In this document: positions 1 to 64,000 of the stretch, one piece after another
How the letters are laid out: each line of letters opens with the position of its first letter
Position numbering within the stretch: position 1 is the first letter of the stretch
Virus record (IMG/VR): IMGVR_UViG_3300005613_000005
Location: 91,213-155,212 of that record
Length of the DNA stretch: 64,000 nt
Strand: one strand, 5' to 3'
From: a virus
Program-made: the position numbers and the translations under genes
Notes under the pieces: model-generated
Told to the model about the DNA's origin: nothing
The model's database searches: none
The model's input: only the letters and a program-made list of their open reading frames with translations

Positions 1-1
1 A

Positions 2-148
2 GTTAAACTCTGGAAATACATCACGGCTAACCGAAACGACGAGAAACACATGAAAAACGCGGTGCAGATAATCAACGTGCTCCACAACAAGTACAGTTAT
101 CAGTATCCAACACCGACATCAAGGAGGAGAAGGAGACGTAGATGGTAA
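2..148 (+). CDS. C-terminal end of an unidentified protein (truncated by window edge)
   Basis: An open frame enters from the left edge and ends with TAA at 146-148, overlapping the next start codon by 7 nt, as is usual in this cluster. About 48 residues are visible, basic overall and ending in a run of seven arginines followed by Trp. I do not recognise it. Its reality rests on the open frame and the overlap with the following gene. Confidence 0.45.
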   Translation, partial: VKLWKYITANRNDEKHMKNAVQIINVLHNKYSYQYPTPTSRRRRRRRW

Positions 149-525
149 GAAAAGTAAAGGACGAAGACATCAAAAAGTACGAGCCGATGATCGAGATGTA
201 CCTCAAACGGTTCGTCCAAAAAAACTGGAACGAGGCTAAACTCAACCAGTATGAAGATGAAGTTCAACTGGGCAATTCAGGTTGGACCATGAGAGACTTC
301 AGACAGCACCTCAAGACCGAGGTTTGTGTCGCACTCCAAAAATACAACCCTAATTTCATAAGCGACAAAACTAAAAAACCAGTGAAAGAATCGACGTTCG
401 TGTACCAACACTTGTTCAACAGGACCGGACAGCTCATGAAAAAACTCACCAAGAAGAGGTACGGTTACGGTATATGGACCAACAATCTGGAAGAAGTTCT
501 TTGGGAACGAGATTCGGAGGAATGA
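142..525 (+). CDS. Sigma-70 region-2-like small protein (putative phage sigma factor)
   Basis: A 127-aa basic protein preceded by a strong purine-rich ribosome site (AAGGAGGAGAAGGAG). The order of features recalls sigma region 2: an early helix around residues 12-25, then DFRQHLKTEVCVALQKYNP (about 52-70), then STFVYQHLFNRTGQLMKKL. Compare the family pattern of an acidic DLxQ helix, an A..ryDp turn and an F.TYa..xI helix. No region 4 helix-turn-helix follows, so it would be a minimal sigma of the T4 gp55 type. Seen: the motif order. Inferred: promoter recognition. The resemblance is weak enough that an unrelated helical protein is possible. Confidence 0.55.
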   Translation: MVRKVKDEDIKKYEPMIEMYLKRFVQKNWNEAKLNQYEDEVQLGNSGWTMRDFRQHLKTEVCVALQKYNPNFISDKTKKPVKESTFVYQHLFNRTGQLMKKLTKKRYGYGIWTNNLEEVLWERDSEE

Positions 526-722
526 TGAGAGAAATTAAGATCAATGGTGGGATAGGTTTCGGCGGCATGCTGACCATCCTGTTTATCGGCTTAAAATTAA
601 CTAATCTAATAGATTGGTCATGGTTCTGGGTACTTTGTCCAGTAGTTTTTAGCACGATGTTGTCTATATTATTTGTCATAGCGTTGTTCATGATAGCCGC
701 GATCAACAGTCGACGGAGGTGA
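522..722 (+). CDS. Small inner-membrane protein, two hydrophobic helices
   Basis: The start overlaps the previous stop (ATGATGA), behind CGGAGG. ATG at 525 is the better-spaced alternative. The protein is about 66 aa, with an INGGIGFGGMLTILFIGLKL segment, a WSWFWVL turn and a second hydrophobic segment before a basic RRR tail. This layout matches a small membrane protein family that is very common in tailed phages, often annotated as a transmembrane Fragile-X-F-like protein, whose role is unknown. Two transmembrane helices are evident; no function is assigned. Confidence 0.7.
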   Translation: MMREIKINGGIGFGGMLTILFIGLKLTNLIDWSWFWVLCPVVFSTMLSILFVIALFMIAAINSRRR

Positions 723-725
723 TCT

Positions 726-941
726 ATGCCATTGTGGCTTAAAGACTTATTATGTTTTGTGGCATATTGGATTGTAATAGAGTGCGTGATATTGTCGTTT
801 AATCTTGATAAAGTCACGACCATGTGTCTTTTTGGCATGTTTATGTACTTGTACGGATCATTGGTGCAACCTAAATTCCATGAAGCGAGAAAGAGAGGCA
901 AGCATGCCTTACATCAAAAGATCGAGACGAGTAGATTTTGA
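726..941 (+). CDS. Small membrane protein of unknown function
   Basis: 71 aa, with a very good ribosome site (CGGAGGTGA, which also contains the previous stop). Two hydrophobic stretches (about residues 7-25 and 32-48) are followed by a basic tail, suggesting an inner-membrane hairpin. It overlaps the next gene by 38 nt. Unrecognised; it may act with the preceding membrane protein, as the two are translationally coupled. Confidence 0.6.
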   Translation: MPLWLKDLLCFVAYWIVIECVILSFNLDKVTTMCLFGMFMYLYGSLVQPKFHEARKRGKHALHQKIETSRF

Positions 942-1164
942 AGCAGCGTTAGCTGATCTTGAACTGCGCCAGATCGAAAGTCCTGGCGAGTTGAACTATC
1001 TGGTCAGCATGCTGTGCAAGATGTACGGAAAGTTGAAGGACTTCAACTATCAGGCGATAAACGACATCATCGGTGCTCTAGAATGTGCCAAACATGAGTA
1101 CATAAGACGTAACGTCGATGGTTACGAAGATTGTGCAATACGACGCAATGGCGATTTAGATTAA
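904..1164 (+). CDS. Conserved phage protein, DUF6899-like
   Basis: Start chosen at ATG 904, behind GAGAGGCAAGC. An upstream in-frame ATG would run far into the previous gene. The 86-aa product begins MPYIKRSRR and contains GELNYLVSMLCKMYG and a YQAINDIIGALECAKHEY segment ending in YEDCAIRRNGD. This is the hallmark pattern of a widespread small phage family (MPYI start, GxLNY.., ND.iG.LE.ak.E..rR). Biochemical role unknown. The family identification is from memory of the motif, not a search. Confidence 0.7.
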   Translation: MPYIKRSRRVDFEAALADLELRQIESPGELNYLVSMLCKMYGKLKDFNYQAINDIIGALECAKHEYIRRNVDGYEDCAIRRNGDLD

Positions 1165-1186
1165 ATATAGTATAACAGGAAATATA

Positions 1187-1762
1187 ATGACATATAAAAA
1201 ATGTTTATGGTGTAATAAACAATATACAGTGCATCCAAAAGCGCCACATAGAAAATATTGTAGTAATAGATGTAGAATTAATGCATGGAAAATACGTCAA
1301 CCTGGACGTCAAAAACAATTACAACAACAATGGAGAGTTAAACAAAAAGGACCATTATGTAAATTATGTGGACAAGAAATACCTAAAAATGAAAGAAAAC
1401 ATGGAGTTTCTTTTTGTTCTGAAAAATGTCGTAGAAAGAAACAAAGTATTAATACAATAAAAAGTCGAAAGAAAAAACATAAAAAATTTGTTGAATATAA
1501 AATTAAACGTGGTTGTGATATATGTGGCTATAATACTTTTGGCGGTTCATTAGATTTTCATCATATTGACCCACAAACAAAAACCATGCGAATTGAAGCA
1601 AAACATTTTGTTAGCAATTCTAAAAAAATTAAAAAAGAATTAGATAAATGTATATTAGTATGTAAAAATTGCCATTATGAATTACATAACTTATTATTGC
1701 ATAACATTAATGAATATAATACAATAATATCAACAATTAAAAAGAAGGCATATGATGTTTAA
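1187..1762 (+). CDS. Free-standing HNH homing endonuclease with zinc fingers
   Basis: 191 aa, strongly AT-rich compared with its neighbours, which suggests recent arrival. Two N-terminal zinc-binding modules (CLWCNKQY...YCSNRC and CKLCGQ...FCSEKC) are followed by a basic linker and a C-terminal HNH core: CDICG, DFHHIDP (catalytic His pair) and CKNCHYELH. It would nick or cut DNA at a homing site near its insertion point. Ribosome site AGGA lies 8 nt upstream of the ATG, behind a TATAAC box. No intron boundaries were seen, so it looks free-standing between two small-gene groups. Confidence 0.85.
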   Translation: MTYKKCLWCNKQYTVHPKAPHRKYCSNRCRINAWKIRQPGRQKQLQQQWRVKQKGPLCKLCGQEIPKNERKHGVSFCSEKCRRKKQSINTIKSRKKKHKKFVEYKIKRGCDICGYNTFGGSLDFHHIDPQTKTMRIEAKHFVSNSKKIKKELDKCILVCKNCHYELHNLLLHNINEYNTIISTIKKKAYDV

Positions 1763-1856
1763 GTATTTATTGCTCGGGTTTATCTTATGGTTATGCTTGT
1801 TAGCGGGCGGTTTTCTCGGCATGATCGTATCACTCTACATGATCAACGGGGTTTAA
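1755..1856 (+). CDS. 33-aa single-helix membrane peptide
   Basis: An ATG at 1755 (or 1752) within AAGAAGGCATATGATG overlaps the end of the HNH gene. The peptide is almost entirely a transmembrane helix (LLLGFILWLCLLAGGFLGM). Support comes from the ribosome site, the tight packing and the hydrophobic composition. Function unknown. Confidence 0.5.
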   Translation: MFKYLLLGFILWLCLLAGGFLGMIVSLYMINGV

Positions 1857-1857
1857 C

Positions 1858-2028
1858 GTGAGACGACCGTTCATAGGATTCTGGGGATGGTTCACGTTGT
1901 TCCTGATCAACGTTGGATTATACCATGTTCATCCCAGTAAGATATCATTGTTTACGGCTATATTTTGTATAGTGAATATGTGGCTGACAAAATACGCAGA
2001 AAATTTAACCGATAAACAGGAGAAATAA
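1858..2028 (+). CDS. 56-aa membrane protein with GTG start
   Basis: A GTG at 1858 lies one base after the preceding stop and reads through to TAA at 2026-2028, 2 nt before the next ATG. The protein has two hydrophobic segments (GFWGWFTLFLINVGLY and ISLFTAIFCIVNMWL) and a charged tail. The exact fit between its neighbours supports it; the lack of a clear ribosome site lowers confidence. It might be co-translated with the preceding membrane peptide. Confidence 0.5.
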   Translation: MRRPFIGFWGWFTLFLINVGLYHVHPSKISLFTAIFCIVNMWLTKYAENLTDKQEK

Positions 2029-2030
2029 TT

Positions 2031-2732
2031 ATGAAATTAATAATGTTAATAGTGTTTATGATCGGAACCGTACACGCCACTAACTGCAAGCGTCATCCTA
2101 TTTACTGTCAGATAATCAGTAATTATAAAAAGGCTATTAAGTTGAGATTGATGCATAAAATGCCCAGTAAAAAACGCGCCATGAAGATCTCAAACTATAT
2201 CTACAAGTACTCGCGCAAGTACAACGTCAACGCGAAGATATATACAGCTATAATAGCCCAAGAAAGTTTATATCAACTGCACGTTAAAAATTGTAAAACG
2301 GGCATGATAGAAAAATCAACTCACGAAATACAAAAAGAACGTAAACGTTGTTTTGATGTATATAGTAAATCAGTGAACGACTTCATAGATACTTCGCATT
2401 ATATCGATAAACAAGAATCAGATAAAAAAATGAAAGATTTTGAGAGAGCATGCGATGAATGCCTCAATAAAATCGATAAATATCGTCGCGAAAGGATATG
2501 TTTTGATTTTGGAATATCTGAGATTAATTTTAGAACTGCTCGTCGATACAACCTCGATATTCATCGACTCATGACTGACCTAGAATATTCTATAGAAAGC
2601 GGCCTTAGAATCCTAGCAGATTTTCAAAAGCGCTGGTTCAAGAAAGAACCTATCGATTGGTGGAGTCGATACAACTCACCAACGCGCGAGAATCGAGATA
2701 TATATGAAGAACAAGTTAAAAGGTGGTTGTAA
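2031..2732 (+). CDS. Exported lytic transglycosylase (SLT-like)
   Basis: 233 aa with an N-terminal signal peptide (MKLIMLIVFMIGTVHA) and several cysteines that could form disulphides in the periplasm. The catalytic motif of soluble lytic transglycosylases is visible as IYTAIIAQES, with Glu at about residue 78. Later come GISEINFRTARRYNLD (the family's G.sQinp.TA..ynld) and WWSRYNS (equivalent of the A.YN motif). It would cleave peptidoglycan between MurNAc and GlcNAc, for lysis or for wall remodelling. A charged insertion of about 60 residues separates the catalytic Glu from the second motif. Ribosome site CAGGAGAAATAATT. Confidence 0.8.
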   Translation: MKLIMLIVFMIGTVHATNCKRHPIYCQIISNYKKAIKLRLMHKMPSKKRAMKISNYIYKYSRKYNVNAKIYTAIIAQESLYQLHVKNCKTGMIEKSTHEIQKERKRCFDVYSKSVNDFIDTSHYIDKQESDKKMKDFERACDECLNKIDKYRRERICFDFGISEINFRTARRYNLDIHRLMTDLEYSIESGLRILADFQKRWFKKEPIDWWSRYNSPTRENRDIYEEQVKRWL

Positions 2733-2733
2733 C

Positions 2734-3057
2734 ATGACTTTTATAAAAAAAATACAAAGATTGTGGCTGGGTGAAAAAATATTCAAGCAAAAATACTGTT
2801 CTCACGATTATGTGTTTGACAAACGGACAAAGTTTACACATTATTCATCCATATTACCAGGATATTCATACGTCATAACAACTTACGAGGGTGATTTATA
2901 CATGTGTTCACTTTGTGAACATAAAACACATAAAAACACTAAAATTATTAAAGATAGTTACAATAGATCTGTTGAAGGCCGACAGACCGGTAAGAACTAT
3001 ACGTTAACAGAAACTACAGACCATATCACGGGTACTAAGACAAAAACTTTCAGCTGA
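2734..3057 (+). CDS. Hypothetical zinc-ribbon-like protein
   Basis: Start set at ATG 2734 behind AAAAGGTGGT, immediately after the transglycosylase stop; an in-frame ATG at 2704 would overlap that gene. 107 aa, with a cysteine pair near residue 22 (YCSHDY) and a CSLC pair near 59, which may bind zinc. A Thr/Lys-rich tail follows. No known family recognised. Confidence 0.6.
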   Translation: MTFIKKIQRLWLGEKIFKQKYCSHDYVFDKRTKFTHYSSILPGYSYVITTYEGDLYMCSLCEHKTHKNTKIIKDSYNRSVEGRQTGKNYTLTETTDHITGTKTKTFS

Positions 3058-3070
3058 TCGGAGAAACGGT

Positions 3071-3253
3071 ATGAACAATCTCAAGGGCATTAAGAGTATC
3101 AGGACCATCAAAAAGATGAGAAGAATAACGGAAGAACAGATCAAGCGGGTCAAAGACGGGACACTACCCGATCACAAACACTTGGTAAAAGATATAGAGT
3201 ACCTGGAATTATTTTTAAAAGTAACCGATTTTGTAAACAATGAGATAAAATAA
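3071..3253 (+). CDS. Hypothetical 60-aa protein
   Basis: Short basic protein, largely predicted helical (residues 10-30 and 40-58), behind a GGAGAAACGGT ribosome site. It lies between two well-supported genes with gaps of 13 and 9 nt. No recognised family. Confidence 0.55.
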   Translation: MNNLKGIKSIRTIKKMRRITEEQIKRVKDGTLPDHKHLVKDIEYLELFLKVTDFVNNEIK

Positions 3254-3262
3254 GGAGCAAGA

Positions 3263-4066
3263 ATGCACGTACACGAGACCATTCATGAAGCATATCTTGG
3301 AGCATTAGAAGACGTTTTTCTCAACTACGAATACAGAGCTGCACCTCGCGGTATGCCGGTACGAGAGATCACCGACTACTGCTTCCGCATTCTGAGGCCA
3401 AAACCAGAACATATCGTGACGTGCAACACGGTGCGAAACGACGTCATAAAAAGATATACGGAACAAGAAACAGCGCTGTATAATTCTGGCAGCAACTCCG
3501 TAGAAGATTTTGCAGCAGCTAGTAAGTTCTGGAAAAAGATAGCTAACCCTAACGGTACTATCAATTCAGCTTATGGACACCTCATCTGGAAAAAAGCTAG
3601 CTTAGGCAATCCTATATTTGAACAAGGAAATGTCTACAGGGATGATAAAGGATGCGCGCATCATCCTGTCCCAGCTGATATGCCAAAGAACGACGAGTTC
3701 ATGAGGACTCCCTGGGAATGGTGTGTTGAATCCCTGAGAAAAGATAAGGATACGAGACAAGCACTATTACGGTTTAGCTTACCAGAACATCATTGGCTCG
3801 GCAACAAGGATTTCGTGTGTACTATAAGCGGTAATTTCTTGATACGCAACAACAAACTTAACTTAAGCGTAGTAATGCGCAGCAACGATCTCATGCTTGG
3901 ACTAGTTTATGATCTCCCATGGTTCATCAGTCTGATGTACAAGATGGTAGACGAACTCAAAGACATTTATCCTGATTTAAAAGTTGGTCACTACACACAC
4001 TTAGCACACTCTATGCACATATACGAGCGCAACGAACAAGACGTACTCAAGATGTTAGGGAGATAA
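3263..4066 (+). CDS. Thymidylate synthase / dCMP (hydroxy)methylase superfamily enzyme
   Basis: 267 aa, ribosome site AAGGAGCAAGA. The C-terminal half aligns with ThyA. Cys186 lies exactly 20 residues before Arg206 of MRSND, the spacing between the catalytic Cys and the RS.D motif in E. coli ThyA. LGLVYDLPWF matches LGLPFNI, and HSMHIYERN matches GDTHLYSNH. The Asn that selects dUMP in ThyA is replaced by Asp217, the change found in T4 dCMP hydroxymethylase. Known: that substitution shifts preference to dCMP. Inferred: this enzyme makes 5-methyl- or 5-hydroxymethyl-dCMP. The usual Pro-Cys-His context is altered to FVCT, so activity is unproven. Confidence 0.75.
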   Translation: MHVHETIHEAYLGALEDVFLNYEYRAAPRGMPVREITDYCFRILRPKPEHIVTCNTVRNDVIKRYTEQETALYNSGSNSVEDFAAASKFWKKIANPNGTINSAYGHLIWKKASLGNPIFEQGNVYRDDKGCAHHPVPADMPKNDEFMRTPWEWCVESLRKDKDTRQALLRFSLPEHHWLGNKDFVCTISGNFLIRNNKLNLSVVMRSNDLMLGLVYDLPWFISLMYKMVDELKDIYPDLKVGHYTHLAHSMHIYERNEQDVLKMLGR

Positions 4067-4067
4067 G

Positions 4068-4397
4068 ATGCCGCAACAACCACCGCAACTGTATACCGTA
4101 GACAAACAAAAAGCACTGAGATACTTCGTTGAACTACCAGAAAAGTTACGCGAGCATATAATAACATGCCTTGAGACAGAAAAATTCGTGAACGCCATGA
4201 ACGGTAATTGCGGAAACGGTGAAGACTGTTATTTTGAGATGTATTCGCCCGACAACGACTGGTCCGCTCACATAGAGCAGTACAAAACACACTATTTCAA
4301 AAACGCGGTAACGTTAGAGGATCTCAAGAACGCGCACGCGGACGCTATCTTAGAAAAAGAAGTGTTAAAACAAAAATCATACCACGATTATTCCTGA
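4068..4397 (+). CDS. Hypothetical protein
   Basis: 109 aa, starting 1 nt after the preceding stop (TAAGATG). Proline/glutamine-rich start, then a mixed helical body with a short Cys/Gly-rich stretch (NGNCGNGEDC). Not recognised. Close coupling to the thymidylate-synthase-like gene suggests co-expression. Confidence 0.6.
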   Translation: MPQQPPQLYTVDKQKALRYFVELPEKLREHIITCLETEKFVNAMNGNCGNGEDCYFEMYSPDNDWSAHIEQYKTHYFKNAVTLEDLKNAHADAILEKEVLKQKSYHDYS

Positions 4398-4453
4398 TAT
4401 AAAGTATTGTTTGAACCGATCCGATAGATATACAGATCAAAATACGGAGAAAA

Positions 4454-4900
4454 ATGATGAGTGATCTTCCAGTTATCAAAGACGAGAATTTTATCGGTGA
4501 GTTTGAAACGATGAACCTCGATAAAATAAAGGACAAAACTTTTATGGTGGCAGTAGCAACCGGCGATCCGGAAAAAGCTCAATACTTACCAGGAACTTTG
4601 CACGGACCCTACGACTACGGTGAGATGCTCGATGAGGTAGGGCAGATGTACGTCGAGTTCCAACACCATGCTAAAGTCCTGATATGTGAGAAAGACCGCA
4701 CAAAACGAATGGAGTTCTTAGACGGTAACACTATAGATTATATAGAAGCTAACTTTGAGAACTTGATAATGTCAGAGATAATGGACGGCGTAGTCCTGAA
4801 CCCAGAATACACTTGCCAAGCCGGCATAAACCAAGCTGACGACGAAGAGGACTTTCGTCAGGGTAAAACAGAGACAGTCGATGTGGTGGAAGAAGAGTAA
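4454..4900 (+). CDS. Hypothetical acidic protein
   Basis: 148 aa behind ACGGAGAAAA. A second ATG at 4457 has slightly better spacing. Acidic, with a C-terminal EEDFRQGKTETVDVVEEE tail. No known domain seen. Confidence 0.6.
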   Translation: MMSDLPVIKDENFIGEFETMNLDKIKDKTFMVAVATGDPEKAQYLPGTLHGPYDYGEMLDEVGQMYVEFQHHAKVLICEKDRTKRMEFLDGNTIDYIEANFENLIMSEIMDGVVLNPEYTCQAGINQADDEEDFRQGKTETVDVVEEE

Positions 4901-5402
4901 AGAAATTAAACTAGATCCCGTACAACAGTACAAGTACGACGCGTTTAAAGAGTCCATCAAGTATATCAAACGTAATCTTGAAAAATTTGACATAACCGCT
5001 GGAAAAGAATTTCCTTTTAATACTAGTTATAATCGTAGTTATTTTGGCTTACGATTCGTGACAAAATGGATCGGTTCTTCATACAACATACAGGCTGTTA
5101 AATACATAGAGATAGAAAAGTACGATAAACAACATAAAATAGTTATAGAAAATCATTTAGATAAAAAATCATGCGTTAAGATAACCATAGAAAATTTTCC
5201 AGATCGCTTGATACGCGAGATGTTAGCAGAATTTAAAGCATTAGTTGAAATTAAAAATACCCTAAAAGATAAACACGATAAATACTGGCACGAGCAGTTC
5301 TTGATAAAACATCACGAACAGGAAGTGAAAGATTGCATCGATCTGATCAACAAGGTTTCTGATCCAGTACATGACATAATCTTAGGTGATGAAGATAAAT
5401 AA
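4881..5402 (+). CDS. Hypothetical helical protein
   Basis: 173 aa, overlapping the preceding gene by 20 nt. Lys/Glu-rich, mainly helical, no cysteine motif. The start lacks a clear ribosome site, so translational coupling is likely. Function unknown. Confidence 0.6.
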   Translation: MWWKKSKEIKLDPVQQYKYDAFKESIKYIKRNLEKFDITAGKEFPFNTSYNRSYFGLRFVTKWIGSSYNIQAVKYIEIEKYDKQHKIVIENHLDKKSCVKITIENFPDRLIREMLAEFKALVEIKNTLKDKHDKYWHEQFLIKHHEQEVKDCIDLINKVSDPVHDIILGDEDK

Positions 5403-5403
5403 G

Positions 5404-5409
5404 TATAAT
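5404..5409 (+). promoter_or_regulatory. Candidate -10 box TATAAT inside the plus-strand cluster
   Basis: TATAAT lies just after the preceding stop, with an ATG exactly 6 nt downstream (5416) that opens a 9-codon peptide ending before the 5432 gene. The spacing equals that of the leaderless minus-strand genes. It could drive the ThyX-like gene and those after it. Confidence 0.4.
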
Positions 5410-5431
5410 AGTCATATGAAGAGGCTATTAT

Positions 5432-5992
5432 ATGTTAATAAATAAAATCAACGTGTTAGATCACGGCTACGTTGGTCTACTCTCCGTAAACCTGAGTCAG
5501 AAAAATTTCAAATCCGTATCCGATAATTATTTTAAAGCGCGCATAAATCGCGAACTCTTTAAAGTAGCAAACGCCACGTTCATTTTAAAAGTACCCCTGT
5601 TTGTACAAGTATTCCTATCACAATATGATCTGAAGATAATCAACTTACCACCTAAAAACGATAATGAGATATATATCCCCGACGTTTCCGAGATAAACAC
5701 AGGCAACGCCAACGATGACAAGAATATAAGTGAACACATAAAACAGACGCTAGACGCCCTCAACGTAAACGCCAAGGGATTTCAAATGGAAGGGTGTGAC
5801 AGGTTCACCTCACAGGTCACTACTCCTATAAGCAAATACAACGAGATCCTAATACATGGTAACTTACAAGCCTGGCTAGAGATAATCAAACGTAAAAATC
5901 TACCCCGACAGATAAAAGTATATAAAGATGCTATAGAAGAACTGTTAAAAACTGAATGGTTAGACCTGAACACGTATAAGGAAGCGAGATGA
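5432..5992 (+). CDS. Degenerate ThyX-like protein (flavin-dependent thymidylate synthase fold, catalytic motif lost)
   Basis: 186 aa, ribosome site AAGAGG. The order of ThyX landmarks is kept: an opening INVLDHGYVGLLSV (ThyX: vLD.GfV.Lvdv), then ATFILKVPLFVQVFL (ThyX: f.F.vkaPiFvarQw), then YIPD, and a C-terminal NLQAWLEIIKRKNLPRQIKV (ThyX: NaRsLmnFl.lR...AQwEI). The RHRxxSxNExSxRY signature that binds FAD and dUMP is absent; after FVQVFL comes SQYDLK. Seen: the scaffold without the motif. Inferred: a ThyX-derived binding or regulatory protein, or an enzyme with altered chemistry. Confidence 0.6.
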   Translation: MLINKINVLDHGYVGLLSVNLSQKNFKSVSDNYFKARINRELFKVANATFILKVPLFVQVFLSQYDLKIINLPPKNDNEIYIPDVSEINTGNANDDKNISEHIKQTLDALNVNAKGFQMEGCDRFTSQVTTPISKYNEILIHGNLQAWLEIIKRKNLPRQIKVYKDAIEELLKTEWLDLNTYKEAR

Positions 5993-6213
5993 GCAAGAAG
6001 AAAAAGAGAAACGTTGACGAGTGGATAGAATACGAGTATGAAAAAGAAGTTACGTTCGAGTGTCCTATTAGAGGTATCATTACTCAAAAAATAAAGGTTA
6101 AACGACTCAAAACTAGATTGGTAGAGAGTAAACCGATAATAAACATCGGCGACGACGATAAACCCATAATGGAACCGTATTCAGACGAGGTAAGATACGT
6201 CACAGACGATTGA
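5989..6213 (+). CDS. Hypothetical charged protein
   Basis: 74 aa, overlapping the ThyX-like gene by 4 nt (ATGA). Basic start (SKKKKRN), beta-rich middle with CPIRGIITQK, acidic end. Function unknown. Confidence 0.6.
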   Translation: MSKKKKRNVDEWIEYEYEKEVTFECPIRGIITQKIKVKRLKTRLVESKPIINIGDDDKPIMEPYSDEVRYVTDD

Positions 6214-6281
6214 TCATCACATTCATCCTCCATCAAACCAACATCGCGTGTGCGAATGTATAATATATGGGAGGAGAAATT

Positions 6282-6545
6282 ATGATCGATATCAAAAAGT
6301 TAAAGATCAGCGACGAACGGTTAAAACAGTTATCACGAAGTAAAAAACAAGTTAAGATAAGTTGGCATATATCACAGAACCTGGAGTACCAACGTTTCTT
6401 CAACGTGGGTGATGTGCTGTTGAAAGTAAATAAATCTACGAACAAACCGGTGATGACCGACGACATACCAGATCGGTATCTGGTAGCCCGCAACGACAGC
6501 GGGATAATATACTGTAGGCGAGTGACTAAAAGCGGTGACATATGA
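6282..6545 (+). CDS. Hypothetical protein, N-terminal paralogue of the 6702 gene
   Basis: Start at ATG 6282 behind GGGAGGAGAAATT; the in-frame ATG at 6267 lies in that ribosome site. 87 aa. The segment FNVGDVLLKVNK...RYLVARNDSGIIYCRRV resembles FSVGDILIKW...KYMVVHVDKLGIPYVKKI of the protein at 6702. Its end overlaps the 6535 frame, which resembles the C-terminus of the same paralogue. Unknown function; probably a small beta domain. Confidence 0.6.
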   Translation: MIDIKKLKISDERLKQLSRSKKQVKISWHISQNLEYQRFFNVGDVLLKVNKSTNKPVMTDDIPDRYLVARNDSGIIYCRRVTKSGDI

Positions 6546-6714
6546 AAAAGACTGGCGCGGCAATGTATACGATCTATTAGAGTTCAATGAACCTTTAAGA
6601 TGGAGTAATTATACGTTGCGACCATCAGACATAACCGGTTCACTATACTATCACTTGTACCTTCAGAAACCGATGTCGTTTCAAGAAGCAGAGGAACTGA
6701 TATGTCAAAGATAA
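6535..6714 (+). CDS. GTG-started small protein, C-terminal paralogue of the 6702 gene
   Basis: A GTG at 6535 opens 59 codons that overlap both the preceding gene and the following start. SDITGSLYYHLYLQKPM resembles DQISRDSWSWHNIYLKRPI at the end of the 6702 protein. The pair 6282/6535 may be one gene split by a frameshift (+1) or two overlapping genes. The open frame without a clear ribosome site makes the separate start uncertain. Confidence 0.45.
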   Translation: MTYEKDWRGNVYDLLEFNEPLRWSNYTLRPSDITGSLYYHLYLQKPMSFQEAEELICQR

Positions 6715-7439
6715 AGCCTACGCTTACAGCCGACGATAAGAAAAGTATAGCATACACGCAGAAGTGCAATCCCATATACAACTACCTGATCAAATATGAA
6801 GGTGTCGAGTTTAGCGTTGGTGATATACTAATTAAATGGACTACAGATTATAACGGCCACAAGACGATGGAACAAGTTGGTTCATACGCTACTACACCAA
6901 GAAAATACATGGTCGTACACGTAGATAAATTAGGCATACCGTACGTGAAAAAAATAAAGGCCGACGGCGAGCTCGGAATACAATTAAACTGTGTGGCAAA
7001 GTTCGGCGAAGACACGTTCCAGCACGATCCTGATTTTGTTGATTACTGCTTGCTGCGTGATGATGGTAAAGAATATGATCCCAATGAAGGCCTAGGAGAA
7101 CTACGAGAACGCAAGAAAAAGATACGCAAGAAAAACAAAAAATTACGTTTAAATATGAAAGATAGATCTCTTGCAAAACAACTGCTACAAAACATTAAAC
7201 AAGGAACTAGAGTGTGGAGAGTACCTAACTCACCCGACAAACCGCTGAAAGAATACGAGTACACTACTGGGAAATGGAAAAAAGGTATAGGTTCATGGGG
7301 AGACGACGGTTTAGAACTATATAAAAGAGGCAAGAAAACTAGTTACTGTATAGACGTCGATCAAATATCGCGAGATAGTTGGAGCTGGCATAATATATAC
7401 TTAAAACGCCCGATATGCGAGTTAGAAGGGGACATATGA
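6702..7439 (+). CDS. Hypothetical protein with duplicated module
   Basis: 245 aa. An N-terminal beta-like module (about residues 37-90), a Lys/Arg-rich coiled segment (about 128-150, LRERKKKIRKKNKKLRLN) and a C-terminal module ending in NIYLKRPICELEGDI. The two modules match the products of 6282 and 6535. Basic linker suggests nucleic-acid contact, but no known family was recognised. Confidence 0.6.
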   Translation: MSKIKPTLTADDKKSIAYTQKCNPIYNYLIKYEGVEFSVGDILIKWTTDYNGHKTMEQVGSYATTPRKYMVVHVDKLGIPYVKKIKADGELGIQLNCVAKFGEDTFQHDPDFVDYCLLRDDGKEYDPNEGLGELRERKKKIRKKNKKLRLNMKDRSLAKQLLQNIKQGTRVWRVPNSPDKPLKEYEYTTGKWKKGIGSWGDDGLELYKRGKKTSYCIDVDQISRDSWSWHNIYLKRPICELEGDI

Positions 7440-7762
7440 CAAAGTTAGATTTTTCTTTTCCCCATACGCAGAGTTCAATACACCACTATGGTTTCCCTAT
7501 CAACATAGGCGCATATAAAGTAAGTGCTATCGCACTAGCAGTAGTATCCCTAAAGATCTCATATGCTGTGATAGTCAGTGACGTCAAGAACGACATGCAC
7601 TTCAAACAGTACGTAGAGTTCATGCCATCGCTTAGTCACAAAGAATCATATGCGTTAGTTATAAACAAAAAATTAAACGATACCGCATACCTGCTGACGC
7701 TTAAAGTACTTTTATATAAGATGGGAGTAATAGATGAAAAAAGTGATGCTGGTCGGTTCTAA
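7436..7762 (+). CDS. Hypothetical protein
   Basis: Start at ATG 7436 (AGAAGGGGACAT upstream, 4-nt overlap with the preceding stop) in preference to an in-frame ATG at 7415. 108 aa, beta-rich, with a hydrophobic VSAIALAVVSLKISYAVIVS stretch that could be a buried core or a membrane segment. Overlaps the next gene by 29 nt. Confidence 0.55.
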   Translation: MTKLDFSFPHTQSSIHHYGFPINIGAYKVSAIALAVVSLKISYAVIVSDVKNDMHFKQYVEFMPSLSHKESYALVINKKLNDTAYLLTLKVLLYKMGVIDEKSDAGRF

Positions 7763-8147
7763 TCCCTCGCGGCGCAGTCCAGACAACAGCGTTTTTCACG
7801 CGTCCACGCGGTCCAGAATGACCGTAGACGCGTGGTTTCGCGATATAGAATGCCAGATATCCTTCACGAACGTATCGCGCGAGAAGACCGAGAACAACCG
7901 TCCTCTGACAGTTCGAGAGATAAGATCCAACCTTCCTCGTCTCAAAGAAGAGTTGAAAGGCTATGACAAGATAGTAGCCCTGGGAAACACGGCTCAGAAA
8001 GCACTGACACTGCTTTGTTTCGATTTCTTTGCAATGCCACATCCAAGTGGTCTTAATCGTTTACTTAATGACCCTATATACATTAAAAATAAAATTAAAG
8101 CGCTACATCGATATATTGAAAATAATAACCAAAGGAGTAAAATATGA
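7734..8147 (+). CDS. Uracil-DNA glycosylase superfamily-like protein
   Basis: 137 aa. Both conserved UDG-superfamily regions are visible: MLVGSNPS (residues 5-12; motif A, like GINPG of MUG) and HPSGLNR (103-109; motif B, like NPSGLSR of MUG), with IVALGNTAQKAL between as the central strand. Known: the superfamily removes deaminated or modified bases. Inferred: repair or removal of uracil or altered pyrimidines from phage or host DNA. The activating residue after motif A is not obvious, so catalytic competence is uncertain. Confidence 0.7.
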   Translation: MKKVMLVGSNPSRRSPDNSVFHASTRSRMTVDAWFRDIECQISFTNVSREKTENNRPLTVREIRSNLPRLKEELKGYDKIVALGNTAQKALTLLCFDFFAMPHPSGLNRLLNDPIYIKNKIKALHRYIENNNQRSKI

Positions 8148-8470
8148 CCGCACAACAGTCACTTGAGATAATAAATTCGATAGACGCCAAGATATGGTTC
8201 TTGCTCTTGAAGTTCGGGTTCGCTGCATTCTTAGTTATATTAGTCAAAAACTTCGTAACCCACCTGTACCAGTACCTGTTCCTGAGATGGAGCAAAGGAT
8301 ACGGTATAAACACCAAGGTAGAATACGAGGGAGAGATATACTACATAGATGACCAGACGTTCACGAACATCGTCCTGATCAAGGGAAGCAAACGCGTGTT
8401 CATACCTATATCCAGGTTCATGACCATGCCCGTAAAAGTTATCCGAAACGGGAATCCAGATAAAAAATAA
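8144..8470 (+). CDS. Membrane-anchored protein with small beta domain
   Basis: 108 aa, 4-nt overlap with the preceding gene and ribosome site AAAGGAG. One N-terminal transmembrane helix (about 16-42) precedes a beta-rich module (NTKVEYEGEIYYIDDQ...KRVFIPISRFM). That arrangement resembles the membrane-helix plus beta domain of small MscS-like proteins. The function remains unassigned. Last gene before a terminator. Confidence 0.6.
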   Translation: MTAQQSLEIINSIDAKIWFLLLKFGFAAFLVILVKNFVTHLYQYLFLRWSKGYGINTKVEYEGEIYYIDDQTFTNIVLIKGSKRVFIPISRFMTMPVKVIRNGNPDKK

Positions 8471-8497
8471 AAAGGGCCGCTCAAAAGCGACCCTTTA
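8471..8497. terminator. Bidirectional Rho-independent terminator
   Basis: AAAGGGCCGCT, a short loop, then AGCGACCCTTT: an 11-bp stem with one mismatch, flanked by A-tract and T-tract. It sits between converging genes (ending 8470 and 8521) and would stop transcription from both sides. Confidence 0.8.
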
Positions 8498-8520
8498 AAA
8501 AATCAATCTACAGTACTAGC

Positions 8521-10152
8521 TTAGCTATAGAGTATAGCGTTGGTGAGTGTCCCAGTGCATGTTCCGAGTTGTTTATCGCGAAACTGTTCCTGGAGTTCTA
8601 CGATCATGTCGATGATGTCGTCTGCCAATGCAGCATGAGCTAATGAACTAGCAAGAGCTTTCTTAGCGTCAGTTGCAAAAGGAGAAGACTGAGCTGTAAC
8701 AGCAGTATCATCGATCTCAGCTTGGTCAACAGCTGTTGAACCATAGTCAGATATGGCGACCGTGAAACCAGATGTACCAGCACTCACGTTAGCGAAATAT
8801 TCTGTGTCGACGTGCTGTATGACCAGGTTACCAGCGTTATCGTTGGATCCAGCCTCAAACTTAGAGTCAGCGATGATCTTAGCATATAAAGCATCTCCGA
8901 CCTGAGCCTTAGTCATGGCGCTGGTTATGGTAGTAACTTCAACAGCTCTATCAGCACCATGTGCAGGAGCTGCAGTACCAGAATCGTCCACGTCTATCCA
9001 GAAAGCTACGGTACCGTTGGTATCTTCCAGGAGCATGTACTTGCCGTCGAGAGCACTGTCAACGCCCGCTGTGTTCTCACCGATGGTAAAACCGGTATCA
9101 CCGTCAGCCGCGTTAGTTCTAGCTCCATAAGTAGCACATTGAACAGTTAAGTTTCCAGAAAGGTCATCAGAACCAGCTTCAAAATCGGCATCACCAACTA
9201 GCACGTTGTAAACAGCAGTTCCGACCGCGCCAACAGCGTCACCACTGTTGATAGCCGTCACCTCTAAACTCCTGTCAGCCCCGTGAGCAGGTTCAGCTGT
9301 TCCTGAGTCGTCAACGTCTATCCAGACAGCAACAGAACCAGCGTCGTCGTGGATGATAAAATATTTACCATCAAGGACACTGTCAACCCCTGGTGTGTTT
9401 TCACCGACGGTGAAACCAGAAGTTCCAGCAGTTCCATCACTTCTAACGCCATAAGTAGCACACTGAATAGTTAAATTACCGTTGTTATCATTGGATCCAG
9501 CTTCAAAGTCTGCATCGCCTGTAACAGCCGCATAAACTTTGTCACCAACTGTTCCTTTACTGTCGTCTGTGACGATCGTTGTGATCTCAACAGAACGATC
9601 AGCCCCGTGAGCTGGTTCTGCCGTTCCTGAATCGTCTACGTCTATCCAGAAAGCTACTGATCCAGCATCGTCATAAAGGATGAAATAGGTTCCGTCAAGA
9701 GAATCTGCAACGTCGGCAACTGTTTCGATGTCGGTGATCTCTTTTACAGATCCTTCAGCGATACAAGCGATATCAGATATCTCTTTTACAGATCCGTCAG
9801 CGATCGTGACTACCGAAGTACTCTGTTTATCAGATACTTCTGCGTAATCCTGAAGTTCTACCAAGATGTTCAGGATGTTATCGGCGAGTGACCTGTTGTT
9901 TAGAGCTGAGCGAAAAGCCTTGCGGTACGAAGAGAGACTCTCAGCACCGAACTTCCTTGTAGCAGAAAGTTCATACGGCGTCTCGTTGCTAACAGTGATG
10001 TCAGCGCTCAGGATGTTGGATGCTATGGTACCACCGTTGGCCGCAGCAAACACCTGCAGGTCGTAGATGGCGTTCAGTATAGCATCAGCTAGTTTTTTGT
10101 TTCGAAGAGCAGATCTAAGGCTCTTCCTGTAAGAAATTGAATGTTGTGACAT
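8521..10152 (-). CDS. Virion/adhesin protein with three beta-domain repeats and three helical repeats
   Basis: 543 aa. Three copies of a domain of about 105 residues start at roughly 144, 258 and 371. Each contains LDGxYFxxxDxxGSVAxWIDV and DSGTAEPAHGADR. The same domain recurs in the 25473 protein. Short helical repeats (SYRKSLRSALRNKKLADAIL and relatives) occur at about 7-33, 76-102 and near the C-terminus. Such beta modules are frequent in phage tail and fibre proteins, so a virion location is likely. Ribosome site AAGGAGACG. The exact part is unknown. Confidence 0.7.
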   Translation of the reverse strand: MSQHSISYRKSLRSALRNKKLADAILNAIYDLQVFAAANGGTIASNILSADITVSNETPYELSATRKFGAESLSSYRKAFRSALNNRSLADNILNILVELQDYAEVSDKQSTSVVTIADGSVKEISDIACIAEGSVKEITDIETVADVADSLDGTYFILYDDAGSVAFWIDVDDSGTAEPAHGADRSVEITTIVTDDSKGTVGDKVYAAVTGDADFEAGSNDNNGNLTIQCATYGVRSDGTAGTSGFTVGENTPGVDSVLDGKYFIIHDDAGSVAVWIDVDDSGTAEPAHGADRSLEVTAINSGDAVGAVGTAVYNVLVGDADFEAGSDDLSGNLTVQCATYGARTNAADGDTGFTIGENTAGVDSALDGKYMLLEDTNGTVAFWIDVDDSGTAAPAHGADRAVEVTTITSAMTKAQVGDALYAKIIADSKFEAGSNDNAGNLVIQHVDTEYFANVSAGTSGFTVAISDYGSTAVDQAEIDDTAVTAQSSPFATDAKKALASSLAHAALADDIIDMIVELQEQFRDKQLGTCTGTLTNAILYS

Positions 10153-10227
10153 AACGTCTCCTTCCGAGTGTTAGGCACGGTATCAAATCCGTGACACATA
10201 CATCAAATTATTTAGTTGTTTCCTTAT

Positions 10228-10554
10228 TTATACTAAAAACTCTAGTACCCCAAAGGCAATCGCAGCTAGAACCCCGATTATACTTATGAGATAAAAAGTT
10301 TTGATAAGGCCTTTTTTTATAAGCTCCTTGTTGGCCTTTCTCTTGATCGATTCTATATGAAGAGGTTCAACGATCGCCTCGATGGCGTTCGTACGCTCTA
10401 TGTGGTGATCAAGAGAATCAGCCTGACGAATAAGCGTCTCGTTCATGCGCTTTTGTTCGTCGGTTAGTTTCTCTATCTTTTCATCAAACTTCTGGTCTAC
10501 TTCCTTCAACTTGTCTAATATCAGGTCCAAGATCTTGTCGTTCTCTTTACTCAC
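10228..10554 (-). CDS. Coiled-coil protein with C-terminal membrane anchor
   Basis: 108 aa, GTG start behind GGGTGGATAA. Residues 1-70 are a charged coiled coil. The C-terminus (about 84-106, TFYLISIIGVLAAIAFGVLEF) is a transmembrane helix. The layout is compatible with a holin, an anti-holin or a tail-anchored phage protein, none of which can be chosen from sequence alone. Confidence 0.6.
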   Translation of the reverse strand: MSKENDKILDLILDKLKEVDQKFDEKIEKLTDEQKRMNETLIRQADSLDHHIERTNAIEAIVEPLHIESIKRKANKELIKKGLIKTFYLISIIGVLAAIAFGVLEFLV

Positions 10555-10573
10555 TTATCCACCCATAACCTAC

Positions 10574-10587
10574 TAAGTTGCAACTTA
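10574..10587. promoter_or_regulatory. Perfect 14-bp palindrome between divergent genes (candidate operator)
   Basis: TAAGTTGCAACTTA is its own reverse complement. It lies 20 nt upstream of the leftward gene's start and about 45 nt upstream of the rightward -10 box. A dimeric regulator site is plausible; no cognate protein is identified. Confidence 0.4.
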
Positions 10588-10631
10588 TACTATCATACCA
10601 TAAAACAAGCTTAAAAAATCGCTTTACTCAG

Positions 10632-10637
10632 TATAAT
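10632..10637 (+). promoter_or_regulatory. -10 box TATAAT for the small plus-strand island
   Basis: TATAAT followed by GGTAGGAGGA and the ATG at 10656. No convincing -35 box. It would give a short leader containing the ribosome site. Confidence 0.45.
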
Positions 10638-10655
10638 TCTGGTAGGAGGACGACC

Positions 10656-10862
10656 ATGGATCCGATCAAGAAAATGCAAGAAAAGATTGAAGAACTCGGA
10701 AACGAAGCTGCACAGATAGTCAAACAACGCGATAAACTGTTCGCACAGATAGATAACTTGAACATACGGTTGACGCAAGTCACGGGAGCCATAAGCGAGT
10801 TGGATAAACTAATCAAGGAATGTGAGTCAGAAGATGGAAAAAAAGATCAAGCAGAGAGTTAA
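10656..10862 (+). CDS. Small coiled-coil protein
   Basis: 68 aa, starting at ATG 10656 behind TAGGAGGACGACC. Almost wholly coiled coil (QRDKLFAQIDNLNIRLTQV and flanks). It is a paralogue of the next gene (QIDGLNVSLKKL). The two form a plus-strand island within the minus-strand virion region. Function unknown. Confidence 0.6.
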   Translation: MDPIKKMQEKIEELGNEAAQIVKQRDKLFAQIDNLNIRLTQVTGAISELDKLIKECESEDGKKDQAES

Positions 10863-11022
10863 AGAACTGAACACCGAACTCCAGTTCACGTACAAGCAGA
10901 TAGACGGGTTAAACGTCAGTCTCAAAAAATTGAACACTCGTGCCGTTGAAATTGCCGGAGCTTTAAAAGAACTAGAAAATCTATTACTGACTAATAAAAA
11001 AGACGATAAAAAAACTAAATGA
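10822..11022 (+). CDS. Small coiled-coil protein, paralogue of its neighbour
   Basis: 66 aa from a GTG at 10822 (an ATG at 10834 is also possible), overlapping the preceding gene by 41 nt. Heptad-rich throughout with a Lys/Asp tail. Its 3' end overlaps the converging minus-strand gene by 8 nt. Confidence 0.5.
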   Translation: MSQKMEKKIKQRVKELNTELQFTYKQIDGLNVSLKKLNTRAVEIAGALKELENLLLTNKKDDKKTK

Positions 11023-11233
11023 TCTCGTCTTTTCCCTCATCTTCTTCGATTGCATCTTTGCAGTGACCAGTATCTAATTTGTTAAGAAACCAACAGAGCA
11101 CGTTAGCCCACATCGTTTTCCCCTGTTGTTTACCAGCTCTACTAGAGATCGTTTCATCAGGGTCGCCGCCCAATATAGCGTTGGCTAACTGATCGATCGC
11201 TATCAATATGTTCCAGATATATTTACCCAACAT
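11015..11233 (-). CDS. Conserved small phage protein (ILGGDPDETISSR family)
   Basis: Start at ATG 11233 behind CAGAGGCGTAAG, directly after the preceding stop; an in-frame ATG at 11275 would overlap that gene. 72 aa beginning MLGKYIWNILIAIDQLANAI and continuing GGDPDETISSRAGK, then a Trp/Cys segment and a HCKDAIEEDEGKDE end. This pattern is common in tailed phages as a small, possibly membrane-associated protein near lysis or tail genes. Role unknown. Confidence 0.65.
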   Translation of the reverse strand: MLGKYIWNILIAIDQLANAILGGDPDETISSRAGKQQGKTMWANVLCWFLNKLDTGHCKDAIEEDEGKDEII

Positions 11234-11234
11234 C

Positions 11235-11489
11235 TTACGCCTCTGGTATATAAGTAAACGCCAACGTTCTGTCATCTTCTGTTATCTTTTCATCGGCAAC
11301 TAACTTATCGATCCTAGCACGAGCTAAAGCATAATTTCCATTATCCAACGCTACTATTAAAGTAGCAGATGTATCAAGCGCGTCCATCAATCTTTCTAAT
11401 TGTTCCTGCGATGAAGCGTTGTTCAAAATTTTATTTAAGATTACCGTGCGTTTATGTGCAACGTTAGTTGTTACTCGTTTTAATCCCAT
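11235..11489 (-). CDS. Hypothetical virion-region protein
   Basis: 84 aa, overlapping the end of the large adhesin gene by 10 nt. Predicted helical, Ala/Leu-rich, with an alternating pattern (ATLIVALDNGNYALARARID). No family recognised. Its position suggests a virion-associated role. Confidence 0.55.
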   Translation of the reverse strand: MGLKRVTTNVAHKRTVILNKILNNASSQEQLERLMDALDTSATLIVALDNGNYALARARIDKLVADEKITEDDRTLAFTYIPEA

Positions 11490-14400
11490 GTTAATCCCGT
11501 CCCGTGAATTTTCATATTTTTATAGTTATGCGTAGTTATCTTATACTTCATTGAAGTACCAGACGGTTGTCCAGATATATCCACAGTTCCAGATAAGATA
11601 CGCTGAGAACCTGTATAATTTCCTTCATCAGCTAAAGTAACTTGACTCCACGTCGTACCACCATCTCTCGAAACCCATCCTTTTATATCTGTATTAACTG
11701 TTACACTATCAACATCCTCCTCAAACACTATTAAACGAGAATTATCAGGTTGCGTCTCTGCCGTTGTCGCATTAGAGATAAGTGTCATATTATATAACTC
11801 TGTTTTCCAATCATCGATATAGATCGTGTTTTCTGAATCAGCGTTTGTTATCTTTAAACTAAGTTCATCAATATCATCTTTGTTAGCAGAGGATACACCT
11901 GAAATATCCCACTCAACTAGTTGCCACGTATCGGCAGATGATATATTAACCGCTTTTGTGGTAGTGGTGCCTCCAGAATCATGTATCTGCAATTGAAAAT
12001 TTGTTCCAGTTCTACTTGCTCTTGCGTAGAAATAAAGCGTATCATAGGACGATAAATCAATTTTGTTTTCTTCTTCAAGTGTTTTCGTTATTGTTTGGTT
12101 CAAACTATCAGTTTCTGCAGCGGTAACTTTCAACGAATAACTACCTTGTTGCTTTATTGTTGACTCTGATTGTGGATAAGGAATAGGGTCGCTTTCTACC
12201 ATCATCTCTAAGTTACCGACCTGCATATAATCATAGCTCCAGGTCGTATCCATCCACAGCCTATAATAATTATAAGAAGTATCGTTGTCTAACAAAGCCC
12301 ATCCCATCGATACATATCCACTACCTATCTCAAAGTTATTTCCCGTTTTTGTTAAACCACCACCAGCACTTGAACAATTTATCTTACTCCAACTCGATCC
12401 ATTATTACTAGCTTCAATCCAACATAACTTAGGATTATTGCCTGCCCAATTTGAAGAGTTGAAAGTTATCTTTTTGATAGTTTGAGGAGATGAAAACTGC
12501 ACCCTTATCCATTGGTCTTCAAAAGCCTCCCAATCTCCCTGCCAAAACGTAGATGAATATTGATCATCGAACGCATAATCAACGTTAGATCCAGAGGAAG
12601 CTAAATAAGATTGTCCAGGTGTAGCGTCCACAAAGCCTGAAAGAGAAGATTCATAAGCGGCTTGCGCAGCCTCATCAGTTGGATACTCCATATAATCTAC
12701 TTCACATCCCGGTGCTACTGAATAAAGATCATTAGCAGAATCATATACTTCATTCGTTGAACTACCGGTATCTACTCCAGTTTCATCCTCATATTCGTCC
12801 ATAACACCGTCTATCATGTTCAATTTACTTAGAGCACCGTTAACGGCGATTCTAAAAGCGTTCAACATGATGTTGAGCTCAACTCGTGATGCAAGTTGTA
12901 ACTTAGAATCAACATACTTAATCGTAAAATCATCCATGTTAGAATAAAAAATATCAACGGTACTCGTTGCTGGAGCGTACAAACATTTTTCAGGCGAACT
13001 TTGACTTTCAGTCTCTTTTGAGCTACTTCCAATCTTATCTTTTGTAGGCAAACTTGCCACACGTATCAACGACGCAACATCCCCATCTATGTAACAATCA
13101 TCTCTATCAGTCATTTGAAGACTTTCTATAGAAGTTAAACTATTGCAATAAATAGAAGCTGTAGCGGTTGACTCAATGCCACTGCCATCCCTAATATCAA
13201 TGGAGGATGCATGGGCTGTACCTTGAAAAATTATTTGAGATCCTCTTCCTGCTTCTCCAGATCCAGAATTTCCACCACTGCAATCCATTGCTCCAAATGC
13301 ACACGTACCAACAAAAGTTTGATCGCCGCCATCGCCTCCAGCAGCACCAGAACTGTCTCCCCCATAGAAGTTCCAACTTCTTGAATGTGCGTGCGTTACC
13401 GTTCCATATGCGGTTAACGATGCACCGTTGCCACCGTTGCCAACACCGTTGCCACCAAAAGCTTGCACGTGACTTCTGATTGTTACAGCGTCATAGAATA
13501 TTATAGTCGCTGCATTTCCACCTGTATTTGAACCACTTGAACCAGTACCACCATTGGCTATAAAACCATCTTTCATGGTAGTAGGACCATAGAGCGTTAA
13601 ATTCCCTGCATTACCGCCATTTCCACTATTACCATTTCCACCATTTACACGTAAAGGTCCATCACATTCAGCACGACCAAAAATCGTTATATCTCCACCA
13701 GCACCACCATTCCCTGTTCCCAAAAAGAAAACTTGTGCTCCACTAGCTGCTATCTCATCACCGCAATAATCTCCATTTATCGTTACAGTGCCTCCAGCAC
13801 CACCGTCACCGGTACCATTGCTCATACCACCATTAACATTGATAGAAGTAAATACTTCACCATAAAAACCGCCCAGATCAACGTTTCCACCATCTCCTCC
13901 ACCAGAAGAATCAGCTCCGCCTTGACTATATACAGCAGCATAATATACTGATCCTTTAACAGTAATATCACCACCATCAGCACCTGCTCCACCACTACAG
14001 TTGATAGAATCAGAAAAAGCAGTTCCCCAAAAATCGCCTCCTACAGAAAGGTTGTTACCATCAATTCCTGAAGCATTTCCAGAAGCGTTGAAAGAATCAC
14101 AACGCATATCACCCAACACCGTGAACGTAGCAGGAGTAGAACCTGCTTCAGATCTATAAGTAACTAATCCTTTACAGTGAAAATCACCTTCGATAGTAAT
14201 ATTGGCCAGATCACCACCTGAATTTGCTGCGGTAAAAGTACTTCCCAATTTAAAATTGCCGTTGATCGTTAAGGCAGCACCACCCGTACTAGAGAAGCTG
14301 CCGGTACTCATAATATCACCTTTTACAGTAATGTTATGAGAAGCTGTTATGTTGCCTATGACCGTTAGATTACCATGTACTTCAAAATTAGCAGATGTAC

Positions 14401-14701
14401 CTGTAATGTTACCGTTCACAAAAACATCACCGTGATAAGTACCTCCGACCGTAGTATCTGTACAAAATCTCGCTTCGCAACTCAGACTCTTAACCCACGA
14501 AAGGCCTAATGGTATCGCTAGGTCTTGGGTACCATCATTGACCACCACGTCACCACTACTGATTAAAGTATGGATAGTAGTATCCTCTGCTAGATTCAAC
14601 CACTTATCCGGTGGTACATCAAACTGCGATTCATATGCTACTTGTACACCCAATAATGTTAAAGTATCACCGCTTTGATTTTTTAAAATTTTTGTCATCA
14701 T
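11480..14701 (-). CDS. Large glycine-rich adhesin with discoidin-like and carbohydrate-binding-like domains
   Basis: 1073 aa. Residues 1-70 (KNQSGDTLTLLGVQVAYES...) look like a phage attachment module. Residues about 100-520 are Gly/Asn/Ser-rich repeats (GNGGAGGDITIFG type), probably a beta-solenoid. Residues about 700-835 (AFDDQYSSTFWQGDWEAF..WIRVQFSSPQTIKKITF) match an F5/8 type C (discoidin) fold. Residues about 840-970 (YDTLYFYARAS...WQLVEWDISG..IDDW) resemble a jelly-roll carbohydrate-binding module. Together these indicate a receptor-binding tail or head fibre. Domain names are from pattern recognition. Confidence 0.75.
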   Translation of the reverse strand: MMTKILKNQSGDTLTLLGVQVAYESQFDVPPDKWLNLAEDTTIHTLISSGDVVVNDGTQDLAIPLGLSWVKSLSCEARFCTDTTVGGTYHGDVFVNGNITGTSANFEVHGNLTVIGNITASHNITVKGDIMSTGSFSSTGGAALTINGNFKLGSTFTAANSGGDLANITIEGDFHCKGLVTYRSEAGSTPATFTVLGDMRCDSFNASGNASGIDGNNLSVGGDFWGTAFSDSINCSGGAGADGGDITVKGSVYYAAVYSQGGADSSGGGDGGNVDLGGFYGEVFTSINVNGGMSNGTGDGGAGGTVTINGDYCGDEIAASGAQVFFLGTGNGGAGGDITIFGRAECDGPLRVNGGNGNSGNGGNAGNLTLYGPTTMKDGFIANGGTGSSGSNTGGNAATIIFYDAVTIRSHVQAFGGNGVGNGGNGASLTAYGTVTHAHSRSWNFYGGDSSGAAGGDGGDQTFVGTCAFGAMDCSGGNSGSGEAGRGSQIIFQGTAHASSIDIRDGSGIESTATASIYCNSLTSIESLQMTDRDDCYIDGDVASLIRVASLPTKDKIGSSSKETESQSSPEKCLYAPATSTVDIFYSNMDDFTIKYVDSKLQLASRVELNIMLNAFRIAVNGALSKLNMIDGVMDEYEDETGVDTGSSTNEVYDSANDLYSVAPGCEVDYMEYPTDEAAQAAYESSLSGFVDATPGQSYLASSGSNVDYAFDDQYSSTFWQGDWEAFEDQWIRVQFSSPQTIKKITFNSSNWAGNNPKLCWIEASNNGSSWSKINCSSAGGGLTKTGNNFEIGSGYVSMGWALLDNDTSYNYYRLWMDTTWSYDYMQVGNLEMMVESDPIPYPQSESTIKQQGSYSLKVTAAETDSLNQTITKTLEEENKIDLSSYDTLYFYARASRTGTNFQLQIHDSGGTTTTKAVNISSADTWQLVEWDISGVSSANKDDIDELSLKITNADSENTIYIDDWKTELYNMTLISNATTAETQPDNSRLIVFEEDVDSVTVNTDIKGWVSRDGGTTWSQVTLADEGNYTGSQRILSGTVDISGQPSGTSMKYKITTHNYKNMKIHGTGLTWD

Positions 14702-14704
14702 ATA

Positions 14705-15196
14705 TTAACTCGCCACCGCAAAAATAACACATACTAGATCTTTACAGTTCGTGCCTTGATCCTTATATTTTATCCTTATCCAATCGCCAGCAGTAAAATC
14801 ATCATCCCATCCAGAATAATAACCGTGTCCGTCAGCATCATTCACCACGTTGACCGTCCTATATTTGTCACCAGGATCAGCGATGCCATTCTTGTAAAAT
14901 TCAAGGTCAAAACTAACATCAGTGTTCTTATTGGCCCACGTAAACTCCTTCACAGTACAATCTATAGGAAATAATATTACCAGATCAGGAGTAAGGTCTG
15001 AGTACGCCACCCATTGATTGTTGCTGATCGTACCGTTGTTCACCAGCGTAAGCGTGAACCTAGGTTTGCCTTCTGCAGTCTCTTTCGCTTCTTCTATCGC
15101 ACTCTGTACTTCATCAGCCGTAAAACCGTTCGTCGAGTTGTCAAAAGGAGTATCTATGGCATCTTGAGTACGCGAACTAGGTGGGATCTTAGGCAT
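14705..15196 (-). CDS. Virion structural protein (fibre/baseplate type)
   Basis: 163 aa. N-terminus PPSSRTQDAIDTPFDNSTNGF then TADEVQSAIEEAKETA resembles the short linker found in many phage fibre proteins, followed by a beta-rich domain of about 110 aa. Three nt separate it from the large adhesin, so they are co-transcribed and may be partners. Confidence 0.6.
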   Translation of the reverse strand: MPKIPPSSRTQDAIDTPFDNSTNGFTADEVQSAIEEAKETAEGKPRFTLTLVNNGTISNNQWVAYSDLTPDLVILFPIDCTVKEFTWANKNTDVSFDLEFYKNGIADPGDKYRTVNVVNDADGHGYYSGWDDDFTAGDWIRIKYKDQGTNCKDLVCVIFAVAS

Positions 15197-15197
15197 G

Positions 15198-15527
15198 TTA
15201 ACTCCACACTATAACTTCATACTTCGTACCATCGTTGTTTGTGTCGATCTTCAGCGTCGTGAAAACACCAGGAATGTAAATATACTCTCCTCTTGAGATA
15301 GTAGTGTAGTTAACAGTTCCGTCTATGTTTATGTACAGCACGTCGTTCGGATCATTGGCGTTCACGCCTTTGTTGGGATTCTTGATGTACGCGAGTTGAA
15401 TCGGTTTGGCACTAGTAGGTGTTATACTGTTTGGAACACCTGCGACCGCAACGTTGCTGTTAAAATGTTCCGGATCAGAGTCCCGCTCGTCCTGTATCTC
15501 AACATCAAAATCATCAAATTCAGACAT
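15198..15527 (-). CDS. Small virion-associated beta protein
   Basis: 109 aa, acidic start (SEFDDFDVEIQDERDSD), then a compact beta domain with NVAVAGVPNSITPTSAKPIQ and GEYIYIPGVFTTLKID. Sits in the virion operon with 1-3 nt gaps. Function not recognised. Confidence 0.55.
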   Translation of the reverse strand: MSEFDDFDVEIQDERDSDPEHFNSNVAVAGVPNSITPTSAKPIQLAYIKNPNKGVNANDPNDVLYINIDGTVNYTTISRGEYIYIPGVFTTLKIDTNNDGTKYEVIVWS

Positions 15528-15530
15528 ATC

Positions 15531-15908
15531 TTAATCCCATGTTACTTTCTGTGCTGTAGGAGCTTCTATAACTTTAGCGATCTTTTTGATCCTGTTTAGC
15601 ACTGAATCATCTATGAGTACCTCAACAGACGCTCCCCAGTTACATAATTTTTTAGATACTGCGCCTTTCGGCGGTTTTTTACCATCTAACGTCATGTTTT
15701 TTAACGTTTCTTCAACAGCCATATGCATGTCAGGACGAACTTTAACTTTTATAATCTTCTCTTCGTCCTCGTATTTTCCTATATAAAAATAATCAGTTAC
15801 ATCTTGGTTTAATTTTCGCGGAACACGAAGCCAATCTAACGTGTTAAAAATTTTCTTAAAATTAGTCATGTTTAGTTTTTGATCTTTTATCAACTGCATA
15901 GTGCTCAT
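15531..15908 (-). CDS. Hypothetical protein, predicted leaderless
   Basis: Start placed at the ATG at 15908 (MSTMQLIKDQ), because the -10 box TATAAT is exactly 6 nt upstream and no ribosome site exists. An upstream in-frame ATG at 15923 would overlap the -10. 125 aa, basic, with a central charged beta/alpha segment. Family not recognised. Confidence 0.55.
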   Translation of the reverse strand: MSTMQLIKDQKLNMTNFKKIFNTLDWLRVPRKLNQDVTDYFYIGKYEDEEKIIKVKVRPDMHMAVEETLKNMTLDGKKPPKGAVSKKLCNWGASVEVLIDDSVLNRIKKIAKVIEAPTAQKVTWD

Positions 15909-15914
15909 AATTCT

Positions 15915-15920
15915 ATTATA
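15915..15920 (-). promoter_or_regulatory. -10 box TATAAT, 6 nt before a start codon
   Basis: Reads TTGTATAATAGAATTATG on the minus strand. Transcription would begin at or next to the start codon at 15908. It lies just downstream of the 15942-15971 terminator. Confidence 0.55.
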
Positions 15921-15941
15921 CAACCTTAATGGTTATCAAGT

Positions 15942-15971
15942 AAAAAAAGGGGGATGACTTAAGTCATCCCC
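15942..15971 (-). terminator. Rho-independent terminator after the 15999 gene
   Basis: GGGGATGACTT/AAGTCATCCCC is a perfect 11-bp inverted repeat. On the minus strand it is followed by seven T. It ends transcription of the fibre-like gene at 15999-17315. Confidence 0.8.
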
Positions 15972-15998
15972 TCAATAATCTCGATTATCTACCTACGC

Positions 15999-17315
15999 TT
16001 AGAACGTACGTATATGCATAGATCCTGTGCCGTTAGCATTTCCACCACTAGAATGTCTTTTCTTGATCTGAAGTTTGATTGCTAAATTCTCAGCACCAGC
16101 TATCTCGATACGACCAGATTCACTGAACTGTTCGCTGGTTCCAGGATTAGCAGAGCTGTTGATGTCAGTTTTATAAACTTTGATATCAACAGTATCATCT
16201 GTCACGATCCTCATCTGTGCGTTCTGATCACAGGCCCACTGATATCCATAGAGATAAGCGGTAGTACCAGCACCTACAGATATAGTAGCTGCTGTAACCC
16301 AAGGTGTAGCAGCAGCTGTGATAGTCTCAAGACCATCACCGGCAGCAGCGAGAGCGTCAGTAACTGTGTACTGTTCAGAACCAGGAGCAGACATTACGGC
16401 TGCTGTTCTTAAACGACCGTATGCGTCAAGTTGTAACCAACCATAATCGTATTCAGCGTCGACCAAACTGCCTTCTGAATCGTGTCTTACTGCGAAGATA
16501 GGAATACCGGCTTCACCAGTACTTGCGGCAGCGTCTTCTGCCTTAGTCCAAGAATCAACGTCACTTTCGATATTGTCGATACTTGTCTCGATGTTGTCTA
16601 AAGTAGTGCCCTGATCTGCTAATTCTGCGTCAATGCTAGTTAACAGAACTTCGATAGCCGCTAAGTCAACGACCATCGCTGCGGTATCTGCGTCTATGCT
16701 AGTTAACAGAACTTCGATAGCTGCTAGATCAACAACCATCGCAGCAGTATCTGCGTCTATGCTAGTTAACAAAACTTCGATAGCTGCTAAGTCAACTACC
16801 ATCGCTTGAGTATCAATGTAGATGTTGTCCAATACAGTATCGATCTCTGTAAGTTTAGTTAAAGCATCTGTGTCTTTAACATAAAGTTCGCCGTTTGCGT
16901 TAACGAAAAACGACGCATAATCGCCGTCAGCACTGGTGTTCGTGTTCGTTGGTCTACTATCAGACCTAACACTCAACACATAACTACCAATGTCAGCACT
17001 CTGATGTGCTGAATCTTCAGCTTTTTCATGACCATTAGCAACTTCAATATCAGCAACAACTTTTAATCTACCGTTTTCGTCGACCTGCAAAGGAGCGTAA
17101 TCGCCATCAGCACCGACCATAGATGTATCAGCGTCGTGTCGAACAGCCAGCATGAATATACCAGCATCTCCGTCACCATGCGCGGCGTCTTCTAAGTACC
17201 TACCAGAAATGATCAAACGACCTGACGAATCGAGCTGGAGCTCGCTCATCTGTTGATCACTTAGTGTAGGTAATGCACTTAGATATTGACCGACTAATAA
17301 CCCAAAATCGTCCAT
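15999..17315 (-). CDS. Virion protein with repeated phage head/tail domain
   Basis: 438 aa. A motif of the form IxxFAVRHD...GDYAPLQVDENGRLKV occurs three times (near residues 55-95, 105-150 and 270-310); it is common in phage decoration, fibre and neck proteins. Between copies 2 and 3 are tandem 21-residue repeats (LTSIDADTAAMVVDLAAIEV), probably a coiled-coil or helical stalk. The C-terminus is a beta domain with TTAYLYGYQWACD. Likely a trimeric fibre; exact place unknown. Confidence 0.65.
   Translation of the reverse strand: MDDFGLLVGQYLSALPTLSDQQMSELQLDSSGRLIISGRYLEDAAHGDGDAGIFMLAVRHDADTSMVGADGDYAPLQVDENGRLKVVADIEVANGHEKAEDSAHQSADIGSYVLSVRSDSRPTNTNTSADGDYASFFVNANGELYVKDTDALTKLTEIDTVLDNIYIDTQAMVVDLAAIEVLLTSIDADTAAMVVDLAAIEVLLTSIDADTAAMVVDLAAIEVLLTSIDAELADQGTTLDNIETSIDNIESDVDSWTKAEDAAASTGEAGIPIFAVRHDSEGSLVDAEYDYGWLQLDAYGRLRTAAVMSAPGSEQYTVTDALAAAGDGLETITAAATPWVTAATISVGAGTTAYLYGYQWACDQNAQMRIVTDDTVDIKVYKTDINSSANPGTSEQFSESGRIEIAGAENLAIKLQIKKRHSSGGNANGTGSMHIRTF
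16635..16810 (-). repeat. 63-bp in-frame tandem repeats, about 2.8 copies
   Basis: Units start at 16635, 16698 and 16761, each GCTAGTTAACAGAACTTCGA... with silent differences. They encode 21-residue repeats in the 15999 protein, so stalk length could vary by slippage or recombination. Confidence 0.8.
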
Positions 17316-17335
17316 CTAAAAACCCCTTTCAAAAA

Positions 17336-17668
17336 TTATTTTTTAATAAATTCCTCAAATTTAGGACAAATCTTAATGTTCTTAGATTTGATCCTCTCGT
17401 TGATCTTAGCAAGATTCTTGCCAAAATCTCCCTTCAAAAACAATTGCCATTGTTCGGCCTTATCTTTGTCAGCGCCTAAAATAGCTGCCACTTCACTTGG
17501 AGTTTTCTTTTCCCCTATTATTTCAACGATCTTATCGCTTATCAACTTTCTCAACTCATCAACGTCTCTTGAAATCGCCTTAATTTCTTTATCGGGTTTG
17601 TACTCTTCTAAAACTCCTACTTTTACATCTAAAGTCAATGTTTTTGCATTTAAAATCAATAAAGCCAT
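17336..17668 (-). CDS. Hypothetical protein
   Basis: Start at ATG 17668 (AAGGAGTGAAA upstream) in preference to a GTG two codons earlier. 110 aa. Beta N-terminus (MALLILNAKTLTLDVKVGVL), then helices with KTPSEVAAILGADKDKAEQW, which recalls a helix-turn-helix but is not clear. Unknown function. Confidence 0.55.
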   Translation of the reverse strand: MALLILNAKTLTLDVKVGVLEEYKPDKEIKAISRDVDELRKLISDKIVEIIGEKKTPSEVAAILGADKDKAEQWQLFLKGDFGKNLAKINERIKSKNIKICPKFEEFIKK

Positions 17669-17703
17669 TTTCACTCCTTATAGTATCATATTTGCAGGTT
17701 AAA

Positions 17704-18660
17704 TTAACTTACATAACCTTCTAATCGTACAAAAGTTGAAGCAGATCCGCCTAAAAAAGCACTTCGATATCGTTCCGCTTGAAAACTAACCGTTACTTTA
17801 TCACCTATATTTGATAGTATCTCAGGTTCAGTAAATTTAATCTCAGTGTTGCGACTCGTCGGTGAGGTACGCGTAACAGCTGCTAGATTGGACGGATTTA
17901 TAGACGCACCGCGATAGATGCGCCATATACCAAAAGTTTCAGCATCGCCCAACAACACAGCGATCTTTTCGTTCAACGACGTTGACGTGTACGTTGCTAC
18001 TATCGTTTCATTGGTATTAGTAAACGAACCACTGTTAGTATAAATGATAGGATTAACATTGCCCGGTAACCAATGAACGTTGATACTACCGTCAGCGTTG
18101 ATCTCTAATAAATCAGTGCCGTCACCGACCCTGACTGAATCATGTACATCACCAACATCAGGATAATCGTCGATGTGAGATAATTGAACTTCCAGTTCAG
18201 CATTGACCGTTCCAATTTCTATGGAACCGTCTGACAGTTGCACCGGAAGAGGATTATCGATCGTATAATAATTACCGAGCCAATCAACTAAAACATTCCT
18301 GTGAGCCAACGTTGGTTCTTCTTCGTATATTATCCTAGTTATCTCTTGTTCAGGGATTACAGGTCTCTGTTGCTCGTTAAGAAAAACAGCGGCACTGGCA
18401 GCGGTCGTGTACGCAGATATGTCATGTACATCCTGTATTTTACTACCTATCGGACCTACTACAAACTGAGTGTCTGATAGGACCTGCTGGATCTGTAACT
18501 CGATGTTACTTTGACCAGAAGCGGTTAATATAACTTTTTGTTTGACCTTAAAATTTATAGTATTAGCTATAGTCACAACACCGTGAACAGTACCGTCGAC
18601 TGTAAAGGTTTGCGATGAAACAGCGCGATAGCGCCTTTCAGTAATCCTATTATTAGGCAT
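17704..18660 (-). CDS. Virion structural protein
   Basis: 318 aa, ribosome site ATGGAGATAAATT. Beta-rich with phage-structural features: an early FTVDGTVHGVVTIANTINFK module, a central LVDWLGNYYTIDNPLPVQL segment and a VRVGDGTDLLEINADGSINV motif of the kind found in head-fibre and neck proteins. It lies in the virion block; exact role unknown. Confidence 0.6.
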   Translation of the reverse strand: MPNNRITERRYRAVSSQTFTVDGTVHGVVTIANTINFKVKQKVILTASGQSNIELQIQQVLSDTQFVVGPIGSKIQDVHDISAYTTAASAAVFLNEQQRPVIPEQEITRIIYEEEPTLAHRNVLVDWLGNYYTIDNPLPVQLSDGSIEIGTVNAELEVQLSHIDDYPDVGDVHDSVRVGDGTDLLEINADGSINVHWLPGNVNPIIYTNSGSFTNTNETIVATYTSTSLNEKIAVLLGDAETFGIWRIYRGASINPSNLAAVTRTSPTSRNTEIKFTEPEILSNIGDKVTVSFQAERYRSAFLGGSASTFVRLEGYVS

Positions 18661-18728
18661 AATTTATCTCCATCCAATCCTAAACCAAAAACCTTTTCCA
18701 AACCAGGATTGGCTATAAATTACTATAA

Positions 18729-19049
18729 TTATCCCATATCACTCAAAGTTGTAAACTCTGCTTCCGTTTGGTCTGGGATATATTTTTCCCAAACGTAAGT
18801 CTCACCATCGTAAGTAAATTCAAATTTATAATACGATGGGTTCACCATGTTCTCGTTGTCCAACAGATTAACTTCCCAGTAACCGTTAGAATCTGTCGTT
18901 ATCGATACAGAAGAAGGAAATAGTATCTTGGTGACATCATCGCCAGAGTCATAATATTGGTTGCGTATAGTAAGCGATACTGATACCCCTGCACCAGAGA
19001 TCGCGTTACCTTGTATGTCACTCAAAGTTCCATATACTCTACATGCCAT
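18729..19049 (-). CDS. Carboxypeptidase-regulatory/Ig-like small virion protein
   Basis: Start at ATG 19049 (MACRVYG) behind GAAGGTGA. A GTG three codons earlier is possible. 106 aa. VYGTLSDIQGNAISGAGVSV...ITTDSNGYWEVNLLDNENM is the typical sequence of a CarboxypepD_reg/Cna-B-like beta sandwich. Such domains decorate phage virions and bind surfaces. The last residues are acidic. Confidence 0.65.
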   Translation of the reverse strand: MACRVYGTLSDIQGNAISGAGVSVSLTIRNQYYDSGDDVTKILFPSSVSITTDSNGYWEVNLLDNENMVNPSYYKFEFTYDGETYVWEKYIPDQTEAEFTTLSDMG

Positions 19050-19050
19050 G

Positions 19051-19494
19051 TTACTCACCTTCTACGTGCATGTTTCGTTCTGCACGTTCTTCTTCAGTCA
19101 ACTCCATCTGTTCCTCATACGATTTACCATTACCCCAATCATCATCATTAACGGTTGGACCATCGCCTACAGGAGCTTGGGCAGCCTTATAAAAATCAGC
19201 TATTTTGTTTTTATATTCTTCTTCTATCTTCTTCAAATCTTCTTCACTGACCACAAGACGTCCAAATAACTCTTCATCGGTGGCTTGACGAAACGTCTTG
19301 TTAGAATGCGCGTTCCTAATAATGTCAATAGCTTCTTTTAAAAGTTGTTCTCGGATAACGCGTTCACCACCTTTTTGTGACACATCACCGTCCTGTAACT
19401 GCAATGATTTTAACAGCTGTTCGCGCGCGTTTACGGTTTCAACTTTACCTTTTTTAAGAAACTCTGACCAGTCGGGCCACTTTTTTTCTGACAT
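19051..19494 (-). CDS. Hypothetical acidic helical protein
   Basis: 147 aa, overlapping both neighbours at single stop/start points. Glu/Lys-rich, coiled-coil-like (SEEDLKKIEEEYKNKIADF), ends EERAERNMHVEGE. Probably virion assembly-related by position only. Confidence 0.55.
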   Translation of the reverse strand: MSEKKWPDWSEFLKKGKVETVNAREQLLKSLQLQDGDVSQKGGERVIREQLLKEAIDIIRNAHSNKTFRQATDEELFGRLVVSEEDLKKIEEEYKNKIADFYKAAQAPVGDGPTVNDDDWGNGKSYEEQMELTEEERAERNMHVEGE

Positions 19495-19991
19495 TATTTA
19501 CCTTTCTTCTTGGGTCTCATACCTTTCATCTTCTTATCTTTAGCCGCTGCGCGTTGAAATTTTTTCTTACCGTATTTCTTACGGCCTATGTACGCGGCTA
19601 GACCAGCAGGATCATAGACGCCCTTCTTACCGCCAAGACGTCTTCTGACCCTAGAAAATCCCATGTACTTCTTCTCTAATTTTTCCATCTCATCGTCATC
19701 ATCGTACGCTTTAGTAAGATCGTCAACGAAATCCTGAGCTCCCTTGTCCATCTCATTCCAGTTCTGTAAGTTCAATGCTGATTTACGAAGTCCAACTTCA
19801 TCTAATGCTTTTACAAGCTCTATCTTTTCAGTTACTGACTCGAAACAATCATCTTCAGATTTCTTCCACTTCTCAGGTTCAATACCAGCTGCAACGCAAA
19901 CGGCATGCGGATTCCCAACATCAGGATTACTTTCTAAAACACCTTCAACACACCTGTCATGCTTTGATTTTCCACCTTTACTACCCGGCAT
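19494..19991 (-). CDS. Conserved phage protein with CV-x-GV/CVAAG motif
   Basis: Start at ATG 19991 (MPGSKGGKSKHD) behind GAGGAGGAATAAT. An in-frame ATG at 20093 would run into the preceding gene. 165 aa. DRCVEGVLESNPDVGNPHAV followed by CVAAG is a motif seen near capsid genes of many phages. The C-terminus is strongly basic (KKFQRAAAKDKKMKGMRPKK), suggesting DNA contact in the head. Function unknown. Confidence 0.6.
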   Translation of the reverse strand: MPGSKGGKSKHDRCVEGVLESNPDVGNPHAVCVAAGIEPEKWKKSEDDCFESVTEKIELVKALDEVGLRKSALNLQNWNEMDKGAQDFVDDLTKAYDDDDEMEKLEKKYMGFSRVRRRLGGKKGVYDPAGLAAYIGRKKYGKKKFQRAAAKDKKMKGMRPKKKGK

Positions 19992-19992
19992 A

Positions 19993-21558
19993 TTATTCCT
20001 CCTCGTTTTTAGAATACCCGTAATGGGGTAGATCACTTTGCGGCGTAGAAACATCAGGACGTTCGACTGATACCGCAACATCATCTTCTTCATCTTTTTC
20101 TTTTTTGTTTGCTATAATCAAGTTACGTCTTAGATCTTTCATATGCCCAGCTGCGCCAGTTATAGCCTTGTCTTTTCCAATATGCGTAGATATTATTCTA
20201 CCGTTGTGCTTAACTTGATACATCCCTTTATCCTGTTGAATAGCTATGGAACCATGTTCAGGATGATTAAAATTTCCTGTAGCCTCGTTATATTTCCAAT
20301 CACTTTTGCTCATGTTAGTTTTATCATCAAGATCTCTTTCATCCAACAGTTCTTTTAACTCTAAAAAATGTTCTTTCTCTTCGTCTATTATATGCTGCAG
20401 GACATTCTTTAATTTTTTATTGTCAGTGGCTTTTAAATGCGCTTCGTACAAGTTGATCGCGTCTAATTCAGCCATCATATCTTGGCGTAACGCGGCCAAT
20501 ATCTCTTCTTCTGTTAACTTATCAGGAGTAGCATACTGCGATGGATTCGATTCTGCTTTTTTAAGATTGCTCGGTTTTTTGGTAGTTCTGGCATCGCTGT
20601 CCTGCGCCGCCTTCTTACGGTTATCAAGTTTTAATTCAAGTTCTTTTTTCTTATATTCTACTTCGAGATCTTTAAGTTTATTAGCTTTATCATACTCCAG
20701 ATCAAGCATTCGTTTCTTGTGATCGTTGTCTATCTGACTAACCTGAGATTTTATCTTGGCACTGTCGTATTCTAAGTCGTTCATACGCTGTTGATGCTGT
20801 GCATTAGATTCTGCCTCTTTATCTTTAACGGCGGCATCTCGTTCTGCAGCCGCTTTATCAACTTCCATCTTGGCGTTGTTCATGTCTATCTTGGACTGAT
20901 CAACGGGGTCGACCTGCGGTTCAGCATGACCGTGTACTACATGAGCTATCTCCTCATCGCTAAGACCCTCATCGCGTAGTATCTGTATAAGTTGCTCCTC
21001 AGAATTTCCTTGATCTTCAGCTTCTTCAAGAGATAGTTCTTGTTCTCCGTTTTCCTCAAGCGGCAGTTCCTGTCCTTGAGAATTGCCTTCTGGCGGTGCT
21101 GCACCTACTTTCCCATCCGCGTTTTCATCATCTTTAACTTCTTCTATTTCTTGTGCTTCTTCTAGGTCCATTATGGCTTCTTCACTACTTAGCTTTTTCT
21201 TAAGCTCTTCCCAACGTTCCACGATGCTTTTTCCTACACATTCTTTCTCGCCTTCACCAGGTCCCATACCTCTACCGTGTGGACCAGTCTCATCACGAAC
21301 ATGTCCTCCTGGCCCTATCTTTTTGTCTTTCTTAGATTTCTTTTTATCATCTTCATCTTTTTCTTTTTTTTCGGCGACGCGCGTATCTGCATCATGCGAA
21401 CCACCGTTGGCCATGTGTCGTTTTCCTTCACTCTCTTCATCTTGGTTCAAGTGTTTGACAGACAGTGCGGGTTGTTTTTCGAGCTCTTCATTACCATAGT
21501 CATACTCTTGTTTGCCATCGGCTTCACGATCAATTCGTTTTTTATCTTGTTTTTTCAT
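19993..21558 (-). CDS. Long charged virion-region protein with ferritin-like helical segment
   Basis: 521 aa. Residues 1-340 are low-complexity, charged and coiled-coil. Residues 351-405 (EEILAALRQDMMAELDAINL, then YEAHL...IIDEEKEHFLELKE) match the two-helix unit of ferritin-like/encapsulated-ferritin proteins, with Glu364, Glu372, Glu393 and His397 as possible iron ligands. The tail (420-480) holds a beta-hairpin region. Known: two-helix ferritin units dimerise to form di-iron sites. Inferred: metal binding or a structural helical pair in a scaffold or internal virion protein. Confidence 0.6.
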   Translation of the reverse strand: MKKQDKKRIDREADGKQEYDYGNEELEKQPALSVKHLNQDEESEGKRHMANGGSHDADTRVAEKKEKDEDDKKKSKKDKKIGPGGHVRDETGPHGRGMGPGEGEKECVGKSIVERWEELKKKLSSEEAIMDLEEAQEIEEVKDDENADGKVGAAPPEGNSQGQELPLEENGEQELSLEEAEDQGNSEEQLIQILRDEGLSDEEIAHVVHGHAEPQVDPVDQSKIDMNNAKMEVDKAAAERDAAVKDKEAESNAQHQQRMNDLEYDSAKIKSQVSQIDNDHKKRMLDLEYDKANKLKDLEVEYKKKELELKLDNRKKAAQDSDARTTKKPSNLKKAESNPSQYATPDKLTEEEILAALRQDMMAELDAINLYEAHLKATDNKKLKNVLQHIIDEEKEHFLELKELLDERDLDDKTNMSKSDWKYNEATGNFNHPEHGSIAIQQDKGMYQVKHNGRIISTHIGKDKAITGAAGHMKDLRRNLIIANKKEKDEEDDVAVSVERPDVSTPQSDLPHYGYSKNEEE

Positions 21559-22175
21559 TACTTAATTCCTTTGCTCAAGTTATCTTTGGCCCATAAAGGC
21601 TGCAAATTACTGTAATGACAAGCTTTTTTGAGCTGTTCTCTGTCATTGAGGTCAAACTTGCTTAAAGGTTTAACGTGGTCTATGTGCCAACCGTTTCTAG
21701 TCCAGTTGTCCCAAGACATGCCCGGTTTAAATTTGGACTCCAGATGCTTCTTAAGTTCTTCTATAGTACAGCCTAGGTCTCTAACGGCGGAGCCCCGTTT
21801 TGAGTTATTTTTGAGGGCACGATTTAATCTAGAACGCAAACAGGATGACAATTTACGTTGAATATCATTATGATATTTATCTATAAAATATTGCTTGTGC
21901 TTATCTCTACGTAATAAACGACTATGTTTATCACAGCATATCCTAGTACAAAATTGTTTATCTTTCCTTGTTTTATTGAACATAGATCCACAATATTTGC
22001 ATTTAATAGGTAAATATGATACTTTTTTATATTTACTGATAAGTTTCCATTTTTTATTTTTATAATTACTGGAAATACATTGTTTACAGATAGATTTACG
22101 TCCATATCTTGCTGTTCCTAGATGAAAATCATCCAAAAACATGTTTCGTTTACATTGGTTACATTTCTTCTTCAT
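21558..22175 (-). CDS. Free-standing HNH homing endonuclease
   Basis: 205 aa, ribosome site AAGAGGTAAAG. N-terminal zinc ribbon (CNQCKRNMFLDDFHLG...CKQC), a second Cys cluster (CKYCGSMF...FCTRICC), then a C-terminal HNH with WHIDHVKPLSKFDL, CHYSNLQPLW and KDNLSKG. The central GCTIEELKKHLESKF region is also found in the endonuclease at 40818. AT-rich; inserted between two virion genes that it overlaps or nearly abuts. Confidence 0.85.
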   Translation of the reverse strand: MKKKCNQCKRNMFLDDFHLGTARYGRKSICKQCISSNYKNKKWKLISKYKKVSYLPIKCKYCGSMFNKTRKDKQFCTRICCDKHSRLLRRDKHKQYFIDKYHNDIQRKLSSCLRSRLNRALKNNSKRGSAVRDLGCTIEELKKHLESKFKPGMSWDNWTRNGWHIDHVKPLSKFDLNDREQLKKACHYSNLQPLWAKDNLSKGIK

Positions 22176-22191
22176 AGTACTACTTTACCTC

Positions 22192-23022
22192 TTAAAACCA
22201 GTCCACCAAGAATGATCGTTGATAGTAAGTTTTAGCTGCTTCAGTTTGCGTAGCGCGCTGTTTCTCTAAATCAGCTAATCTATTTTGAAAAAATGCTGGA
22301 CCTAAGGTACTTACGCTTTGTGATGTACCATCGATTCCAATACTTGTAGAATTTTGTGGAAAAAGAATAGGTCCCAACATAGAAAGTGTTTTTATCCCTG
22401 CGATAGTTTCTATAAGTGCAGTAAGCACGGCCGGACATTGACCATCAGGAAAACCAGCCTCATAGGTAATTCTGATACCGCCGGGAAAATTGGTTATGCC
22501 GATAGCTCTCAACGCGTGAAACTGAGTTCCTGAAAATGCCGACAACAAAAAACCACTTAAAGATGTCCCAAACGCCGGCACCAGTTGTATTACTCCCTCT
22601 TGTGGCATCAAGTGCACGTGCTCTAGTGGAAAATCTACGAACGGTGTGTTTTCTATATCGTTGGTAAAAGACAACTGCACGGATAGTATAGAATACACGT
22701 TCGGATGATTTAACTTCAAATAGTTGTAGTTCCACGTAAAGTTATGACGTAAGTAATCGTGTTTTTCTTTAAATTTAACCGGTGTTATATATAAGTCTAA
22801 TAAGTGTTCAACTTCTGATATCGCTTCATTGATATAACGTTGAAGTTGCTCATCTGTTACCGAATCGTTCGTGAACGCTGACTGCATTGGTATACCAAAC
22901 AAAGCTCCTTGTCGTAAAGTAGTCGGTGTTGGAAGTGGATTAAACCTATCAACTTTAGGAGTTAGTTCCTCTTCTGACCAAGCAGGATTTAGAGTTATAT
23001 CTGGTGTTCTATCGATAGACAT
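22192..23022 (-). CDS. Head-completion/neck-like virion protein
   Basis: 276 aa. Residues 55-75 (DEQLQRYINEAISEVEHLLD) resemble the first helix of phage head-tail connector proteins, followed by beta-rich YLKLNHPNVYSILSVQLSF. The C-terminal half carries GGIRITYEAGFPDGQCPAVL and a long helix. This order is typical of adaptor proteins that link portal and tail. Identified by pattern only. Confidence 0.55.
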   Translation of the reverse strand: MSIDRTPDITLNPAWSEEELTPKVDRFNPLPTPTTLRQGALFGIPMQSAFTNDSVTDEQLQRYINEAISEVEHLLDLYITPVKFKEKHDYLRHNFTWNYNYLKLNHPNVYSILSVQLSFTNDIENTPFVDFPLEHVHLMPQEGVIQLVPAFGTSLSGFLLSAFSGTQFHALRAIGITNFPGGIRITYEAGFPDGQCPAVLTALIETIAGIKTLSMLGPILFPQNSTSIGIDGTSQSVSTLGPAFFQNRLADLEKQRATQTEAAKTYYQRSFLVDWF

Positions 23023-24521
23023 TATTCTTCTCCTTCAGGCTTTTTAGGTTGCGCAACAGCTGCTTCAGTCGCACGTATATTAGCGGCGCGCCTCATAGCT
23101 TCTTTCGGCACTTCACCCGCAGCCACAACGTGGTCTCCCATCTTGCCAGCGATTCTACGCCCTGCATAAGTACTAAACTTAGTACCCATACCAGGTTTAT
23201 ATCTAGACAAGGCGTCCATTAGACCGTGAAAACCCGCCATGTGCAGATCATCAGATTCTACTCCTTCATGAACTTTACCAGCACCTTGTAATTTCTTACT
23301 GTGCAGATTGATCAACGGAGCATGTTCTGTTACAAACTGGTTTAATAATTTTTGATTAGCTGGATCTTTCAACAATCCAGACGCAGGAGTTTCTACTTTT
23401 TCTTTAACGGGTTGAGCACTAATGCCTTGTGAAGTTCTAGCAGCCATAACACGTTTATATCGATCTTGCTGTTCAGGTGATGCTCTCTGTATCGCTTCAC
23501 GAAGTTTGGGATTAGCTTCAGCAAACGCGGCCAACGGATCTTTCTTGATAGTAGTCTGCAATTGACCACCTTCTCCCTTAGTACCACCGGCTTGCTGAAC
23601 AGCTTCGGCCATCGTTGTCTCGACGGGCATACCAACGCCACCTCTCATTATATGCTGCATCTTCTCATGCAGGTCAGCATTAGCAGCCTCTTTTATATCT
23701 TTCGCAGAGCCATGCGCTTCTTTTATAGCTTGACGACCTTCAGCATGCTCTGGATTTTGTGCCTCATAATCTTTATGAAATTTCCTGATCGCACGTACTT
23801 TATCTATACCCTTTAAATCTTTTATAGATTCCATGAACTTCTGACGAGCATCATGAAAAGGAATAGCATAATTTTGAACAGCACTCAAGATCTTACCACG
23901 AACATGTTTTTCAGGACTTTTACTTGGATCAGCGGTCAGATAATCATGCTTGCGCGCGTTCTCTACCCATTCTTGCGCTAAGGGTTGCAATCTCTCTAAC
24001 ATCTTTGGTGACATCTCACTGGGATGTACGGTATGTAATAATGCTTCTTGAAGAGTTTTAGGACCTCCATGAGCTCCCGCAAGATATTCAGCTTCACGAT
24101 GAGTATAGCCTTCTTTCAGATATTTATCCATGGCCTCCTGATGCTCTGGAGAATACTTTTCTTGCGGTTGCCATTCTTTATATAAAGATCTCACAGGTTT
24201 TTTAGTCGGTTCTTTTTGTTTTGCTTCTTGTTCTTGAATAAAACGAGCAGCCTCATCTTCTTCATCGAGTTTCTCAGGATCAATGATCTGCATCCCTTCA
24301 AGATCTTCTTCACTAATATCGTCTTCATTAACCTTACTAAGCTGATCACGAAATTTCTGTAGCGTATCAAGTACGATGTCGGTCTTTTTCATTTTCTGAT
24401 ATATACTATTGACCAACGCCCAGTATCTATCACCGTCACCTTCGTTCAATGTTTTGTTGGCAGCTTGCTTAGCTTTCTGCCACCTTTTTTCATCAGCAGG
24501 AGTTTTAATAAAAACCGGCAT
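23022..24521 (-). CDS. Virion-region protein with C-terminal sigma-70 region 2
   Basis: 499 aa. The N-terminus (MPVFIKTPADEKRWQKAKQ, then DRYWALVNSIYQKM) is a motif common in phage structural clusters. Residues 80-380 are helical and charged. Residues about 390-465 match sigma-70 region 2: LINLHSKKLQ, a DDLHMAGFHGLMDALSRYKP helix and GTKFSTYAGRRIAGKM, equivalent to the sDLiQeG.iGLm.A..ryDp..G.kFsTYA pattern. No region 4 follows. Seen: the sigma signature. Inferred: transcription redirection, possibly by a protein carried in the virion, or reuse of the fold for structure. Confidence 0.65.
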   Translation of the reverse strand: MPVFIKTPADEKRWQKAKQAANKTLNEGDGDRYWALVNSIYQKMKKTDIVLDTLQKFRDQLSKVNEDDISEEDLEGMQIIDPEKLDEEDEAARFIQEQEAKQKEPTKKPVRSLYKEWQPQEKYSPEHQEAMDKYLKEGYTHREAEYLAGAHGGPKTLQEALLHTVHPSEMSPKMLERLQPLAQEWVENARKHDYLTADPSKSPEKHVRGKILSAVQNYAIPFHDARQKFMESIKDLKGIDKVRAIRKFHKDYEAQNPEHAEGRQAIKEAHGSAKDIKEAANADLHEKMQHIMRGGVGMPVETTMAEAVQQAGGTKGEGGQLQTTIKKDPLAAFAEANPKLREAIQRASPEQQDRYKRVMAARTSQGISAQPVKEKVETPASGLLKDPANQKLLNQFVTEHAPLINLHSKKLQGAGKVHEGVESDDLHMAGFHGLMDALSRYKPGMGTKFSTYAGRRIAGKMGDHVVAAGEVPKEAMRRAANIRATEAAVAQPKKPEGEE

Positions 24522-25459
24522 TACTTGCCCCCTTTAACTGGTGAACCTATGTTAAGCGGTTTAAAATCAGGCTTATCATGTATATGTTTAAAAGGATGCT
24601 GTTCACTTTTAACACCGCTGGTTTTTAACTTATATTGTTCGGGGTTTTCTTGCTCTAGTTTTTCTTGACGCGCAAACCAATTTTCAGCGTGCGGCTGATT
24701 GTAATAAGCATCTAGAGCTTCATGGTACCCTTTTATATCATGTGATTTACCATGTTTCATTATCGGATGATAGTCAAATTCATGGTGTTGAAAAGTTCCA
24801 GGAGATTTGAGCCCTTGATTTATATGAACGTATTTACCATTAACACTTGTTTCATGTGCCGGCCATGTTTTGTTGTGGCCATGCTTAGAGACTTCTTTCA
24901 TGTACGCAGGATCTTTTTCACTGGGAGCCTTAAACAACCAACTTACATCTTTCGTGCCATGAACTCGCGACAATCCCTTAGTTTTAGTTGTAAAATCACC
25001 GGACTTATATCGTCCACTTTGAACATGCGGATGATCAACTTCATATTGTTTCTCATATTTAGAACGTTCCCATGGTTTTATATCGACGTAGTTTAACGCA
25101 AGACCTCCCATAGAATGTTTCTGCGCTTGTTGCGCAACATGCATTATCTTAAGTGCCTGATGCATATGTTGATTAGCTAAACTTTCATTGCCAGCACGGT
25201 GTGCCGCAGCAGCGTGAGAAAAATGATGTCCCAGTGCTCCGCGAATCATCTCAGGATGATGTGGCATCATCTTCGTGGCGAACTCCGCCATAACAGGGGA
25301 CGGATTTCTGCCGACCGCTTCGTTGATGGCCATCTTCTCCAACGACTCTACCACCATCCCGGCGATTACATCGTCAGCCGCGCATTTTATCAAAGTTTGT
25401 AGTATTGGATCGTCTTCTACTTTACGAAGCAGAAGCGCCTTAAAACTCTCAAGTTTCAT
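24521..25459 (-). CDS. Hypothetical histidine-rich virion-region protein
   Basis: 312 aa, overlapping the next gene by 1 nt. N-terminal 110 residues are helical with a His-rich stretch (MPHHPEMIRGALGHHFSHAAAAH). The rest is charged and His/Lys/Tyr-rich without a recognised fold. The histidines might bind metal, which is inference. Confidence 0.55.
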   Translation of the reverse strand: MKLESFKALLLRKVEDDPILQTLIKCAADDVIAGMVVESLEKMAINEAVGRNPSPVMAEFATKMMPHHPEMIRGALGHHFSHAAAAHRAGNESLANQHMHQALKIMHVAQQAQKHSMGGLALNYVDIKPWERSKYEKQYEVDHPHVQSGRYKSGDFTTKTKGLSRVHGTKDVSWLFKAPSEKDPAYMKEVSKHGHNKTWPAHETSVNGKYVHINQGLKSPGTFQHHEFDYHPIMKHGKSHDIKGYHEALDAYYNQPHAENWFARQEKLEQENPEQYKLKTSGVKSEQHPFKHIHDKPDFKPLNIGSPVKGGK

Positions 25460-25472
25460 AGGTTACTCCCGC

Positions 25473-26135
25473 TTATACGTTTATAATTTCAAAGATACAT
25501 GCCTGATCGGTGTACACGTAATCATCAGATGTATACACGTAGTACATGTGGTTAGGCGGAAATTTAATAGTTTCGGCCATCTTGTCGAAGGTAAACGTGA
25601 AACCAGATGTACCAGCAGAAACTTGTTCCATGGTGCTGAAACCATCGTGCGCTACTACTATATTTCCCGCTAGATCATCAGAACCGGCTGAAAACTTAGC
25701 GTCAGCGATTATTTTAGTGTAAACTGCAGTGCCCACTTGTGCCGCTGTCATGCCAGTAGTAACCGTCGTGATCTCTACGCTCCTGTCTGCTCCATGTGCT
25801 GGTTCTGCCGTTCCTGAATCGTCTACGTCTATCCAGAAAGCTACTGATCCAGCATCGTCCTCTAATATAAAATACGTGCCGTCTAAAGAACCTGCAACGT
25901 CAGCTACACATGCGATAGCAGTAGATCCTATATCTGAATCGCCAAAAGCCATTGAAGTGGCGCTAGCACCGGTTATAACACGACAGAATTTTTGATATCC
26001 AATTGAAGTAGGAGTAATTGCAGACACAGAAACTCTCCTACCAGGAATGTGAATTCCGTGTACCGTTTGTCCTATATCTGTAAAATTCTTAGAACGAATT
26101 GGTCCAAAATTATCTTGATTAGGTCGTCTAGCCAT
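25473..26135 (-). CDS. Virion protein sharing the LDGTYFxxxDDAGSVAFWIDV domain
   Basis: 220 aa, ribosome site AAGGAGATACC. Residues about 70-175 are one copy of the beta domain repeated three times in the 8521 protein. A 62-bp stretch (25798-25859) is identical to 9611-9672. N-terminus (SKNFTDIGQTVHGIHIPG) and C-terminus look like short beta modules. Likely a fibre or decoration protein. Confidence 0.65.
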   Translation of the reverse strand: MARRPNQDNFGPIRSKNFTDIGQTVHGIHIPGRRVSVSAITPTSIGYQKFCRVITGASATSMAFGDSDIGSTAIACVADVAGSLDGTYFILEDDAGSVAFWIDVDDSGTAEPAHGADRSVEITTVTTGMTAAQVGTAVYTKIIADAKFSAGSDDLAGNIVVAHDGFSTMEQVSAGTSGFTFTFDKMAETIKFPPNHMYYVYTSDDYVYTDQACIFEIINV

Positions 26136-26167
26136 GGTATCTCCTTTATAAACCTCGTTATAAAGAT

Positions 26168-26173
26168 ATTATA
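26168..26173 (-). promoter_or_regulatory. Extended -10 promoter TGGTATAAT
   Basis: Drives the 25473 gene, whose start is about 33 nt downstream. TG-G precedes TATAAT; no -35 box. A weak hairpin (AACCGA...TCGGTT) lies just upstream. Confidence 0.55.
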
Positions 26174-26209
26174 CCATAACCGACTATAGAAAAATCGGTT
26201 AAAAACTAG

Positions 26210-26854
26210 TTATTTAACTTCTTTAAAGTAACGGGTCGTCTCCCACAGATCGCGTACTTTTTCAAAATCTCCTTCTTCGATCTCCACGTCTCGCGTTATT
26301 GGTGATTCGATCAAGAATATCTGGTTCACGTTTGTATTCTCAGACACGTCCTTGATGTTGTCCAGATTGTCGTCCATGAACCCCTGGATATTGTATTGTT
26401 TGGATAAGTTTCTGATTTTCTTAGCTTTATCTTTCTCAAATATCAGTTCATGATAGGGTAAATCATTAGAGAATATCCACAAACGAGTTTGCTCCTTATA
26501 CTGTTCATCGCGAGCTGTCATCAAGATTATATGGTAACCTAACTTATCAAAAGCGACTAAAGCTTCTCTAGCGTGAGGTAAGAGTGGCATTATAGCGTAT
26601 ATACCGTGTGGCTCCCACTCTTTAAACGTGGCGAACAACTCTTCACCGGTAACACTGTTGCCCCTGACATCAGTAACGTTTAGATCGACAAAGTTGTAGG
26701 TTTTAATGTCGTTATGCGATACTGAAGTTCCTTTAAGTTTATTCTGAAGCCAAGTAAGCGTGTATAAAAAATCACCTATAACACCGTCCATGTCGATGAC
26801 GATAGCTTTTGGTTTAGTAACACGCTTTTTTCTTTTAGGGGCTTCACTGACCAT
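26210..26854 (-). CDS. HAD-superfamily phosphatase (5'-nucleotidase or polynucleotide-phosphatase type)
   Basis: 214 aa, overlapping the preceding gene by 1 nt. HAD motifs are visible: VIDMDGVIGDF (nucleophile and acid Asp), ILMTAR (motif II Thr), a conserved Lys in EKDKAKK and GFMDDN (motif IV acids). The short cap and GDF after motif I resemble deoxynucleotidases and phage polynucleotide-kinase phosphatase domains. Probable role: dephosphorylating nucleotides or nucleic-acid ends. Confidence 0.75.
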   Translation of the reverse strand: MVSEAPKRKKRVTKPKAIVIDMDGVIGDFLYTLTWLQNKLKGTSVSHNDIKTYNFVDLNVTDVRGNSVTGEELFATFKEWEPHGIYAIMPLLPHAREALVAFDKLGYHIILMTARDEQYKEQTRLWIFSNDLPYHELIFEKDKAKKIRNLSKQYNIQGFMDDNLDNIKDVSENTNVNQIFLIESPITRDVEIEEGDFEKVRDLWETTRYFKEVK

Positions 26855-28578
26855 TATTTAATTCTCCATTTACCTTTTATCACGTTAATTAACTGACGAG
26901 AACCATTAGGATAAACGATGCAAGAAGTATGCGCCCACGATGAAGGCCCCTGATTGTAGGATAATTTAAGTCTAGTAGACGTACCGACGACCCAAGCTCC
27001 TCTAAGTATCTCTGGTGAATGAGTATGGGCTGTAACAGATTGACCGTATGCGTTCTCCATACCGCGTGTGCTTCCTCTAGCACCATTAGCACCCTTATCG
27101 CCGTGGGCTCCTAACTGTATGCGAGCGATAACATAATCGTCATCTCGTCTCAACCACCTGATCTTCTCACCTCTTTTTAACCCTAACTGCTCACAACCAA
27201 ACTTTATAGGATCATGTCCGTCTAGAAATGCCCTGGCGAGATCTAGACTAAACCTGTGGTTGTACGCATCGTTCGCATATTTGCACTCACACAGGTACGA
27301 TTCTAAAAACTCATCGTGGTTCGATTTCACGACCACTATCTCCTCAGAGTTCCATTTAGTAAGATCATTGAGGTCTTTAACCATATTCACGAACTCATCG
27401 CGCAGGTTCAGATGTCCTTTTTGTGCTCTCTGTGATCTAAGGATGATGTTATGTTCTTCATGATGGTTGATCGACAAACCGTCAAAAAGATCGTGAAGTA
27501 TCAATCGTTTAGGTTTCAATAATTTAGTCATCTCTTTCCAACACTGAACGACCGTATCGTTGGTGGACCCTGAATGCCAATCACCAAGGACAAACGCTGC
27601 CGGTTCTATGTCAGCGACCGCTTCACTAGAATATTCTTTTCCAATATCAATAAAGTTACCATCTTTATCGGCCTGTATCTGTCTAAAATGATATATCTTA
27701 TCGTCCTCGATCTCAACTATTATAGCTCCCATGATATGATCGTGTTCTGCTATGACTGCGGTTCGGTCACTCATATAACGTTCTGAAACGTAGTTCGGTA
27801 GCGTGATAGCACCAGTAGTCATCACGGCGTGAGTTGACCTATTGTTACCGGTAGCAACAAACTTCAAACGCTGTTTAGGAGAAGCATATATGAACGTGCC
27901 ATCACGTTGTCCTATCCTGGTCAACGAAGTGATCGGATCGATATGTTTAGCACTCAGTTTGATCGTATTGATATGTATGTTACTGTTTAAACTGACGTTC
28001 GCGACCACTATGTTCTCTATAGGAATTTTAGGATCTACGAAACCAAATTTGTTAACGCTAGCAGCAGGATCAGAAGCTACCAACACCAGAAGTTCAGCGT
28101 TATGAATTTTGCTATAGTTCTGAATGCTAGCTAAAAAATTAGCGTCAACCGAACAACCACTAACAGCAGTAGTAACTATAAAACGCTTAGCATCTTTGAT
28201 CTTCGTTCTAAGACGCTGTATAGCTTTAGGGTTAAATATCGAATCGTCCAATATACTTTTAAAATTCTTAGGAAATTTCTTGCGTGCGGCAACCTTCAAT
28301 CTACCCAACGACCCATGATGGTGAGAAACCATATCCTTAGTATATACCGACATGTCCGTGAACTCGTTCATTGTAGGATATCGTTTTAATTTAGCACATA
28401 CATCAGCGTATTTTTTGACCATCTGTTCTTTTTTGCTGATTTTCTTGTTGTGTTTTTTCTTGGTTGGTTTTTTCTTGATTGATTTTTTCTTTTCTGCGAT
28501 CTCGTTAATTATCTTTTTAATTTTTTCTCTGGGCACTGTTGGTTTTCTCTCAGTTGTTTTTATTGTTCTTTTAGCCAT
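26854..28578 (-). CDS. T5 A1-like metallophosphoesterase
   Basis: 574 aa. Residues 1-50 are extremely Lys-rich. Residues 55-100 look like a small DNA-binding repeat (LKRYPTMNEFTDMSVYTK). The rest matches the phage T5 A1 family: LGDWHSG (D333, H335), LHDLFDG (362-366), NHH (371-373), VVKSNHDEF (N420, H421, D422), QLGAHGDKGANGARGS and AHTHSPE. These are calcineurin-like metal ligands. Known: T5 A1 is needed for host DNA degradation and second-step DNA transfer. Inferred: a nuclease or phosphoesterase acting early on host DNA. Confidence 0.8.
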   Translation of the reverse strand: MAKRTIKTTERKPTVPREKIKKIINEIAEKKKSIKKKPTKKKHNKKISKKEQMVKKYADVCAKLKRYPTMNEFTDMSVYTKDMVSHHHGSLGRLKVAARKKFPKNFKSILDDSIFNPKAIQRLRTKIKDAKRFIVTTAVSGCSVDANFLASIQNYSKIHNAELLVLVASDPAASVNKFGFVDPKIPIENIVVANVSLNSNIHINTIKLSAKHIDPITSLTRIGQRDGTFIYASPKQRLKFVATGNNRSTHAVMTTGAITLPNYVSERYMSDRTAVIAEHDHIMGAIIVEIEDDKIYHFRQIQADKDGNFIDIGKEYSSEAVADIEPAAFVLGDWHSGSTNDTVVQCWKEMTKLLKPKRLILHDLFDGLSINHHEEHNIILRSQRAQKGHLNLRDEFVNMVKDLNDLTKWNSEEIVVVKSNHDEFLESYLCECKYANDAYNHRFSLDLARAFLDGHDPIKFGCEQLGLKRGEKIRWLRRDDDYVIARIQLGAHGDKGANGARGSTRGMENAYGQSVTAHTHSPEILRGAWVVGTSTRLKLSYNQGPSSWAHTSCIVYPNGSRQLINVIKGKWRIK

Positions 28579-28604
28579 AGATACCTCTCAAACGATTCAA
28601 TTCT

Positions 28605-28610
28605 ATTATA
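28605..28610 (-). promoter_or_regulatory. -10 box TATAAT upstream of the A1-like gene
   Basis: TTTTGTATAATAG on the minus strand, about 26 nt before the start codon, with ribosome site GAGAGGTATCT downstream. No -35 box. Confidence 0.5.
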
Positions 28611-28651
28611 CAAAATTCAAACAACACGAGAGCCTACGTAGGACTTTCATG

Positions 28652-29089
28652 TCATAACGTATCATTAATATTAGTCTTTTTAGGTTTATGAGGAATTAAA
28701 CGATATCCTTGCCCTTCCAAACGTTGAACACTGCCATATTTTTCATTGACGTCACGGAGGGTAACTGGTTTATCTGTTAAACGTTGACCTTTCTCATGTA
28801 TGTGATATAGATCTTCAGAACCTGACTGTTCAGCTTTTTTAATGTTCCACTGGCCGTTTTGATCATACGTGATCTCTTCACTGCGCCAAAAACTGGTTAT
28901 GCCACGATTGGCCGAAATTATCCTTTTATGACGAACAGCACCTCTTCTAGCAATACGCGCTCGACGAGGTAACTGGGGTGTTATAGGTCTACGTCCAGGA
29001 TTTCTGGTTCCCCAACGAGCTTTTTCTAATATTTCTCTTATTGTTTTCAAAGATTTTTCTAAGATATTTAAACGATTGCTTTCACCCAT
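28652..29089 (-). CDS. Hypothetical basic protein
   Basis: Start at ATG 29089 (MGESNRLNILEKSL) behind AAAAGGGGTG; an upstream in-frame ATG at 29188 would cross the terminator and promoter. 145 aa. Arg-rich middle (RRPITPQLPRRARIARRGAV), then a C-terminal domain with PVTLRDVNEKYGSVQRLE. Nucleic-acid binding is possible. Not recognised. Confidence 0.6.
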   Translation of the reverse strand: MGESNRLNILEKSLKTIREILEKARWGTRNPGRRPITPQLPRRARIARRGAVRHKRIISANRGITSFWRSEEITYDQNGQWNIKKAEQSGSEDLYHIHEKGQRLTDKPVTLRDVNEKYGSVQRLEGQGYRLIPHKPKKTNINDTL

Positions 29090-29123
29090 AAAGCACCCCT
29101 TTTTCAACGATTTTGATACTATA

Positions 29124-29129
29124 ATTATA
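29124..29129 (-). promoter_or_regulatory. Extended -10 promoter TGGTATAAT
   Basis: Reads CTATGGTATAATTATAG on the minus strand, immediately downstream of the 29144-29171 terminator and 34 nt before the start at 29089. Confidence 0.6.
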
Positions 29130-29143
29130 CCATAGGGACAATT

Positions 29144-29171
29144 AAAAAACCCGGTACCATCTGGTACCGGG
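29144..29171 (-). terminator. Rho-independent terminator
   Basis: CCCGGTACCA/TGGTACCGGG, a perfect 10-bp stem with a 2-nt central gap. On the minus strand it is followed by six T. It ends the 29214-30076 cluster. Further stem-loops follow up to 29218. Confidence 0.8.
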
Positions 29172-29213
29172 CGATATTTAATCGCCACTAGCTGAGGAAG
29201 CTTAGTGTGGGCG

Positions 29214-29504
29214 CTAAGTTTTAATTATACCAAGTTTGTAAGTTAAACATTTTTGACAGCTCTTATCGTACATCAAACGCCTGACATGATCAACCATATA
29301 CCATAAAGACCGTACCTCTGGTGCTTTATACACATCGAGTTGTTCGAGCAACAACAAGAATTGTTTGACGTCTCTTTCATATATGTAATGCAACGAATAT
29401 TCCCACAGATAATCAGGGCCAAGATCATCAACTGGGTCGCATTGATAGTTGTTGTCGTCTATCAACTGTCTAGTAGTAAGCTTATTCTTTGATGCGCGGT
29501 TCAT
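29214..29504 (-). CDS. Hypothetical protein
   Basis: 96 aa, overlapping the next gene by 23 nt. A helical domain with CDPVDDLGPDYLWEYSLHYI and a C-terminal CQKC pair. No known family. Confidence 0.55.
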   Translation of the reverse strand: MNRASKNKLTTRQLIDDNNYQCDPVDDLGPDYLWEYSLHYIYERDVKQFLLLLEQLDVYKAPEVRSLWYMVDHVRRLMYDKSCQKCLTYKLGIIKT

Positions 29505-29895
29505 CCCATCTCTCCCTTATAGCGTCCCACAAGTGAAACAAGTTCAACTTGACCGGCAACATCTGATCTTTGTGTATGATCCCCAGTTTAAAGTAAACGT
29601 ACAGTATATCTTCTATGACATCCGTGCTGTAATCGTAACGATGCTGCCAATACCATCTCCACCAATATAGACCAAATGAATAATGAGGGCCATCGTACCA
29701 GGTATATCTGAAACCGATCAAACGAGTTTCAGTACCGGTATGCATCATCGACCATTTACCGCCGCGAAGCATGGTATCAGTATGAAATCTCCAACCGCCG
29801 CGCTCTGTCAATATGCATATAATACTTCCTAACGAAGTCTTCCACCAGAACCACTCTTGTATCTTACTTATTAATGTTCGGATCTTCTGAATCAT
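29482..29895 (-). CDS. Hypothetical Trp/Tyr-rich protein
   Basis: 137 aa, unusually aromatic (YSFGLYWWRWYWQHRYDY). N-terminal region amphipathic (LISKIQEWFWWKTSLGSII) and possibly membrane-peripheral. Not recognised. Confidence 0.55.
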   Translation of the reverse strand: MIQKIRTLISKIQEWFWWKTSLGSIICILTERGGWRFHTDTMLRGGKWSMMHTGTETRLIGFRYTWYDGPHYSFGLYWWRWYWQHRYDYSTDVIEDILYVYFKLGIIHKDQMLPVKLNLFHLWDAIRERWDEPRIKE

Positions 29896-30076
29896 CAGAC
29901 TGCTTCTTCAACTCTTTTAAAACGTGAGTATTGACCATAGTTTGAAGTTTGTTGGTCTTCTTATCTTTACGTATCATTATCATGGTCCTATATTGAAAAT
30001 AGCATGCTATGCAGAACGTCACGCACGATATGAACGACAACACCAGCATCGATATGTGGATCGTGTAAATACTCAT
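29864..30076 (-). CDS. Small membrane protein, predicted leaderless
   Basis: 70 aa. One N-terminal transmembrane helix (about 5-27, containing three Cys), then a basic/charged cytoplasmic tail. The extended -10 TGGTATAAT ends 6 nt before the ATG and no ribosome site is present. Confidence 0.6.
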   Translation of the reverse strand: MSIYTIHISMLVLSFISCVTFCIACYFQYRTMIMIRKDKKTNKLQTMVNTHVLKELKKQSDDSEDPNINK

Positions 30077-30082
30077 GCTATC

Positions 30083-30088
30083 ATTATA
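30083..30088 (-). promoter_or_regulatory. Extended -10 promoter, 6 nt before the start codon
   Basis: TTTGGTATAATGATAGCATG: a textbook TGnTATAAT with the ATG 6 nt downstream, so the transcript should begin at the start codon. Confidence 0.65.
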
Positions 30089-30114
30089 CCAAAGATTTCA
30101 AGATATTAAGTATT

Positions 30115-30298
30115 AGAGTCCTATAGTTTTAAAACCCTTTAATCCGACCTGCAATCAGCTCACAGACCATCGGTCAAGCCAGGATCATCTAATACGGTCG
30201 CCAACATCTCCGTCGTGTATCAGACCTTTGCTTTGGGTTCCCATCGACACGTACCTCGCTGTGACGGTTCGGGTACATAGCTCCCGGGTGCTCAATAT
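30115..30298 (-). ncRNA. Candidate structured RNA or leader in a GC-richer intergenic stretch
   Basis: This 240-nt gap between genes is clearly GC-richer than its surroundings and lies directly downstream of a GGTATAAT box at 30305-30310. On the minus strand it offers several stems: GTACC/GGTAC, CGTGT/ACACG, GGTC/GACC and CCGA...CTG/CAG...TCGG. Only very short open frames exist (29 and 19 codons), with poor ribosome-site spacing. No tRNA or tmRNA fold was found. It could be a small RNA or a structured 5' leader. Confidence 0.35.
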
Positions 30299-30304
30299 AC
30301 TTAT

Positions 30305-30310
30305 ATTATA
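30305..30310 (-). promoter_or_regulatory. -10 box GGTATAAT upstream of the structured gap
   Basis: AAATTAGGTATAATATAAG on the minus strand, just after the end of the 30317 gene. It predicts a transcript starting near 30298. Confidence 0.5.
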
Positions 30311-30316
30311 CCTAAT

Positions 30317-30508
30317 TTACTCGTCTGACAATAGTTTATCCACTGGATCATCAAGCAAAGACATGATCTTGTTGTATCTTTTGATTTGCTTTTCATTGTC
30401 TAGGATAGTATTGATCTGTTTGGCGAGATGTCTTATATCACTAATGTATTGACCCCATAACTTATCGCCGATATCTTTCCTTAGTATGACGATGTCCTCT
30501 GCAATCAC
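30317..30508 (-). CDS. Hypothetical helical protein
   Basis: 63 aa, 4-nt overlap with the preceding gene (ATGA). Wholly helical with heptad character (LAKQINTILDNEKQIKRYNK). Last gene of the RtcB transcription unit. Confidence 0.55.
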   Translation of the reverse strand: MIAEDIVILRKDIGDKLWGQYISDIRHLAKQINTILDNEKQIKRYNKIMSLLDDPVDKLLSDE

Positions 30509-30783
30509 ACTGCCGTCAGCAGCCTTGTCAAAAAAGATACCTGTATCCCGTCTTCTAAATTGGAGGTTATCTCAATCTTTTTGTTACCTACATCAGCACG
30601 AACTATGCATCGCGCGCGCGATGAATAATGGTCGGTAGAAAAACTCACGTCATCGGTCTCGTTGCGCAGATATTTTTCAGCTAGTTCAGTTATATGAACG
30701 ATCGCGGCCGTGATTACGTCATGGACTTCCACAGGTTTCACTGTGAACTTATGCTTATTGAAACTCAACCATCTCATAATCAT
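30505..30783 (-). CDS. Hypothetical protein co-transcribed with rtcB
   Basis: 92 aa, overlapping rtcB by 4 nt. Alpha/beta, with a helix HDVITAAIVHITELAEKYL and a beta region KKIEITSNLEDGIQVSF. Function unknown; coupling suggests a link with RNA repair. Confidence 0.6.
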   Translation of the reverse strand: MIMRWLSFNKHKFTVKPVEVHDVITAAIVHITELAEKYLRNETDDVSFSTDHYSSRARCIVRADVGNKKIEITSNLEDGIQVSFLTRLLTAV

Positions 30784-32078
30784 CCTTTTATTACCGCTAA
30801 TGGCGACAGTTCGATAACTATATCAACCAGATCTTTCTGCTCATCCATCACTGTACTTATATCTTTATAAGCACCGCTTGCCTCATCCAGATCTTTGGTT
30901 CCCCTGATAGAATGCAATATACCTTGCTCATCTAATTTCTTCTGTTCATTTTTAAAATCAAGTTCTCGCTGCGCGCGTTTCCGACTCATCCTGCGTCCAG
31001 CTCCATGACTGCAGCTCATGAATGATTGTTCACTCCCTTTTCCTTTAACTATGTACGAACACGTACCTTGAGATCCAGGAATGATGCCTAACTCGCCTTC
31101 TTTAGCAGACGTAGCACCTTTTCTGTGAACCCAAACGTTCTTGCCAAAATGATGCTCGATGGACGCGTAGTTATGGTGTATGTTTATGTAATCGGTAAAT
31201 TCAACGTCTTCATGAACGGGTCTTATACCAGTCCCGCCGCACGCGTCACACTTGTTACCTCTCTTACCACCGTTTCCACCACAACGTTCGCACGTGTGTT
31301 GTACGAACGCCTCCTTGATCCTCTCAATCATCAGATCACGATTAGCTTTAGCAAATTCTAAGCAAAACTGCATCTCTCTCAGATAACTCTGACCTTCAGC
31401 GGTTTTAATCGGTAGGAAAGCTAGTCCGCCTTCTCCCTTATATTCTGGTATATTAGAGTACCAAGTCTCGCACAATCCCTGTGCCAGATCGTTGTAGAAT
31501 TTAGCGACTTTATAACCTAAATTTCTTGATCCAGAATGAACCATGAACCAAATATAACCATCAGATCCTCTCTGAATCTCTATGAAATGATTACCGCCGC
31601 CTAAAGTACCGATCTGCTTCAAAGCACTACTATATTCTCCCCATACTACAGGATACGAGTCGTAGGTTATGGCATCCTCGTGGTTAATCTCTGCTACGAG
31701 ATCGTATTTTGGAGCTGGCATCAACGCCGCGTCTTGAGATTTAGAATGATGACTGAAACCCAGAGGTATCTTCTTTCTTATCAAGGTCATTATCTCTTTC
31801 AACCGTTCCTGCGATATATCCTTTAAATTAGTCTTGACGGCTGCCATACCACAACCGATATCAACACCAACAGCGTTAGGTATCACCACGTCCTCACAAG
31901 CTATAACCCCACCTATTGGCATGCCATATCCTTGATGGGTGTCCGGCATCAGTGCAACGTGCCTGAACACGAACGGGAGTTTAGCCAAGTCTTTAGCCTG
32001 TTCAATAGCTCCTTCCTCAGGGTTCTCGCACCAGTTAAAGATAGGGACTCGGGTATTCTCATATTTAACCGCTTTCAT
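30780..32078 (-). CDS. rtcB: RNA-splicing ligase RtcB
   Basis: 432 aa, close to the usual 400-480. RtcB joins 2',3'-cyclic phosphate (or 3'-phosphate) and 5'-OH RNA ends with GTP and Mn2+. Motifs: MPDTHQGYGMPIG, VGVDIGCGM (metal Cys), GTLGGGNHFIE, VHSGSRNLG, HHNYAS, VHRKGATSA, and SCSHGAGRRMSR with His358 as the guanylylated residue. An insert at about 263-285 (CERCGGNG...CDACGGTG) resembles a DnaJ-type zinc module. Role inferred: repair of RNAs cut by host anticodon nucleases. Overlaps its upstream neighbour by 4 nt. Confidence 0.95.
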   Translation of the reverse strand: MKAVKYENTRVPIFNWCENPEEGAIEQAKDLAKLPFVFRHVALMPDTHQGYGMPIGGVIACEDVVIPNAVGVDIGCGMAAVKTNLKDISQERLKEIMTLIRKKIPLGFSHHSKSQDAALMPAPKYDLVAEINHEDAITYDSYPVVWGEYSSALKQIGTLGGGNHFIEIQRGSDGYIWFMVHSGSRNLGYKVAKFYNDLAQGLCETWYSNIPEYKGEGGLAFLPIKTAEGQSYLREMQFCLEFAKANRDLMIERIKEAFVQHTCERCGGNGGKRGNKCDACGGTGIRPVHEDVEFTDYINIHHNYASIEHHFGKNVWVHRKGATSAKEGELGIIPGSQGTCSYIVKGKGSEQSFMSCSHGAGRRMSRKRAQRELDFKNEQKKLDEQGILHSIRGTKDLDEASGAYKDISTVMDEQKDLVDIVIELSPLAVIKG

Positions 32079-32380
32079 TCATCCTCCAACAAAAACGCTT
32101 TTTCAAAATCATCATCGATCAGTTTTTTAAAAATCTCTAGTGTCTCTTTATCTTCGTGTTTGATCGCTTCTTTTTCATATTGCTCGTGGTTATCGCAATA
32201 AAACTTTTTAGCTATCATAAATTTACTATATATCATATGATTATATCGTTTGGTTTCAAACTCTATATCTTTAGAATGGTGCGGGTTCAAACGTCTTCGC
32301 ATGTGAAAACATCTGTCAAGGGTAACTATACTATTGCATAGAGCAATCCATTCTTTCAACGACATCTTGTCTTCATGCAT
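32075..32380 (-). CDS. Hypothetical helical protein upstream of rtcB
   Basis: 101 aa, 4-nt overlap with rtcB. Helical, His/Lys-rich, ends DDDFEKAFLLEDE, faintly like the end of the 51095 protein. A start at the sixth codon (ATG) is also possible; neither has a strong ribosome site. Confidence 0.55.
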   Translation of the reverse strand: MHEDKMSLKEWIALCNSIVTLDRCFHMRRRLNPHHSKDIEFETKRYNHMIYSKFMIAKKFYCDNHEQYEKEAIKHEDKETLEIFKKLIDDDFEKAFLLEDE

Positions 32381-32472
32381 TTGATCGCGTCCGTCTTGTT
32401 TTTAATCTTTACGTTCCAAACATTACCCATGCAACATTTCTCGATTATATGACGATATACTTTCTCCTGATG

Positions 32473-32565
32473 CTACAGCATGTCTCTGCAACGTTTCTCA
32501 GCGATGTTCTTACCACCAAAGAAGCCACCGATCGTTAGAACAACTATTATTATAAATTCAAACAT
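32473..32565 (-). CDS. 30-aa membrane peptide
   Basis: ATG at 32565 behind TTAGGAGTATGTAA. The sequence is one transmembrane helix (FEFIIIVVLTIGGFFGG) with a basic tail. It overlaps the gene upstream by 16 nt. The stretch 32381-32472 after it holds only a possible 24-codon frame (32356-32430) without a good ribosome site. Confidence 0.5.
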   Translation of the reverse strand: MFEFIIIVVLTIGGFFGGKNIAEKRCRDML

Positions 32566-32717
32566 TTACATACTCCTAATTTTTCTAACAATTCTATCAA
32601 TCCCAAAGATCCAGGGTACTTATAGTGGAAAACCACCCTCGCCCACGTTTTTGGACTAAGAGTTATGTATCGCATCGCGTCAAAAAGGTCTTCGTGAACG
32701 ATATTATTATCACTCAC
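32550..32717 (-). CDS. 55-aa protein with GTG start
   Basis: GTG at 32717, with AGAGG about 9 nt upstream, reads MSDNNIVHEDLFDAMRYITL and then a helix GSLGLIELLEKLG. It fits exactly between the neighbouring genes. Unknown function. Confidence 0.5.
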   Translation of the reverse strand: MSDNNIVHEDLFDAMRYITLSPKTWARVVFHYKYPGSLGLIELLEKLGVCKCLNL

Positions 32718-32721
32718 GTTA

Positions 32722-32985
32722 TCATGCCTCTGGCGTGCGCTTTATCAACTCATGAAATAGCGCCATCAAGAAAATCTTGTCCATGCATTCAGTATCCACT
32801 TTGAATTGACCGTCGCTTTTATCTGTGTAGAACGTTACTTCGCCAAAACCTATGCCTTTAGCACTCCACCGTATAACGAAACCGCTGAATCTTTCGTTTA
32901 TAAAAGGTTCAACTTCAAGGTGAGTAAACTCATATCCTGTAGCAGGACGCTCACCAAATACTTTTTCAAATATATCTTTTGCCAT
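32722..32985 (-). CDS. Hypothetical phage protein
   Basis: 87 aa. Alternating beta strands (FSGFVIRWSAKGIGFGEVTF) and a C-terminal helix (DKIFLMALFHELIKR). Compact alpha/beta fold of the kind common in phage accessory genes. A TATAAT box lies about 24 nt upstream of the ATG; no ribosome site is obvious. Confidence 0.6.
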   Translation of the reverse strand: MAKDIFEKVFGERPATGYEFTHLEVEPFINERFSGFVIRWSAKGIGFGEVTFYTDKSDGQFKVDTECMDKIFLMALFHELIKRTPEA

Positions 32986-33020
32986 GATGATATTCTACTG
33001 TTTTGAGATATTATATAGAT

Positions 33021-33875
33021 CTATTGGTCGAATATTATGTAATCAGCTATAGCACCATAAGTAGGATGCAAGATCGTAAAATTTGCTGACCGATTACACG
33101 TAGCCTGTACTATGGTCGCTATTTTTTTGTCAGGAGATCGATTGTTCAGACGCGCCGTTAATCCCAGTTTATATTCGGCATGAAAGTTACCGACTATGAT
33201 AAAAAACTTATTTCGACTGATATCTATTAAAGAATGATAGGCCATCGTATCGTCCCACACTGAATGCGCCGCAAAAAAATTCTTTGTCGCACCGTCAAGC
33301 ATATCGTGCTTCATGTATTTCATGGTACTTTTGAAGCGCTTGTAGTACAAGTCACCACCGACACTAAAGTCTTCTGGCAATAATTTCTTTTCCTGCTCGC
33401 TCAACGTGCATAAACCCTGCATGGCAATCTTATGCACTAACGCGTTGGGAGCATTGATGCCATACACGCGTCCACCAGAAGTTACCGCAATCTCTATCAG
33501 CGGTTCATAATACGCGAACGACGTTTTTCCCCATTGCATCGCTTTTAAAAAATCCGCCTCGTTCTTACCACCGTTCAAAAATAAATCTAAAGTTCCTTGA
33601 TCTATCCAGGATACGAATTCTAGGCCGACGTCGATCGATCCATGTTTGGCTACTTCGCTGATTACATCCAGTTGATTTTTGTGATGGACAGCGCTGTCAT
33701 GCTTCTCACCAAAAACTATGATATCATAGTTTAACAGGTCCTTTACGAGAGTCTGTCTATCAATAAATTCACCACGATCTGTCGAGAAAATATTACGCAT
33801 GCTATTACGATCCGCCTCAGTAATCAAACATAAAAGCATCACTAAAATAGAATATCGCAAGATGCTTACCCACAT
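33021..33875 (-). CDS. ChaN/Tiki-superfamily exported protein (haem-binding-uptake-like)
   Basis: 284 aa with an N-terminal signal sequence (WVSILRYSILVMLLCLITEA); Cys16 could be a weak lipobox. The family pattern is clear: DIIVFGEKHDS (GE..H, residues 56-59), GLEFVSWIDQGTLDLFLNG, WGKTSFAYYEPLIEIA, VYGINAPNALVHKIA and IIVGNFHAEY. Known: ChaN-like proteins are iron-regulated outer-membrane lipoproteins that bind haem, within a wider protease-like fold. Inferred: acts in the periplasm or outer membrane of the infected host. The -10 box is exactly 6 nt upstream of the ATG. Confidence 0.75.
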   Translation of the reverse strand: MWVSILRYSILVMLLCLITEADRNSMRNIFSTDRGEFIDRQTLVKDLLNYDIIVFGEKHDSAVHHKNQLDVISEVAKHGSIDVGLEFVSWIDQGTLDLFLNGGKNEADFLKAMQWGKTSFAYYEPLIEIAVTSGGRVYGINAPNALVHKIAMQGLCTLSEQEKKLLPEDFSVGGDLYYKRFKSTMKYMKHDMLDGATKNFFAAHSVWDDTMAYHSLIDISRNKFFIIVGNFHAEYKLGLTARLNNRSPDKKIATIVQATCNRSANFTILHPTYGAIADYIIFDQ

Positions 33876-33881
33876 TAATAT

Positions 33882-33887
33882 ATTATA
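33882..33887 (-). promoter_or_regulatory. -10 box TATAAT, 6 nt before a start codon
   Basis: CTAGTATAATATATTAATG on the minus strand; no ribosome site between. Placed directly after the capsid terminator. Confidence 0.6.
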
Positions 33888-33893
33888 CTAGAT

Positions 33894-33923
33894 AAAAAAA
33901 AGGACGGCTGTTAACCGTCCTTT
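33894..33923 (-). terminator. Rho-independent terminator after the capsid gene
   Basis: AAAGGACGG/CCGTCCTTT stem with a 7-nt loop and a run of seven T on the minus strand. Insulates the ChaN-like gene from capsid transcription. Confidence 0.85.
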
Positions 33924-33954
33924 ATTTTTTTTCAGAGTATTTTAAGTCTATGAC

Positions 33955-35421
33955 TTATTTTCCAACGTTCTTTAAGAAACAGTTGAATCTTGGTGTGTAA
34001 ACAAACAGAGCTCCATAAAGTACGATGGCGAATTCAAGAGCGGTTGACACGATAGCAAAATTGATTTTGCTAAGAGGTGCTAACTGTTTGAACTTCATGC
34101 ATTCTGCACTCATGTCGAGTAAGAAAGCTTCACCAAGGCCAGGAGATTTCTGTCCTGAGTCCACGAGAGTAAGATCAGCAGGATCATATTTGAAATTTCC
34201 TACGAACTTCTCTGTTCCAACAGCTCCGCCAGAAGCAGAACGGTAAACTTTAAAGTACTTGGTGTTAGCAGGTACGTTAGCTACTGTCAGGATCAGAGAT
34301 CCGTTAGCATCTGGGTTACCGTTTACGGTTGACTGAATAGGAGCACTTTCACCAAAGTCATTGACTGCAGTGATTTTGTACTGGTAAACACCACCGGAAG
34401 TAAGCTGACCAACAGGACTGACAGCGCCACCAGTGTTGTGTCCACAAGCAAAAGTGCCAAGCGCAGGAGCGTTAGCGTTAACGGCCTGTGTCCTATACTG
34501 AGCTCTAGGACGTAAGAAAAGGTTAGGTTTAAGATCTACAGTACCAGCAGTAGTTGTGATCTTAGATACATCGTAGCCAACTGCTTGACCAGCGAGACCC
34601 GGAGCACTTCTAAACTGTGGATAGAACTGTTTTACGAACGCACTGATAACAACTGGTTCAGCGTGTAATTGATTTGGAGCACCGAAGTTTTCCAGAGCAA
34701 TAACAGCCAGTCTTTCAATGTCGTCCTGCTGCATAACAGCACCAGCGAGATCCTGTCCGATTGATGACCAATCGCCAAAACCTTCAAAGTCTTTAGATTT
34801 GTGCTGAGCGTCATCGTCGCCTTTTAACAGCTGCTGAAGCAGACCGTTCATCTTGATAGAATTGGCTGGAATATCACTAACAGCACCGTTCATAGCACCA
34901 GAAGCAATGTTCATGTAGTGAGCATGTCCCCAATAAAGTTCTCTTTCGATATGCTTTAAGAGATGCATTGTTCCTTCTTTTGCTTGCTGAGCTACGATAT
35001 CGCCAACAGTTGTTCTTACTAGTGTCATCTGATGAGATACTTTTCTGCGTGTTCCAAAGAAAACGATTCTTTGTCCATCACGAATGTAAGTGCTGTCTTC
35101 CTGTTGAGGAGCACCACCTTCACCCATGTATGGGGAAGCGTCAGAACCATAACCAATCAAACGATTGTACTGTTCAAACAGATTGTAAGCTTTATCAATG
35201 CTTACTGCTGGCCAGAATTTTAAGTTTTTCATGTCAAAAGTCACGGACTTGAGTGTTGACTCAAGAGATTCGGCTTGAAGCACACCACCATAAGTTAGGT
35301 CAGTGGGTTTCCCAGCTCCACCGTAACCGGCTGTGATAGCCTTGTTAAGAGCTTCAATGTCTTCAGGAGTAACGAGTCCGTTTTCAATTCCCTGTAGGAT
35401 TTGATTCATTTGTTCGTTCAT
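33955..35421 (-). CDS. Major capsid protein (HK97 fold) with Ig-like insertion
   Basis: 488 aa, ribosome site AAGGAGATAAGTA. The N-terminal region (27-58, AGYGG...VLQAESLE) is shared with the protease C-terminus. Then come LKFWPAVSIDKAYNLFEQYN, a substrate-like loop with ASPYMGEGG, RKVSHQMTLVRTT and HIERELYWGHA, as in capsid proteins of large phages. Residues about 330-410 (GGVYQYKITAVNDFGESAP...KYFKVYRSASG) are a fibronectin/Ig-like insertion, probably surface-exposed. Downstream of scaffold and protease genes, as expected. Confidence 0.85.
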   Translation of the reverse strand: MNEQMNQILQGIENGLVTPEDIEALNKAITAGYGGAGKPTDLTYGGVLQAESLESTLKSVTFDMKNLKFWPAVSIDKAYNLFEQYNRLIGYGSDASPYMGEGGAPQQEDSTYIRDGQRIVFFGTRRKVSHQMTLVRTTVGDIVAQQAKEGTMHLLKHIERELYWGHAHYMNIASGAMNGAVSDIPANSIKMNGLLQQLLKGDDDAQHKSKDFEGFGDWSSIGQDLAGAVMQQDDIERLAVIALENFGAPNQLHAEPVVISAFVKQFYPQFRSAPGLAGQAVGYDVSKITTTAGTVDLKPNLFLRPRAQYRTQAVNANAPALGTFACGHNTGGAVSPVGQLTSGGVYQYKITAVNDFGESAPIQSTVNGNPDANGSLILTVANVPANTKYFKVYRSASGGAVGTEKFVGNFKYDPADLTLVDSGQKSPGLGEAFLLDMSAECMKFKQLAPLSKINFAIVSTALEFAIVLYGALFVYTPRFNCFLKNVGK

Positions 35422-36182
35422 TACTTATCTCCTTTTAAGTTATACTTTTCAATAATTGCCTGAAGATCTCCGCCTGTCTCTGCAGTGCTTATATCTAAGG
35501 TGTCTACTTCTTTTCCGGACTTCTTCAACTCAAATAATTTACTGGCGACTTCACTTTTGCTCAACGGTTCAACTTCTTCGCTCTTTTTAAGTGGAACGAT
35601 TCCGTCTATACCTTTTTTAGCAACAGGTTGGTCGGCCATTTTCTCAACAACTTCCATTAATCCAGCGATCTTCTTTTCTAAACCGCTGATGGCGTCGTTA
35701 AACTGTGATTTTAAAAGTTCATCTCTCTCGTCAAGAGATTTCTTTAAATCTTCAGCTTCATCTTCAGATTTTTTACAAGCTTTCTCAGCTTCTTCTTTTT
35801 CAGCTTCTTCTTTTGCAGCTTCTTCTTTTTCAGTTTCTTCTTTTTCAGTTTCTTCTTTTTCAGTTTCTTCTTTTGCAGCCTCTTCCGATTTTGCAGCTTC
35901 TTCATTGATACCTTTTTCCATATCAGCTTTCTCAGCTTCGTCGAGCACGCCTTTTTCAACTTCCTCTTTTTTAGCTTCGTCGTCATCATCGTCGTCATCG
36001 TCGTCGTCTTTGTCTTTTTCTTCTTTGCCGATACTGCCGTTGGAAGGTTGACCCGCAAGGCCATCACCAGGACCTTCAATCTTAACTTCAGAAGCAGCGA
36101 AACGAGATTTCTTCAGATCTTCGATCTCAGAAATTGTTTCGTCGATGAGGCTAGTAAGACTCTTAATTAATTTTTCGTCCAT
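35421..36182 (-). CDS. Scaffold-like acidic capsid assembly protein
   Basis: Start at ATG 36182 (MDEKLIKSLTSLIDE) behind TTAAGGAGAATAGT. 253 aa. N-terminal helix, a run of ten Asp, a Glu-rich coiled coil with five-residue EETEK repeats (about 100-135), a second coiled coil (ERDELLKSQFNDAISGLEKK) and a C-terminal module (TAETGGDLQAIIEKYNLKG). The position between head genes and the charge pattern fit a scaffolding protein that is removed on maturation. Confidence 0.65.
   Translation of the reverse strand: MDEKLIKSLTSLIDETISEIEDLKKSRFAASEVKIEGPGDGLAGQPSNGSIGKEEKDKDDDDDDDDDDEAKKEEVEKGVLDEAEKADMEKGINEEAAKSEEAAKEETEKEETEKEETEKEEAAKEEAEKEEAEKACKKSEDEAEDLKKSLDERDELLKSQFNDAISGLEKKIAGLMEVVEKMADQPVAKKGIDGIVPLKKSEEVEPLSKSEVASKLFELKKSGKEVDTLDISTAETGGDLQAIIEKYNLKGDK
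35790..35890 (-). repeat. 15-bp tandem repeats coding EETEK/EEAEK
   Basis: Repeats of TTCTTTTTCAGTTTC (plus strand) code for five-residue acidic/basic repeats within the scaffold-like protein. They could change copy number by slippage. Confidence 0.75.
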
Positions 36183-36207
36183 ACTATTCTCCTTAATAGT
36201 TGTAAGA

Positions 36208-36621
36208 TTACTGTCCAAGTCCAACCAGGTCATTCATCCCTTTAACTCTAACGAGTTCAGCAGAAGTACCAATTCCTTCATTTCCATCCTGAACAGAAAC
36301 GTCATTAGCAAAACCACAACAGATAGAGAACATCTTTACAGCAACAGCTGTATCGAATACATCTGCGATTGCGTCGTTACCAGCAGCATTCTTACTGAAA
36401 ACGATGTAACCAGGATTTGCAACTCCGATTCCTAGGTATGGAGAACTAGCGTCAGAAACCCCGCCCATGGGTTCTTGGATACTTGCAGCCTGATACTTGA
36501 TCAGAATGTCGTCGCCACCGTCGTCAACGATAACTTGATCTGCTGTATGTGAATTTACAGTGAGACCTTCTAGTTCAGCTGCACGGGCAATTTTGTCTAA
36601 AATTTGTACTGAATTTGCCAT
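36208..36621 (-). CDS. Virion protein, possibly capsid decoration
   Basis: 137 aa, ribosome site AAGGAGAAACG. Alpha/beta with GIGVANPGYIVFSKNAAGND and AVAVKMFSICCGF. The SDASSPYLGIG segment echoes SDASPYMGEGG of the capsid protein. Its location just upstream of scaffold and capsid suggests a small head protein. Confidence 0.6.
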   Translation of the reverse strand: MANSVQILDKIARAAELEGLTVNSHTADQVIVDDGGDDILIKYQAASIQEPMGGVSDASSPYLGIGVANPGYIVFSKNAAGNDAIADVFDTAVAVKMFSICCGFANDVSVQDGNEGIGTSAELVRVKGMNDLVGLGQ

Positions 36622-36654
36622 TCGTTTCTCCTTGTATTTTTGTTATAGAATACA

Positions 36655-36660
36655 ATTATA
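36655..36660 (-). promoter_or_regulatory. -10 box TATAAT upstream of the head gene cluster
   Basis: TTGATTATAATTGTATTC on the minus strand, about 33 nt before the start at 36621. A second box-like GGTATACT lies about 18 nt further upstream. Confidence 0.45.
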
Positions 36661-36731
36661 ATCAACTTATAGTATACCATATTACTTACTTAATTGTTTA
36701 AACCAGTAACCATGTTAAGCGATAACTAGTG

Positions 36732-36737
36732 TATAAT
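36732..36737 (+). promoter_or_regulatory. -10 box TATAAT for the plus-strand HNH gene
   Basis: GTGTATAATAAGGTTGTATG: the start codon is 8 nt downstream, so a leader would be nearly absent. AAGGT could act as a minimal ribosome site. Confidence 0.5.
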
Positions 36738-36745
36738 AAGGTTGT

Positions 36746-37525
36746 ATGTTAGAACAATGGAATCTAAAAAAATGCCCCCACTGTGGTCTCATTAAACCTC
36801 TTGATAGCTTTCACAATAACAAAAGTCGACGCGATGGAAAAAATAATTGGTGCAAAACATGTATGAAACCAGCACTAAAAAAACAACGTCAACGCAAAAA
36901 TCACCAAAAACAGCAACAACGGGTCCAAAATAGTATCAAACATTGGAATAACTTACCAGGAGAAATATGGAAAGATATAAAAGGATACGAAGGATCATAT
37001 CAGATATCCAATAAAGCTAGAATAAAATCAACAGCTAAAGGATTAGGGATCTGGAAACTAAAGAAGACGCCTGTCAATAAAACAACAGGGTATCCATATG
37101 TAGGATTGTCAATAAAGGGTCGTAATAAAACCTATTATTTACATGTTTTAATGGCCACAGCTTTTATTGACAATCCAAACAATTATAAAGTAGTAAACCA
37201 CATAAACGGTAATAAAACCGATTGTTCATTAGATAACTTACAGTGGTGCTCTCAAAATCAAAACGTGGCCCACGCGATTCACACGTTGCACAAACATAAT
37301 TCGCTATACCGGCAAAGAACTCCCAAAAATTTAAGTTCTAGTCACCGCAAAGCAATTAAGCAGATATACAACAAGGCGCGCCAAAAAACAAAAGAAACAG
37401 GTATCAAATACTCCGTCGACCATATTCATCCTTTATATGGTAAAACAAGTTGGGGATTACACGTGCCCTGGAATTTACAAATTATTTTACTTAAAGATAA
37501 CCAAAGAAAAAATAATAAAAATTAA
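36746..37525 (+). CDS. Homing endonuclease with zinc ribbon, NUMOD4 and two HNH-like modules
   Basis: 259 aa, on the opposite strand to the head genes around it. N-terminal zinc ribbon (CPHCGLIKPLDSFHNN...CKTC), NUMOD4 DNA-binding motif (GEIWKDIKGYEGSYQISNKA), an HNH core (LHVLMATAFIDNP...VVNHINGNKTDCSLDNLQW), then a second HNH-like end (YSVDHIHPLYG...VPWNLQIILLKDNQRK). The two nuclease-like parts suggest a fusion of two endonuclease families. Likely free-standing and mobile. Confidence 0.85.
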   Translation: MLEQWNLKKCPHCGLIKPLDSFHNNKSRRDGKNNWCKTCMKPALKKQRQRKNHQKQQQRVQNSIKHWNNLPGEIWKDIKGYEGSYQISNKARIKSTAKGLGIWKLKKTPVNKTTGYPYVGLSIKGRNKTYYLHVLMATAFIDNPNNYKVVNHINGNKTDCSLDNLQWCSQNQNVAHAIHTLHKHNSLYRQRTPKNLSSSHRKAIKQIYNKARQKTKETGIKYSVDHIHPLYGKTSWGLHVPWNLQIILLKDNQRKNNKN

Positions 37526-37526
37526 A

Positions 37527-38495
37527 CTATATTAACTCGAAAATTTTAGCGAACGGAAAGGATTTATTGCAGTGACGACACTTGACCTGATTGCTCATGT
37601 ATACCTGTTCTTTACCACAACTAGGACATGTTATATACTTGAAATCGTCTTCTAACGCTTCACGTTGGAGTACCGTACCGCCAGTACGATTGGTGGGTGC
37701 ACTAACTCCGCCATAACCAGCGCATAATGCTTTAACTAATTTATTGATTTTATTTATATTTTTATCAATCTTATGTTCTAGTGCTTTCTCAACGATATCT
37801 TTAGGATCAATGTTTGGAAAGCATTTTTCGATGCCAAGATCGTTTACTATCTTTTGAATTTTTTCGACGTTGGTTTTTATCTTGTTCGCACTCGCGTTCC
37901 TCGTTATGTGTCGAAACGACGGTACATCTGTCTTTGCCAAGTGCATCACCGATCGTATGAGTTCCATGTCAGCTTTCTCTTGATCCGGATTAGCATTTTT
38001 TTGCAGGTTGATAGGCTCTGCTAAGGTCGCCTGGTTGGCCGGCGTAAAAGTAAGCGCGACAGAATGGATCTTGGTTCGAGCCAGTAATGAAGGATCTTTG
38101 ATACCGCGCTGTATAACTCCCCCTTCAACTGAAGTTTTTAACTTAAGTGGAGAATCTTCCTTATGAATGTTCCTTAATATAGCAGCGGCGGCTTTCGCGT
38201 TCTGATGATCATCGTTGTATAAATATCCCTTACAATAGATATAAGGTGTCTTAACTTTCTCCCAATAATACCTATGCCTATCATTCTCGCAATCTTCTTC
38301 CTTAAATATCTTCTTAGCTTCTGTTATACGACCTATAGAATTAAAAAATCCTTTACCATGGTTATCATTCCAACGACCTTTTCCAACTTCTAATTCACTT
38401 ATATCGGCACCTTCGATCGACAGCATCTCGCCTTGCGAATCTCTCAATTGTGAGCCCGCTATACAGTCCAACCACATTTTATCATTTTTAGGCAT
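37527..38495 (-). CDS. Prohead protease with C-terminal capsid-like motif and zinc ribbon
   Basis: Start at ATG 38495 (MPKNDKMWLDC) behind TTAGGAGTCTTATT; an earlier in-frame ATG overlaps the -10 box. 322 aa. The protease region has LKLKTSVEGGVIQRG and KIHSVALTFTPANQATLAEP, the conserved S-V-E-G and V.L...PAN segments of phage prohead proteases (Ser-His type). Residues about 257-286 (CAGYGGVSAPTN...TVLQREALE) repeat the capsid N-terminal motif. The C-terminus is a CPSC...CRHC zinc ribbon. It would cut scaffold and capsid during maturation. Confidence 0.75.
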   Translation of the reverse strand: MPKNDKMWLDCIAGSQLRDSQGEMLSIEGADISELEVGKGRWNDNHGKGFFNSIGRITEAKKIFKEEDCENDRHRYYWEKVKTPYIYCKGYLYNDDHQNAKAAAAILRNIHKEDSPLKLKTSVEGGVIQRGIKDPSLLARTKIHSVALTFTPANQATLAEPINLQKNANPDQEKADMELIRSVMHLAKTDVPSFRHITRNASANKIKTNVEKIQKIVNDLGIEKCFPNIDPKDIVEKALEHKIDKNINKINKLVKALCAGYGGVSAPTNRTGGTVLQREALEDDFKYITCPSCGKEQVYMSNQVKCRHCNKSFPFAKIFELI

Positions 38496-38514
38496 AATAA
38501 GACTCCTAAAAGTC

Positions 38515-38520
38515 ATTATA
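38515..38520 (-). promoter_or_regulatory. Extended -10 promoter TGGTATAAT
   Basis: ATCTGGTATAATGACTTTTAGGAG on the minus strand, 19 nt before the protease start. No -35 box. Confidence 0.6.
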
Positions 38521-38578
38521 CCAGATTATAACTCTAATTTTACATTGGTTTAACGTATATGAATATGTTATCTAAAAT

Positions 38579-38938
38579 CTAACTATCTAATATAGAAGAT
38601 CCTTTATGCCCATCGATAAGTTCACGAAATACGTCAGTGTTACGGATCTTTTCAATGGCATTTTTTTCAATTTTGCGCACCGTATCCATCGATATGTTCA
38701 TGAAATGAGCTATCTCCATCTCAGATGGTGCTTTATCAGGAAGAAAGTCTTGTAAATACTTAAAAAAACAATAGTTAGCAAGCTGATGGTTGATGGCCCA
38801 CGGACATCCCGGAAGCTTTGCCTCATCTTCTTCTGAAAGTTCTTCACTCGCATTTCTAAGAGCTTTTAATCTGAGTACAGCAAGTGGACAAAAACAATCT
38901 GGTAACTCGCACAACTTCCTAGGGCATCGAGGATCCAT
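38579..38938 (-). CDS. Sigma region-4-like helix-turn-helix protein
   Basis: 119 aa. N-terminus Cys-rich (CPRKLCELPDCFCP), possibly zinc-binding. The C-terminal part (PSEMEIAHFMNISMDTVRKI, then EKNAIEKIRN) fits the sigma-70 region 4 pattern L.EvG..f.vTreriRqIE.kAl.KLR. No region 2 is present. Seen: the helix-turn-helix with the following IE.nA.eKiR helix. Inferred: recognition of promoter DNA, or action as a co-activator together with a separate region-2 protein. Confidence 0.65.
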   Translation of the reverse strand: MDPRCPRKLCELPDCFCPLAVLRLKALRNASEELSEEDEAKLPGCPWAINHQLANYCFFKYLQDFLPDKAPSEMEIAHFMNISMDTVRKIEKNAIEKIRNTDVFRELIDGHKGSSILDS

Positions 38939-38940
38939 GA

Positions 38941-39345
38941 TTATTTATCGTCTTTCTTGATCTTGCTGACATATGAGATAAGTTTTTGATAATATTTACT
39001 GTTCTTGATAAAAAACTTCACGTCGCGCACGCGTCGCATGATACTGGCAAACTCAGTTATCACCAGCTCATTAAAACCAACAGCGCCTATCTTCTCTTTA
39101 ACGTACCCGTATATCTCTTGGTCGATGTGGGTGATACCCGTCATGAGATCAGTAGTATTCATGGTTATAAGCGTACCATACTGTTTGTCCGATAGAAGAT
39201 CGTGAACCAACAGCGTACAACGTAACTTCATGTCAACTTGAGGTAACTTACAATATTTAACGACGACGTGTTTACCACGCAGTAAATAATATCTACGAAC
39301 TAGCTTTTTATACAGTTCATTCAACTTTTTCTTGTTTATTTTCAC
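38941..39345 (-). CDS. Hypothetical protein
   Basis: Start chosen at GTG 39345 (CAAAGGAGAGGGTTGCT upstream). An ATG at 39387 is the alternative and would overlap the previous gene by 71 nt. 134 aa, basic, alpha/beta (YYLLRGKHVVVKYCKLPQVD...LRCTLLVHDLLSDKQYG). No family recognised. Confidence 0.55.
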   Translation of the reverse strand: MKINKKKLNELYKKLVRRYYLLRGKHVVVKYCKLPQVDMKLRCTLLVHDLLSDKQYGTLITMNTTDLMTGITHIDQEIYGYVKEKIGAVGFNELVITEFASIMRRVRDVKFFIKNSKYYQKLISYVSKIKKDDK

Positions 39346-40006
39346 AGCAACCCTCTCCTTTGTTACATTTACTATCGCAACCTTCACACTTTGATTTTAA
39401 ATCTTCTGGAAGACCGTCCTTCAGAACATCAACTTCTTCAACGGCTGGAACTTTACGAATACCTAAAATCTCAATAACATGTTTCTTATCGTTGATAGTA
39501 AAATCGAACTTATCACCTACTTTTTTACCAGGAAATTCTTTGATGGCGTTGGCGTTTGAGCTTTCGTCTAACTTAAACTTAGAACGGAAAATGGACGCAT
39601 CAGGATCTTCTTCACACGTTGATGCGATGATCACGACGCTGTCTTTCTCAATAGTGTCGACTATCTCATATTTTTTTTCTGCGTCTTCTTTATCAGAAGC
39701 ATCATTGAAATCCTTAAGCTTCATGTCGGCTGCTATCTTCTCTAATTTATCCTTGTCCATGTTGGTTATCTTCATCATGGCCAATGTCCTGTACTGAAGA
39801 TCGTTCAGCACTCCCATGGAACTGCTGATGTCTTTTTCCATCAACTGGAGACTGTTACCAAACTGCTGCATCCCCATCTGTAATACCCTAAGTGCCATCT
39901 GTATGTTAGCGAACATCTTCTCTAACTCTTCGATCCTTTGAGTTTTATTGGGTTTGGGAGCGTTCCTAAATCCTTTTTTAGGGGCTATTGGTTTCTTGTT
40001 ACTCAT
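39317..40006 (-). CDS. Hypothetical coiled-coil protein with Cys-rich tail
   Basis: 229 aa. Basic start, a coiled coil (about 25-100) that contains a Met/Gln-rich helix, a beta domain (EFPGKKVGDKFDFTINDKKH, then VIEILGI) reminiscent of the FKBP-like end of GreA, and a tail with seven Cys (CEGCDSKCNKGEGCC) that probably binds metal. Overlaps the kinase by 4 nt. If Gre-like, it would touch RNA polymerase; this is tentative. Confidence 0.55.
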   Translation of the reverse strand: MSNKKPIAPKKGFRNAPKPNKTQRIEELEKMFANIQMALRVLQMGMQQFGNSLQLMEKDISSSMGVLNDLQYRTLAMMKITNMDKDKLEKIAADMKLKDFNDASDKEDAEKKYEIVDTIEKDSVVIIASTCEEDPDASIFRSKFKLDESSNANAIKEFPGKKVGDKFDFTINDKKHVIEILGIRKVPAVEEVDVLKDGLPEDLKSKCEGCDSKCNKGEGCCENKQEKVE

Positions 40007-40791
40007 CTCGTTTCCTCCGTCTTGTTAAACATTCTTTGACAGAAAAGTTTAAGAGTTTCAACCTCACGTTCAGTAAAATTTTTATCTGACGATGAGCCAA
40101 ATAAAGCACCTAACTTTTCCTGTAAAAATTCTCTTATACTATTTTCCAACGCGTCGTATGCTTCACCTTTTCTCTTTATTATGCGAGCACTCAGAAGCGT
40201 GTTTATGGCATTAGCTTGTTCTAACTTTAATTGCTGCGCAGATTTAGAGGGTTTTAAAGATACAACCGGTTCATCTATCTTTTCTTTGGTAGTCTTCTTA
40301 GATACGATCTTTTTACTCTTTATAAAATCCTTCATCTGGCGCTTTTTAAAACCGTATTTTATCGCCATCTTGTCATACAATGCTACAGCCTGTACAAACT
40401 GACTTCTCTTAAGATTTTCTTTGTTGGCGACGCATCTTTTCCAATGGGCATCCACGTTTGAATCGTACATCAATATATATCTGGTAGCATTTTTACTTTC
40501 AAACTCGCGCAAAACTTCTATCTCTTCATCGGTCAACTTAGGATTGCGTCCAAAAACATATGGCCATATGCATTCTCCATAAGGAGATCTGTCAAATATC
40601 ACGTCCTCCCCATCGTACTTCATGTAAACGTCGAGTAACTCATCGCAATATGACGGTCCAGTATATCCAGGATTAAAGTATTTCTTGTCAGGCGCGGACA
40701 TATGATGAACAATGTATCCACGTTTTTTATAATGCTCAGCAACAGTCGATTTGCCCGAACGGTCAAGTCCTTCAAGTATAATAAATCCCAT
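40003..40791 (-). CDS. Deoxynucleoside/nucleotide kinase-like P-loop protein
   Basis: 262 aa, ribosome site AGGAGATTAT. P-loop GLDRSGKST at 9-16. DRSPYGECIWPYVFGR is the DR(S/H) substrate motif of thymidylate and deoxynucleoside kinases, and RYILMYDSN follows. The C-terminal extension (about 160-262) is helical and of unknown role. It would phosphorylate a (deoxy)nucleotide, possibly the product of the dCMP-modifying enzyme at 3263. Confidence 0.75.
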   Translation of the reverse strand: MGFIILEGLDRSGKSTVAEHYKKRGYIVHHMSAPDKKYFNPGYTGPSYCDELLDVYMKYDGEDVIFDRSPYGECIWPYVFGRNPKLTDEEIEVLREFESKNATRYILMYDSNVDAHWKRCVANKENLKRSQFVQAVALYDKMAIKYGFKKRQMKDFIKSKKIVSKKTTKEKIDEPVVSLKPSKSAQQLKLEQANAINTLLSARIIKRKGEAYDALENSIREFLQEKLGALFGSSSDKNFTEREVETLKLFCQRMFNKTEETR

Positions 40792-40817
40792 ATAATCTCC
40801 TATAAATTATATTTTAC

Positions 40818-41312
40818 CTATCCCTCATAATTATTAGATTTTTTAAGGTTTTTAATTGCCTCTTTAGGCTGTAAATTCTTTAATGACCAGCATTCTTTAA
40901 ATTCAGGATCATGTACAGAACTATAATTAAACCAACTATCAGGCTTCACGTGATCTATATTCCAAGTTCTCTTATCTTTTACATAAATTCCATAATTCTC
41001 CCAATTCATCCAAGATTCCCATAATGACTCTATGTGCTTTTTAAGATCGTCCACCGTATATCCTAGCAAGTCAAAAGTAGATTTTTTATTTTTGTTTATT
41101 AATCTTTGCTTTAATCTAGCTGACAAATTTGCTTTCATGGACGAACGAATCTTTTTATGTTCTGCACTATAAAATCTTTGTAATTGATTTTGACAGTTAA
41201 CGCACGTTCTATTTGCATCACAATTGCGTCTATAACCGACATCAATCTTACAGCGTGGACAAATTTGCCGATACAGTATATTTTTGCCTCCATTTTTAGT
41301 TGCTTTAATCAT
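40818..41312 (-). CDS. Free-standing HNH homing endonuclease
   Basis: 164 aa. Zinc ribbon (CPRCKIDVGYRRNCDANRTC, then VNC), basic middle, and a C-terminal HNH with WNIDHVKPDSWFNYSS, ECWSLKNLQPKEAIKN and LKKSN. Shares the TVDDLKKHIESLW linker with the endonuclease at 21558. AT-rich. A TATAAA stretch is too close to the ATG to judge as a promoter. Confidence 0.8.
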   Translation of the reverse strand: MIKATKNGGKNILYRQICPRCKIDVGYRRNCDANRTCVNCQNQLQRFYSAEHKKIRSSMKANLSARLKQRLINKNKKSTFDLLGYTVDDLKKHIESLWESWMNWENYGIYVKDKRTWNIDHVKPDSWFNYSSVHDPEFKECWSLKNLQPKEAIKNLKKSNNYEG

Positions 41313-41327
41313 ATTTTATACAAAATA

Positions 41328-42401
41328 TTAATTCATTTCGATTCGTATCCCATAATTCCTTAAAAAATCAATAACATATTTGACTAACTTCTTATTTTTA
41401 CCAATAATTTCAGGTACATGAACTCCATGTGCTTTAAATTTTTTCTTAGCTATTAACTTAACCATCGCTACAGCTGGCAACCCGGTCACGCGAGCCATAG
41501 AATGGTTAGTTCCATCATGCTCATCGTACACGATCGTCTTTATCTTTTTGTTCTCGTTCTTAGATATAATCTCTAATACGCTCATGTCACGATACGCACT
41601 CGTCATTTTCCATTCATTTGTCAACATCTTGACCGTTTTCTCTAAATTATTAGGAGAAAAATATTCGTTTTCTTTGAGCATACGTATGTAATTAAAATGT
41701 TTATCGTATCGCAGTGTTATCTCATACATGTTTTTAATCGGTAGAGTAACCAACAAGGAACGTAAACCATCAGAAACAAAACCACTGGTCTTTAAATTGA
41801 GTTTATCGTTGTGATATAAATAATTCAACATGAACGGTTCCTCAACTACTTCTTCACCGTTTCTGATAACGCGAGCTGGACGCGTATATTCTTCGACGAT
41901 ATCGACCGGTGAAAAAACGGCCTTGTAATCAGCGCTTTTATCTAACGGTAACCCACCGACCCATATACTACACGTATCAATGTCTTTATTGAATTCATGA
42001 TGATAATGATATCCAGCAAACAAGTGCGATAATCCCGGAGCGAAACCAAAATCTGCAACAACACACACGTTATTCTTTTTTGCAAGTATATCTAACTCTA
42101 AAAAATCTTCTGGCATAAACGAAAAATCAACTACGGTTAATTTATGTTCTATACACATCTTAAGTATACGATATCCCATAAAACCAGGCATAGCATTGAC
42201 AATTATGTCTTCGTTGCGCAGTACACTGTTTAATACATCATCGTCGTTTAGGTCTGCCTTATATCTATGTTGGGTTTTACATTTTTTAAGATTATCGTCG
42301 TTAACGTCGACGACCGCGACCTCTAGCGTTTTATCTTTTTGTAGTTCGTTCGTAACAAAAGAGCCAATTAATCCGGCCCCTAAAACCATAACTCTTCGCA
42401 T
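41328..42401 (-). CDS. Saccharopine dehydrogenase-like (LYS9 family) NAD(P)-dependent enzyme
   Basis: Start at ATG 42401 (MRRVMVLGAG) behind TAAGGGGTGTGT. 357 aa. Rossmann GAGLIGSFVTNEL, then VAVVDVNDDNLKKC, DIIVNAMPGFMG, VADFGFAPGLSH and later GTNHSMARVTGLPAVAM, as in saccharopine reductases and carboxynorspermidine dehydrogenases. It would act in lysine or polyamine metabolism in the host cytoplasm. No neighbour belongs to such a pathway, so its substrate is open. Confidence 0.75.
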   Translation of the reverse strand: MRRVMVLGAGLIGSFVTNELQKDKTLEVAVVDVNDDNLKKCKTQHRYKADLNDDDVLNSVLRNEDIIVNAMPGFMGYRILKMCIEHKLTVVDFSFMPEDFLELDILAKKNNVCVVADFGFAPGLSHLFAGYHYHHEFNKDIDTCSIWVGGLPLDKSADYKAVFSPVDIVEEYTRPARVIRNGEEVVEEPFMLNYLYHNDKLNLKTSGFVSDGLRSLLVTLPIKNMYEITLRYDKHFNYIRMLKENEYFSPNNLEKTVKMLTNEWKMTSAYRDMSVLEIISKNENKKIKTIVYDEHDGTNHSMARVTGLPAVAMVKLIAKKKFKAHGVHVPEIIGKNKKLVKYVIDFLRNYGIRIEMN

Positions 42402-42417
42402 ACACACCCCTTAAAAT

Positions 42418-42423
42418 ATTATA
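42418..42423 (-). promoter_or_regulatory. -10 box TATAAT upstream of the LYS9-like gene
   Basis: ATCTGTATAATATTTTAAGGGG on the minus strand, 16 nt before the ATG; the leader carries the ribosome site. Confidence 0.5.
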
Positions 42424-42444
42424 CAGATGTGTAGTAACGTATAG

Positions 42445-44355
42445 TTATTTATCGTTTTTCTTATTCAAGGGATTAGCTACTGGCTTATCACCTATCTTAA
42501 GCGGTTTAGATGCTGCACCAACACTCTTTGCAGTTTCCTGTAATCCTTTTTTCCCACCAACAACACTGTGAGCTGCAGCGTTTGCCTTATCATTCATCAT
42601 GGTATCATGAACTTCTTGTTCACGTTTATGACTACCTTCAGCATGCTCCATCTGTTGTTCCAACATCTTCTGTTGCTGCTCCATCTGACCTTCAACCTGT
42701 ACATCTTGTTTTTTCTGTCGATCGATAGTTAACAATAACTGTTGCCAACCAAGAAACGCAGGATCAGAGGGTATATATTGAAGTTCACGTTTTTTAGAGG
42801 CACCTTTGTCACCAAAGAAATGCTCGCGTATCTCACCGCGCGTCATATTCTTCTCAATCAACATCCAGAATGCCTGATTTAATGGTAGATCACATCCAGG
42901 AATCTTTATCGGTTTCTTCTGTGCTGCGGTAAGAAGATCGTTCAACGAACTGTGAACAGTCATCTCAGCTTGAAGCTGTTGGACTAACGTTTGAGGTGTT
43001 TCTTCTTCATATCCTATGAACTCAAACTTATATTTTTTAGCAAGTTCTACATCCAACGAAGGAATTATATCGCAATTGATAAGATCTTCAAAAAACATCA
43101 ACAACGGATATAGTCCGCGTTCACGAGAATACTCGATCTTGTAAGCATTATTCGCCTGTTGCATCGGAGCTCTTCCTGTCAACGAGGTAAGAAAATCGAG
43201 GCCTAATTCTATAGGATCTATCTGGAACTGGGTACATATCGCGCGCATGATGTGACTGTTGAAGTTGATATATTCCATGTCTTTAGCAGAACCTGCCATC
43301 GGAACCCAGTTTATATCTTCTAGTCCAGCGATGATCGGTGTTTTCCACGCGTGCTGAGCACCGTTTATAGTGTTGTAGAACTGCCTGCGAAATGCTGTCA
43401 GTTGACTCTGAGTTACTGTACCTTTAAGATGTAGTATACCACGGGCAGCTTGACCGTGCGTAAAGAAATTAGCGTTGTAATTTTCAGCATTTAAGTGATT
43501 AGTCACGTTGACGATAGCCAATTCTAACGGAGAATAACAATATCCCATAGAATCAATAAAATTCTGTGGATTATACAACTTAAATACCATATCCTCATCA
43601 CCAAAAATCGCTAATATGGTCTGATCAAGCGATACCTGAACATATTTGTAATATTCTAAGTCTTCTTCATTTATAACCTGATTTTCTGCAGGATCATTGT
43701 TGCTACCGATCCGATATTTACTATGACCTGCCTTTAAAGAACTCTCAATTACTTCTTTAGAGCTTTTCTTATTGACTAAGTATACAGATTCAGCCGGTAA
43801 AGGACGAAAACGATGTAAGCCACCACTGCGAGTCTTAACTTTCTCAATAGCCACATGACCGAACGTGAGTGCGTCACGAGTGCATTTCTTTAAAAAAGTA
43901 CCGAACAGCATCTTATCATCCGGTGGCGTATCCTTCATGCGTCCACATCGATATATGAAATTTTCTAACTTCTTGATTTCCTCTAGTTCCTCATCCACTA
44001 TCTCTTCTTTTTGATCGCGTTTGACAAACCTAAAACCCATCTTGAAACGATCGTGTTCAGGGCGAGAAAGTCTCAGTAAAGTATCAGTTCTAGCTTGAAT
44101 AATCGCAGATACTAACCAATCCCTTATTGACACATCTTTTAGCGTCTTGTTAGACAACCTTGAAGCACGATGCTTGTATATAACGCTCTGAGAAATTTGA
44201 TCAAAATACGGATCAGAAAGCATAGCTTTCTGACCGATCTGCTTGCTAGCATCATGATCGTTCTCAGGTTTATCAGGTAAAGAATCAACATCTGTTTTTA
44301 GCATATCATCAATCTGTGCTTGCTGAGTCTTTCTTAGCCAATCAAAAATTCCCAT
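42445..44355 (-). CDS. Portal protein
   Basis: 636 aa, ribosome site AGGCAGGAAGT. Features of large-phage portals: SIRDWLVSAIIQARTDTLLR near the N-terminus, FGTFLKKCTRDALTFGHVAI, FRPLPAESVYLVNK, VFKLYNPQNFIDSMG, NYNANFFTHGQAARGILHLK, MEYINFNSHIMRAICTQFQI and DPIELG. The Gln-rich tail (about 570-600) is coiled coil. Forms the dodecameric DNA channel at the head vertex; lies next to TerL as usual. Confidence 0.9.
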   Translation of the reverse strand: MGIFDWLRKTQQAQIDDMLKTDVDSLPDKPENDHDASKQIGQKAMLSDPYFDQISQSVIYKHRASRLSNKTLKDVSIRDWLVSAIIQARTDTLLRLSRPEHDRFKMGFRFVKRDQKEEIVDEELEEIKKLENFIYRCGRMKDTPPDDKMLFGTFLKKCTRDALTFGHVAIEKVKTRSGGLHRFRPLPAESVYLVNKKSSKEVIESSLKAGHSKYRIGSNNDPAENQVINEEDLEYYKYVQVSLDQTILAIFGDEDMVFKLYNPQNFIDSMGYCYSPLELAIVNVTNHLNAENYNANFFTHGQAARGILHLKGTVTQSQLTAFRRQFYNTINGAQHAWKTPIIAGLEDINWVPMAGSAKDMEYINFNSHIMRAICTQFQIDPIELGLDFLTSLTGRAPMQQANNAYKIEYSRERGLYPLLMFFEDLINCDIIPSLDVELAKKYKFEFIGYEEETPQTLVQQLQAEMTVHSSLNDLLTAAQKKPIKIPGCDLPLNQAFWMLIEKNMTRGEIREHFFGDKGASKKRELQYIPSDPAFLGWQQLLLTIDRQKKQDVQVEGQMEQQQKMLEQQMEHAEGSHKREQEVHDTMMNDKANAAAHSVVGGKKGLQETAKSVGAASKPLKIGDKPVANPLNKKNDK

Positions 44356-44386
44356 ACTTCCTGCCTTTTTATATTATATACTATCA

Positions 44387-44392
44387 ATTATA
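44387..44392 (-). promoter_or_regulatory. Extended -10 promoter TGGTATAAT
   Basis: TTTTGGTATAATTGATAG on the minus strand, between TerL and the portal gene, with a ribosome site before the portal ATG at 44355. Confidence 0.6.
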
Positions 44393-44404
44393 CCAAAATT
44401 TACT

Positions 44405-47400
44405 TCAAACAGACCAGAGAAATCCCCCATCACCACCTATCTCATCCTCTTCATCTTCTTCACTGTCTAATTCATTTGCAGTACCAATTTTGCCGACTTT
44501 GGACGTATCAACTTCTTCACTGAACGGTATACCCATACTTTCTGCAAATTCACCGGCCGACGGTGTACGATAAAACTGATTGTTAGCATACACACCAACA
44601 CGATGATCAGATTCTGCTGCTAGCGCTGTAAGCATAGTTGAGTGCCCTAAAAGCATGTTAAGCGGATATCGTATAGCATCAAGCCAATGATTAAAAGCAT
44701 CTTCAGGTTGATCGGTAACTTCACCAGCCGTATTTAATTTAAAGTGATACAAGCTAAACTCTTCTATCAACGACTGACATGTCTCTTTAGCCACGTGAAA
44801 TTTAGTATCTTCAGTACCAGGAACTCGTAATAACCGTTTTATTATCTGCACGCCTGTCATAATCTCAGGCTTAACGTAGTTCGCCACCGGTAATCCTATC
44901 TTCTTCATCTCTTCCATAGAACCAGGAACAGCGGCGTCTGGAAAGTATAGTTGACATTTGTAAGCGTGATGATACTTAGTTTTAACATAATTTGCCCAAG
45001 TAGGATCACTTACATAACACATACCATCTGCGCGAACAGCGTATACGTTCTCTCTCTTGTCCAAGAAAAAGTACACCACCGTACTCGGTGCTGACCATCC
45101 CCAGTCGATCCCCGCGTAGCACGGCAACTTCAACTGGTGGCATTTCTTAACGAATATATCGTGAGTACATTCACCGGGATATTCTACACCAGTCAACTTC
45201 TTCCACATCTCGTTCCACGTGTTAACGTGTACTCTCTCATCAAATTCCCTGTATATGATACCTTCTACTGAGGGTTTAAGATTCATGAGCTGAGCCAATG
45301 CCCAATCTGGACCTTTTCTAACCTTATTCATTATGTCTTGTATCGGCTTCAACATCGGTGATTTTGAAGTTTGTTTTTTAGCGTCTCCCAAGCATATAGC
45401 AGCTGCTGGACATTTCCTACACTTAGATCCCGGAAACGTATATCGCATGAACTCTTTCTGTTTTTGCTTACTTTTTAACTTGTATTCTTCTTCTGTTAAT
45501 ACTATGAAATCTTCTTGAAGTACCCATAGATCAGTCTCATCAGTACCTGATCTATCATCAGGACATCTTTCAGAAAACTCCCAGGCTGTCCATTTTCTTA
45601 CCGTACGCCCTTCAGTATCAGCGTTTTCCATCTGCTGATTCATCAGTCCATATCGTGACTTGCGCGTAGATATACCAACACGAAGCGCGTGTTTAGTTCC
45701 TTTTGAATCCAGCATACCAGAAATTTCACCAAAGGCCTTAACTCCTTCGCCTGATACTGTATCTATCTCGTCGACCACTACCATGGGAACGTGAGGACCA
45801 TTACATTGTAAACTATTAATACCATTAACTAAAAACGAATGATCAGAGCGATTATTTCCTTCAACTTCAATGTCTATTAAGCGCTGTTTACCTAAAAATT
45901 CAATATTTACTACAGATAAACTATCTTTACTCCATTTTCTAAACCATTGTTTCCACTGTTTATTACTAAATTGTCCATCGGTCACTTCTTTCAATAAAAC
46001 GCTACAACCCGTCTTACTAATATCAATTTCATCTCCCATATCAAATGAATATAATTTCTCAGGAACAATATCTGTTGATATTTTATAGTACATGGTTGGA
46101 TGAACGTAACGCTGTACAATGTCACGCATAGTTCGTGTATCACTGCTGTTAAAACGAATTACGTTATATTTATGCGAATTACGAACATGAGCTGATTTTA
46201 AATTAAATTTACTGTGAAACATATTCAACAGTTTATTACATTCTTTATCAGTTAAAGAACAAGTCGATAACTCTAATTGTTGACCAGCAATACCATCATC
46301 TTGAATCCAAAAAGCCAATGCAATCTCATCTATGTAATCAACCAATTGATCAGTAATTATTTTTTTATTTATTCGTTGATCGGTAAAAAGTTCAACTAAA
46401 AATTGCAACTCTTCAGTTGATTCTGTAATTAATTCTTTGATATTGCTTCCATAACCAGATTTTTTATCTCTAATTTGATTAACTTTAATATGTTGCTCAA
46501 TAATTTCGCGGCAATAATTAAAGTACTCATGCTGCTTGATCGAATGTCCTTTATATAATCTGGCATTGCCAATTTGCTTACGATCTTTTATTTTAATACT
46601 TAAATGAGCATCTCCCAACATCATACCGATTAAAGCAGAACGCCACTGTTGCTGATTAAAATTAGGTTTATTCCAACGATATTTAGTTTTGCTACTATTC
46701 TTCTTAAACTGCGGAGCGCGTACAATTTTCGTATTGTAATTAATATCGCATAGTCGTTGCCAACCAAAACGCGTCAATATTTTATTGTCATAACCACCAG
46801 TACTTTCTAAACCATCTTCTAATGTAATCTTATAAGTATCAGAATATTTAGTCCATTTGTCGATAACTTTTCGATATGTGCTTTGTGGAAATTCACCTCG
46901 CATATAATCCCAAGATGCTATATAATCGCCAATTCTTACAGAATCAATGGAATGATATCCTCCACGTTTTGTTTTTACTATTGATTGTGGGTCAACACAA
47001 GCTTTCAGCGTACAAGGAAGTACCTCTAACGATACAGTCTGACCATTAACATTAAACAACGACTTACTCATGTTAGCTTTATTTAATATTCGCTTGTCTT
47101 CTGCAAGGTTAGAAGGGGTAACAAGCGTTTTCAAACGCCGATTGTACAAGAAATTTTTAATATAATCATAACAGCGAGTTGCCTGCGCCATAACTGCGCC
47201 AACGTGAACAATATCCCGTTGATCATGCAAGACGATCATCATCTCAACTATGGCCATCCCTAAAGTTTTTCCCGAACCTCTTCCAGCAACCAATAACAAC
47301 TCGTTGATCATCTCCGGATTCTTGTTTAAAACCGCAATCTGATATATCTCCCATATAGCATTGAAAGGGTTAGTATCTGCATACCTAGAAACCGTACAGT

Positions 47401-47524
47401 CAGGAAGATGAATGTCTAGATGAAACTTGATCCATTTCTTGAATTCTGCTTTAGTTTTGCAGGGTTTTAATAATAATTTCTTACGTTGTTCGTAAGTTAA
47501 GTTCTGAACTTTCTTCTTTGCCAT
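44405..47524 (-). CDS. terL: Terminase large subunit, interrupted by an intein
   Basis: 1039 aa. Exteins: residues 1-175 and 574-1039 (about 640 aa after splicing, normal for TerL). Walker A VAGRGSGKT at 79-87; Walker B VVVDEID at 582-588; the intein sits 8 residues before Walker B. A CRKC...C cluster lies near 690, and the RNase H-like nuclease begins with YAGIDWGWS. It pumps DNA into the prohead through the portal and cuts it. Activity requires excision of the intein at 176-573. Confidence 0.9.
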   Translation of the reverse strand: MAKKKVQNLTYEQRKKLLLKPCKTKAEFKKWIKFHLDIHLPDCTVSRYADTNPFNAIWEIYQIAVLNKNPEMINELLLVAGRGSGKTLGMAIVEMMIVLHDQRDIVHVGAVMAQATRCYDYIKNFLYNRRLKTLVTPSNLAEDKRILNKANMSKSLFNVNGQTVSLEVLPCTLKACVDPQSIVKTKRGGYHSIDSVRIGDYIASWDYMRGEFPQSTYRKVIDKWTKYSDTYKITLEDGLESTGGYDNKILTRFGWQRLCDINYNTKIVRAPQFKKNSSKTKYRWNKPNFNQQQWRSALIGMMLGDAHLSIKIKDRKQIGNARLYKGHSIKQHEYFNYCREIIEQHIKVNQIRDKKSGYGSNIKELITESTEELQFLVELFTDQRINKKIITDQLVDYIDEIALAFWIQDDGIAGQQLELSTCSLTDKECNKLLNMFHSKFNLKSAHVRNSHKYNVIRFNSSDTRTMRDIVQRYVHPTMYYKISTDIVPEKLYSFDMGDEIDISKTGCSVLLKEVTDGQFSNKQWKQWFRKWSKDSLSVVNIEFLGKQRLIDIEVEGNNRSDHSFLVNGINSLQCNGPHVPMVVVDEIDTVSGEGVKAFGEISGMLDSKGTKHALRVGISTRKSRYGLMNQQMENADTEGRTVRKWTAWEFSERCPDDRSGTDETDLWVLQEDFIVLTEEEYKLKSKQKQKEFMRYTFPGSKCRKCPAAAICLGDAKKQTSKSPMLKPIQDIMNKVRKGPDWALAQLMNLKPSVEGIIYREFDERVHVNTWNEMWKKLTGVEYPGECTHDIFVKKCHQLKLPCYAGIDWGWSAPSTVVYFFLDKRENVYAVRADGMCYVSDPTWANYVKTKYHHAYKCQLYFPDAAVPGSMEEMKKIGLPVANYVKPEIMTGVQIIKRLLRVPGTEDTKFHVAKETCQSLIEEFSLYHFKLNTAGEVTDQPEDAFNHWLDAIRYPLNMLLGHSTMLTALAAESDHRVGVYANNQFYRTPSAGEFAESMGIPFSEEVDTSKVGKIGTANELDSEEDEEDEIGGDGGFLWSV
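45806..46999 (-). mobile_element. Intein with LAGLIDADG endonuclease inside TerL
   Basis: 398 residues from Cys176 (CVDPQSIVKTKRGGYHSIDS, block A) to Gln573. Block B is GLESTGGYDNKILTRFG; block F is IDIEVEGNNRSDHSFLVNG; block G is NGINSLQ followed by extein Cys574. The endonuclease region has two LAGLIDADG-type helices (ALIGMMLGDAH at 297-307, IALAFWIQDDG at 401-411). The C-terminal residue is Gln instead of Asn, the penultimate residue Leu instead of His, and the block B His looks replaced by Tyr. More AT-rich than the exteins. Confidence 0.9.
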
Positions 47525-48129
47525 TACTCATCGTACTCAATATCGTCCAACGATATCTCTTTAATATCATGTTGTTCTAAAGATTGTTTTTTGTCAGATG
47601 GCGCTAGTGCGTTGAAAAGCGGTGAACTCTTTGCCCTAGAGTTAGGAGTAGCGCCAGAAACTATCTTATATAGTGTCTCGATAACTTCTTTATATTCCTT
47701 GATTGTTTCTATTGTTAAATCAGGTTTCACATTGTTATCAGGATCAGCGACATATTTGCGCATAGCACTCATTCGCTGTGCATTGTTTACAGATAATAAA
47801 GTAGTTAAAAAGTCAACTTGCTCAATGACTGACTTAACAACTTTAGCTTGTACTCTATCGCGCAAACTATGCTGCATCTTATCTCTGTCATGACACCATC
47901 CAGCTAGAGCGGCCGTCAATATTATCTTTCCCATCTCATATTGCGGAAATTGTTGGTGTATTTCTACAAACGTATGGCCTATCAAAAACATCTCTAATAA
48001 CTTTAAAGATTCCGGTTCCTTGATTCGACCTGCTGTCTTATGTTTTCTCAGATATTTTTCCGCTAATTTAATCTCTTGTTGCGTTAAGCTATAACGCTCA
48101 TGTTCCGTTAAGTTTCTTTTTAGAGCCAT
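47524..48129 (-). CDS. Putative terminase small subunit
   Basis: 201 aa, overlapping terL by 1 nt. Helical N-terminus with LTQQEIKLAEKYLRKHKTAG and LKLLEMFLIGHTFVEIHQQF, which can form a helix-turn-helix, then a long helical middle and an acidic tail. Position directly upstream of terL and the all-helical, DNA-binding-like start fit a small terminase. Confidence 0.6.
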   Translation of the reverse strand: MALKRNLTEHERYSLTQQEIKLAEKYLRKHKTAGRIKEPESLKLLEMFLIGHTFVEIHQQFPQYEMGKIILTAALAGWCHDRDKMQHSLRDRVQAKVVKSVIEQVDFLTTLLSVNNAQRMSAMRKYVADPDNNVKPDLTIETIKEYKEVIETLYKIVSGATPNSRAKSSPLFNALAPSDKKQSLEQHDIKEISLDDIEYDE

Positions 48130-48523
48130 TGACCTTTTCCCTTAATTGTTCCCACGCCGGATTATCACGGATGACGTTAATAGTCTGCATTATTCTAATC
48201 TTACTAATACCTTTATACTTAGCTATTTCAGGTACTGTAAAGTTTATGACCATTAGATATATGATAGATCGTTCAAACTCAGTAAAGTTCAACAAAAATT
48301 CATGTATATCGTAACCATCTTTTATATAATCGCGCAAGAATTGCTTGCTATTTTTATGTTCTTTGGAATGTAAACGCAAATACTCTAAGAAGTCGTCAAA
48401 GGATAAAGTAGAATTATTCTCAAGATAATAGACCCAAAGATCCTGTCGATAATCTTCATTGCTGGTCAAATTATTTATCGTTTGAATTATCGATGTCGAT
48501 GCCTTTTTCATCTCCAAAACCAT
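48098..48523 (-). CDS. Sigma-like/helix-turn-helix protein upstream of the terminase genes
   Basis: 141 aa, overlapping its neighbours by 32 and 53 nt. The N-terminal part (SNEDYRQDLWVYYLENN) recalls the DL.Q helix of ECF sigma region 2. The C-terminal part (LNFTEFERSIIYLMVINFTV, PEIAKYKGISKIRIMQTINV) matches a region-4 helix-turn-helix (L...er.i..L...g....EIA...gis...v). Either a small sigma factor or a DNA-recognition protein of the packaging machinery. Confidence 0.55.
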   Translation of the reverse strand: MVLEMKKASTSIIQTINNLTSNEDYRQDLWVYYLENNSTLSFDDFLEYLRLHSKEHKNSKQFLRDYIKDGYDIHEFLLNFTEFERSIIYLMVINFTVPEIAKYKGISKIRIMQTINVIRDNPAWEQLREKVNGSKKKLNGT

Positions 48524-48908
48524 TCTTATAGTGTCTATAATCTACAACGTCCACGTCTACTGACCACTTCGGTCCACAAAAACTTTTAACAAACTGGTTA
48601 AGAAGATGGTTAAAATTTAAGTTACCTTCCTTAGCTAAGTACCTTTTGAATCTCCATAGTCCCAACAAGCTTTTCGCGTAGGAGAGTTTACGATATTTGT
48701 TAGACTTTTTAAGTAACTTTTTAGTAACATATACTTGATAATAGACTTTTTTATTGTCCATATCCAACTTTAGTTCAACAGCCTGCACATCTTGATGCAC
48801 GATAGAACCATAGAAAAATAGCTGATTTTTGATATTATCAGTTACAAGACCGTGGTTCATCATAAATCGACAGTGATCTATATACTCCATCAATTTAGCA
48901 TCATCCAT
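48471..48908 (-). CDS. Hypothetical protein
   Basis: Start at ATG 48908 (MDDAKLMEYIDHC) behind AATGGAGATTGAAC. 145 aa, beta then basic helix (LKLDMDNKKVYYQVYVTKKL, LKKSNKYRKL). First gene of the packaging transcript. Not recognised. Confidence 0.6.
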   Translation of the reverse strand: MDDAKLMEYIDHCRFMMNHGLVTDNIKNQLFFYGSIVHQDVQAVELKLDMDNKKVYYQVYVTKKLLKKSNKYRKLSYAKSLLGLWRFKRYLAKEGNLNFNHLLNQFVKSFCGPKWSVDVDVVDYRHYKNGFGDEKGIDIDNSNDK

Positions 48909-48933
48909 GTTCAATCTCCATTTCGCTTAACTC

Positions 48934-48939
48934 TATTAT
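48934..48939 (-). promoter_or_regulatory. Extended -10 promoter TGGTATAAT
   Basis: ATCTGGTATAATAGAGTTAAGCG on the minus strand, 25 nt before the ATG at 48908. Likely start of the packaging gene transcript. Confidence 0.6.
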
Positions 48940-48997
48940 ACCAGATGAGAACAGAGTTTTAAACGATATGTAACTATATGATAACTTCTATCAATTC

Positions 48998-50095
48998 CTA
49001 ATGAAAATCGGTATTACCTTTTCTTAATAAGTATTCATCACTTACAAATTTAAGTATTTTTCTCCCGATATAAGATCTTTGTTCATAGATTGGCTTAATT
49101 ACAACGCCTTCTCGTATCGTCTGTAACGGAAACAATACTGAATCGCCTTTTGTAAGTTCTCGTACTTTTTCAACATTAAAAGGTCCTCTATATAACTCAG
49201 GAACGATATCGAGATTTTTATTTTTACAGTAATTTATAAGTGAATCGTGGCCAATATACAGGCCGTTCCACATCAGGTCAAAGATCACGAGTTTATGCTC
49301 GTTGGGTCCACAACCGTACTTATAGTTTTTCTGGATCCCGTCGCCGTATATCTCGCCATATACTATCTCATTGTAACCTATCTTGTTTTTTAAGTCATAT
49401 TGCTTAACAATCTTAGTGTACACATTTTTCTCATAAAAATCTTTACATTGCGTTTCTTGTCCCTGTAATTGAACGTTATGACTACCGAACACAAATTGGT
49501 ATCCTTTATTACCCATAATATAACTCTTAAACTTATCCCATCTTCTTACAGCTGGCACCCAACCACAACGAAAATTAGTGCCATGTATCTTTTCAGTTAT
49601 GATGACCGTTTCACTGTCTTGAAAAATCTCAGGATAATTTTTGATGTTCTCAATTTCCGTATATTTTTTAAAATGCTCGTTGTTCTTATGTTTTCTAACC
49701 TTAAAACCACCGGTCAAATTACGATTAGGCACAACGGGTTCATATTTTTTAACACCGAAACGATCAGTAAGATCGACGCCCAATACACAATCCGATGCGA
49801 TACCTAGAGTAGGTAGATCAACCAATAATCCCTGTGATACAGCGCCGCGTAGTTTTATAGTCTTAACCCGACTCTTATGCAACTTGACCTTAGAATTAGG
49901 GCCAAATATGGCACACTCTATTTTAGGTGGTAAGATGCTGTCGATAGGAAAATATATTGCTTTGTCGCCGATCTTATACTCACCCTTACGAACAACGCAA
50001 TTCCATCCCTTAACCAACGCTATCTCTAAACGATCTGCGTTAGGATGTGGTTGGATATCTTTAATTTCTACAACTTCAACTTTTAAGATGCCCAT
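48998..50095 (-). CDS. ATP-dependent RNA ligase with N-terminal OB-like domain
   Basis: 365 aa. Nucleotidyltransferase motifs: I, TEKIHGTN with Lys169 as the adenylylated residue; IIIa, YGEIYGDG; IV, REGVVIKP; V, RKILKF. The N-terminal 120 residues (VVEIKDIQPHPNADRLEIAL...IGDKAIYFPIDSILP) form an OB-like domain seen in a phage RNA-ligase subgroup. Joins 3'-OH and 5'-phosphate RNA ends. Together with RtcB it gives two different end-joining chemistries. Overlaps the next gene by 20 nt. Confidence 0.85.
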   Translation of the reverse strand: MGILKVEVVEIKDIQPHPNADRLEIALVKGWNCVVRKGEYKIGDKAIYFPIDSILPPKIECAIFGPNSKVKLHKSRVKTIKLRGAVSQGLLVDLPTLGIASDCVLGVDLTDRFGVKKYEPVVPNRNLTGGFKVRKHKNNEHFKKYTEIENIKNYPEIFQDSETVIITEKIHGTNFRCGWVPAVRRWDKFKSYIMGNKGYQFVFGSHNVQLQGQETQCKDFYEKNVYTKIVKQYDLKNKIGYNEIVYGEIYGDGIQKNYKYGCGPNEHKLVIFDLMWNGLYIGHDSLINYCKNKNLDIVPELYRGPFNVEKVRELTKGDSVLFPLQTIREGVVIKPIYEQRSYIGRKILKFVSDEYLLRKGNTDFH

Positions 50096-51098
50096 GTTCG
50101 GCCCTCATTTCTTTCAAAATTTGTAGTGCATTGTCGGCAACTTTTGTTTTATCTATACTACCGTTATACACCTTATTAACACATTCCTCAATTATTTGTT
50201 CCATCGACACTGCTTTGATTTCGACTCTCTTTTTTTCTTTGTCGATAAACTTAGGTTTTATACGAATGTCCACATCTTTCTGCAGTTGACCATAACGTTC
50301 ACTAGCTATATACGCTGTTATCTCTGCACGTGGTCCAGAAATCTCAACTATCCAATGATCCTGTTTAGTGACGCTCTTAACCAAATCACTGTGTAAATCT
50401 TCTATAGAAAAACCAGGACCAAGTTCATATTTGATACCAGACCATTTAGGTAATGGAATCTCGATAAAACGTTGTTGATAGGTCTCCGTATCAAACATCA
50501 TAACACCCTTAATTTGGTTAATGTCATTAACAGATTGAGCATATGGTGTCCCCGGATAATAACATTTACCGAACGATTGTCTGATGTGAACGTGTCCTGA
50601 GATAATAATCTCAGCTCGTACCTTATCAGCATCGACACCAACTTCGGGTCTAGTATAGCCATAATCTGCTCCTACAAAGGTTTGATGCGCGACACATATC
50701 GATTGAGTATCTAAAGGAAATTTAGTGTGATCAGGAATATAAGGAACCATAGTTATGTTATCAACGTCTAACCGTTTATCGACTACGGTAAAATTATCAT
50801 ACAAGCCAATCATGCTCTGAAACGCATGATACTTATCATCTTTTGGCCTATACATATCATGGTTACCTAAAATATAATACGTCGGTATCCCTAACTGTCT
50901 TACGTAATCTATATGTTTCCTGAACTCAGACATCAACTCTGAACGAAGTACAGCATGAGAGTCCATGTCGTCACCAAGACACACATACATGTCTGGCATC
51001 TCTTCTTTGATCATGGTATTCAACAATGCTAAAAATTGTTTTGCTAGATCAAATCTAGTTATTTTAAGGTGTTTATCGCCGCAAAACAATATCTTCAT
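50076..51098 (-). CDS. SbcD/gp47-type recombination nuclease subunit
   Basis: 340 aa. Calcineurin-like metal motifs: FCGDKHLK, CLGDDMDSH, YILGNHDMY, VCVAHQTF-type strand (ICVAHQTF) and ISGHVHIRQ. The C-terminal part (about 200-340) is the partner-binding and capping region. Acts with the SbcC-like ATPase at 61237 to resect DNA ends for recombination-dependent replication. Overlaps both neighbours by a few nt. Confidence 0.9.
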   Translation of the reverse strand: MKILFCGDKHLKITRFDLAKQFLALLNTMIKEEMPDMYVCLGDDMDSHAVLRSELMSEFRKHIDYVRQLGIPTYYILGNHDMYRPKDDKYHAFQSMIGLYDNFTVVDKRLDVDNITMVPYIPDHTKFPLDTQSICVAHQTFVGADYGYTRPEVGVDADKVRAEIIISGHVHIRQSFGKCYYPGTPYAQSVNDINQIKGVMMFDTETYQQRFIEIPLPKWSGIKYELGPGFSIEDLHSDLVKSVTKQDHWIVEISGPRAEITAYIASERYGQLQKDVDIRIKPKFIDKEKKRVEIKAVSMEQIIEECVNKVYNGSIDKTKVADNALQILKEMRAEHGHLKS

Positions 51099-51409
51099 AA
51101 CAGCACCGCTTTTTCAAACTCTTCGTCCAGCCATCTTTGATACTCATCTGGATTCATCGGTAAAGTGTCACGCGGAAGATCATAAGAAATTTTAACTCCC
51201 ACATATCCATTGCGTGTTCTAAGATTGATCTCGAAAAGTGAATGATTGTGGTTTGGCGTATATCGCATTGTTCCCTCTACCATCTGTATCCACGACCTAA
51301 CAGTCACGTAAACATGTGATGGTAATTTACCGTGTACATCAAAATATTCTTCCGCACAATCTATAGCTCGTGCTGTATGATCATCATATATCTGTTGGGT
51401 CAATGTCAA
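51095..51409 (-). CDS. Hypothetical protein
   Basis: 104 aa between uvsX and the nuclease gene, overlapping each. Alpha/beta (VYVTVRSWIQMVEGTMRYTP...GYVGVKISYDLP), ending EEFEKAVLL. Probably connected with recombination by position only. Confidence 0.6.
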   Translation of the reverse strand: MTLTQQIYDDHTARAIDCAEEYFDVHGKLPSHVYVTVRSWIQMVEGTMRYTPNHNHSLFEINLRTRNGYVGVKISYDLPRDTLPMNPDEYQRWLDEEFEKAVLL

Positions 51410-52493
51410 TGTCCCCCACTGATATTTCTTTATTTCTAGCTGTTGCTACTTCTTCATCAACTTCACAACAAGCTTGAAAAATTTCTTCTTGTATATCCTT
51501 ATCGCCCAACACCCATGTTCTCATATTAGCTTCACCACGGATAGGATCGTGTTCAGCAAACTGCCACATCTGATTGTTGACTTTTCCAGTCTCTTCATTA
51601 AGAGGATGCTTGATGATATTCAAACTGATCGCAAGATCAACCAACTCGTTTGCTATGTTTATGATACCTTCTGTATAACTCAACGCAAGCTGAGCAGTAC
51701 GATACGGTGCAGCACATCTGTTTTTCTTAGCTTTAACTCTTATGAGATGCCCAATCTGTTGTGCACCACCGTATATGTTCTTGCCTTCTTCGATACGGCC
51801 TTGTTTGTTTTCAATTTTTTCTACCTGTAGCATGTAATCGCAAAAATGCTTCAATGCTCGACCATCAGGAACTATCCATGGATTGTTCATTTTCTTGTAC
51901 TGATCCATCTCCTCATATACTTGCTGTACTAAAAGCGTAGTGACGTTAAACTCACGAATAACCGGTAATACACCTTTCAACGCTGATCCTAGATAAGAAG
52001 CTCCACCGCCGCCCATGGTTTGATCAGTAGTTTTATTCTTAACATCTTTTGGATAACGAATAGATTTAACAGAATCTATGCCGATAGCCTTTATCGGGGC
52101 ACCATCTTGCAACATCTGATGTAATTCTCCACCGACACTTATTTTATCAAAGATCTGAAGAGGATCGTTAGTCTGTTTAACCATGAGACGTTTTAAATCA
52201 CCGCCTAGTTGCTGAAACCAATTCTTGTTAAAAGAAAACTCAGCGTCAAACAAAATACATATCGCATCTGGATCATCTTTCTGTATCTGAATCATCACAA
52301 GCTGCATCAGCAAACTCTTACCGCCTGATTCTGGACCAAAAAAACATATAGATTTACCTTCTACAAGACCACCGTTTCCAACTGCCCAATTTAAAGATGG
52401 CGATGGCATCTTGATAACATGATCTTGAGGCGCGGGCATGGCATCCGCCAACATACCAAAATCTTTTGTAAGTTTGCTCATCCAATTAGACAT
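51384..52493 (-). CDS. uvsX: RecA/UvsX-type recombinase
   Basis: 369 aa. Walker A FGPESGGKSLL at 52-62; LFDAEFSFNKNWF (catalytic Glu region); AIGIDSVKSIRYP (Walker B); LLVQQVYEEM (switch Gln); an L2-like stretch; C-terminal acidic tail (EISVGDIDIDPTD). Forms filaments on ssDNA and exchanges strands. Neighbours SbcD/gp47 and the ssDNA-binding protein complete the set. Confidence 0.9.
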   Translation of the reverse strand: MSNWMSKLTKDFGMLADAMPAPQDHVIKMPSPSLNWAVGNGGLVEGKSICFFGPESGGKSLLMQLVMIQIQKDDPDAICILFDAEFSFNKNWFQQLGGDLKRLMVKQTNDPLQIFDKISVGGELHQMLQDGAPIKAIGIDSVKSIRYPKDVKNKTTDQTMGGGGASYLGSALKGVLPVIREFNVTTLLVQQVYEEMDQYKKMNNPWIVPDGRALKHFCDYMLQVEKIENKQGRIEEGKNIYGGAQQIGHLIRVKAKKNRCAAPYRTAQLALSYTEGIINIANELVDLAISLNIIKHPLNEETGKVNNQMWQFAEHDPIRGEANMRTWVLGDKDIQEEIFQACCEVDEEVATARNKEISVGDIDIDPTDI

Positions 52494-52496
52494 ATA

Positions 52497-52691
52497 TTAC
52501 TCCTTAAATTTTATAAACTGTAACTCAGGATCAAGATTGTATTTCTTACATACTTCCTTGGAAACTACATAATATATATATTTCTCGTTTTCAACACTGT
52601 TATATATCTGCAAATTTCCATCCTTATCTATTTTGTTGAGCGTCTTCATCGCTTTATAAATCAACACGAAAGTTCTTATTAAATTAATCAT
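52497..52691 (-). CDS. Small hypothetical protein
   Basis: 64 aa, overlapping the next gene by 4 nt. Basic hydrophobic start (IRTFVLIYKAMKTL), then a beta region (KYIYYVVSKEVCKKY). Too short to classify. Confidence 0.5.
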   Translation of the reverse strand: MINLIRTFVLIYKAMKTLNKIDKDGNLQIYNSVENEKYIYYVVSKEVCKKYNLDPELQFIKFKE

Positions 52692-53161
52692 GACATCCCC
52701 TCATCTGGTGATTGATATTGATCAGAATATACCATTTTCTTGACATCGTCGTGAGCTTGTCGAAAAGCCTGATGTTTGTTTTTTAAAAAAGTCACCAACG
52801 CCGCTGTTTTAGCCTTCAACTGGTGTGCCGCTTTAACATCGGCGTCTAGTTCAACGTAACGCTTACGAGCTTCAGCAGAATCTTTTATTCCTTTAGATTT
52901 TAGATAATCACCGGCTTTATCTAAATACGCTATCGCTTTAGCAGTTTCTAACGCATTAGCAGCTTCAAGATCGTATCTAACAGCGTGTGATAACAAAGTG
53001 CTAGTGTGATCTTGAGCTATGATAAAATCGCGTAAATATTGTGGGGCCATCATGTTGTTGAGGCCCCCAATTCTTTCTATTTTTTTGGTATATTCAATTA
53101 ACCGTGTAACGTCTAACCTAAGAAGTTTCTTCTCAAGTACGACCAACGCGTTATTCGACAT
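52688..53161 (-). CDS. Hypothetical helical protein
   Basis: 157 aa, almost all helical, Ala/Lys/Leu-rich (LETAKAIAYLDKAGDYLKSK, LKAKTAALVTFLKNKHQAF). Placed between the ssDNA-binding-like gene and uvsX; could be a recombination or replication accessory protein, like T4 gp59 or UvsY in position only. Confidence 0.6.
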   Translation of the reverse strand: MSNNALVVLEKKLLRLDVTRLIEYTKKIERIGGLNNMMAPQYLRDFIIAQDHTSTLLSHAVRYDLEAANALETAKAIAYLDKAGDYLKSKGIKDSAEARKRYVELDADVKAAHQLKAKTAALVTFLKNKHQAFRQAHDDVKKMVYSDQYQSPDEGMS

Positions 53162-53170
53162 ATATCCTCC

Positions 53171-54178
53171 TTAATCTTTGAGGATACTGTCTGCCATAGC
53201 TAAAAATGGATCATCATCAGTTTTTGTCTGTTTATCAGCTGCTGACATGTTTGGTCTAGTTTCCGCAATATTAACATGTGCAGGTTCATCATCCTCATCG
53301 TTGAGCTTGATATTAACTTTACCAGTATTAATCGCAGGTATTGCAACAGTTGCTGGTGTAACAACTGGTACGGCTGCATTAGGGATAAAACCCTCGATAG
53401 CTGCATCCGGACACTCATTTATGATAGCAGGCATATTAGCCATTAATATCTCACGCAGTTCGTCGTACGTTTTCTTCTGATAAATTGATCCTAAATCATA
53501 AGCTAATTCTTTCCAATTTACACGAATATTCTCAGGTAACGCTGATCTATCATCGATAAACACTAATTGTCCATCAACTCTCTGTTGTTTCTGAAGTTTT
53601 TTAGCACTATACTCAGTATCAAAACCTTCACCTTCTCTAGTGATGTTAAACCATACACCAGAATCATCACGTTCACAGTTCACTGAAGTAGGATCTTGGT
53701 TGTAGTCCGAGATATACTGATTCATCTGTTTTTTCAATGCTTTATGCGCTGTCGCTTTGAGTTCTAAAATTCCTACCTGACCCGATTGATCAACCGCGTT
53801 CCATGCGTAAACTGTTTTCAAACGATAGTCAGAAATCACTTTGTTTAAAGGTTTTAACATTTCTTTGATAGTTTTTTCATCGTAACCCGCAGTTTTAAGT
53901 TCACTTTTCTTAGCTTCTGCTTTCTTTTGTAAAAGTCCAACCCATTCAAAAATCGGACATCTCTGTTCAGTTGTAAGTGAACTTGCATAAGGACGCATTC
54001 TTTGTGTCTGTGGATCGATAAGTCCCCATACGATCATCCATTTACGATAAGGATAACCATTGCTTGCTTCGCCAAACGGAGGTAAGAAACGATAGAAGTT
54101 ACTACCTTCTTTAATCTTATGGCGTTTCCATTCTTTTCTTTCTGCTAATGCTTTGGGATTAATAGAGATCTTTGACAT
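53171..54178 (-). CDS. Single-stranded DNA-binding protein, gp32-like
   Basis: 335 aa. Begins SKISINPKALAERKEWKRHK; the core contains FYRFLPPFG and YRKWMIVWGLIDP, resembling phage SSBs (RFLPP then a beta core). A low-complexity linker (AAVPVVTPATVAIPA) is followed by the acidic C-terminus DDDPFLAMADSILKD, as is typical of protein-recruiting SSB tails. No zinc motif as in T4 gp32. The start follows CTTAAGGTAGAAAGGAAAAAT. Confidence 0.75.
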   Translation of the reverse strand: MSKISINPKALAERKEWKRHKIKEGSNFYRFLPPFGEASNGYPYRKWMIVWGLIDPQTQRMRPYASSLTTEQRCPIFEWVGLLQKKAEAKKSELKTAGYDEKTIKEMLKPLNKVISDYRLKTVYAWNAVDQSGQVGILELKATAHKALKKQMNQYISDYNQDPTSVNCERDDSGVWFNITREGEGFDTEYSAKKLQKQQRVDGQLVFIDDRSALPENIRVNWKELAYDLGSIYQKKTYDELREILMANMPAIINECPDAAIEGFIPNAAVPVVTPATVAIPAINTGKVNIKLNDEDDEPAHVNIAETRPNMSAADKQTKTDDDPFLAMADSILKD

Positions 54179-54237
54179 AATTTTTCCTTTCTACCTTAAC
54201 AGGCATAGTAATTACTACCGCAATACGGCATAACTCT

Positions 54238-54243
54238 ATTATA
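54238..54243 (-). promoter_or_regulatory. Extended -10 promoter TGGTATAAT
   Basis: TTATGGTATAATAGAG on the minus strand, about 60 nt before the SSB start. An inverted repeat-like CCGTATTGCGG lies in the leader and may fold. Confidence 0.6.
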
Positions 54244-54253
54244 CCATAAAATA

Positions 54254-54715
54254 TTATTTTTTATCTTCTTTTTTTGTAAATTTAGTGATACCATTTTGCA
54301 TAAACGCTTTAGTATCAATATCATCACCAACAAAATATATCAATGAAACTTTAGGATCACGGCCTTTGATCTTAGCATCAATGTAATTGTAAAAAATCGA
54401 TGGACAATCATTCCTTAACATCGGAACGACGATCTTTTTACTAAGATCAACAACATCATCGTATGCAACACCATCATATACAATCGTCTTACAAGCAGTC
54501 ATAGGATTGAAGTCCAACGATCCGTAGTTAAGACCGATCTTTTCCACGATCTTGCGAAGATAATTAGATGTAGCGATTTTGGTACCATCACGTAGTTTAG
54601 CAGTAGGTGGTGCTGGACACTCATTGATCTCTTCTATGAAATCAGGTGTTTTGATGACCATCTCATCATTTTTTAACGACTTTGGTATTTCTTTAACAAT
54701 CTTAAATTTAGCCAT
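54254..54715 (-). CDS. Hypothetical protein upstream of the SSB gene
   Basis: Start at ATG 54715 (MAKFKIVKEI) behind AAAGGAGATTAT. 153 aa. Contains ECPAPPTAKLRDGTKIATSN and DFNPMTACKTIVYDGVAYDD; ends in a basic KFTKKEDKK. No recognised family. Confidence 0.6.
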   Translation of the reverse strand: MAKFKIVKEIPKSLKNDEMVIKTPDFIEEINECPAPPTAKLRDGTKIATSNYLRKIVEKIGLNYGSLDFNPMTACKTIVYDGVAYDDVVDLSKKIVVPMLRNDCPSIFYNYIDAKIKGRDPKVSLIYFVGDDIDTKAFMQNGITKFTKKEDKK

Positions 54716-54728
54716 ATAATCTCCTTTA

Positions 54729-54944
54729 TTATTTCTTAGTACCTGCTTCCAACGTTGTCCCATCTTTTAAAACTTTCTTCTGATAGACATTAGCACCAGC
54801 ATAAACAGCCACTAAAAATCCCATACCATAAATAAAACCTTCACTGGCTACTTTTCCAAAATACGTCAAGACCGATAAGACAATAAAAGCTTCTTGAGCG
54901 AAGAAAAATTTCTTACCACCAAAAAATTCATATATCTTGTTCAT
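54729..54944 (-). CDS. Small membrane protein
   Basis: Start at ATG 54944 behind AATAAGGAGTCTAAC. 71 aa with two hydrophobic segments (AQEAFIVLSVLTYFGKVAS and FIYGMGFLVAVYAGANVY) and a charged tail. Family unknown. Confidence 0.6.
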   Translation of the reverse strand: MNKIYEFFGGKKFFFAQEAFIVLSVLTYFGKVASEGFIYGMGFLVAVYAGANVYQKKVLKDGTTLEAGTKK

Positions 54945-54954
54945 GTTAGACTCC

Positions 54955-55128
54955 TTATTCATCCTTTGTTAAAACATGATATCTAAAAAACGAATACGCG
55001 ATAGCTAATAATCCAGCGAATATCGTTGGACCCGTTTTACCATAAAAATATAGATTATATAGTTCATTTACAACTAAAATAACACCGACAATGAAAAATA
55101 TACTTGATACCATAAAGCGTTTACTCAT
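54955..55128 (-). CDS. Small membrane protein
   Basis: Start at ATG 55128 (MSKRFMVSS) behind GAAAGGATTGAAG, overlapping the polymerase stop by 8 nt. 57 aa with two transmembrane helices (FFIVGVILVVNELYNLYF and IFAGLLAIAYSFFRYH). Translationally coupled to the polymerase; role unknown. Confidence 0.6.
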   Translation of the reverse strand: MSKRFMVSSIFFIVGVILVVNELYNLYFYGKTGPTIFAGLLAIAYSFFRYHVLTKDE

Positions 55129-58100
55129 CTTCAATCCTTTCGATCTCAGATATCTCAATGGAAACTGGCGTTTTCCATCCTTCTTTCAATGTACCTCGTA
55201 CATAAACCAATGAGTCTTTTGGCCATTTCAATGCTTTTTTTATGTTCCATGAAGACGCTTCGATCGTTGAATAGCCGTCAGATAACTTAACCACGCATAA
55301 ATTCCACGGTTTACCAGTACGTTTAGAAATTCCACTCTTAATCTGCGAACTTTCATATAATAATATGAGTCCAACATTATCTCCTTGATCGTGTTCTAAC
55401 ACCCCAGCAGCGACCTTTATATTACACAATACAGGAACATTGCCCATGATAAATGGGACAGCCTGACGTCCAGTTTTCTTCAACGCCGGCCACTTTTTAT
55501 CGATAAAATCGATGATCTCTTCGTTAGACAAGAGATACTTATTAAAGGCTTTGTTGGTATCTCGTTCTTGCAAAAATATAGTTAGAGGATCAAAGTCGCG
55601 CATCTCGTCGTTGAACTGACTGGTCCTCGAACTTTTCATGGATATATAATCTTCCATGAATTTTTTACGAGCCTCTACATACGGTAAATTTTTATCCATA
55701 AAAGCATCGGCAGCGCGTCCCTTTATCAACGCTGAAACTGCTCCAATATTACATTTGGTATGATTGATCTTATTCATGAAATCAGATAGGTCATCGTACG
55801 GACCAGTTTCTACCAAATGAGCGATAACTTTTGGACCGATACCTTTCATGACGCCTATAGGTGCGATAATCTTATCATCATGCACAGCAAACCGCTCCAA
55901 CGGATTCTTCAGTGACGGAGGCTGTATAAGATCACCCAACAAAGTTATATAATGTCTGAGTTTCGACTCAGTTCTTTCTGAGTTAAGGACTGCACACCAC
56001 CATTCAGTTCGATGATAGTGCTTAAGATACATGGTTATGTAACCTAATTCTCCGTACGCGTGCGAATGAGAACGGTTAAACGAATATTTAGAAAACGCAA
56101 CGATCTGATTACAGACAGCATCAGCTTGCTGTAAACTCCAACCACGCTTCATAGTTGACTTGCGAATAGTATCGAACGTCTTGATTATGATGTCTTCTTT
56201 TTTCTTAGCTATAGCATTACGAATTTGATCGGCTTCTTCCCAGGTATGACCGCCTATCTCTACTATAAACTTCATGACTTCTTCTTGGTAAACAAATACG
56301 CCGTTCGTCGTGTAATTAGCAAGATCAGGATGAAGGTAGCTGAGTCTACGATCGTTGTTTCTGACGTCTATGTAATATTGAGCAGCTGATATACCATCGT
56401 CCAAGCTGATCTCATCGTTCATGAATGGAGCGTCCAATGCACCAGGTCGACAAAGTGCTGTAAGTTCATACAGGTGGTTTCTCTGAACCGGATTAAATCT
56501 CTGTATGTATCCTTTGATTAAACTAGTGTTAAACTGAAACGAAGAATCAGTCTTCTTGTTGTAAAAATCACGATATACTCCAATATCTTCAGGTAAGCGA
56601 TATATCTTAGCAATACCGAACTCATCTTCTTCAAGATAGTCTATACCAGTACGTTCTTTAACGGACATAACGCAGTCTGACAGTGCAGTCAAGGTCTTTA
56701 ATCCTAATATATCAGCTTTTACGAGACCACACTTCTCAACGAGGGTCGCGTCATACTGCGTTACCGTTATGGTTCCCAAAGTCTTATCAGTCATGGTCAT
56801 CGTCGGCACTCGCGAACTCGACAGATCAAGGGTAGATATAACGAACGCTGAAGCGTGTCTGCTCCATCCACGAGGCATTCCTAGCAATCGCTTGACCATA
56901 TTTTCAACTTCCTGATGACTCTCAAAAAAATTTGCTAAAAGTTTATTGCGCTCAACTTCACCTTCATTATAGTTACCTTCGTTATCAGTATATCCATACA
57001 AAAAATCATGCTCATCAATGCCCTGCGATGAATCAGGAATAGTATCGCAGACGCTTTTAACTTCTGGATCATTCCTGTTCTTACCGTATATAGCGAACAT
57101 AGAATCTTTTATCGCGTTTTTGGTCTTCATCTTATTAAACGTCGCGATCTGCGCGAAACCTAGCCCATATTTTTCCTGCAAATAGTTCATGATCAGCGGG
57201 CGAGCACGATCGCCGATATCGATGTCTATGTCCGGAAACGACCCCGCACGAATTCTCGCATGAGATAAGAAACGCTCAAAAGGTAGATGGGCTTTTATCG
57301 GATCGATGTGTATTATCTTCAGATAATAACTGATCAACGATCCACCAGCAGATCCACGACCGAGGTTCTGCAATATGTTCTGACTTCTAACAAACTTAGA
57401 TATATCCTCGTACATCAAAAAATACGGTATGAAGTTAAGGGTATCGTTGTTCATTATCACGTCGATCTCACTCTTGAACCTGGTAATATACTCAGGATCA
57501 TCTCTCCATCTACCGTGTTCTTCAATCTTCTTCATTAATAATAGGTACAGTCGTTTGTTCGGATCATCGGTGCGCTTAGCTATGTTATCCGGAATCGATA
57601 TCTGAGGTAAATGATAATCGAAATTTACCTCTATGTTTCTGGCGGCGTTCATTATCTCGTACGTATTCTCTATCCATTGTTCAAATTTTTCTTCGGTCAA
57701 CCATTCACCCAAATGTGTTTTCAACATCGTAAAAATTTCATCAGCTCTATGTTGATGATATGATTCATAAAAATACCAACCATTATCGTTGCCGTTCTTC
57801 AACAAACAATCTTGAATCACCTTATCTTCAGGCGATATAAAATGAGCGTCGGTAGCAGGTATCGGTTTGCCACCGTGTTTATCGACCATCTCCGCTAAAA
57901 ACTTGTTGTACGCTTTCTGTTGGTTGCCGTCTGGCGCCAGTAACGTCGCTGGTATAGGATCAAAACCACCGGTCTTCTTGTTGAAGTTGTGCGTTAGATC
58001 GGTAGGATGAAACTCAACGTAAAGATCATCGCCAAATAACTTAACGTATTCTTTATAAACGTCTTCCGCGTCTGAATAACTACCGTTCATGATGCATCGA

Positions 58101-58573
58101 CCAAGAGGACTAGCAATACACGCAGTTCCAAATTTTAGTCCCTCACGATACTGATCAAGTTGATCAAACGTAACCCTACCTTTTTTAACACCGTAATAAA
58201 CAACTGTGTCATTGTAGGCCAACGAAGCTAATTTCATTAGGTTACGGTAACCAACGTTGTTAACGGCCCACACGTTTATGTGATAATGACCGCGATCTTT
58301 AGCGTTTAACTTTACGTACAGTTCAACACCGGGAACTCCGACGACCTTGTCCAACGAATAGTTCGTTCCATGTTTCTCGTTGTATTTTTTTATCAGCTCT
58401 GGAAATCTAGTCGCATAATATAACGATATCGCCGTACCATGATCGGTAATAGAAAATCCAGGAGTATCGTTCTCCAAGCACCACGCTACCCATTCTTCAG
58501 CAGAAGGAACAGCATCGAGGAGTGAGTACATGCTGTGGTTGTGCAGTTGACAGGGTTCTTTAAAACGCGACAT
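55121..58573 (-). CDS. dnaE: DNA polymerase III alpha subunit (C-family replicative polymerase)
   Basis: 1150 aa. N-terminal PHP domain (CQLHNHSMYSLLDA, His11/His13; ITDHGTA). Polymerase core: NLGRGSAGGSLISYYL at 403-417 and SFPDIDIDIGDRARP with Asp448/Asp450 as catalytic metal ligands; KADILGLKTL supplies the third Asp. HhH region (IGVMKGIGPKVIAHL). C-terminal OB fold (about 1040-1140). No separate exonuclease domain was seen. Ribosome site AAGGGAGATATAT. The length is like bacterial DnaE. Confidence 0.95.
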   Translation of the reverse strand: MSRFKEPCQLHNHSMYSLLDAVPSAEEWVAWCLENDTPGFSITDHGTAISLYYATRFPELIKKYNEKHGTNYSLDKVVGVPGVELYVKLNAKDRGHYHINVWAVNNVGYRNLMKLASLAYNDTVVYYGVKKGRVTFDQLDQYREGLKFGTACIASPLGRCIMNGSYSDAEDVYKEYVKLFGDDLYVEFHPTDLTHNFNKKTGGFDPIPATLLAPDGNQQKAYNKFLAEMVDKHGGKPIPATDAHFISPEDKVIQDCLLKNGNDNGWYFYESYHQHRADEIFTMLKTHLGEWLTEEKFEQWIENTYEIMNAARNIEVNFDYHLPQISIPDNIAKRTDDPNKRLYLLLMKKIEEHGRWRDDPEYITRFKSEIDVIMNNDTLNFIPYFLMYEDISKFVRSQNILQNLGRGSAGGSLISYYLKIIHIDPIKAHLPFERFLSHARIRAGSFPDIDIDIGDRARPLIMNYLQEKYGLGFAQIATFNKMKTKNAIKDSMFAIYGKNRNDPEVKSVCDTIPDSSQGIDEHDFLYGYTDNEGNYNEGEVERNKLLANFFESHQEVENMVKRLLGMPRGWSRHASAFVISTLDLSSSRVPTMTMTDKTLGTITVTQYDATLVEKCGLVKADILGLKTLTALSDCVMSVKERTGIDYLEEDEFGIAKIYRLPEDIGVYRDFYNKKTDSSFQFNTSLIKGYIQRFNPVQRNHLYELTALCRPGALDAPFMNDEISLDDGISAAQYYIDVRNNDRRLSYLHPDLANYTTNGVFVYQEEVMKFIVEIGGHTWEEADQIRNAIAKKKEDIIIKTFDTIRKSTMKRGWSLQQADAVCNQIVAFSKYSFNRSHSHAYGELGYITMYLKHYHRTEWWCAVLNSERTESKLRHYITLLGDLIQPPSLKNPLERFAVHDDKIIAPIGVMKGIGPKVIAHLVETGPYDDLSDFMNKINHTKCNIGAVSALIKGRAADAFMDKNLPYVEARKKFMEDYISMKSSRTSQFNDEMRDFDPLTIFLQERDTNKAFNKYLLSNEEIIDFIDKKWPALKKTGRQAVPFIMGNVPVLCNIKVAAGVLEHDQGDNVGLILLYESSQIKSGISKRTGKPWNLCVVKLSDGYSTIEASSWNIKKALKWPKDSLVYVRGTLKEGWKTPVSIEISEIERIEDE

Positions 58574-58593
58574 ATATCTCCCTTAAATTAAAG

Positions 58594-58621
58594 GTCCTGG
58601 AAATATTGTACATTCCAGGAC
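58594..58621 (-). terminator. Stem-loop, possible terminator
   Basis: GTCCTGGAA/TTCCAGGAC, a perfect 9-bp stem with a 10-nt loop between the small gene at 58651 and the polymerase gene. The T-rich tract after it (CTTTAATTT) is weak, so it may attenuate instead of fully stopping. Confidence 0.55.
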
Positions 58622-58650
58622 ACAAAATAGGTATCGTTAAGAGAGCAACG

Positions 58651-58782
58651 TTATTTTTTGGATTGTTTTCTGGTTTTCCACCAGTTCTCGGCATACCTCA
58701 ACCCATAAAACACCAATACGAGTTTTATAATGTCGAAGAATTGAGTGCAAACTGCTACTTTTATAACATCCCAGTTTGTCAT
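58651..58782 (-). CDS. 43-aa membrane-associated protein
   Basis: ATG at 58782 opens TNWDVIKVAVCTQFFDIIKL and VLVFYGLRYAENWWKTRKQS. It has a hydrophobic helix and a Trp/Lys C-terminus, more protein-like than the alternative 61-codon frame from 58822 (58637-58822, behind AGAGGTGTC) in another frame. Which of the two is used cannot be settled by eye. Confidence 0.45.
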   Translation of the reverse strand: MTNWDVIKVAVCTQFFDIIKLVLVFYGLRYAENWWKTRKQSKK

Positions 58783-58838
58783 CTTTAATGCCCTTTTTCG
58801 GTTCAGAAGGATCGTCGTCCATTTATATGAGACACCTC

Positions 58839-59168
58839 TTAGAACGTAAACGTTATGGTTACCGCATTAGTAGTAGCATCTACCGCAGCGATAGAAAAAG
58901 ATAGTTCACTTGTCATAATGTCTTCACTAGCTAGATATTGGTATAAACCACTCTTAAAAGCGTTCCATATGGTACCTTGCAATATCATGCCAGCGGGGTT
59001 ATGGGTCGCGTTGGCACTGTACGTAACAGTCGATTGTCCAAGGCCAGAAGCTGTTGTCAAAGCCGTGTTTATAGCGGCGTTATTTGTAGTTCCCCACGCA
59101 CTACCGGCTGCTATAGCCGCGTTGATGGCAGTATCTAAGGCACCTGTATATGTAGTTCTGAGACTCAT
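58839..59168 (-). CDS. Structural-type protein of unknown role
   Basis: 109 aa, ribosome site AAGGAGTAAAAC. Ala/Thr/Asn-rich (YTGALDTAINAAIAAGSAWG...), ends with alternating beta strands (AVDATTNAVTITFTF). Composition is like phage virion proteins although it sits in the replication region. Confidence 0.55.
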   Translation of the reverse strand: MSLRTTYTGALDTAINAAIAAGSAWGTTNNAAINTALTTASGLGQSTVTYSANATHNPAGMILQGTIWNAFKSGLYQYLASEDIMTSELSFSIAAVDATTNAVTITFTF

Positions 59169-59196
59169 GTTTTACTCCTTGTTATCTTATATACTA

Positions 59197-59202
59197 ATTA
59201 TA
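59197..59202 (-). promoter_or_regulatory. Extended -10 promoter TGATATAAT
   Basis: CATGATATAATTAGTATA on the minus strand, 28 nt before the ATG at 59168. TGn precedes TATAAT. Confidence 0.5.
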
Positions 59203-59209
59203 TCATGGC

Positions 59210-59500
59210 TTAGATATTAGAGTCATCATCGTCTTCTTTTAATTCTCTGCGTTTATCCAACAAAAACGCTACTTTAGCATGTTCGTAGGATATGGCAGAA
59301 TTATAACCTGACTCTAGATCTTTTTTGACCTGCTTTGCGGCCTGAAGTTGAGAATCGTTGTCTTTCTCTTCCTCAAGATCCTTGATCTTTTGCATGGCAG
59401 TAGCGATCCTGGCGTTGATCTCGTCTTCACCGAGCTCTGAATTGTTGTCGACAAAAGATTGACTTAAAATTTTCTTTGCTTTACTTACATCAATACCCAT
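59210..59500 (-). CDS. Hypothetical helical protein
   Basis: 96 aa, helical and charged (ARIATAMQKIKDLEEEKDND, LQAAKQVKKDLESGYNS), acidic end. Follows the RuvC-like gene by 9 nt. Unknown function. Confidence 0.55.
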   Translation of the reverse strand: MGIDVSKAKKILSQSFVDNNSELGEDEINARIATAMQKIKDLEEEKDNDSQLQAAKQVKKDLESGYNSAISYEHAKVAFLLDKRRELKEDDDDSNI

Positions 59501-59509
59501 ATCATGCTC

Positions 59510-60142
59510 CTATTCGTAAACATACATCGTTTTAGTAACTTTATTGAATTTTACATCTTCAGGAATCGGTTTGGTGACCGTAAAGTTGTGTATGTTCTTA
59601 TAGATAGCGAGATAAAAGATACCCATAGCTACCGCGTCCACGATGTCGTTCTTGAACTTTACGGGCTTGTTGGTCTTCAACGACGTGGAATGGTTCGGAA
59701 ACCTTATTTTCCATCTTTTCCAAAGCGCATCCTGAGTCATCAGTTTTTTAGCAGGTTCTTTACCCCATTGTTTAATTTGTACTTTAGTGGGACGAGATTT
59801 ACCAAAGTTGATGAATTTCTTCCACAAAGTAATGTTCAAGACAGTATATGGTATGTTGTTGCGAGCGCACAAGAGTTGTATCATGGCTCTATAAGCACAA
59901 TTTAAGTTAGCACCTTGAGATGCAAACTTACTGAAAAAATAATCCTCGTGTGCTACTTCTTCTATATCATGGAAGTCAATCAAGGCCTGTATCTTATTGA
60001 TAAAATCTTGATATTGCTTACCCATATGTTCATCATCATCAACATCAATAAAACCGTAGTCGTATATATCTGCGAAACCATCTTCGACATGGATAATACA
60101 ATAGCCGCTAATGCATCCTGGATCAATTATAAGTATCTTCAT
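59510..60142 (-). CDS. RuvC-like Holliday-junction resolvase
   Basis: 210 aa, ribosome site AAGGAGTAAA. RNase H-fold motifs: LIIDPGCISGYC (first Asp), VAHEDYFFSKF (Glu), a basic loop and KNDIVDAVAMGIFYLA (final Asp pair). It is the RuvC/poxvirus-A22-type arrangement. Resolves branched DNA made by UvsX recombination before packaging. Confidence 0.8.
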   Translation of the reverse strand: MKILIIDPGCISGYCIIHVEDGFADIYDYGFIDVDDDEHMGKQYQDFINKIQALIDFHDIEEVAHEDYFFSKFASQGANLNCAYRAMIQLLCARNNIPYTVLNITLWKKFINFGKSRPTKVQIKQWGKEPAKKLMTQDALWKRWKIRFPNHSTSLKTNKPVKFKNDIVDAVAMGIFYLAIYKNIHNFTVTKPIPEDVKFNKVTKTMYVYE

Positions 60143-60143
60143 T

Positions 60144-60863
60144 TTACTCCTTATATTTTAATATATACCCTTTAGTATGAGTATTTTGACCATTTAAAAC
60201 TTTTCGCATATTAGACGGTTGTAATCCTAATTGTTTTGCACATTTTGTTTTATTAATCCATGTTCCTACATATTTTTTATCAATTGTATATACGTCAAAA
60301 GGTTTAGAACCGCGCTTCATCGCAGCAATTTTACGTTTATTGTCATCCGCCCAATATTTTCTTTGATACTTTGATATTTTACCATTGCGAACCGGATTTG
60401 TCATAGCTCGTCTATGATTAGTCCTCATTTTTAGTTTATCAATTGGTGACATATTAGCAAAACTTTGTTTAACTCGTTGTGCATTAATCTCTCGATTTTT
60501 AGGATCTTTATTGAATTCTTTTAATGTTTTAGAAATTTTAGCTCTCGTTTCTGCCCCAATAAACCAACCTGGCGTTCCTTCTCCACCATCAGTCATATTA
60601 TATCCATTAGGATATTTCGTGTTATATAGTTTAATATAGTACGATTCTAATTTCATCGCTTCTTCAGCAGTTTTTATATTCGTATGTAAAATTTTCCACT
60701 CTGCTATCAATTGATTTTTTCTTAATTCTTCATGAAATATAAATTTTGTTCTTTGAGTTCGAGCATCGTTAATATACTGCTTTTGTCTAACTTTAAAAGA
60801 TTGGCCCGTAACACCAATATATGCTTTATTGGCAATAATAGCACAATATATAACAAATTTCAC
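60144..60863 (-). CDS. GIY-YIG homing endonuclease with NUMOD modules, predicted leaderless
   Basis: 239 aa, GTG start. GIY-YIG core (VIYCAIIANKAYIGVTGQ, then a downstream Arg and LESYYIKLYNT), NUMOD3 motif (GAETRAKISKTLKE), a basic linker with RRAMTNPVRNGKISKYQRKY and a C-terminal NUMOD1-type helix-turn-helix (KTKCAKQLGLQPSNMRKVLN). TATAAT ends 6 nt before GTG and no ribosome site exists. AT-rich and inserted between the resolvase and the 60909 gene. Confidence 0.85.
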   Translation of the reverse strand: MKFVIYCAIIANKAYIGVTGQSFKVRQKQYINDARTQRTKFIFHEELRKNQLIAEWKILHTNIKTAEEAMKLESYYIKLYNTKYPNGYNMTDGGEGTPGWFIGAETRAKISKTLKEFNKDPKNREINAQRVKQSFANMSPIDKLKMRTNHRRAMTNPVRNGKISKYQRKYWADDNKRKIAAMKRGSKPFDVYTIDKKYVGTWINKTKCAKQLGLQPSNMRKVLNGQNTHTKGYILKYKE

Positions 60864-60869
60864 ACTAAT

Positions 60870-60875
60870 ATTATA
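60870..60875 (-). promoter_or_regulatory. -10 box TATAAT, 6 nt before a GTG start
   Basis: CATAGTATAATATTAGTGTG on the minus strand. Predicts that the endonuclease mRNA begins at the GTG. Confidence 0.6.
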
Positions 60876-60908
60876 CTATGATATCTAGTAAAATTAGCTA
60901 ATTGTTTA

Positions 60909-61229
60909 CTATTTTTTATCTGGTTGGCGTGAGAATAACTTAAGATATTCTTCCTCTTCTCGTTTTCCAAGTGACCACTGACCATTCTTTGCTATCTTTA
61001 ACTTTGATTGCCATTGACCCGCATCCTTTATCTTAGCGGCTTTTAGATCGGCTTTGATGTTAGGATCCTGATTCTGTTTTTGCTCAGCAACCTTGATGGG
61101 ATTCTTGATGGAAGGTGGTTTTATCCCAGGCATCTTAGGAACTGAAGGAATACGAGGAGCCTTGATTGCGTTTTTAAACTGTGTAAGTATTTTAACTAAT
61201 TGATCTAACTTATCGCCGCGTAAACTCAT
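60909..61229 (-). CDS. Hypothetical basic protein, predicted leaderless
   Basis: 106 aa, basic, Pro/Lys-rich (APRIPSVPKMPGIKPPSIKN). C-terminal KIAKNGQWSLGKREEEEYLK. The ATG lies 6 nt after TATAAT, and the promoter overlaps the stop codon of the SbcC-like gene. The basic and disordered character suggests DNA or protein binding; not recognised. Confidence 0.6.
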   Translation of the reverse strand: MSLRGDKLDQLVKILTQFKNAIKAPRIPSVPKMPGIKPPSIKNPIKVAEQKQNQDPNIKADLKAAKIKDAGQWQSKLKIAKNGQWSLGKREEEEYLKLFSRQPDKK

Positions 61230-61235
61230 AGTCTA

Positions 61236-61241
61236 ATTATA
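61236..61241 (-). promoter_or_regulatory. Extended -10 promoter TGATATAAT, 6 nt before a start codon
   Basis: GATGTGATATAATTAGACTATG on the minus strand. The -10 box contains the TAA that ends the SbcC-like gene. Confidence 0.6.
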
Positions 61242-62970
61242 TCACATCAGAGACTATAACCGATATACCTTTTTTCTTCTCTACCCGTATTATCTGAGTA
61301 AACATGGCTTTTGCTTCCGAAGCATGGTCGATAACCCAAATCTGATGTTTTACAGCTAGTTTTTCAAGTAGTCCAATAACCGTCTCTCTACCGGACACGT
61401 CCAATCCTTCAAACGGCTCATCAAGAATTATAGGGTTGAGCGTCATACCAAACTGCTTTCCCAATATATCGATAATCGCGAAATCTATAGCTAGGGATAG
61501 TGCTCTATACTCACCACCCGACAGACTACCGATCGAACATTTATGGTCGTTGTTTATAAAAGTCTCTGAAAATTTTGCGACGACATCACCCTTCTTATTT
61601 TCCTTATAAGATTTAAGTTGATAACTGGCGTTAGGCCATATCAACATCACATATTCAGATACCATATCGTTGAACGACTCGACCGTCGAATCTAAGATAT
61701 AAGCTGGTGCTCCCGTTGGTGCATATATGGTCGCTACGGCTTGTAAAATTTCAACTTGTTCTTTTTTCTGTTGAATCTGTAATAAAAAGCGATTTTTGAA
61801 ACCAGACAATTCTTTAATCTTATTTTGAATTTCATCAGCACGTTTAACATCTGCTTCCCACATTTTGTAATTATTGTCTATAACTTTATTATGTGACGAT
61901 AATTCCTGTATTCTCATTTGAGCATCATTATAATCATAAGATTCTTGAGCTTTCTTTTCTTTTATCTGTTGCATCAAAGAGCGAACTTGCTGTTCTTTCT
62001 CAAGTTTTTTATCTAGTTCTTTGATTTCTTTACCAATCGCCATCATCGTGTCTTTTATCTTATGTTGATTTTCTTTGTGTTTCTTTTTAGCTTCTTCATT
62101 GTCCAACGGTGCTCCACAGTTAAAACAATTCTCAGCTCCGTCAAATGACTTTATCTGATCGTTGAACCGTTTAAATTCATGATACCGTTGATCCCGCAAT
62201 GCTCTGTATCTGATTAATTTATTTAGTTTATCTTGAGTTTTTAACTGTAACTCGTCATACCGGCTTAAATCAGGTTTAGGAACTAGTTGGAGTTCTTTAA
62301 TCTGTCGATTGATCTGCTGCTGTTCGCCGAACGAGTTTACCATCTTTTTTTTAAGTGAATCAATATCTGTATACGTAGTTTCATAGACTCCTATCTGCGA
62401 CTTAACTTTCTCCAGTTCTATAGTAAGATCGTTAAGTTCGCTCTGCAACCGTTTGATGTGTTGATCCGTCTTTTTCTTGCATGCAGTAAATTCGTTCAAG
62501 TTCATCAATTGTAGTAAGAAATCTTTCTTAGCGGTATCGTTGAGGTCTATGAACTTGTTGCTGGCTCTCTGAACCGTGTACATCGATATCAAGAACTGAT
62601 CGTACGTTAATCCCAACAAAGATTCCCATTCTTCTTGGGTGATATCTAAATCCTTACCACTTTTCTTGAACTTAACGTTCTTTGGACGTTCACGAATTAC
62701 CTCGTATATCCGATTCTTGATCTTGATTTTTACGTGTACAAAACCACTCTTTGACTTACGACGCTTTATCTCCGTCGCGCTGATCTTACGCGGTACTTTA
62801 TCGTACAATCCAAACGCAAGTGCGTTGAAGATAGCGGTCTTTCCAGCACCATTGGCCTTGTTATCGTCGAAGTTCCATCCGTCAACTAATACTAAACCAC
62901 TATTATCAAACTTAAGTTCAGCATCTTTTATGCTAAGGATATTGTGAATTTTCAACAATACTATCTGCAT
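61237..62970 (-). CDS. SbcC/gp46-type SMC-like ATPase of the recombination nuclease
   Basis: 577 aa, short for SbcC but normal for T4 gp46. Walker A NGAGKTAIF at 40-48, Q-loop region YDQFLISMYTVQR, coiled-coil arms with a zinc hook CFNC (Cys282, Cys285), signature LSGGEYRALSLA, Walker B NPIILDEPFEGLD and VIDHASEAK. Pairs with the gp47-like nuclease at 50076, although the two genes are 10 kb apart. The ATG is 6 nt after a TACAAT box without a ribosome site. Confidence 0.9.
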   Translation of the reverse strand: MQIVLLKIHNILSIKDAELKFDNSGLVLVDGWNFDDNKANGAGKTAIFNALAFGLYDKVPRKISATEIKRRKSKSGFVHVKIKIKNRIYEVIRERPKNVKFKKSGKDLDITQEEWESLLGLTYDQFLISMYTVQRASNKFIDLNDTAKKDFLLQLMNLNEFTACKKKTDQHIKRLQSELNDLTIELEKVKSQIGVYETTYTDIDSLKKKMVNSFGEQQQINRQIKELQLVPKPDLSRYDELQLKTQDKLNKLIRYRALRDQRYHEFKRFNDQIKSFDGAENCFNCGAPLDNEEAKKKHKENQHKIKDTMMAIGKEIKELDKKLEKEQQVRSLMQQIKEKKAQESYDYNDAQMRIQELSSHNKVIDNNYKMWEADVKRADEIQNKIKELSGFKNRFLLQIQQKKEQVEILQAVATIYAPTGAPAYILDSTVESFNDMVSEYVMLIWPNASYQLKSYKENKKGDVVAKFSETFINNDHKCSIGSLSGGEYRALSLAIDFAIIDILGKQFGMTLNPIILDEPFEGLDVSGRETVIGLLEKLAVKHQIWVIDHASEAKAMFTQIIRVEKKKGISVIVSDVI

Positions 62971-62976
62971 GATAGT

Positions 62977-62982
62977 ATTGTA
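62977..62982 (-). promoter_or_regulatory. -10-like box TACAAT, 6 nt before the SbcC-like start
   Basis: CGGTACAATACTATCATG on the minus strand. One mismatch to TATAAT, same 6-nt spacing as the other leaderless candidates. Confidence 0.5.
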
Positions 62983-62985
62983 CCG

Positions 62986-63342
62986 TCAGCGTTCATGCGG
63001 AGGTTTAGTATAGATGTGCATCTGCATATTATCGTCAAACCATACCCATCCTTTTTCAATCATAGTTTCTATAGAATACTTACCAGAATTTACCATCTTA
63101 GGGACTTCAACTCCCCAATAATATTTTTGACTCCTAGCCTTTATAATCTCGTCTTGGTTATCGATGTGCCGTGTATTAACTACGGGATCAACAAGTTCAC
63201 GTTTCTGTGATGGACCGTTGAGTACAGGGAGTTCGCGCTTCATCTCTGATTTACACTTCTTACATCTTAAGGTAAGTTTATCACGAGGAGCATACTTAAC
63301 TACGGAATTACCACACTCACACGTATACTTATATTTTGGCAT
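62986..63342 (-). CDS. Zinc-ribbon protein (FmdB-like)
   Basis: 118 aa. N-terminal zinc ribbon YTCECGNSVV...RCKKCKSEM (CxC...CxxC), then a linker and a C-terminal helix-rich domain (KYSIETMIEKGWVWFDDNMQ). Similar small zinc-ribbon proteins accompany phage late or replication genes. Overlaps the next gene by 1 nt. Confidence 0.65.
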   Translation of the reverse strand: MPKYKYTCECGNSVVKYAPRDKLTLRCKKCKSEMKRELPVLNGPSQKRELVDPVVNTRHIDNQDEIIKARSQKYYWGVEVPKMVNSGKYSIETMIEKGWVWFDDNMQMHIYTKPPHER

Positions 63343-63554
63343 TACATCACCTTTATAGAATCCTCATCGATGACAACTATGTCCAGACGACCGTTTAAAG
63401 TATTAATAGCTATCAACTCTTCATATTGATTTTCAAGATCAGTGATCGGAAAAAACTGTTTTTTAAACAGATCGTATATTCTTTTGCCCATGATCACCTT
63501 AGACGGTTTTTGAATGTGAACAGCAAGTTCATTAATAAGATCTATTAACTCCAT
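63342..63554 (-). CDS. Hypothetical protein
   Basis: 70 aa, 1-nt overlaps with both neighbours. A helical N-terminus (ELIDLINELAVHIQKPSKVI) and a beta end (GRLDIVVIDEDSIKV). Unknown. Confidence 0.55.
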   Translation of the reverse strand: MELIDLINELAVHIQKPSKVIMGKRIYDLFKKQFFPITDLENQYEELIAINTLNGRLDIVVIDEDSIKVM

Positions 63555-64000
63555 TAAAACCTCACTCCCAAACCACCACCTACAGCAAACGAACTGTTAA
63601 AATTAGATTCAGTATGCAGATCTAAGAATATGGGACCAAAGATATCATAAGATACGTTACCGTAATAGTTCTTGTTAGACAGATATCCAATACCTAGACC
63701 AAACGACTTAGGATTTATGATCGTTATTTTTTCTTTCTCTAGTTTTTCTATGCGGGTTTTGTACTCTTGTTCTCGTTTGTCAAAATCTTTCTTCAATATC
63801 TCAACTCGCTTCTTATGTATGTCCTGCCACTTGTAAGCGATAGATTTTATCTTTGTATCGAACTCTTCCCTAATCTTAGTTACAATCTGAGTAGTTTCAC
63901 TCAGTTCAGATTCTTTGTATTGTCTTATTTCGATCGTACCATCTGGTTTAACGATCTTGTAGAACGTCTCTTTCTTCTTGGCGTTGAGCTCTTTAACTTG
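63554..64000 (-). CDS. C-terminal part of a coiled-coil protein (runs off the window)
   Basis: The frame stays open to the right edge: 68 further codons precede the TTG at 63796 that could be mistaken for a start. At least 148 aa. It contains KPDGTIEIRQYKESELS, a long coiled coil (about 130 nt either side of 63800) and a Gly/Asn-rich beta C-terminus (GLGIGYLSNKNYYGNVSYDI). The architecture resembles phage inner-membrane or spanin-like proteins, but the N-terminus is not visible. Confidence 0.6.
   Translation of the reverse strand, partial: QVKELNAKKKETFYKIVKPDGTIEIRQYKESELSETTQIVTKIREEFDTKIKSIAYKWQDIHKKRVEILKKDFDKREQEYKTRIEKLEKEKITIINPKSFGLGIGYLSNKNYYGNVSYDIFGPIFLDLHTESNFNSSFAVGGGLGVRF

Follow-up and report, generated by a model that had tools for sequence, protein, structure and literature searches.

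Can a phage protein that carries landmarks of the thymidylate synthase ThyX from start to end, and none of the residues with which ThyX holds FAD and dUMP, be a genuine ThyX homologue and, if so, what might it do? This question is raised by a gene, here called ThyXL, in a 64,000-nt stretch of phage DNA (the window) belonging to a 176-kb record (Table 1). When a phage ThyX HMM made without the window protein (P0001) was run over the record, the ThyXL ORF ranked first among all its ORFs (E = 1.8e-9; runner-up, 0.12). Searching 50,697 phage records with P0001 by tblastn gave matches in 10 (best E = 1e-3), nine of which are annotated as thymidylate synthase (ThyX) and one of which is unannotated. 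The top rank and the tblastn matches to ThyX together indicate that ThyXL is a real, remote ThyX homologue. In the PDB, a profile of the ThyXL family picked out ThyX chains, with E = 4e-8 at best; the two rows that were not ThyX both lay above 0.4. Its hhalign comparison with a ThyX profile scored 100.8 (p ~9e-15), whereas none of 30 column-shuffled controls exceeded 21.4 and none of seven neighbouring families exceeded 18.4. The structural similarity on which the original prediction had made the homology depend was present: the AlphaFold2 model of ThyXL (mean pLDDT 82, pTM 0.77) resembled Thermotoga maritima ThyX (Foldseek E = 1.6e-9, TM 0.70, ~19% identity) and also matched phage ThyX models. 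The landmarks read from the sequence, LDHGYVGL, LKVPLFV, YIPDV and the C-terminal NLQAWLEIIKRK helix, aligned with ThyX in the HMM, PDB and profile-profile alignments alike. ThyXL was hereby shown by computation to be a ThyX homologue along its whole length.

Table 1. Positions of ThyXL, its neighbours and a second ThyX relative (window coordinates unless stated otherwise)
Feature	Position	Strand	Remarks
P127, 127 aa, conserved, 5′ end of block	142..525	+	20/22 loci
ThyA-family, predicted dCMP 5-hydroxymethylase	3263..4066	+	catalytic Cys plus Asp, Ser, Arg signature
109-aa protein, no assigned function	4068..4397	+	present in some loci
P148, 148-aa conserved cassette protein, no assigned function	4454..4900	+	
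173-aa protein, no assigned function	4881..5402	+	insertion between P148 and ThyXL, window phage
ThyXL, ThyX-like pseudoenzyme	5432..5992	+	ATG start, 186 aa; ThyX fold without FAD/dUMP residues
ThyXL codons 55-70 (PLFVQVFLSQYDLKII), replacing ThyX PIFVARQWFRHRIASY	5594..5641	+	positions counted from start 5432
P74, 74-aa conserved cassette protein	5989..6213	+	ATG overlaps ThyXL stop (ATGA)
P245, 245-aa conserved cassette protein, no assigned function	6702..7439	+	
Uracil-DNA-glycosylase (UDG)-superfamily protein	7734..8147	+	in block, 16/22 loci
phrog_6721 protein, divergent ThyX relative	L001:1414-1944 (G000:C1:67480-68010), outside window		PF02511 E 1.5e-4, under cut-off

ThyXL has the fold and the order of core motifs (LDxGxV, KxPxFV, YxPD and LPxxxY) in common with ThyX (PF02511; TM0449) but lacks its N-terminal stretch and substrate loop. 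P0001 alone matched neither PF02511 nor NCBIfam and had no PHROG hit of significance, and with the curated Thy1/thyX HMM, 2 of 14 ThyXL members matched PF02511 weakly, under the cut-off. A DHO_dh Pfam match (E = 0.003) and peptidoglycan-binding matches, likewise under the cut-off and confined to one member, were supported by neither profile nor fold and were rejected.

A single-sequence search of viral contigs with ThyXL returned no orthologue, and an initial mixed ThyX alignment proved so diverse that it could not be used as a search profile. Related phages were reached via their DNA polymerase III alpha, and a search of their records for ThyXL revealed three with clear orthologues (35-43% identity); a profile of the first four members then found further loci. 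The family comprises 22 loci including the window, encoding 16 distinct proteins, none with RHR. The nearest orthologue (66% identical) comes from a contig placed in the bin of a Lokiarchaeota MAG, and two other MAG contigs carrying ThyXL are labelled Flavobacteriaceae and Cytophagales; these MAG-assigned contigs are probably phage contigs, the carriers of ThyXL being a group of large bacterial viruses. Phylogenetic analysis placed ThyXL in a monophyletic clade (support 100/100) on a long stem, apart from the ThyX proteins resident in the same phages. Among ThyXL pairs with more than 55% identity, dN was 0.15-0.37 and dS was 1.8-2.1 or saturated (dN 0.15-0.31 in the pairs with dS 1.8-2.1, the others being dS-saturated). 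Such low dN against high or saturated dS indicates purifying selection on ThyXL. Computation thus showed a single-clade, selected, RHR-less ThyX lineage rather than one decayed gene. Neither Pfam nor PHROGs nor NCBIfam matched the family, and the open literature searched yielded no paper on RHR-less ThyX homologues; none of these sources turned up a conserved dead ThyX family.

Structural and mutagenesis work has established R78, E86, S88 and Y91 of ThyX as functional residues: R78 stabilises the reduced flavin, with which E86 and S88 are in contact, and activity depends critically on S88 and Y91 (PMC11940539). The RHR and SxNExSxRY residues proved to be missing from P0001 and from every orthologue. 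In the window protein, RHR is changed to QYD, the S88/R90/Y91 loop is deleted and R147 is Gln; the NELSGRY loop that follows PIFVARQWFRHRIASY in ThyX is mostly deleted. A merged alignment of 14 ThyXL rows with 24 canonical ThyX proteins was tabulated at the residues that are invariant or nearly so in canonical ThyX. S30, H53, Q75, R78, R80, E86, S88 and Y91 were each kept in 0/14 ThyXL rows and H79 in one; R90 was deleted in all 14, E144 was absent from all (Phe in 13), the Arg at position 147 was Gln in every row, and R174 was replaced in at least 13 of the 14. Accordingly, the RHRx7S signature (R78, H79, R80, S88) is missing from ThyXL, with RH[RW] in 0/16 distinct members, and so are the ThyX substrate-binding residues Q75, R90, R147 and R174. 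Gap placement in the RHR region varied between alignments, and none of the placements restored the ThyX residues. As a family, ThyXL has thus lost the residues with which ThyX binds FAD, folate and dUMP. From these replacements we firmly infer that thymidylate synthase chemistry has been lost, and ThyXL would make no dTMP. ThyXL is within the ThyX fold superfamily yet does not have the features that define ThyX as an enzyme; it should not be annotated as thymidylate synthase, a caution that ThyX-fold phage proteins are not all thymidylate synthases. The family has its own invariant residues (L2, G12, V14, K53, P55, F57, Q59, P83, T106, A109, N113, G121, Q128, P132, Y136, G143 and W176), and the new, ThyXL-specific ones on the retained scaffold include Q59, T106, N113, Q128 and W176. 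No invariant Cys/His/Asp/Glu cluster was seen among these columns.

The original prediction also pointed to a ThyA-like enzyme two genes upstream of ThyXL. Three ORFs (109, 148 and 173 aa) in fact intervene, and the ThyA-family product looks like a (d)CMP hydroxymethylase rather than a thymidylate synthase: the profile of this family resembled the CMP hydroxymethylase MilA (4e-26) and T4 dCMP hydroxymethylase (7e-23) far more than thymidylate synthase (2e-8). The catalytic Cys (C186) and the base-specificity residue D217 are invariant in 14 ThyA-family sequences. According to the residue rules for base specificity and for ribo- versus deoxyribo-substrates (PMC5175136), the invariant Asp stands where uracil enzymes have Asn, and the Arg and Ser at the discriminating positions form the deoxy pattern. 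The product is hence predicted to be a dCMP 5-hydroxymethylase, not a thymidylate synthase. It is this product, with its catalytic Cys and its Asp/Ser/Arg pattern for deoxycytidylate, and not ThyXL that compares with T4 gp42 and MilA, whose fold is unrelated to ThyX. Given that the ThyA-like gene probably encodes a dCMP 5-hydroxymethylase, the modified-cytosine pathway is a likely context of ThyXL. The window phage also encodes a dNMP-kinase-type gene, and no 5-hmC carbamoyltransferase was found in the ten records examined. In a phage of more distant kinship (L076/G001), a hydroxymethylase of 55% identity occurs and ThyXL does not, which suggests that any dependence would be lineage-specific and that this enzyme family does not always need ThyXL.

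Looking for the same ThyA-like/ThyX-like pair in other phages had been recommended from the outset, and the pair was present in 22/22 loci, ThyXL always lying downstream of the ThyA-family gene at 0.9-4.0 kb. Both belong to a block with the order P127, ThyA-family, P148, ThyXL, P74, P245, dCMP deaminase and UDG-like. The ThyA-family gene, P148, ThyXL and P245 occur at all 22 loci, dCMP deaminase at 20 and P74 at 19 (for P127 and the UDG-like gene, see Table 1); the window block is without dCMP deaminase and has the 173-aa ORF inserted. A P148 homologue is often directly upstream of ThyXL, overlapping its start by 1 nt at many loci. Profiles of P148, P245 and P127 gave no convincing match in the PDB, and P148 had none in PHROGs and none by fold, its predicted fold being confident but unmatched. 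By eye, P127 resembles sigma-70 region 2, a likeness unsupported by the profile search of solved structures. In some phages P245-like copies lie upstream of ThyXL too, and a 92-aa ORF in the window (6267-6545) resembles a truncated copy of the N-terminal half of P245, whose profile matches twice in that stretch of the window. The phages behind all 22 ThyXL loci appear to be related, and the shared gene order is thus in part a matter of common descent rather than functional coupling; because the pair sits in a larger block common to related phages, linkage alone is no proof of physical partnership.

The reading that we tentatively prefer, and to which we give somewhat less than an even chance, is that ThyXL is a conserved ThyX-fold pseudoenzyme which, without catalysing a step itself, serves deoxypyrimidine/5-hydroxymethyl-dCMP synthesis as a subunit or regulator. 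ThyXL would then be a non-catalytic protein of the deoxypyrimidine or modified-cytosine precursor pathway, its likeliest part being that of a structural or regulatory subunit bound to the neighbouring hydroxymethylase or to a precursor-synthesis complex. Binding to a pathway enzyme is favoured since the hydroxymethylase is a constant neighbour, whereas canonical ThyX is less constant, unlinked and remote; it is from this linkage that we infer an interaction with the hydroxymethylase. The new roles first suggested for ThyXL, binding of a modified nucleotide or partnering of the ThyA-like enzyme, are both plausible. A bolder and rather doubtful version holds that no non-catalytic member of the ThyX fold was known before ThyXL, and that a phage dCMP hydroxymethylase has in it an obligate partner or regulator; the two unrelated thymidylate-synthase folds, ThyA-type and ThyX-type, would then work together in one modified-cytosine machine. 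If ThyXL is indeed a hydroxymethylase partner, a metabolic enzyme fold has been reused as a non-catalytic component in the making of modified phage DNA, and a handle is gained on a conserved block whose other members lack assigned function. Against a role in nucleotide synthesis, P148, P245 and P127 of the same block lack a match that would name them, so the block may not be concerned with nucleotides alone.

The phages that carry ThyXL mostly have an active-site-bearing ThyX as well, which brings up the possibility that the dead protein forms a heterotetramer with the phage's own active ThyX and modulates its activity. Canonical ThyX is encoded elsewhere in 6/7 ThyXL-bearing records longer than 140 kb (a count that includes one protein, in L149, reading RHW), the seventh, that of the window phage, having the divergent phrog_6721 protein, and the active sites of ThyX are built between three subunits (PMC11940539). 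There is precedent in the trypanosomatid prozymes, dead paralogues of AdoMetDC and deoxyhypusine synthase (PMC3663545, PMC5201418), which like ThyXL are selected dead homologues of metabolic enzymes. Prozymes, however, bind their active paralogue, whereas ThyXL is remote from the co-resident ThyX: the latter forms a separate, distant clade rather than a sister paralogue, scores 9-18 bits with the ThyXL profile compared with 35-50 bits for TM0449 and its nearest phage relatives, and lies ~20-26 kb from ThyXL in the two records compared directly. Moreover, no canonical ThyX or ThyA was found in the record of the window phage, an absence that is not certain as the record is possibly incomplete. 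We therefore consider a prozyme unlikely.

Two further alternatives keep a selected, non-catalytic ThyXL and are less probable still. The rebuilt pocket might hold a nucleotide without chemistry, for example hm-dCMP or a signal nucleotide, making ThyXL a sensor, carrier or sponge; the location in a nucleotide-enzyme block and the new invariant polar residues Q59, T106, N113 and Q128 are consistent with this, but ThyXL has lost the nucleotide-binding arginines of ThyX and its substrate loop. The sole match to a sponge family, the anti-Thoeris protein Tad5, covers 40 residues of a single member (E = 0.003); it has the look of a chance match, and this identity was rejected. Equally improbable in our view is recruitment of the scaffold to a core phage function outside nucleotides, such as virion or transcription: the block partners without convincing solved-structure matches, and P148 with none in PHROGs, leave the theme of the block unfixed, but its three identified members (hydroxymethylase, dCMP deaminase and UDG-like) are deoxypyrimidine/uracil enzymes, and the ThyX fold is that of a pyrimidine enzyme. 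That ThyXL is still an enzyme, performing different chemistry via new residues in the ThyX fold, is highly improbable; several polar residues are strongly conserved, but none of the ThyX flavin- and substrate-binding residues checked is kept across the family, and the invariant columns hold no Cys/His/Asp/Glu cluster. A decaying ThyX pseudogene would explain the vanished active site and has practically no probability, being ruled out by intact orthologous ORFs at 22 loci with common invariants, one clade and low dN (dN/dS well below 1).

The phrog_6721 protein is the only other ThyX-related gene of the window phage and adjoins ribonucleotide reductase. Like ThyXL, this phage protein, listed as of unknown function, is related to ThyX and altered in RHR (DTYRLSTKQSQS stands in place of RHR..NExS); unlike ThyXL, which does not match phrog_6721, it keeps Q75-, R80-, S88- and R174-like residues, as judged by eye, and so may still be an enzyme. 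As a neighbour of ribonucleotide reductase in a phage that lacks both canonical ThyX and canonical ThyA, it may be the thymidylate synthase of that phage. In two of the co-resident ThyX proteins (L149:1456-2109 and L165:1408-2100), canonical in other respects, the signature motif reads RHW where RHR is usual. The window phage also encodes a small radical-SAM protein (L014:11510-12061; Pfam E = 4e-9).
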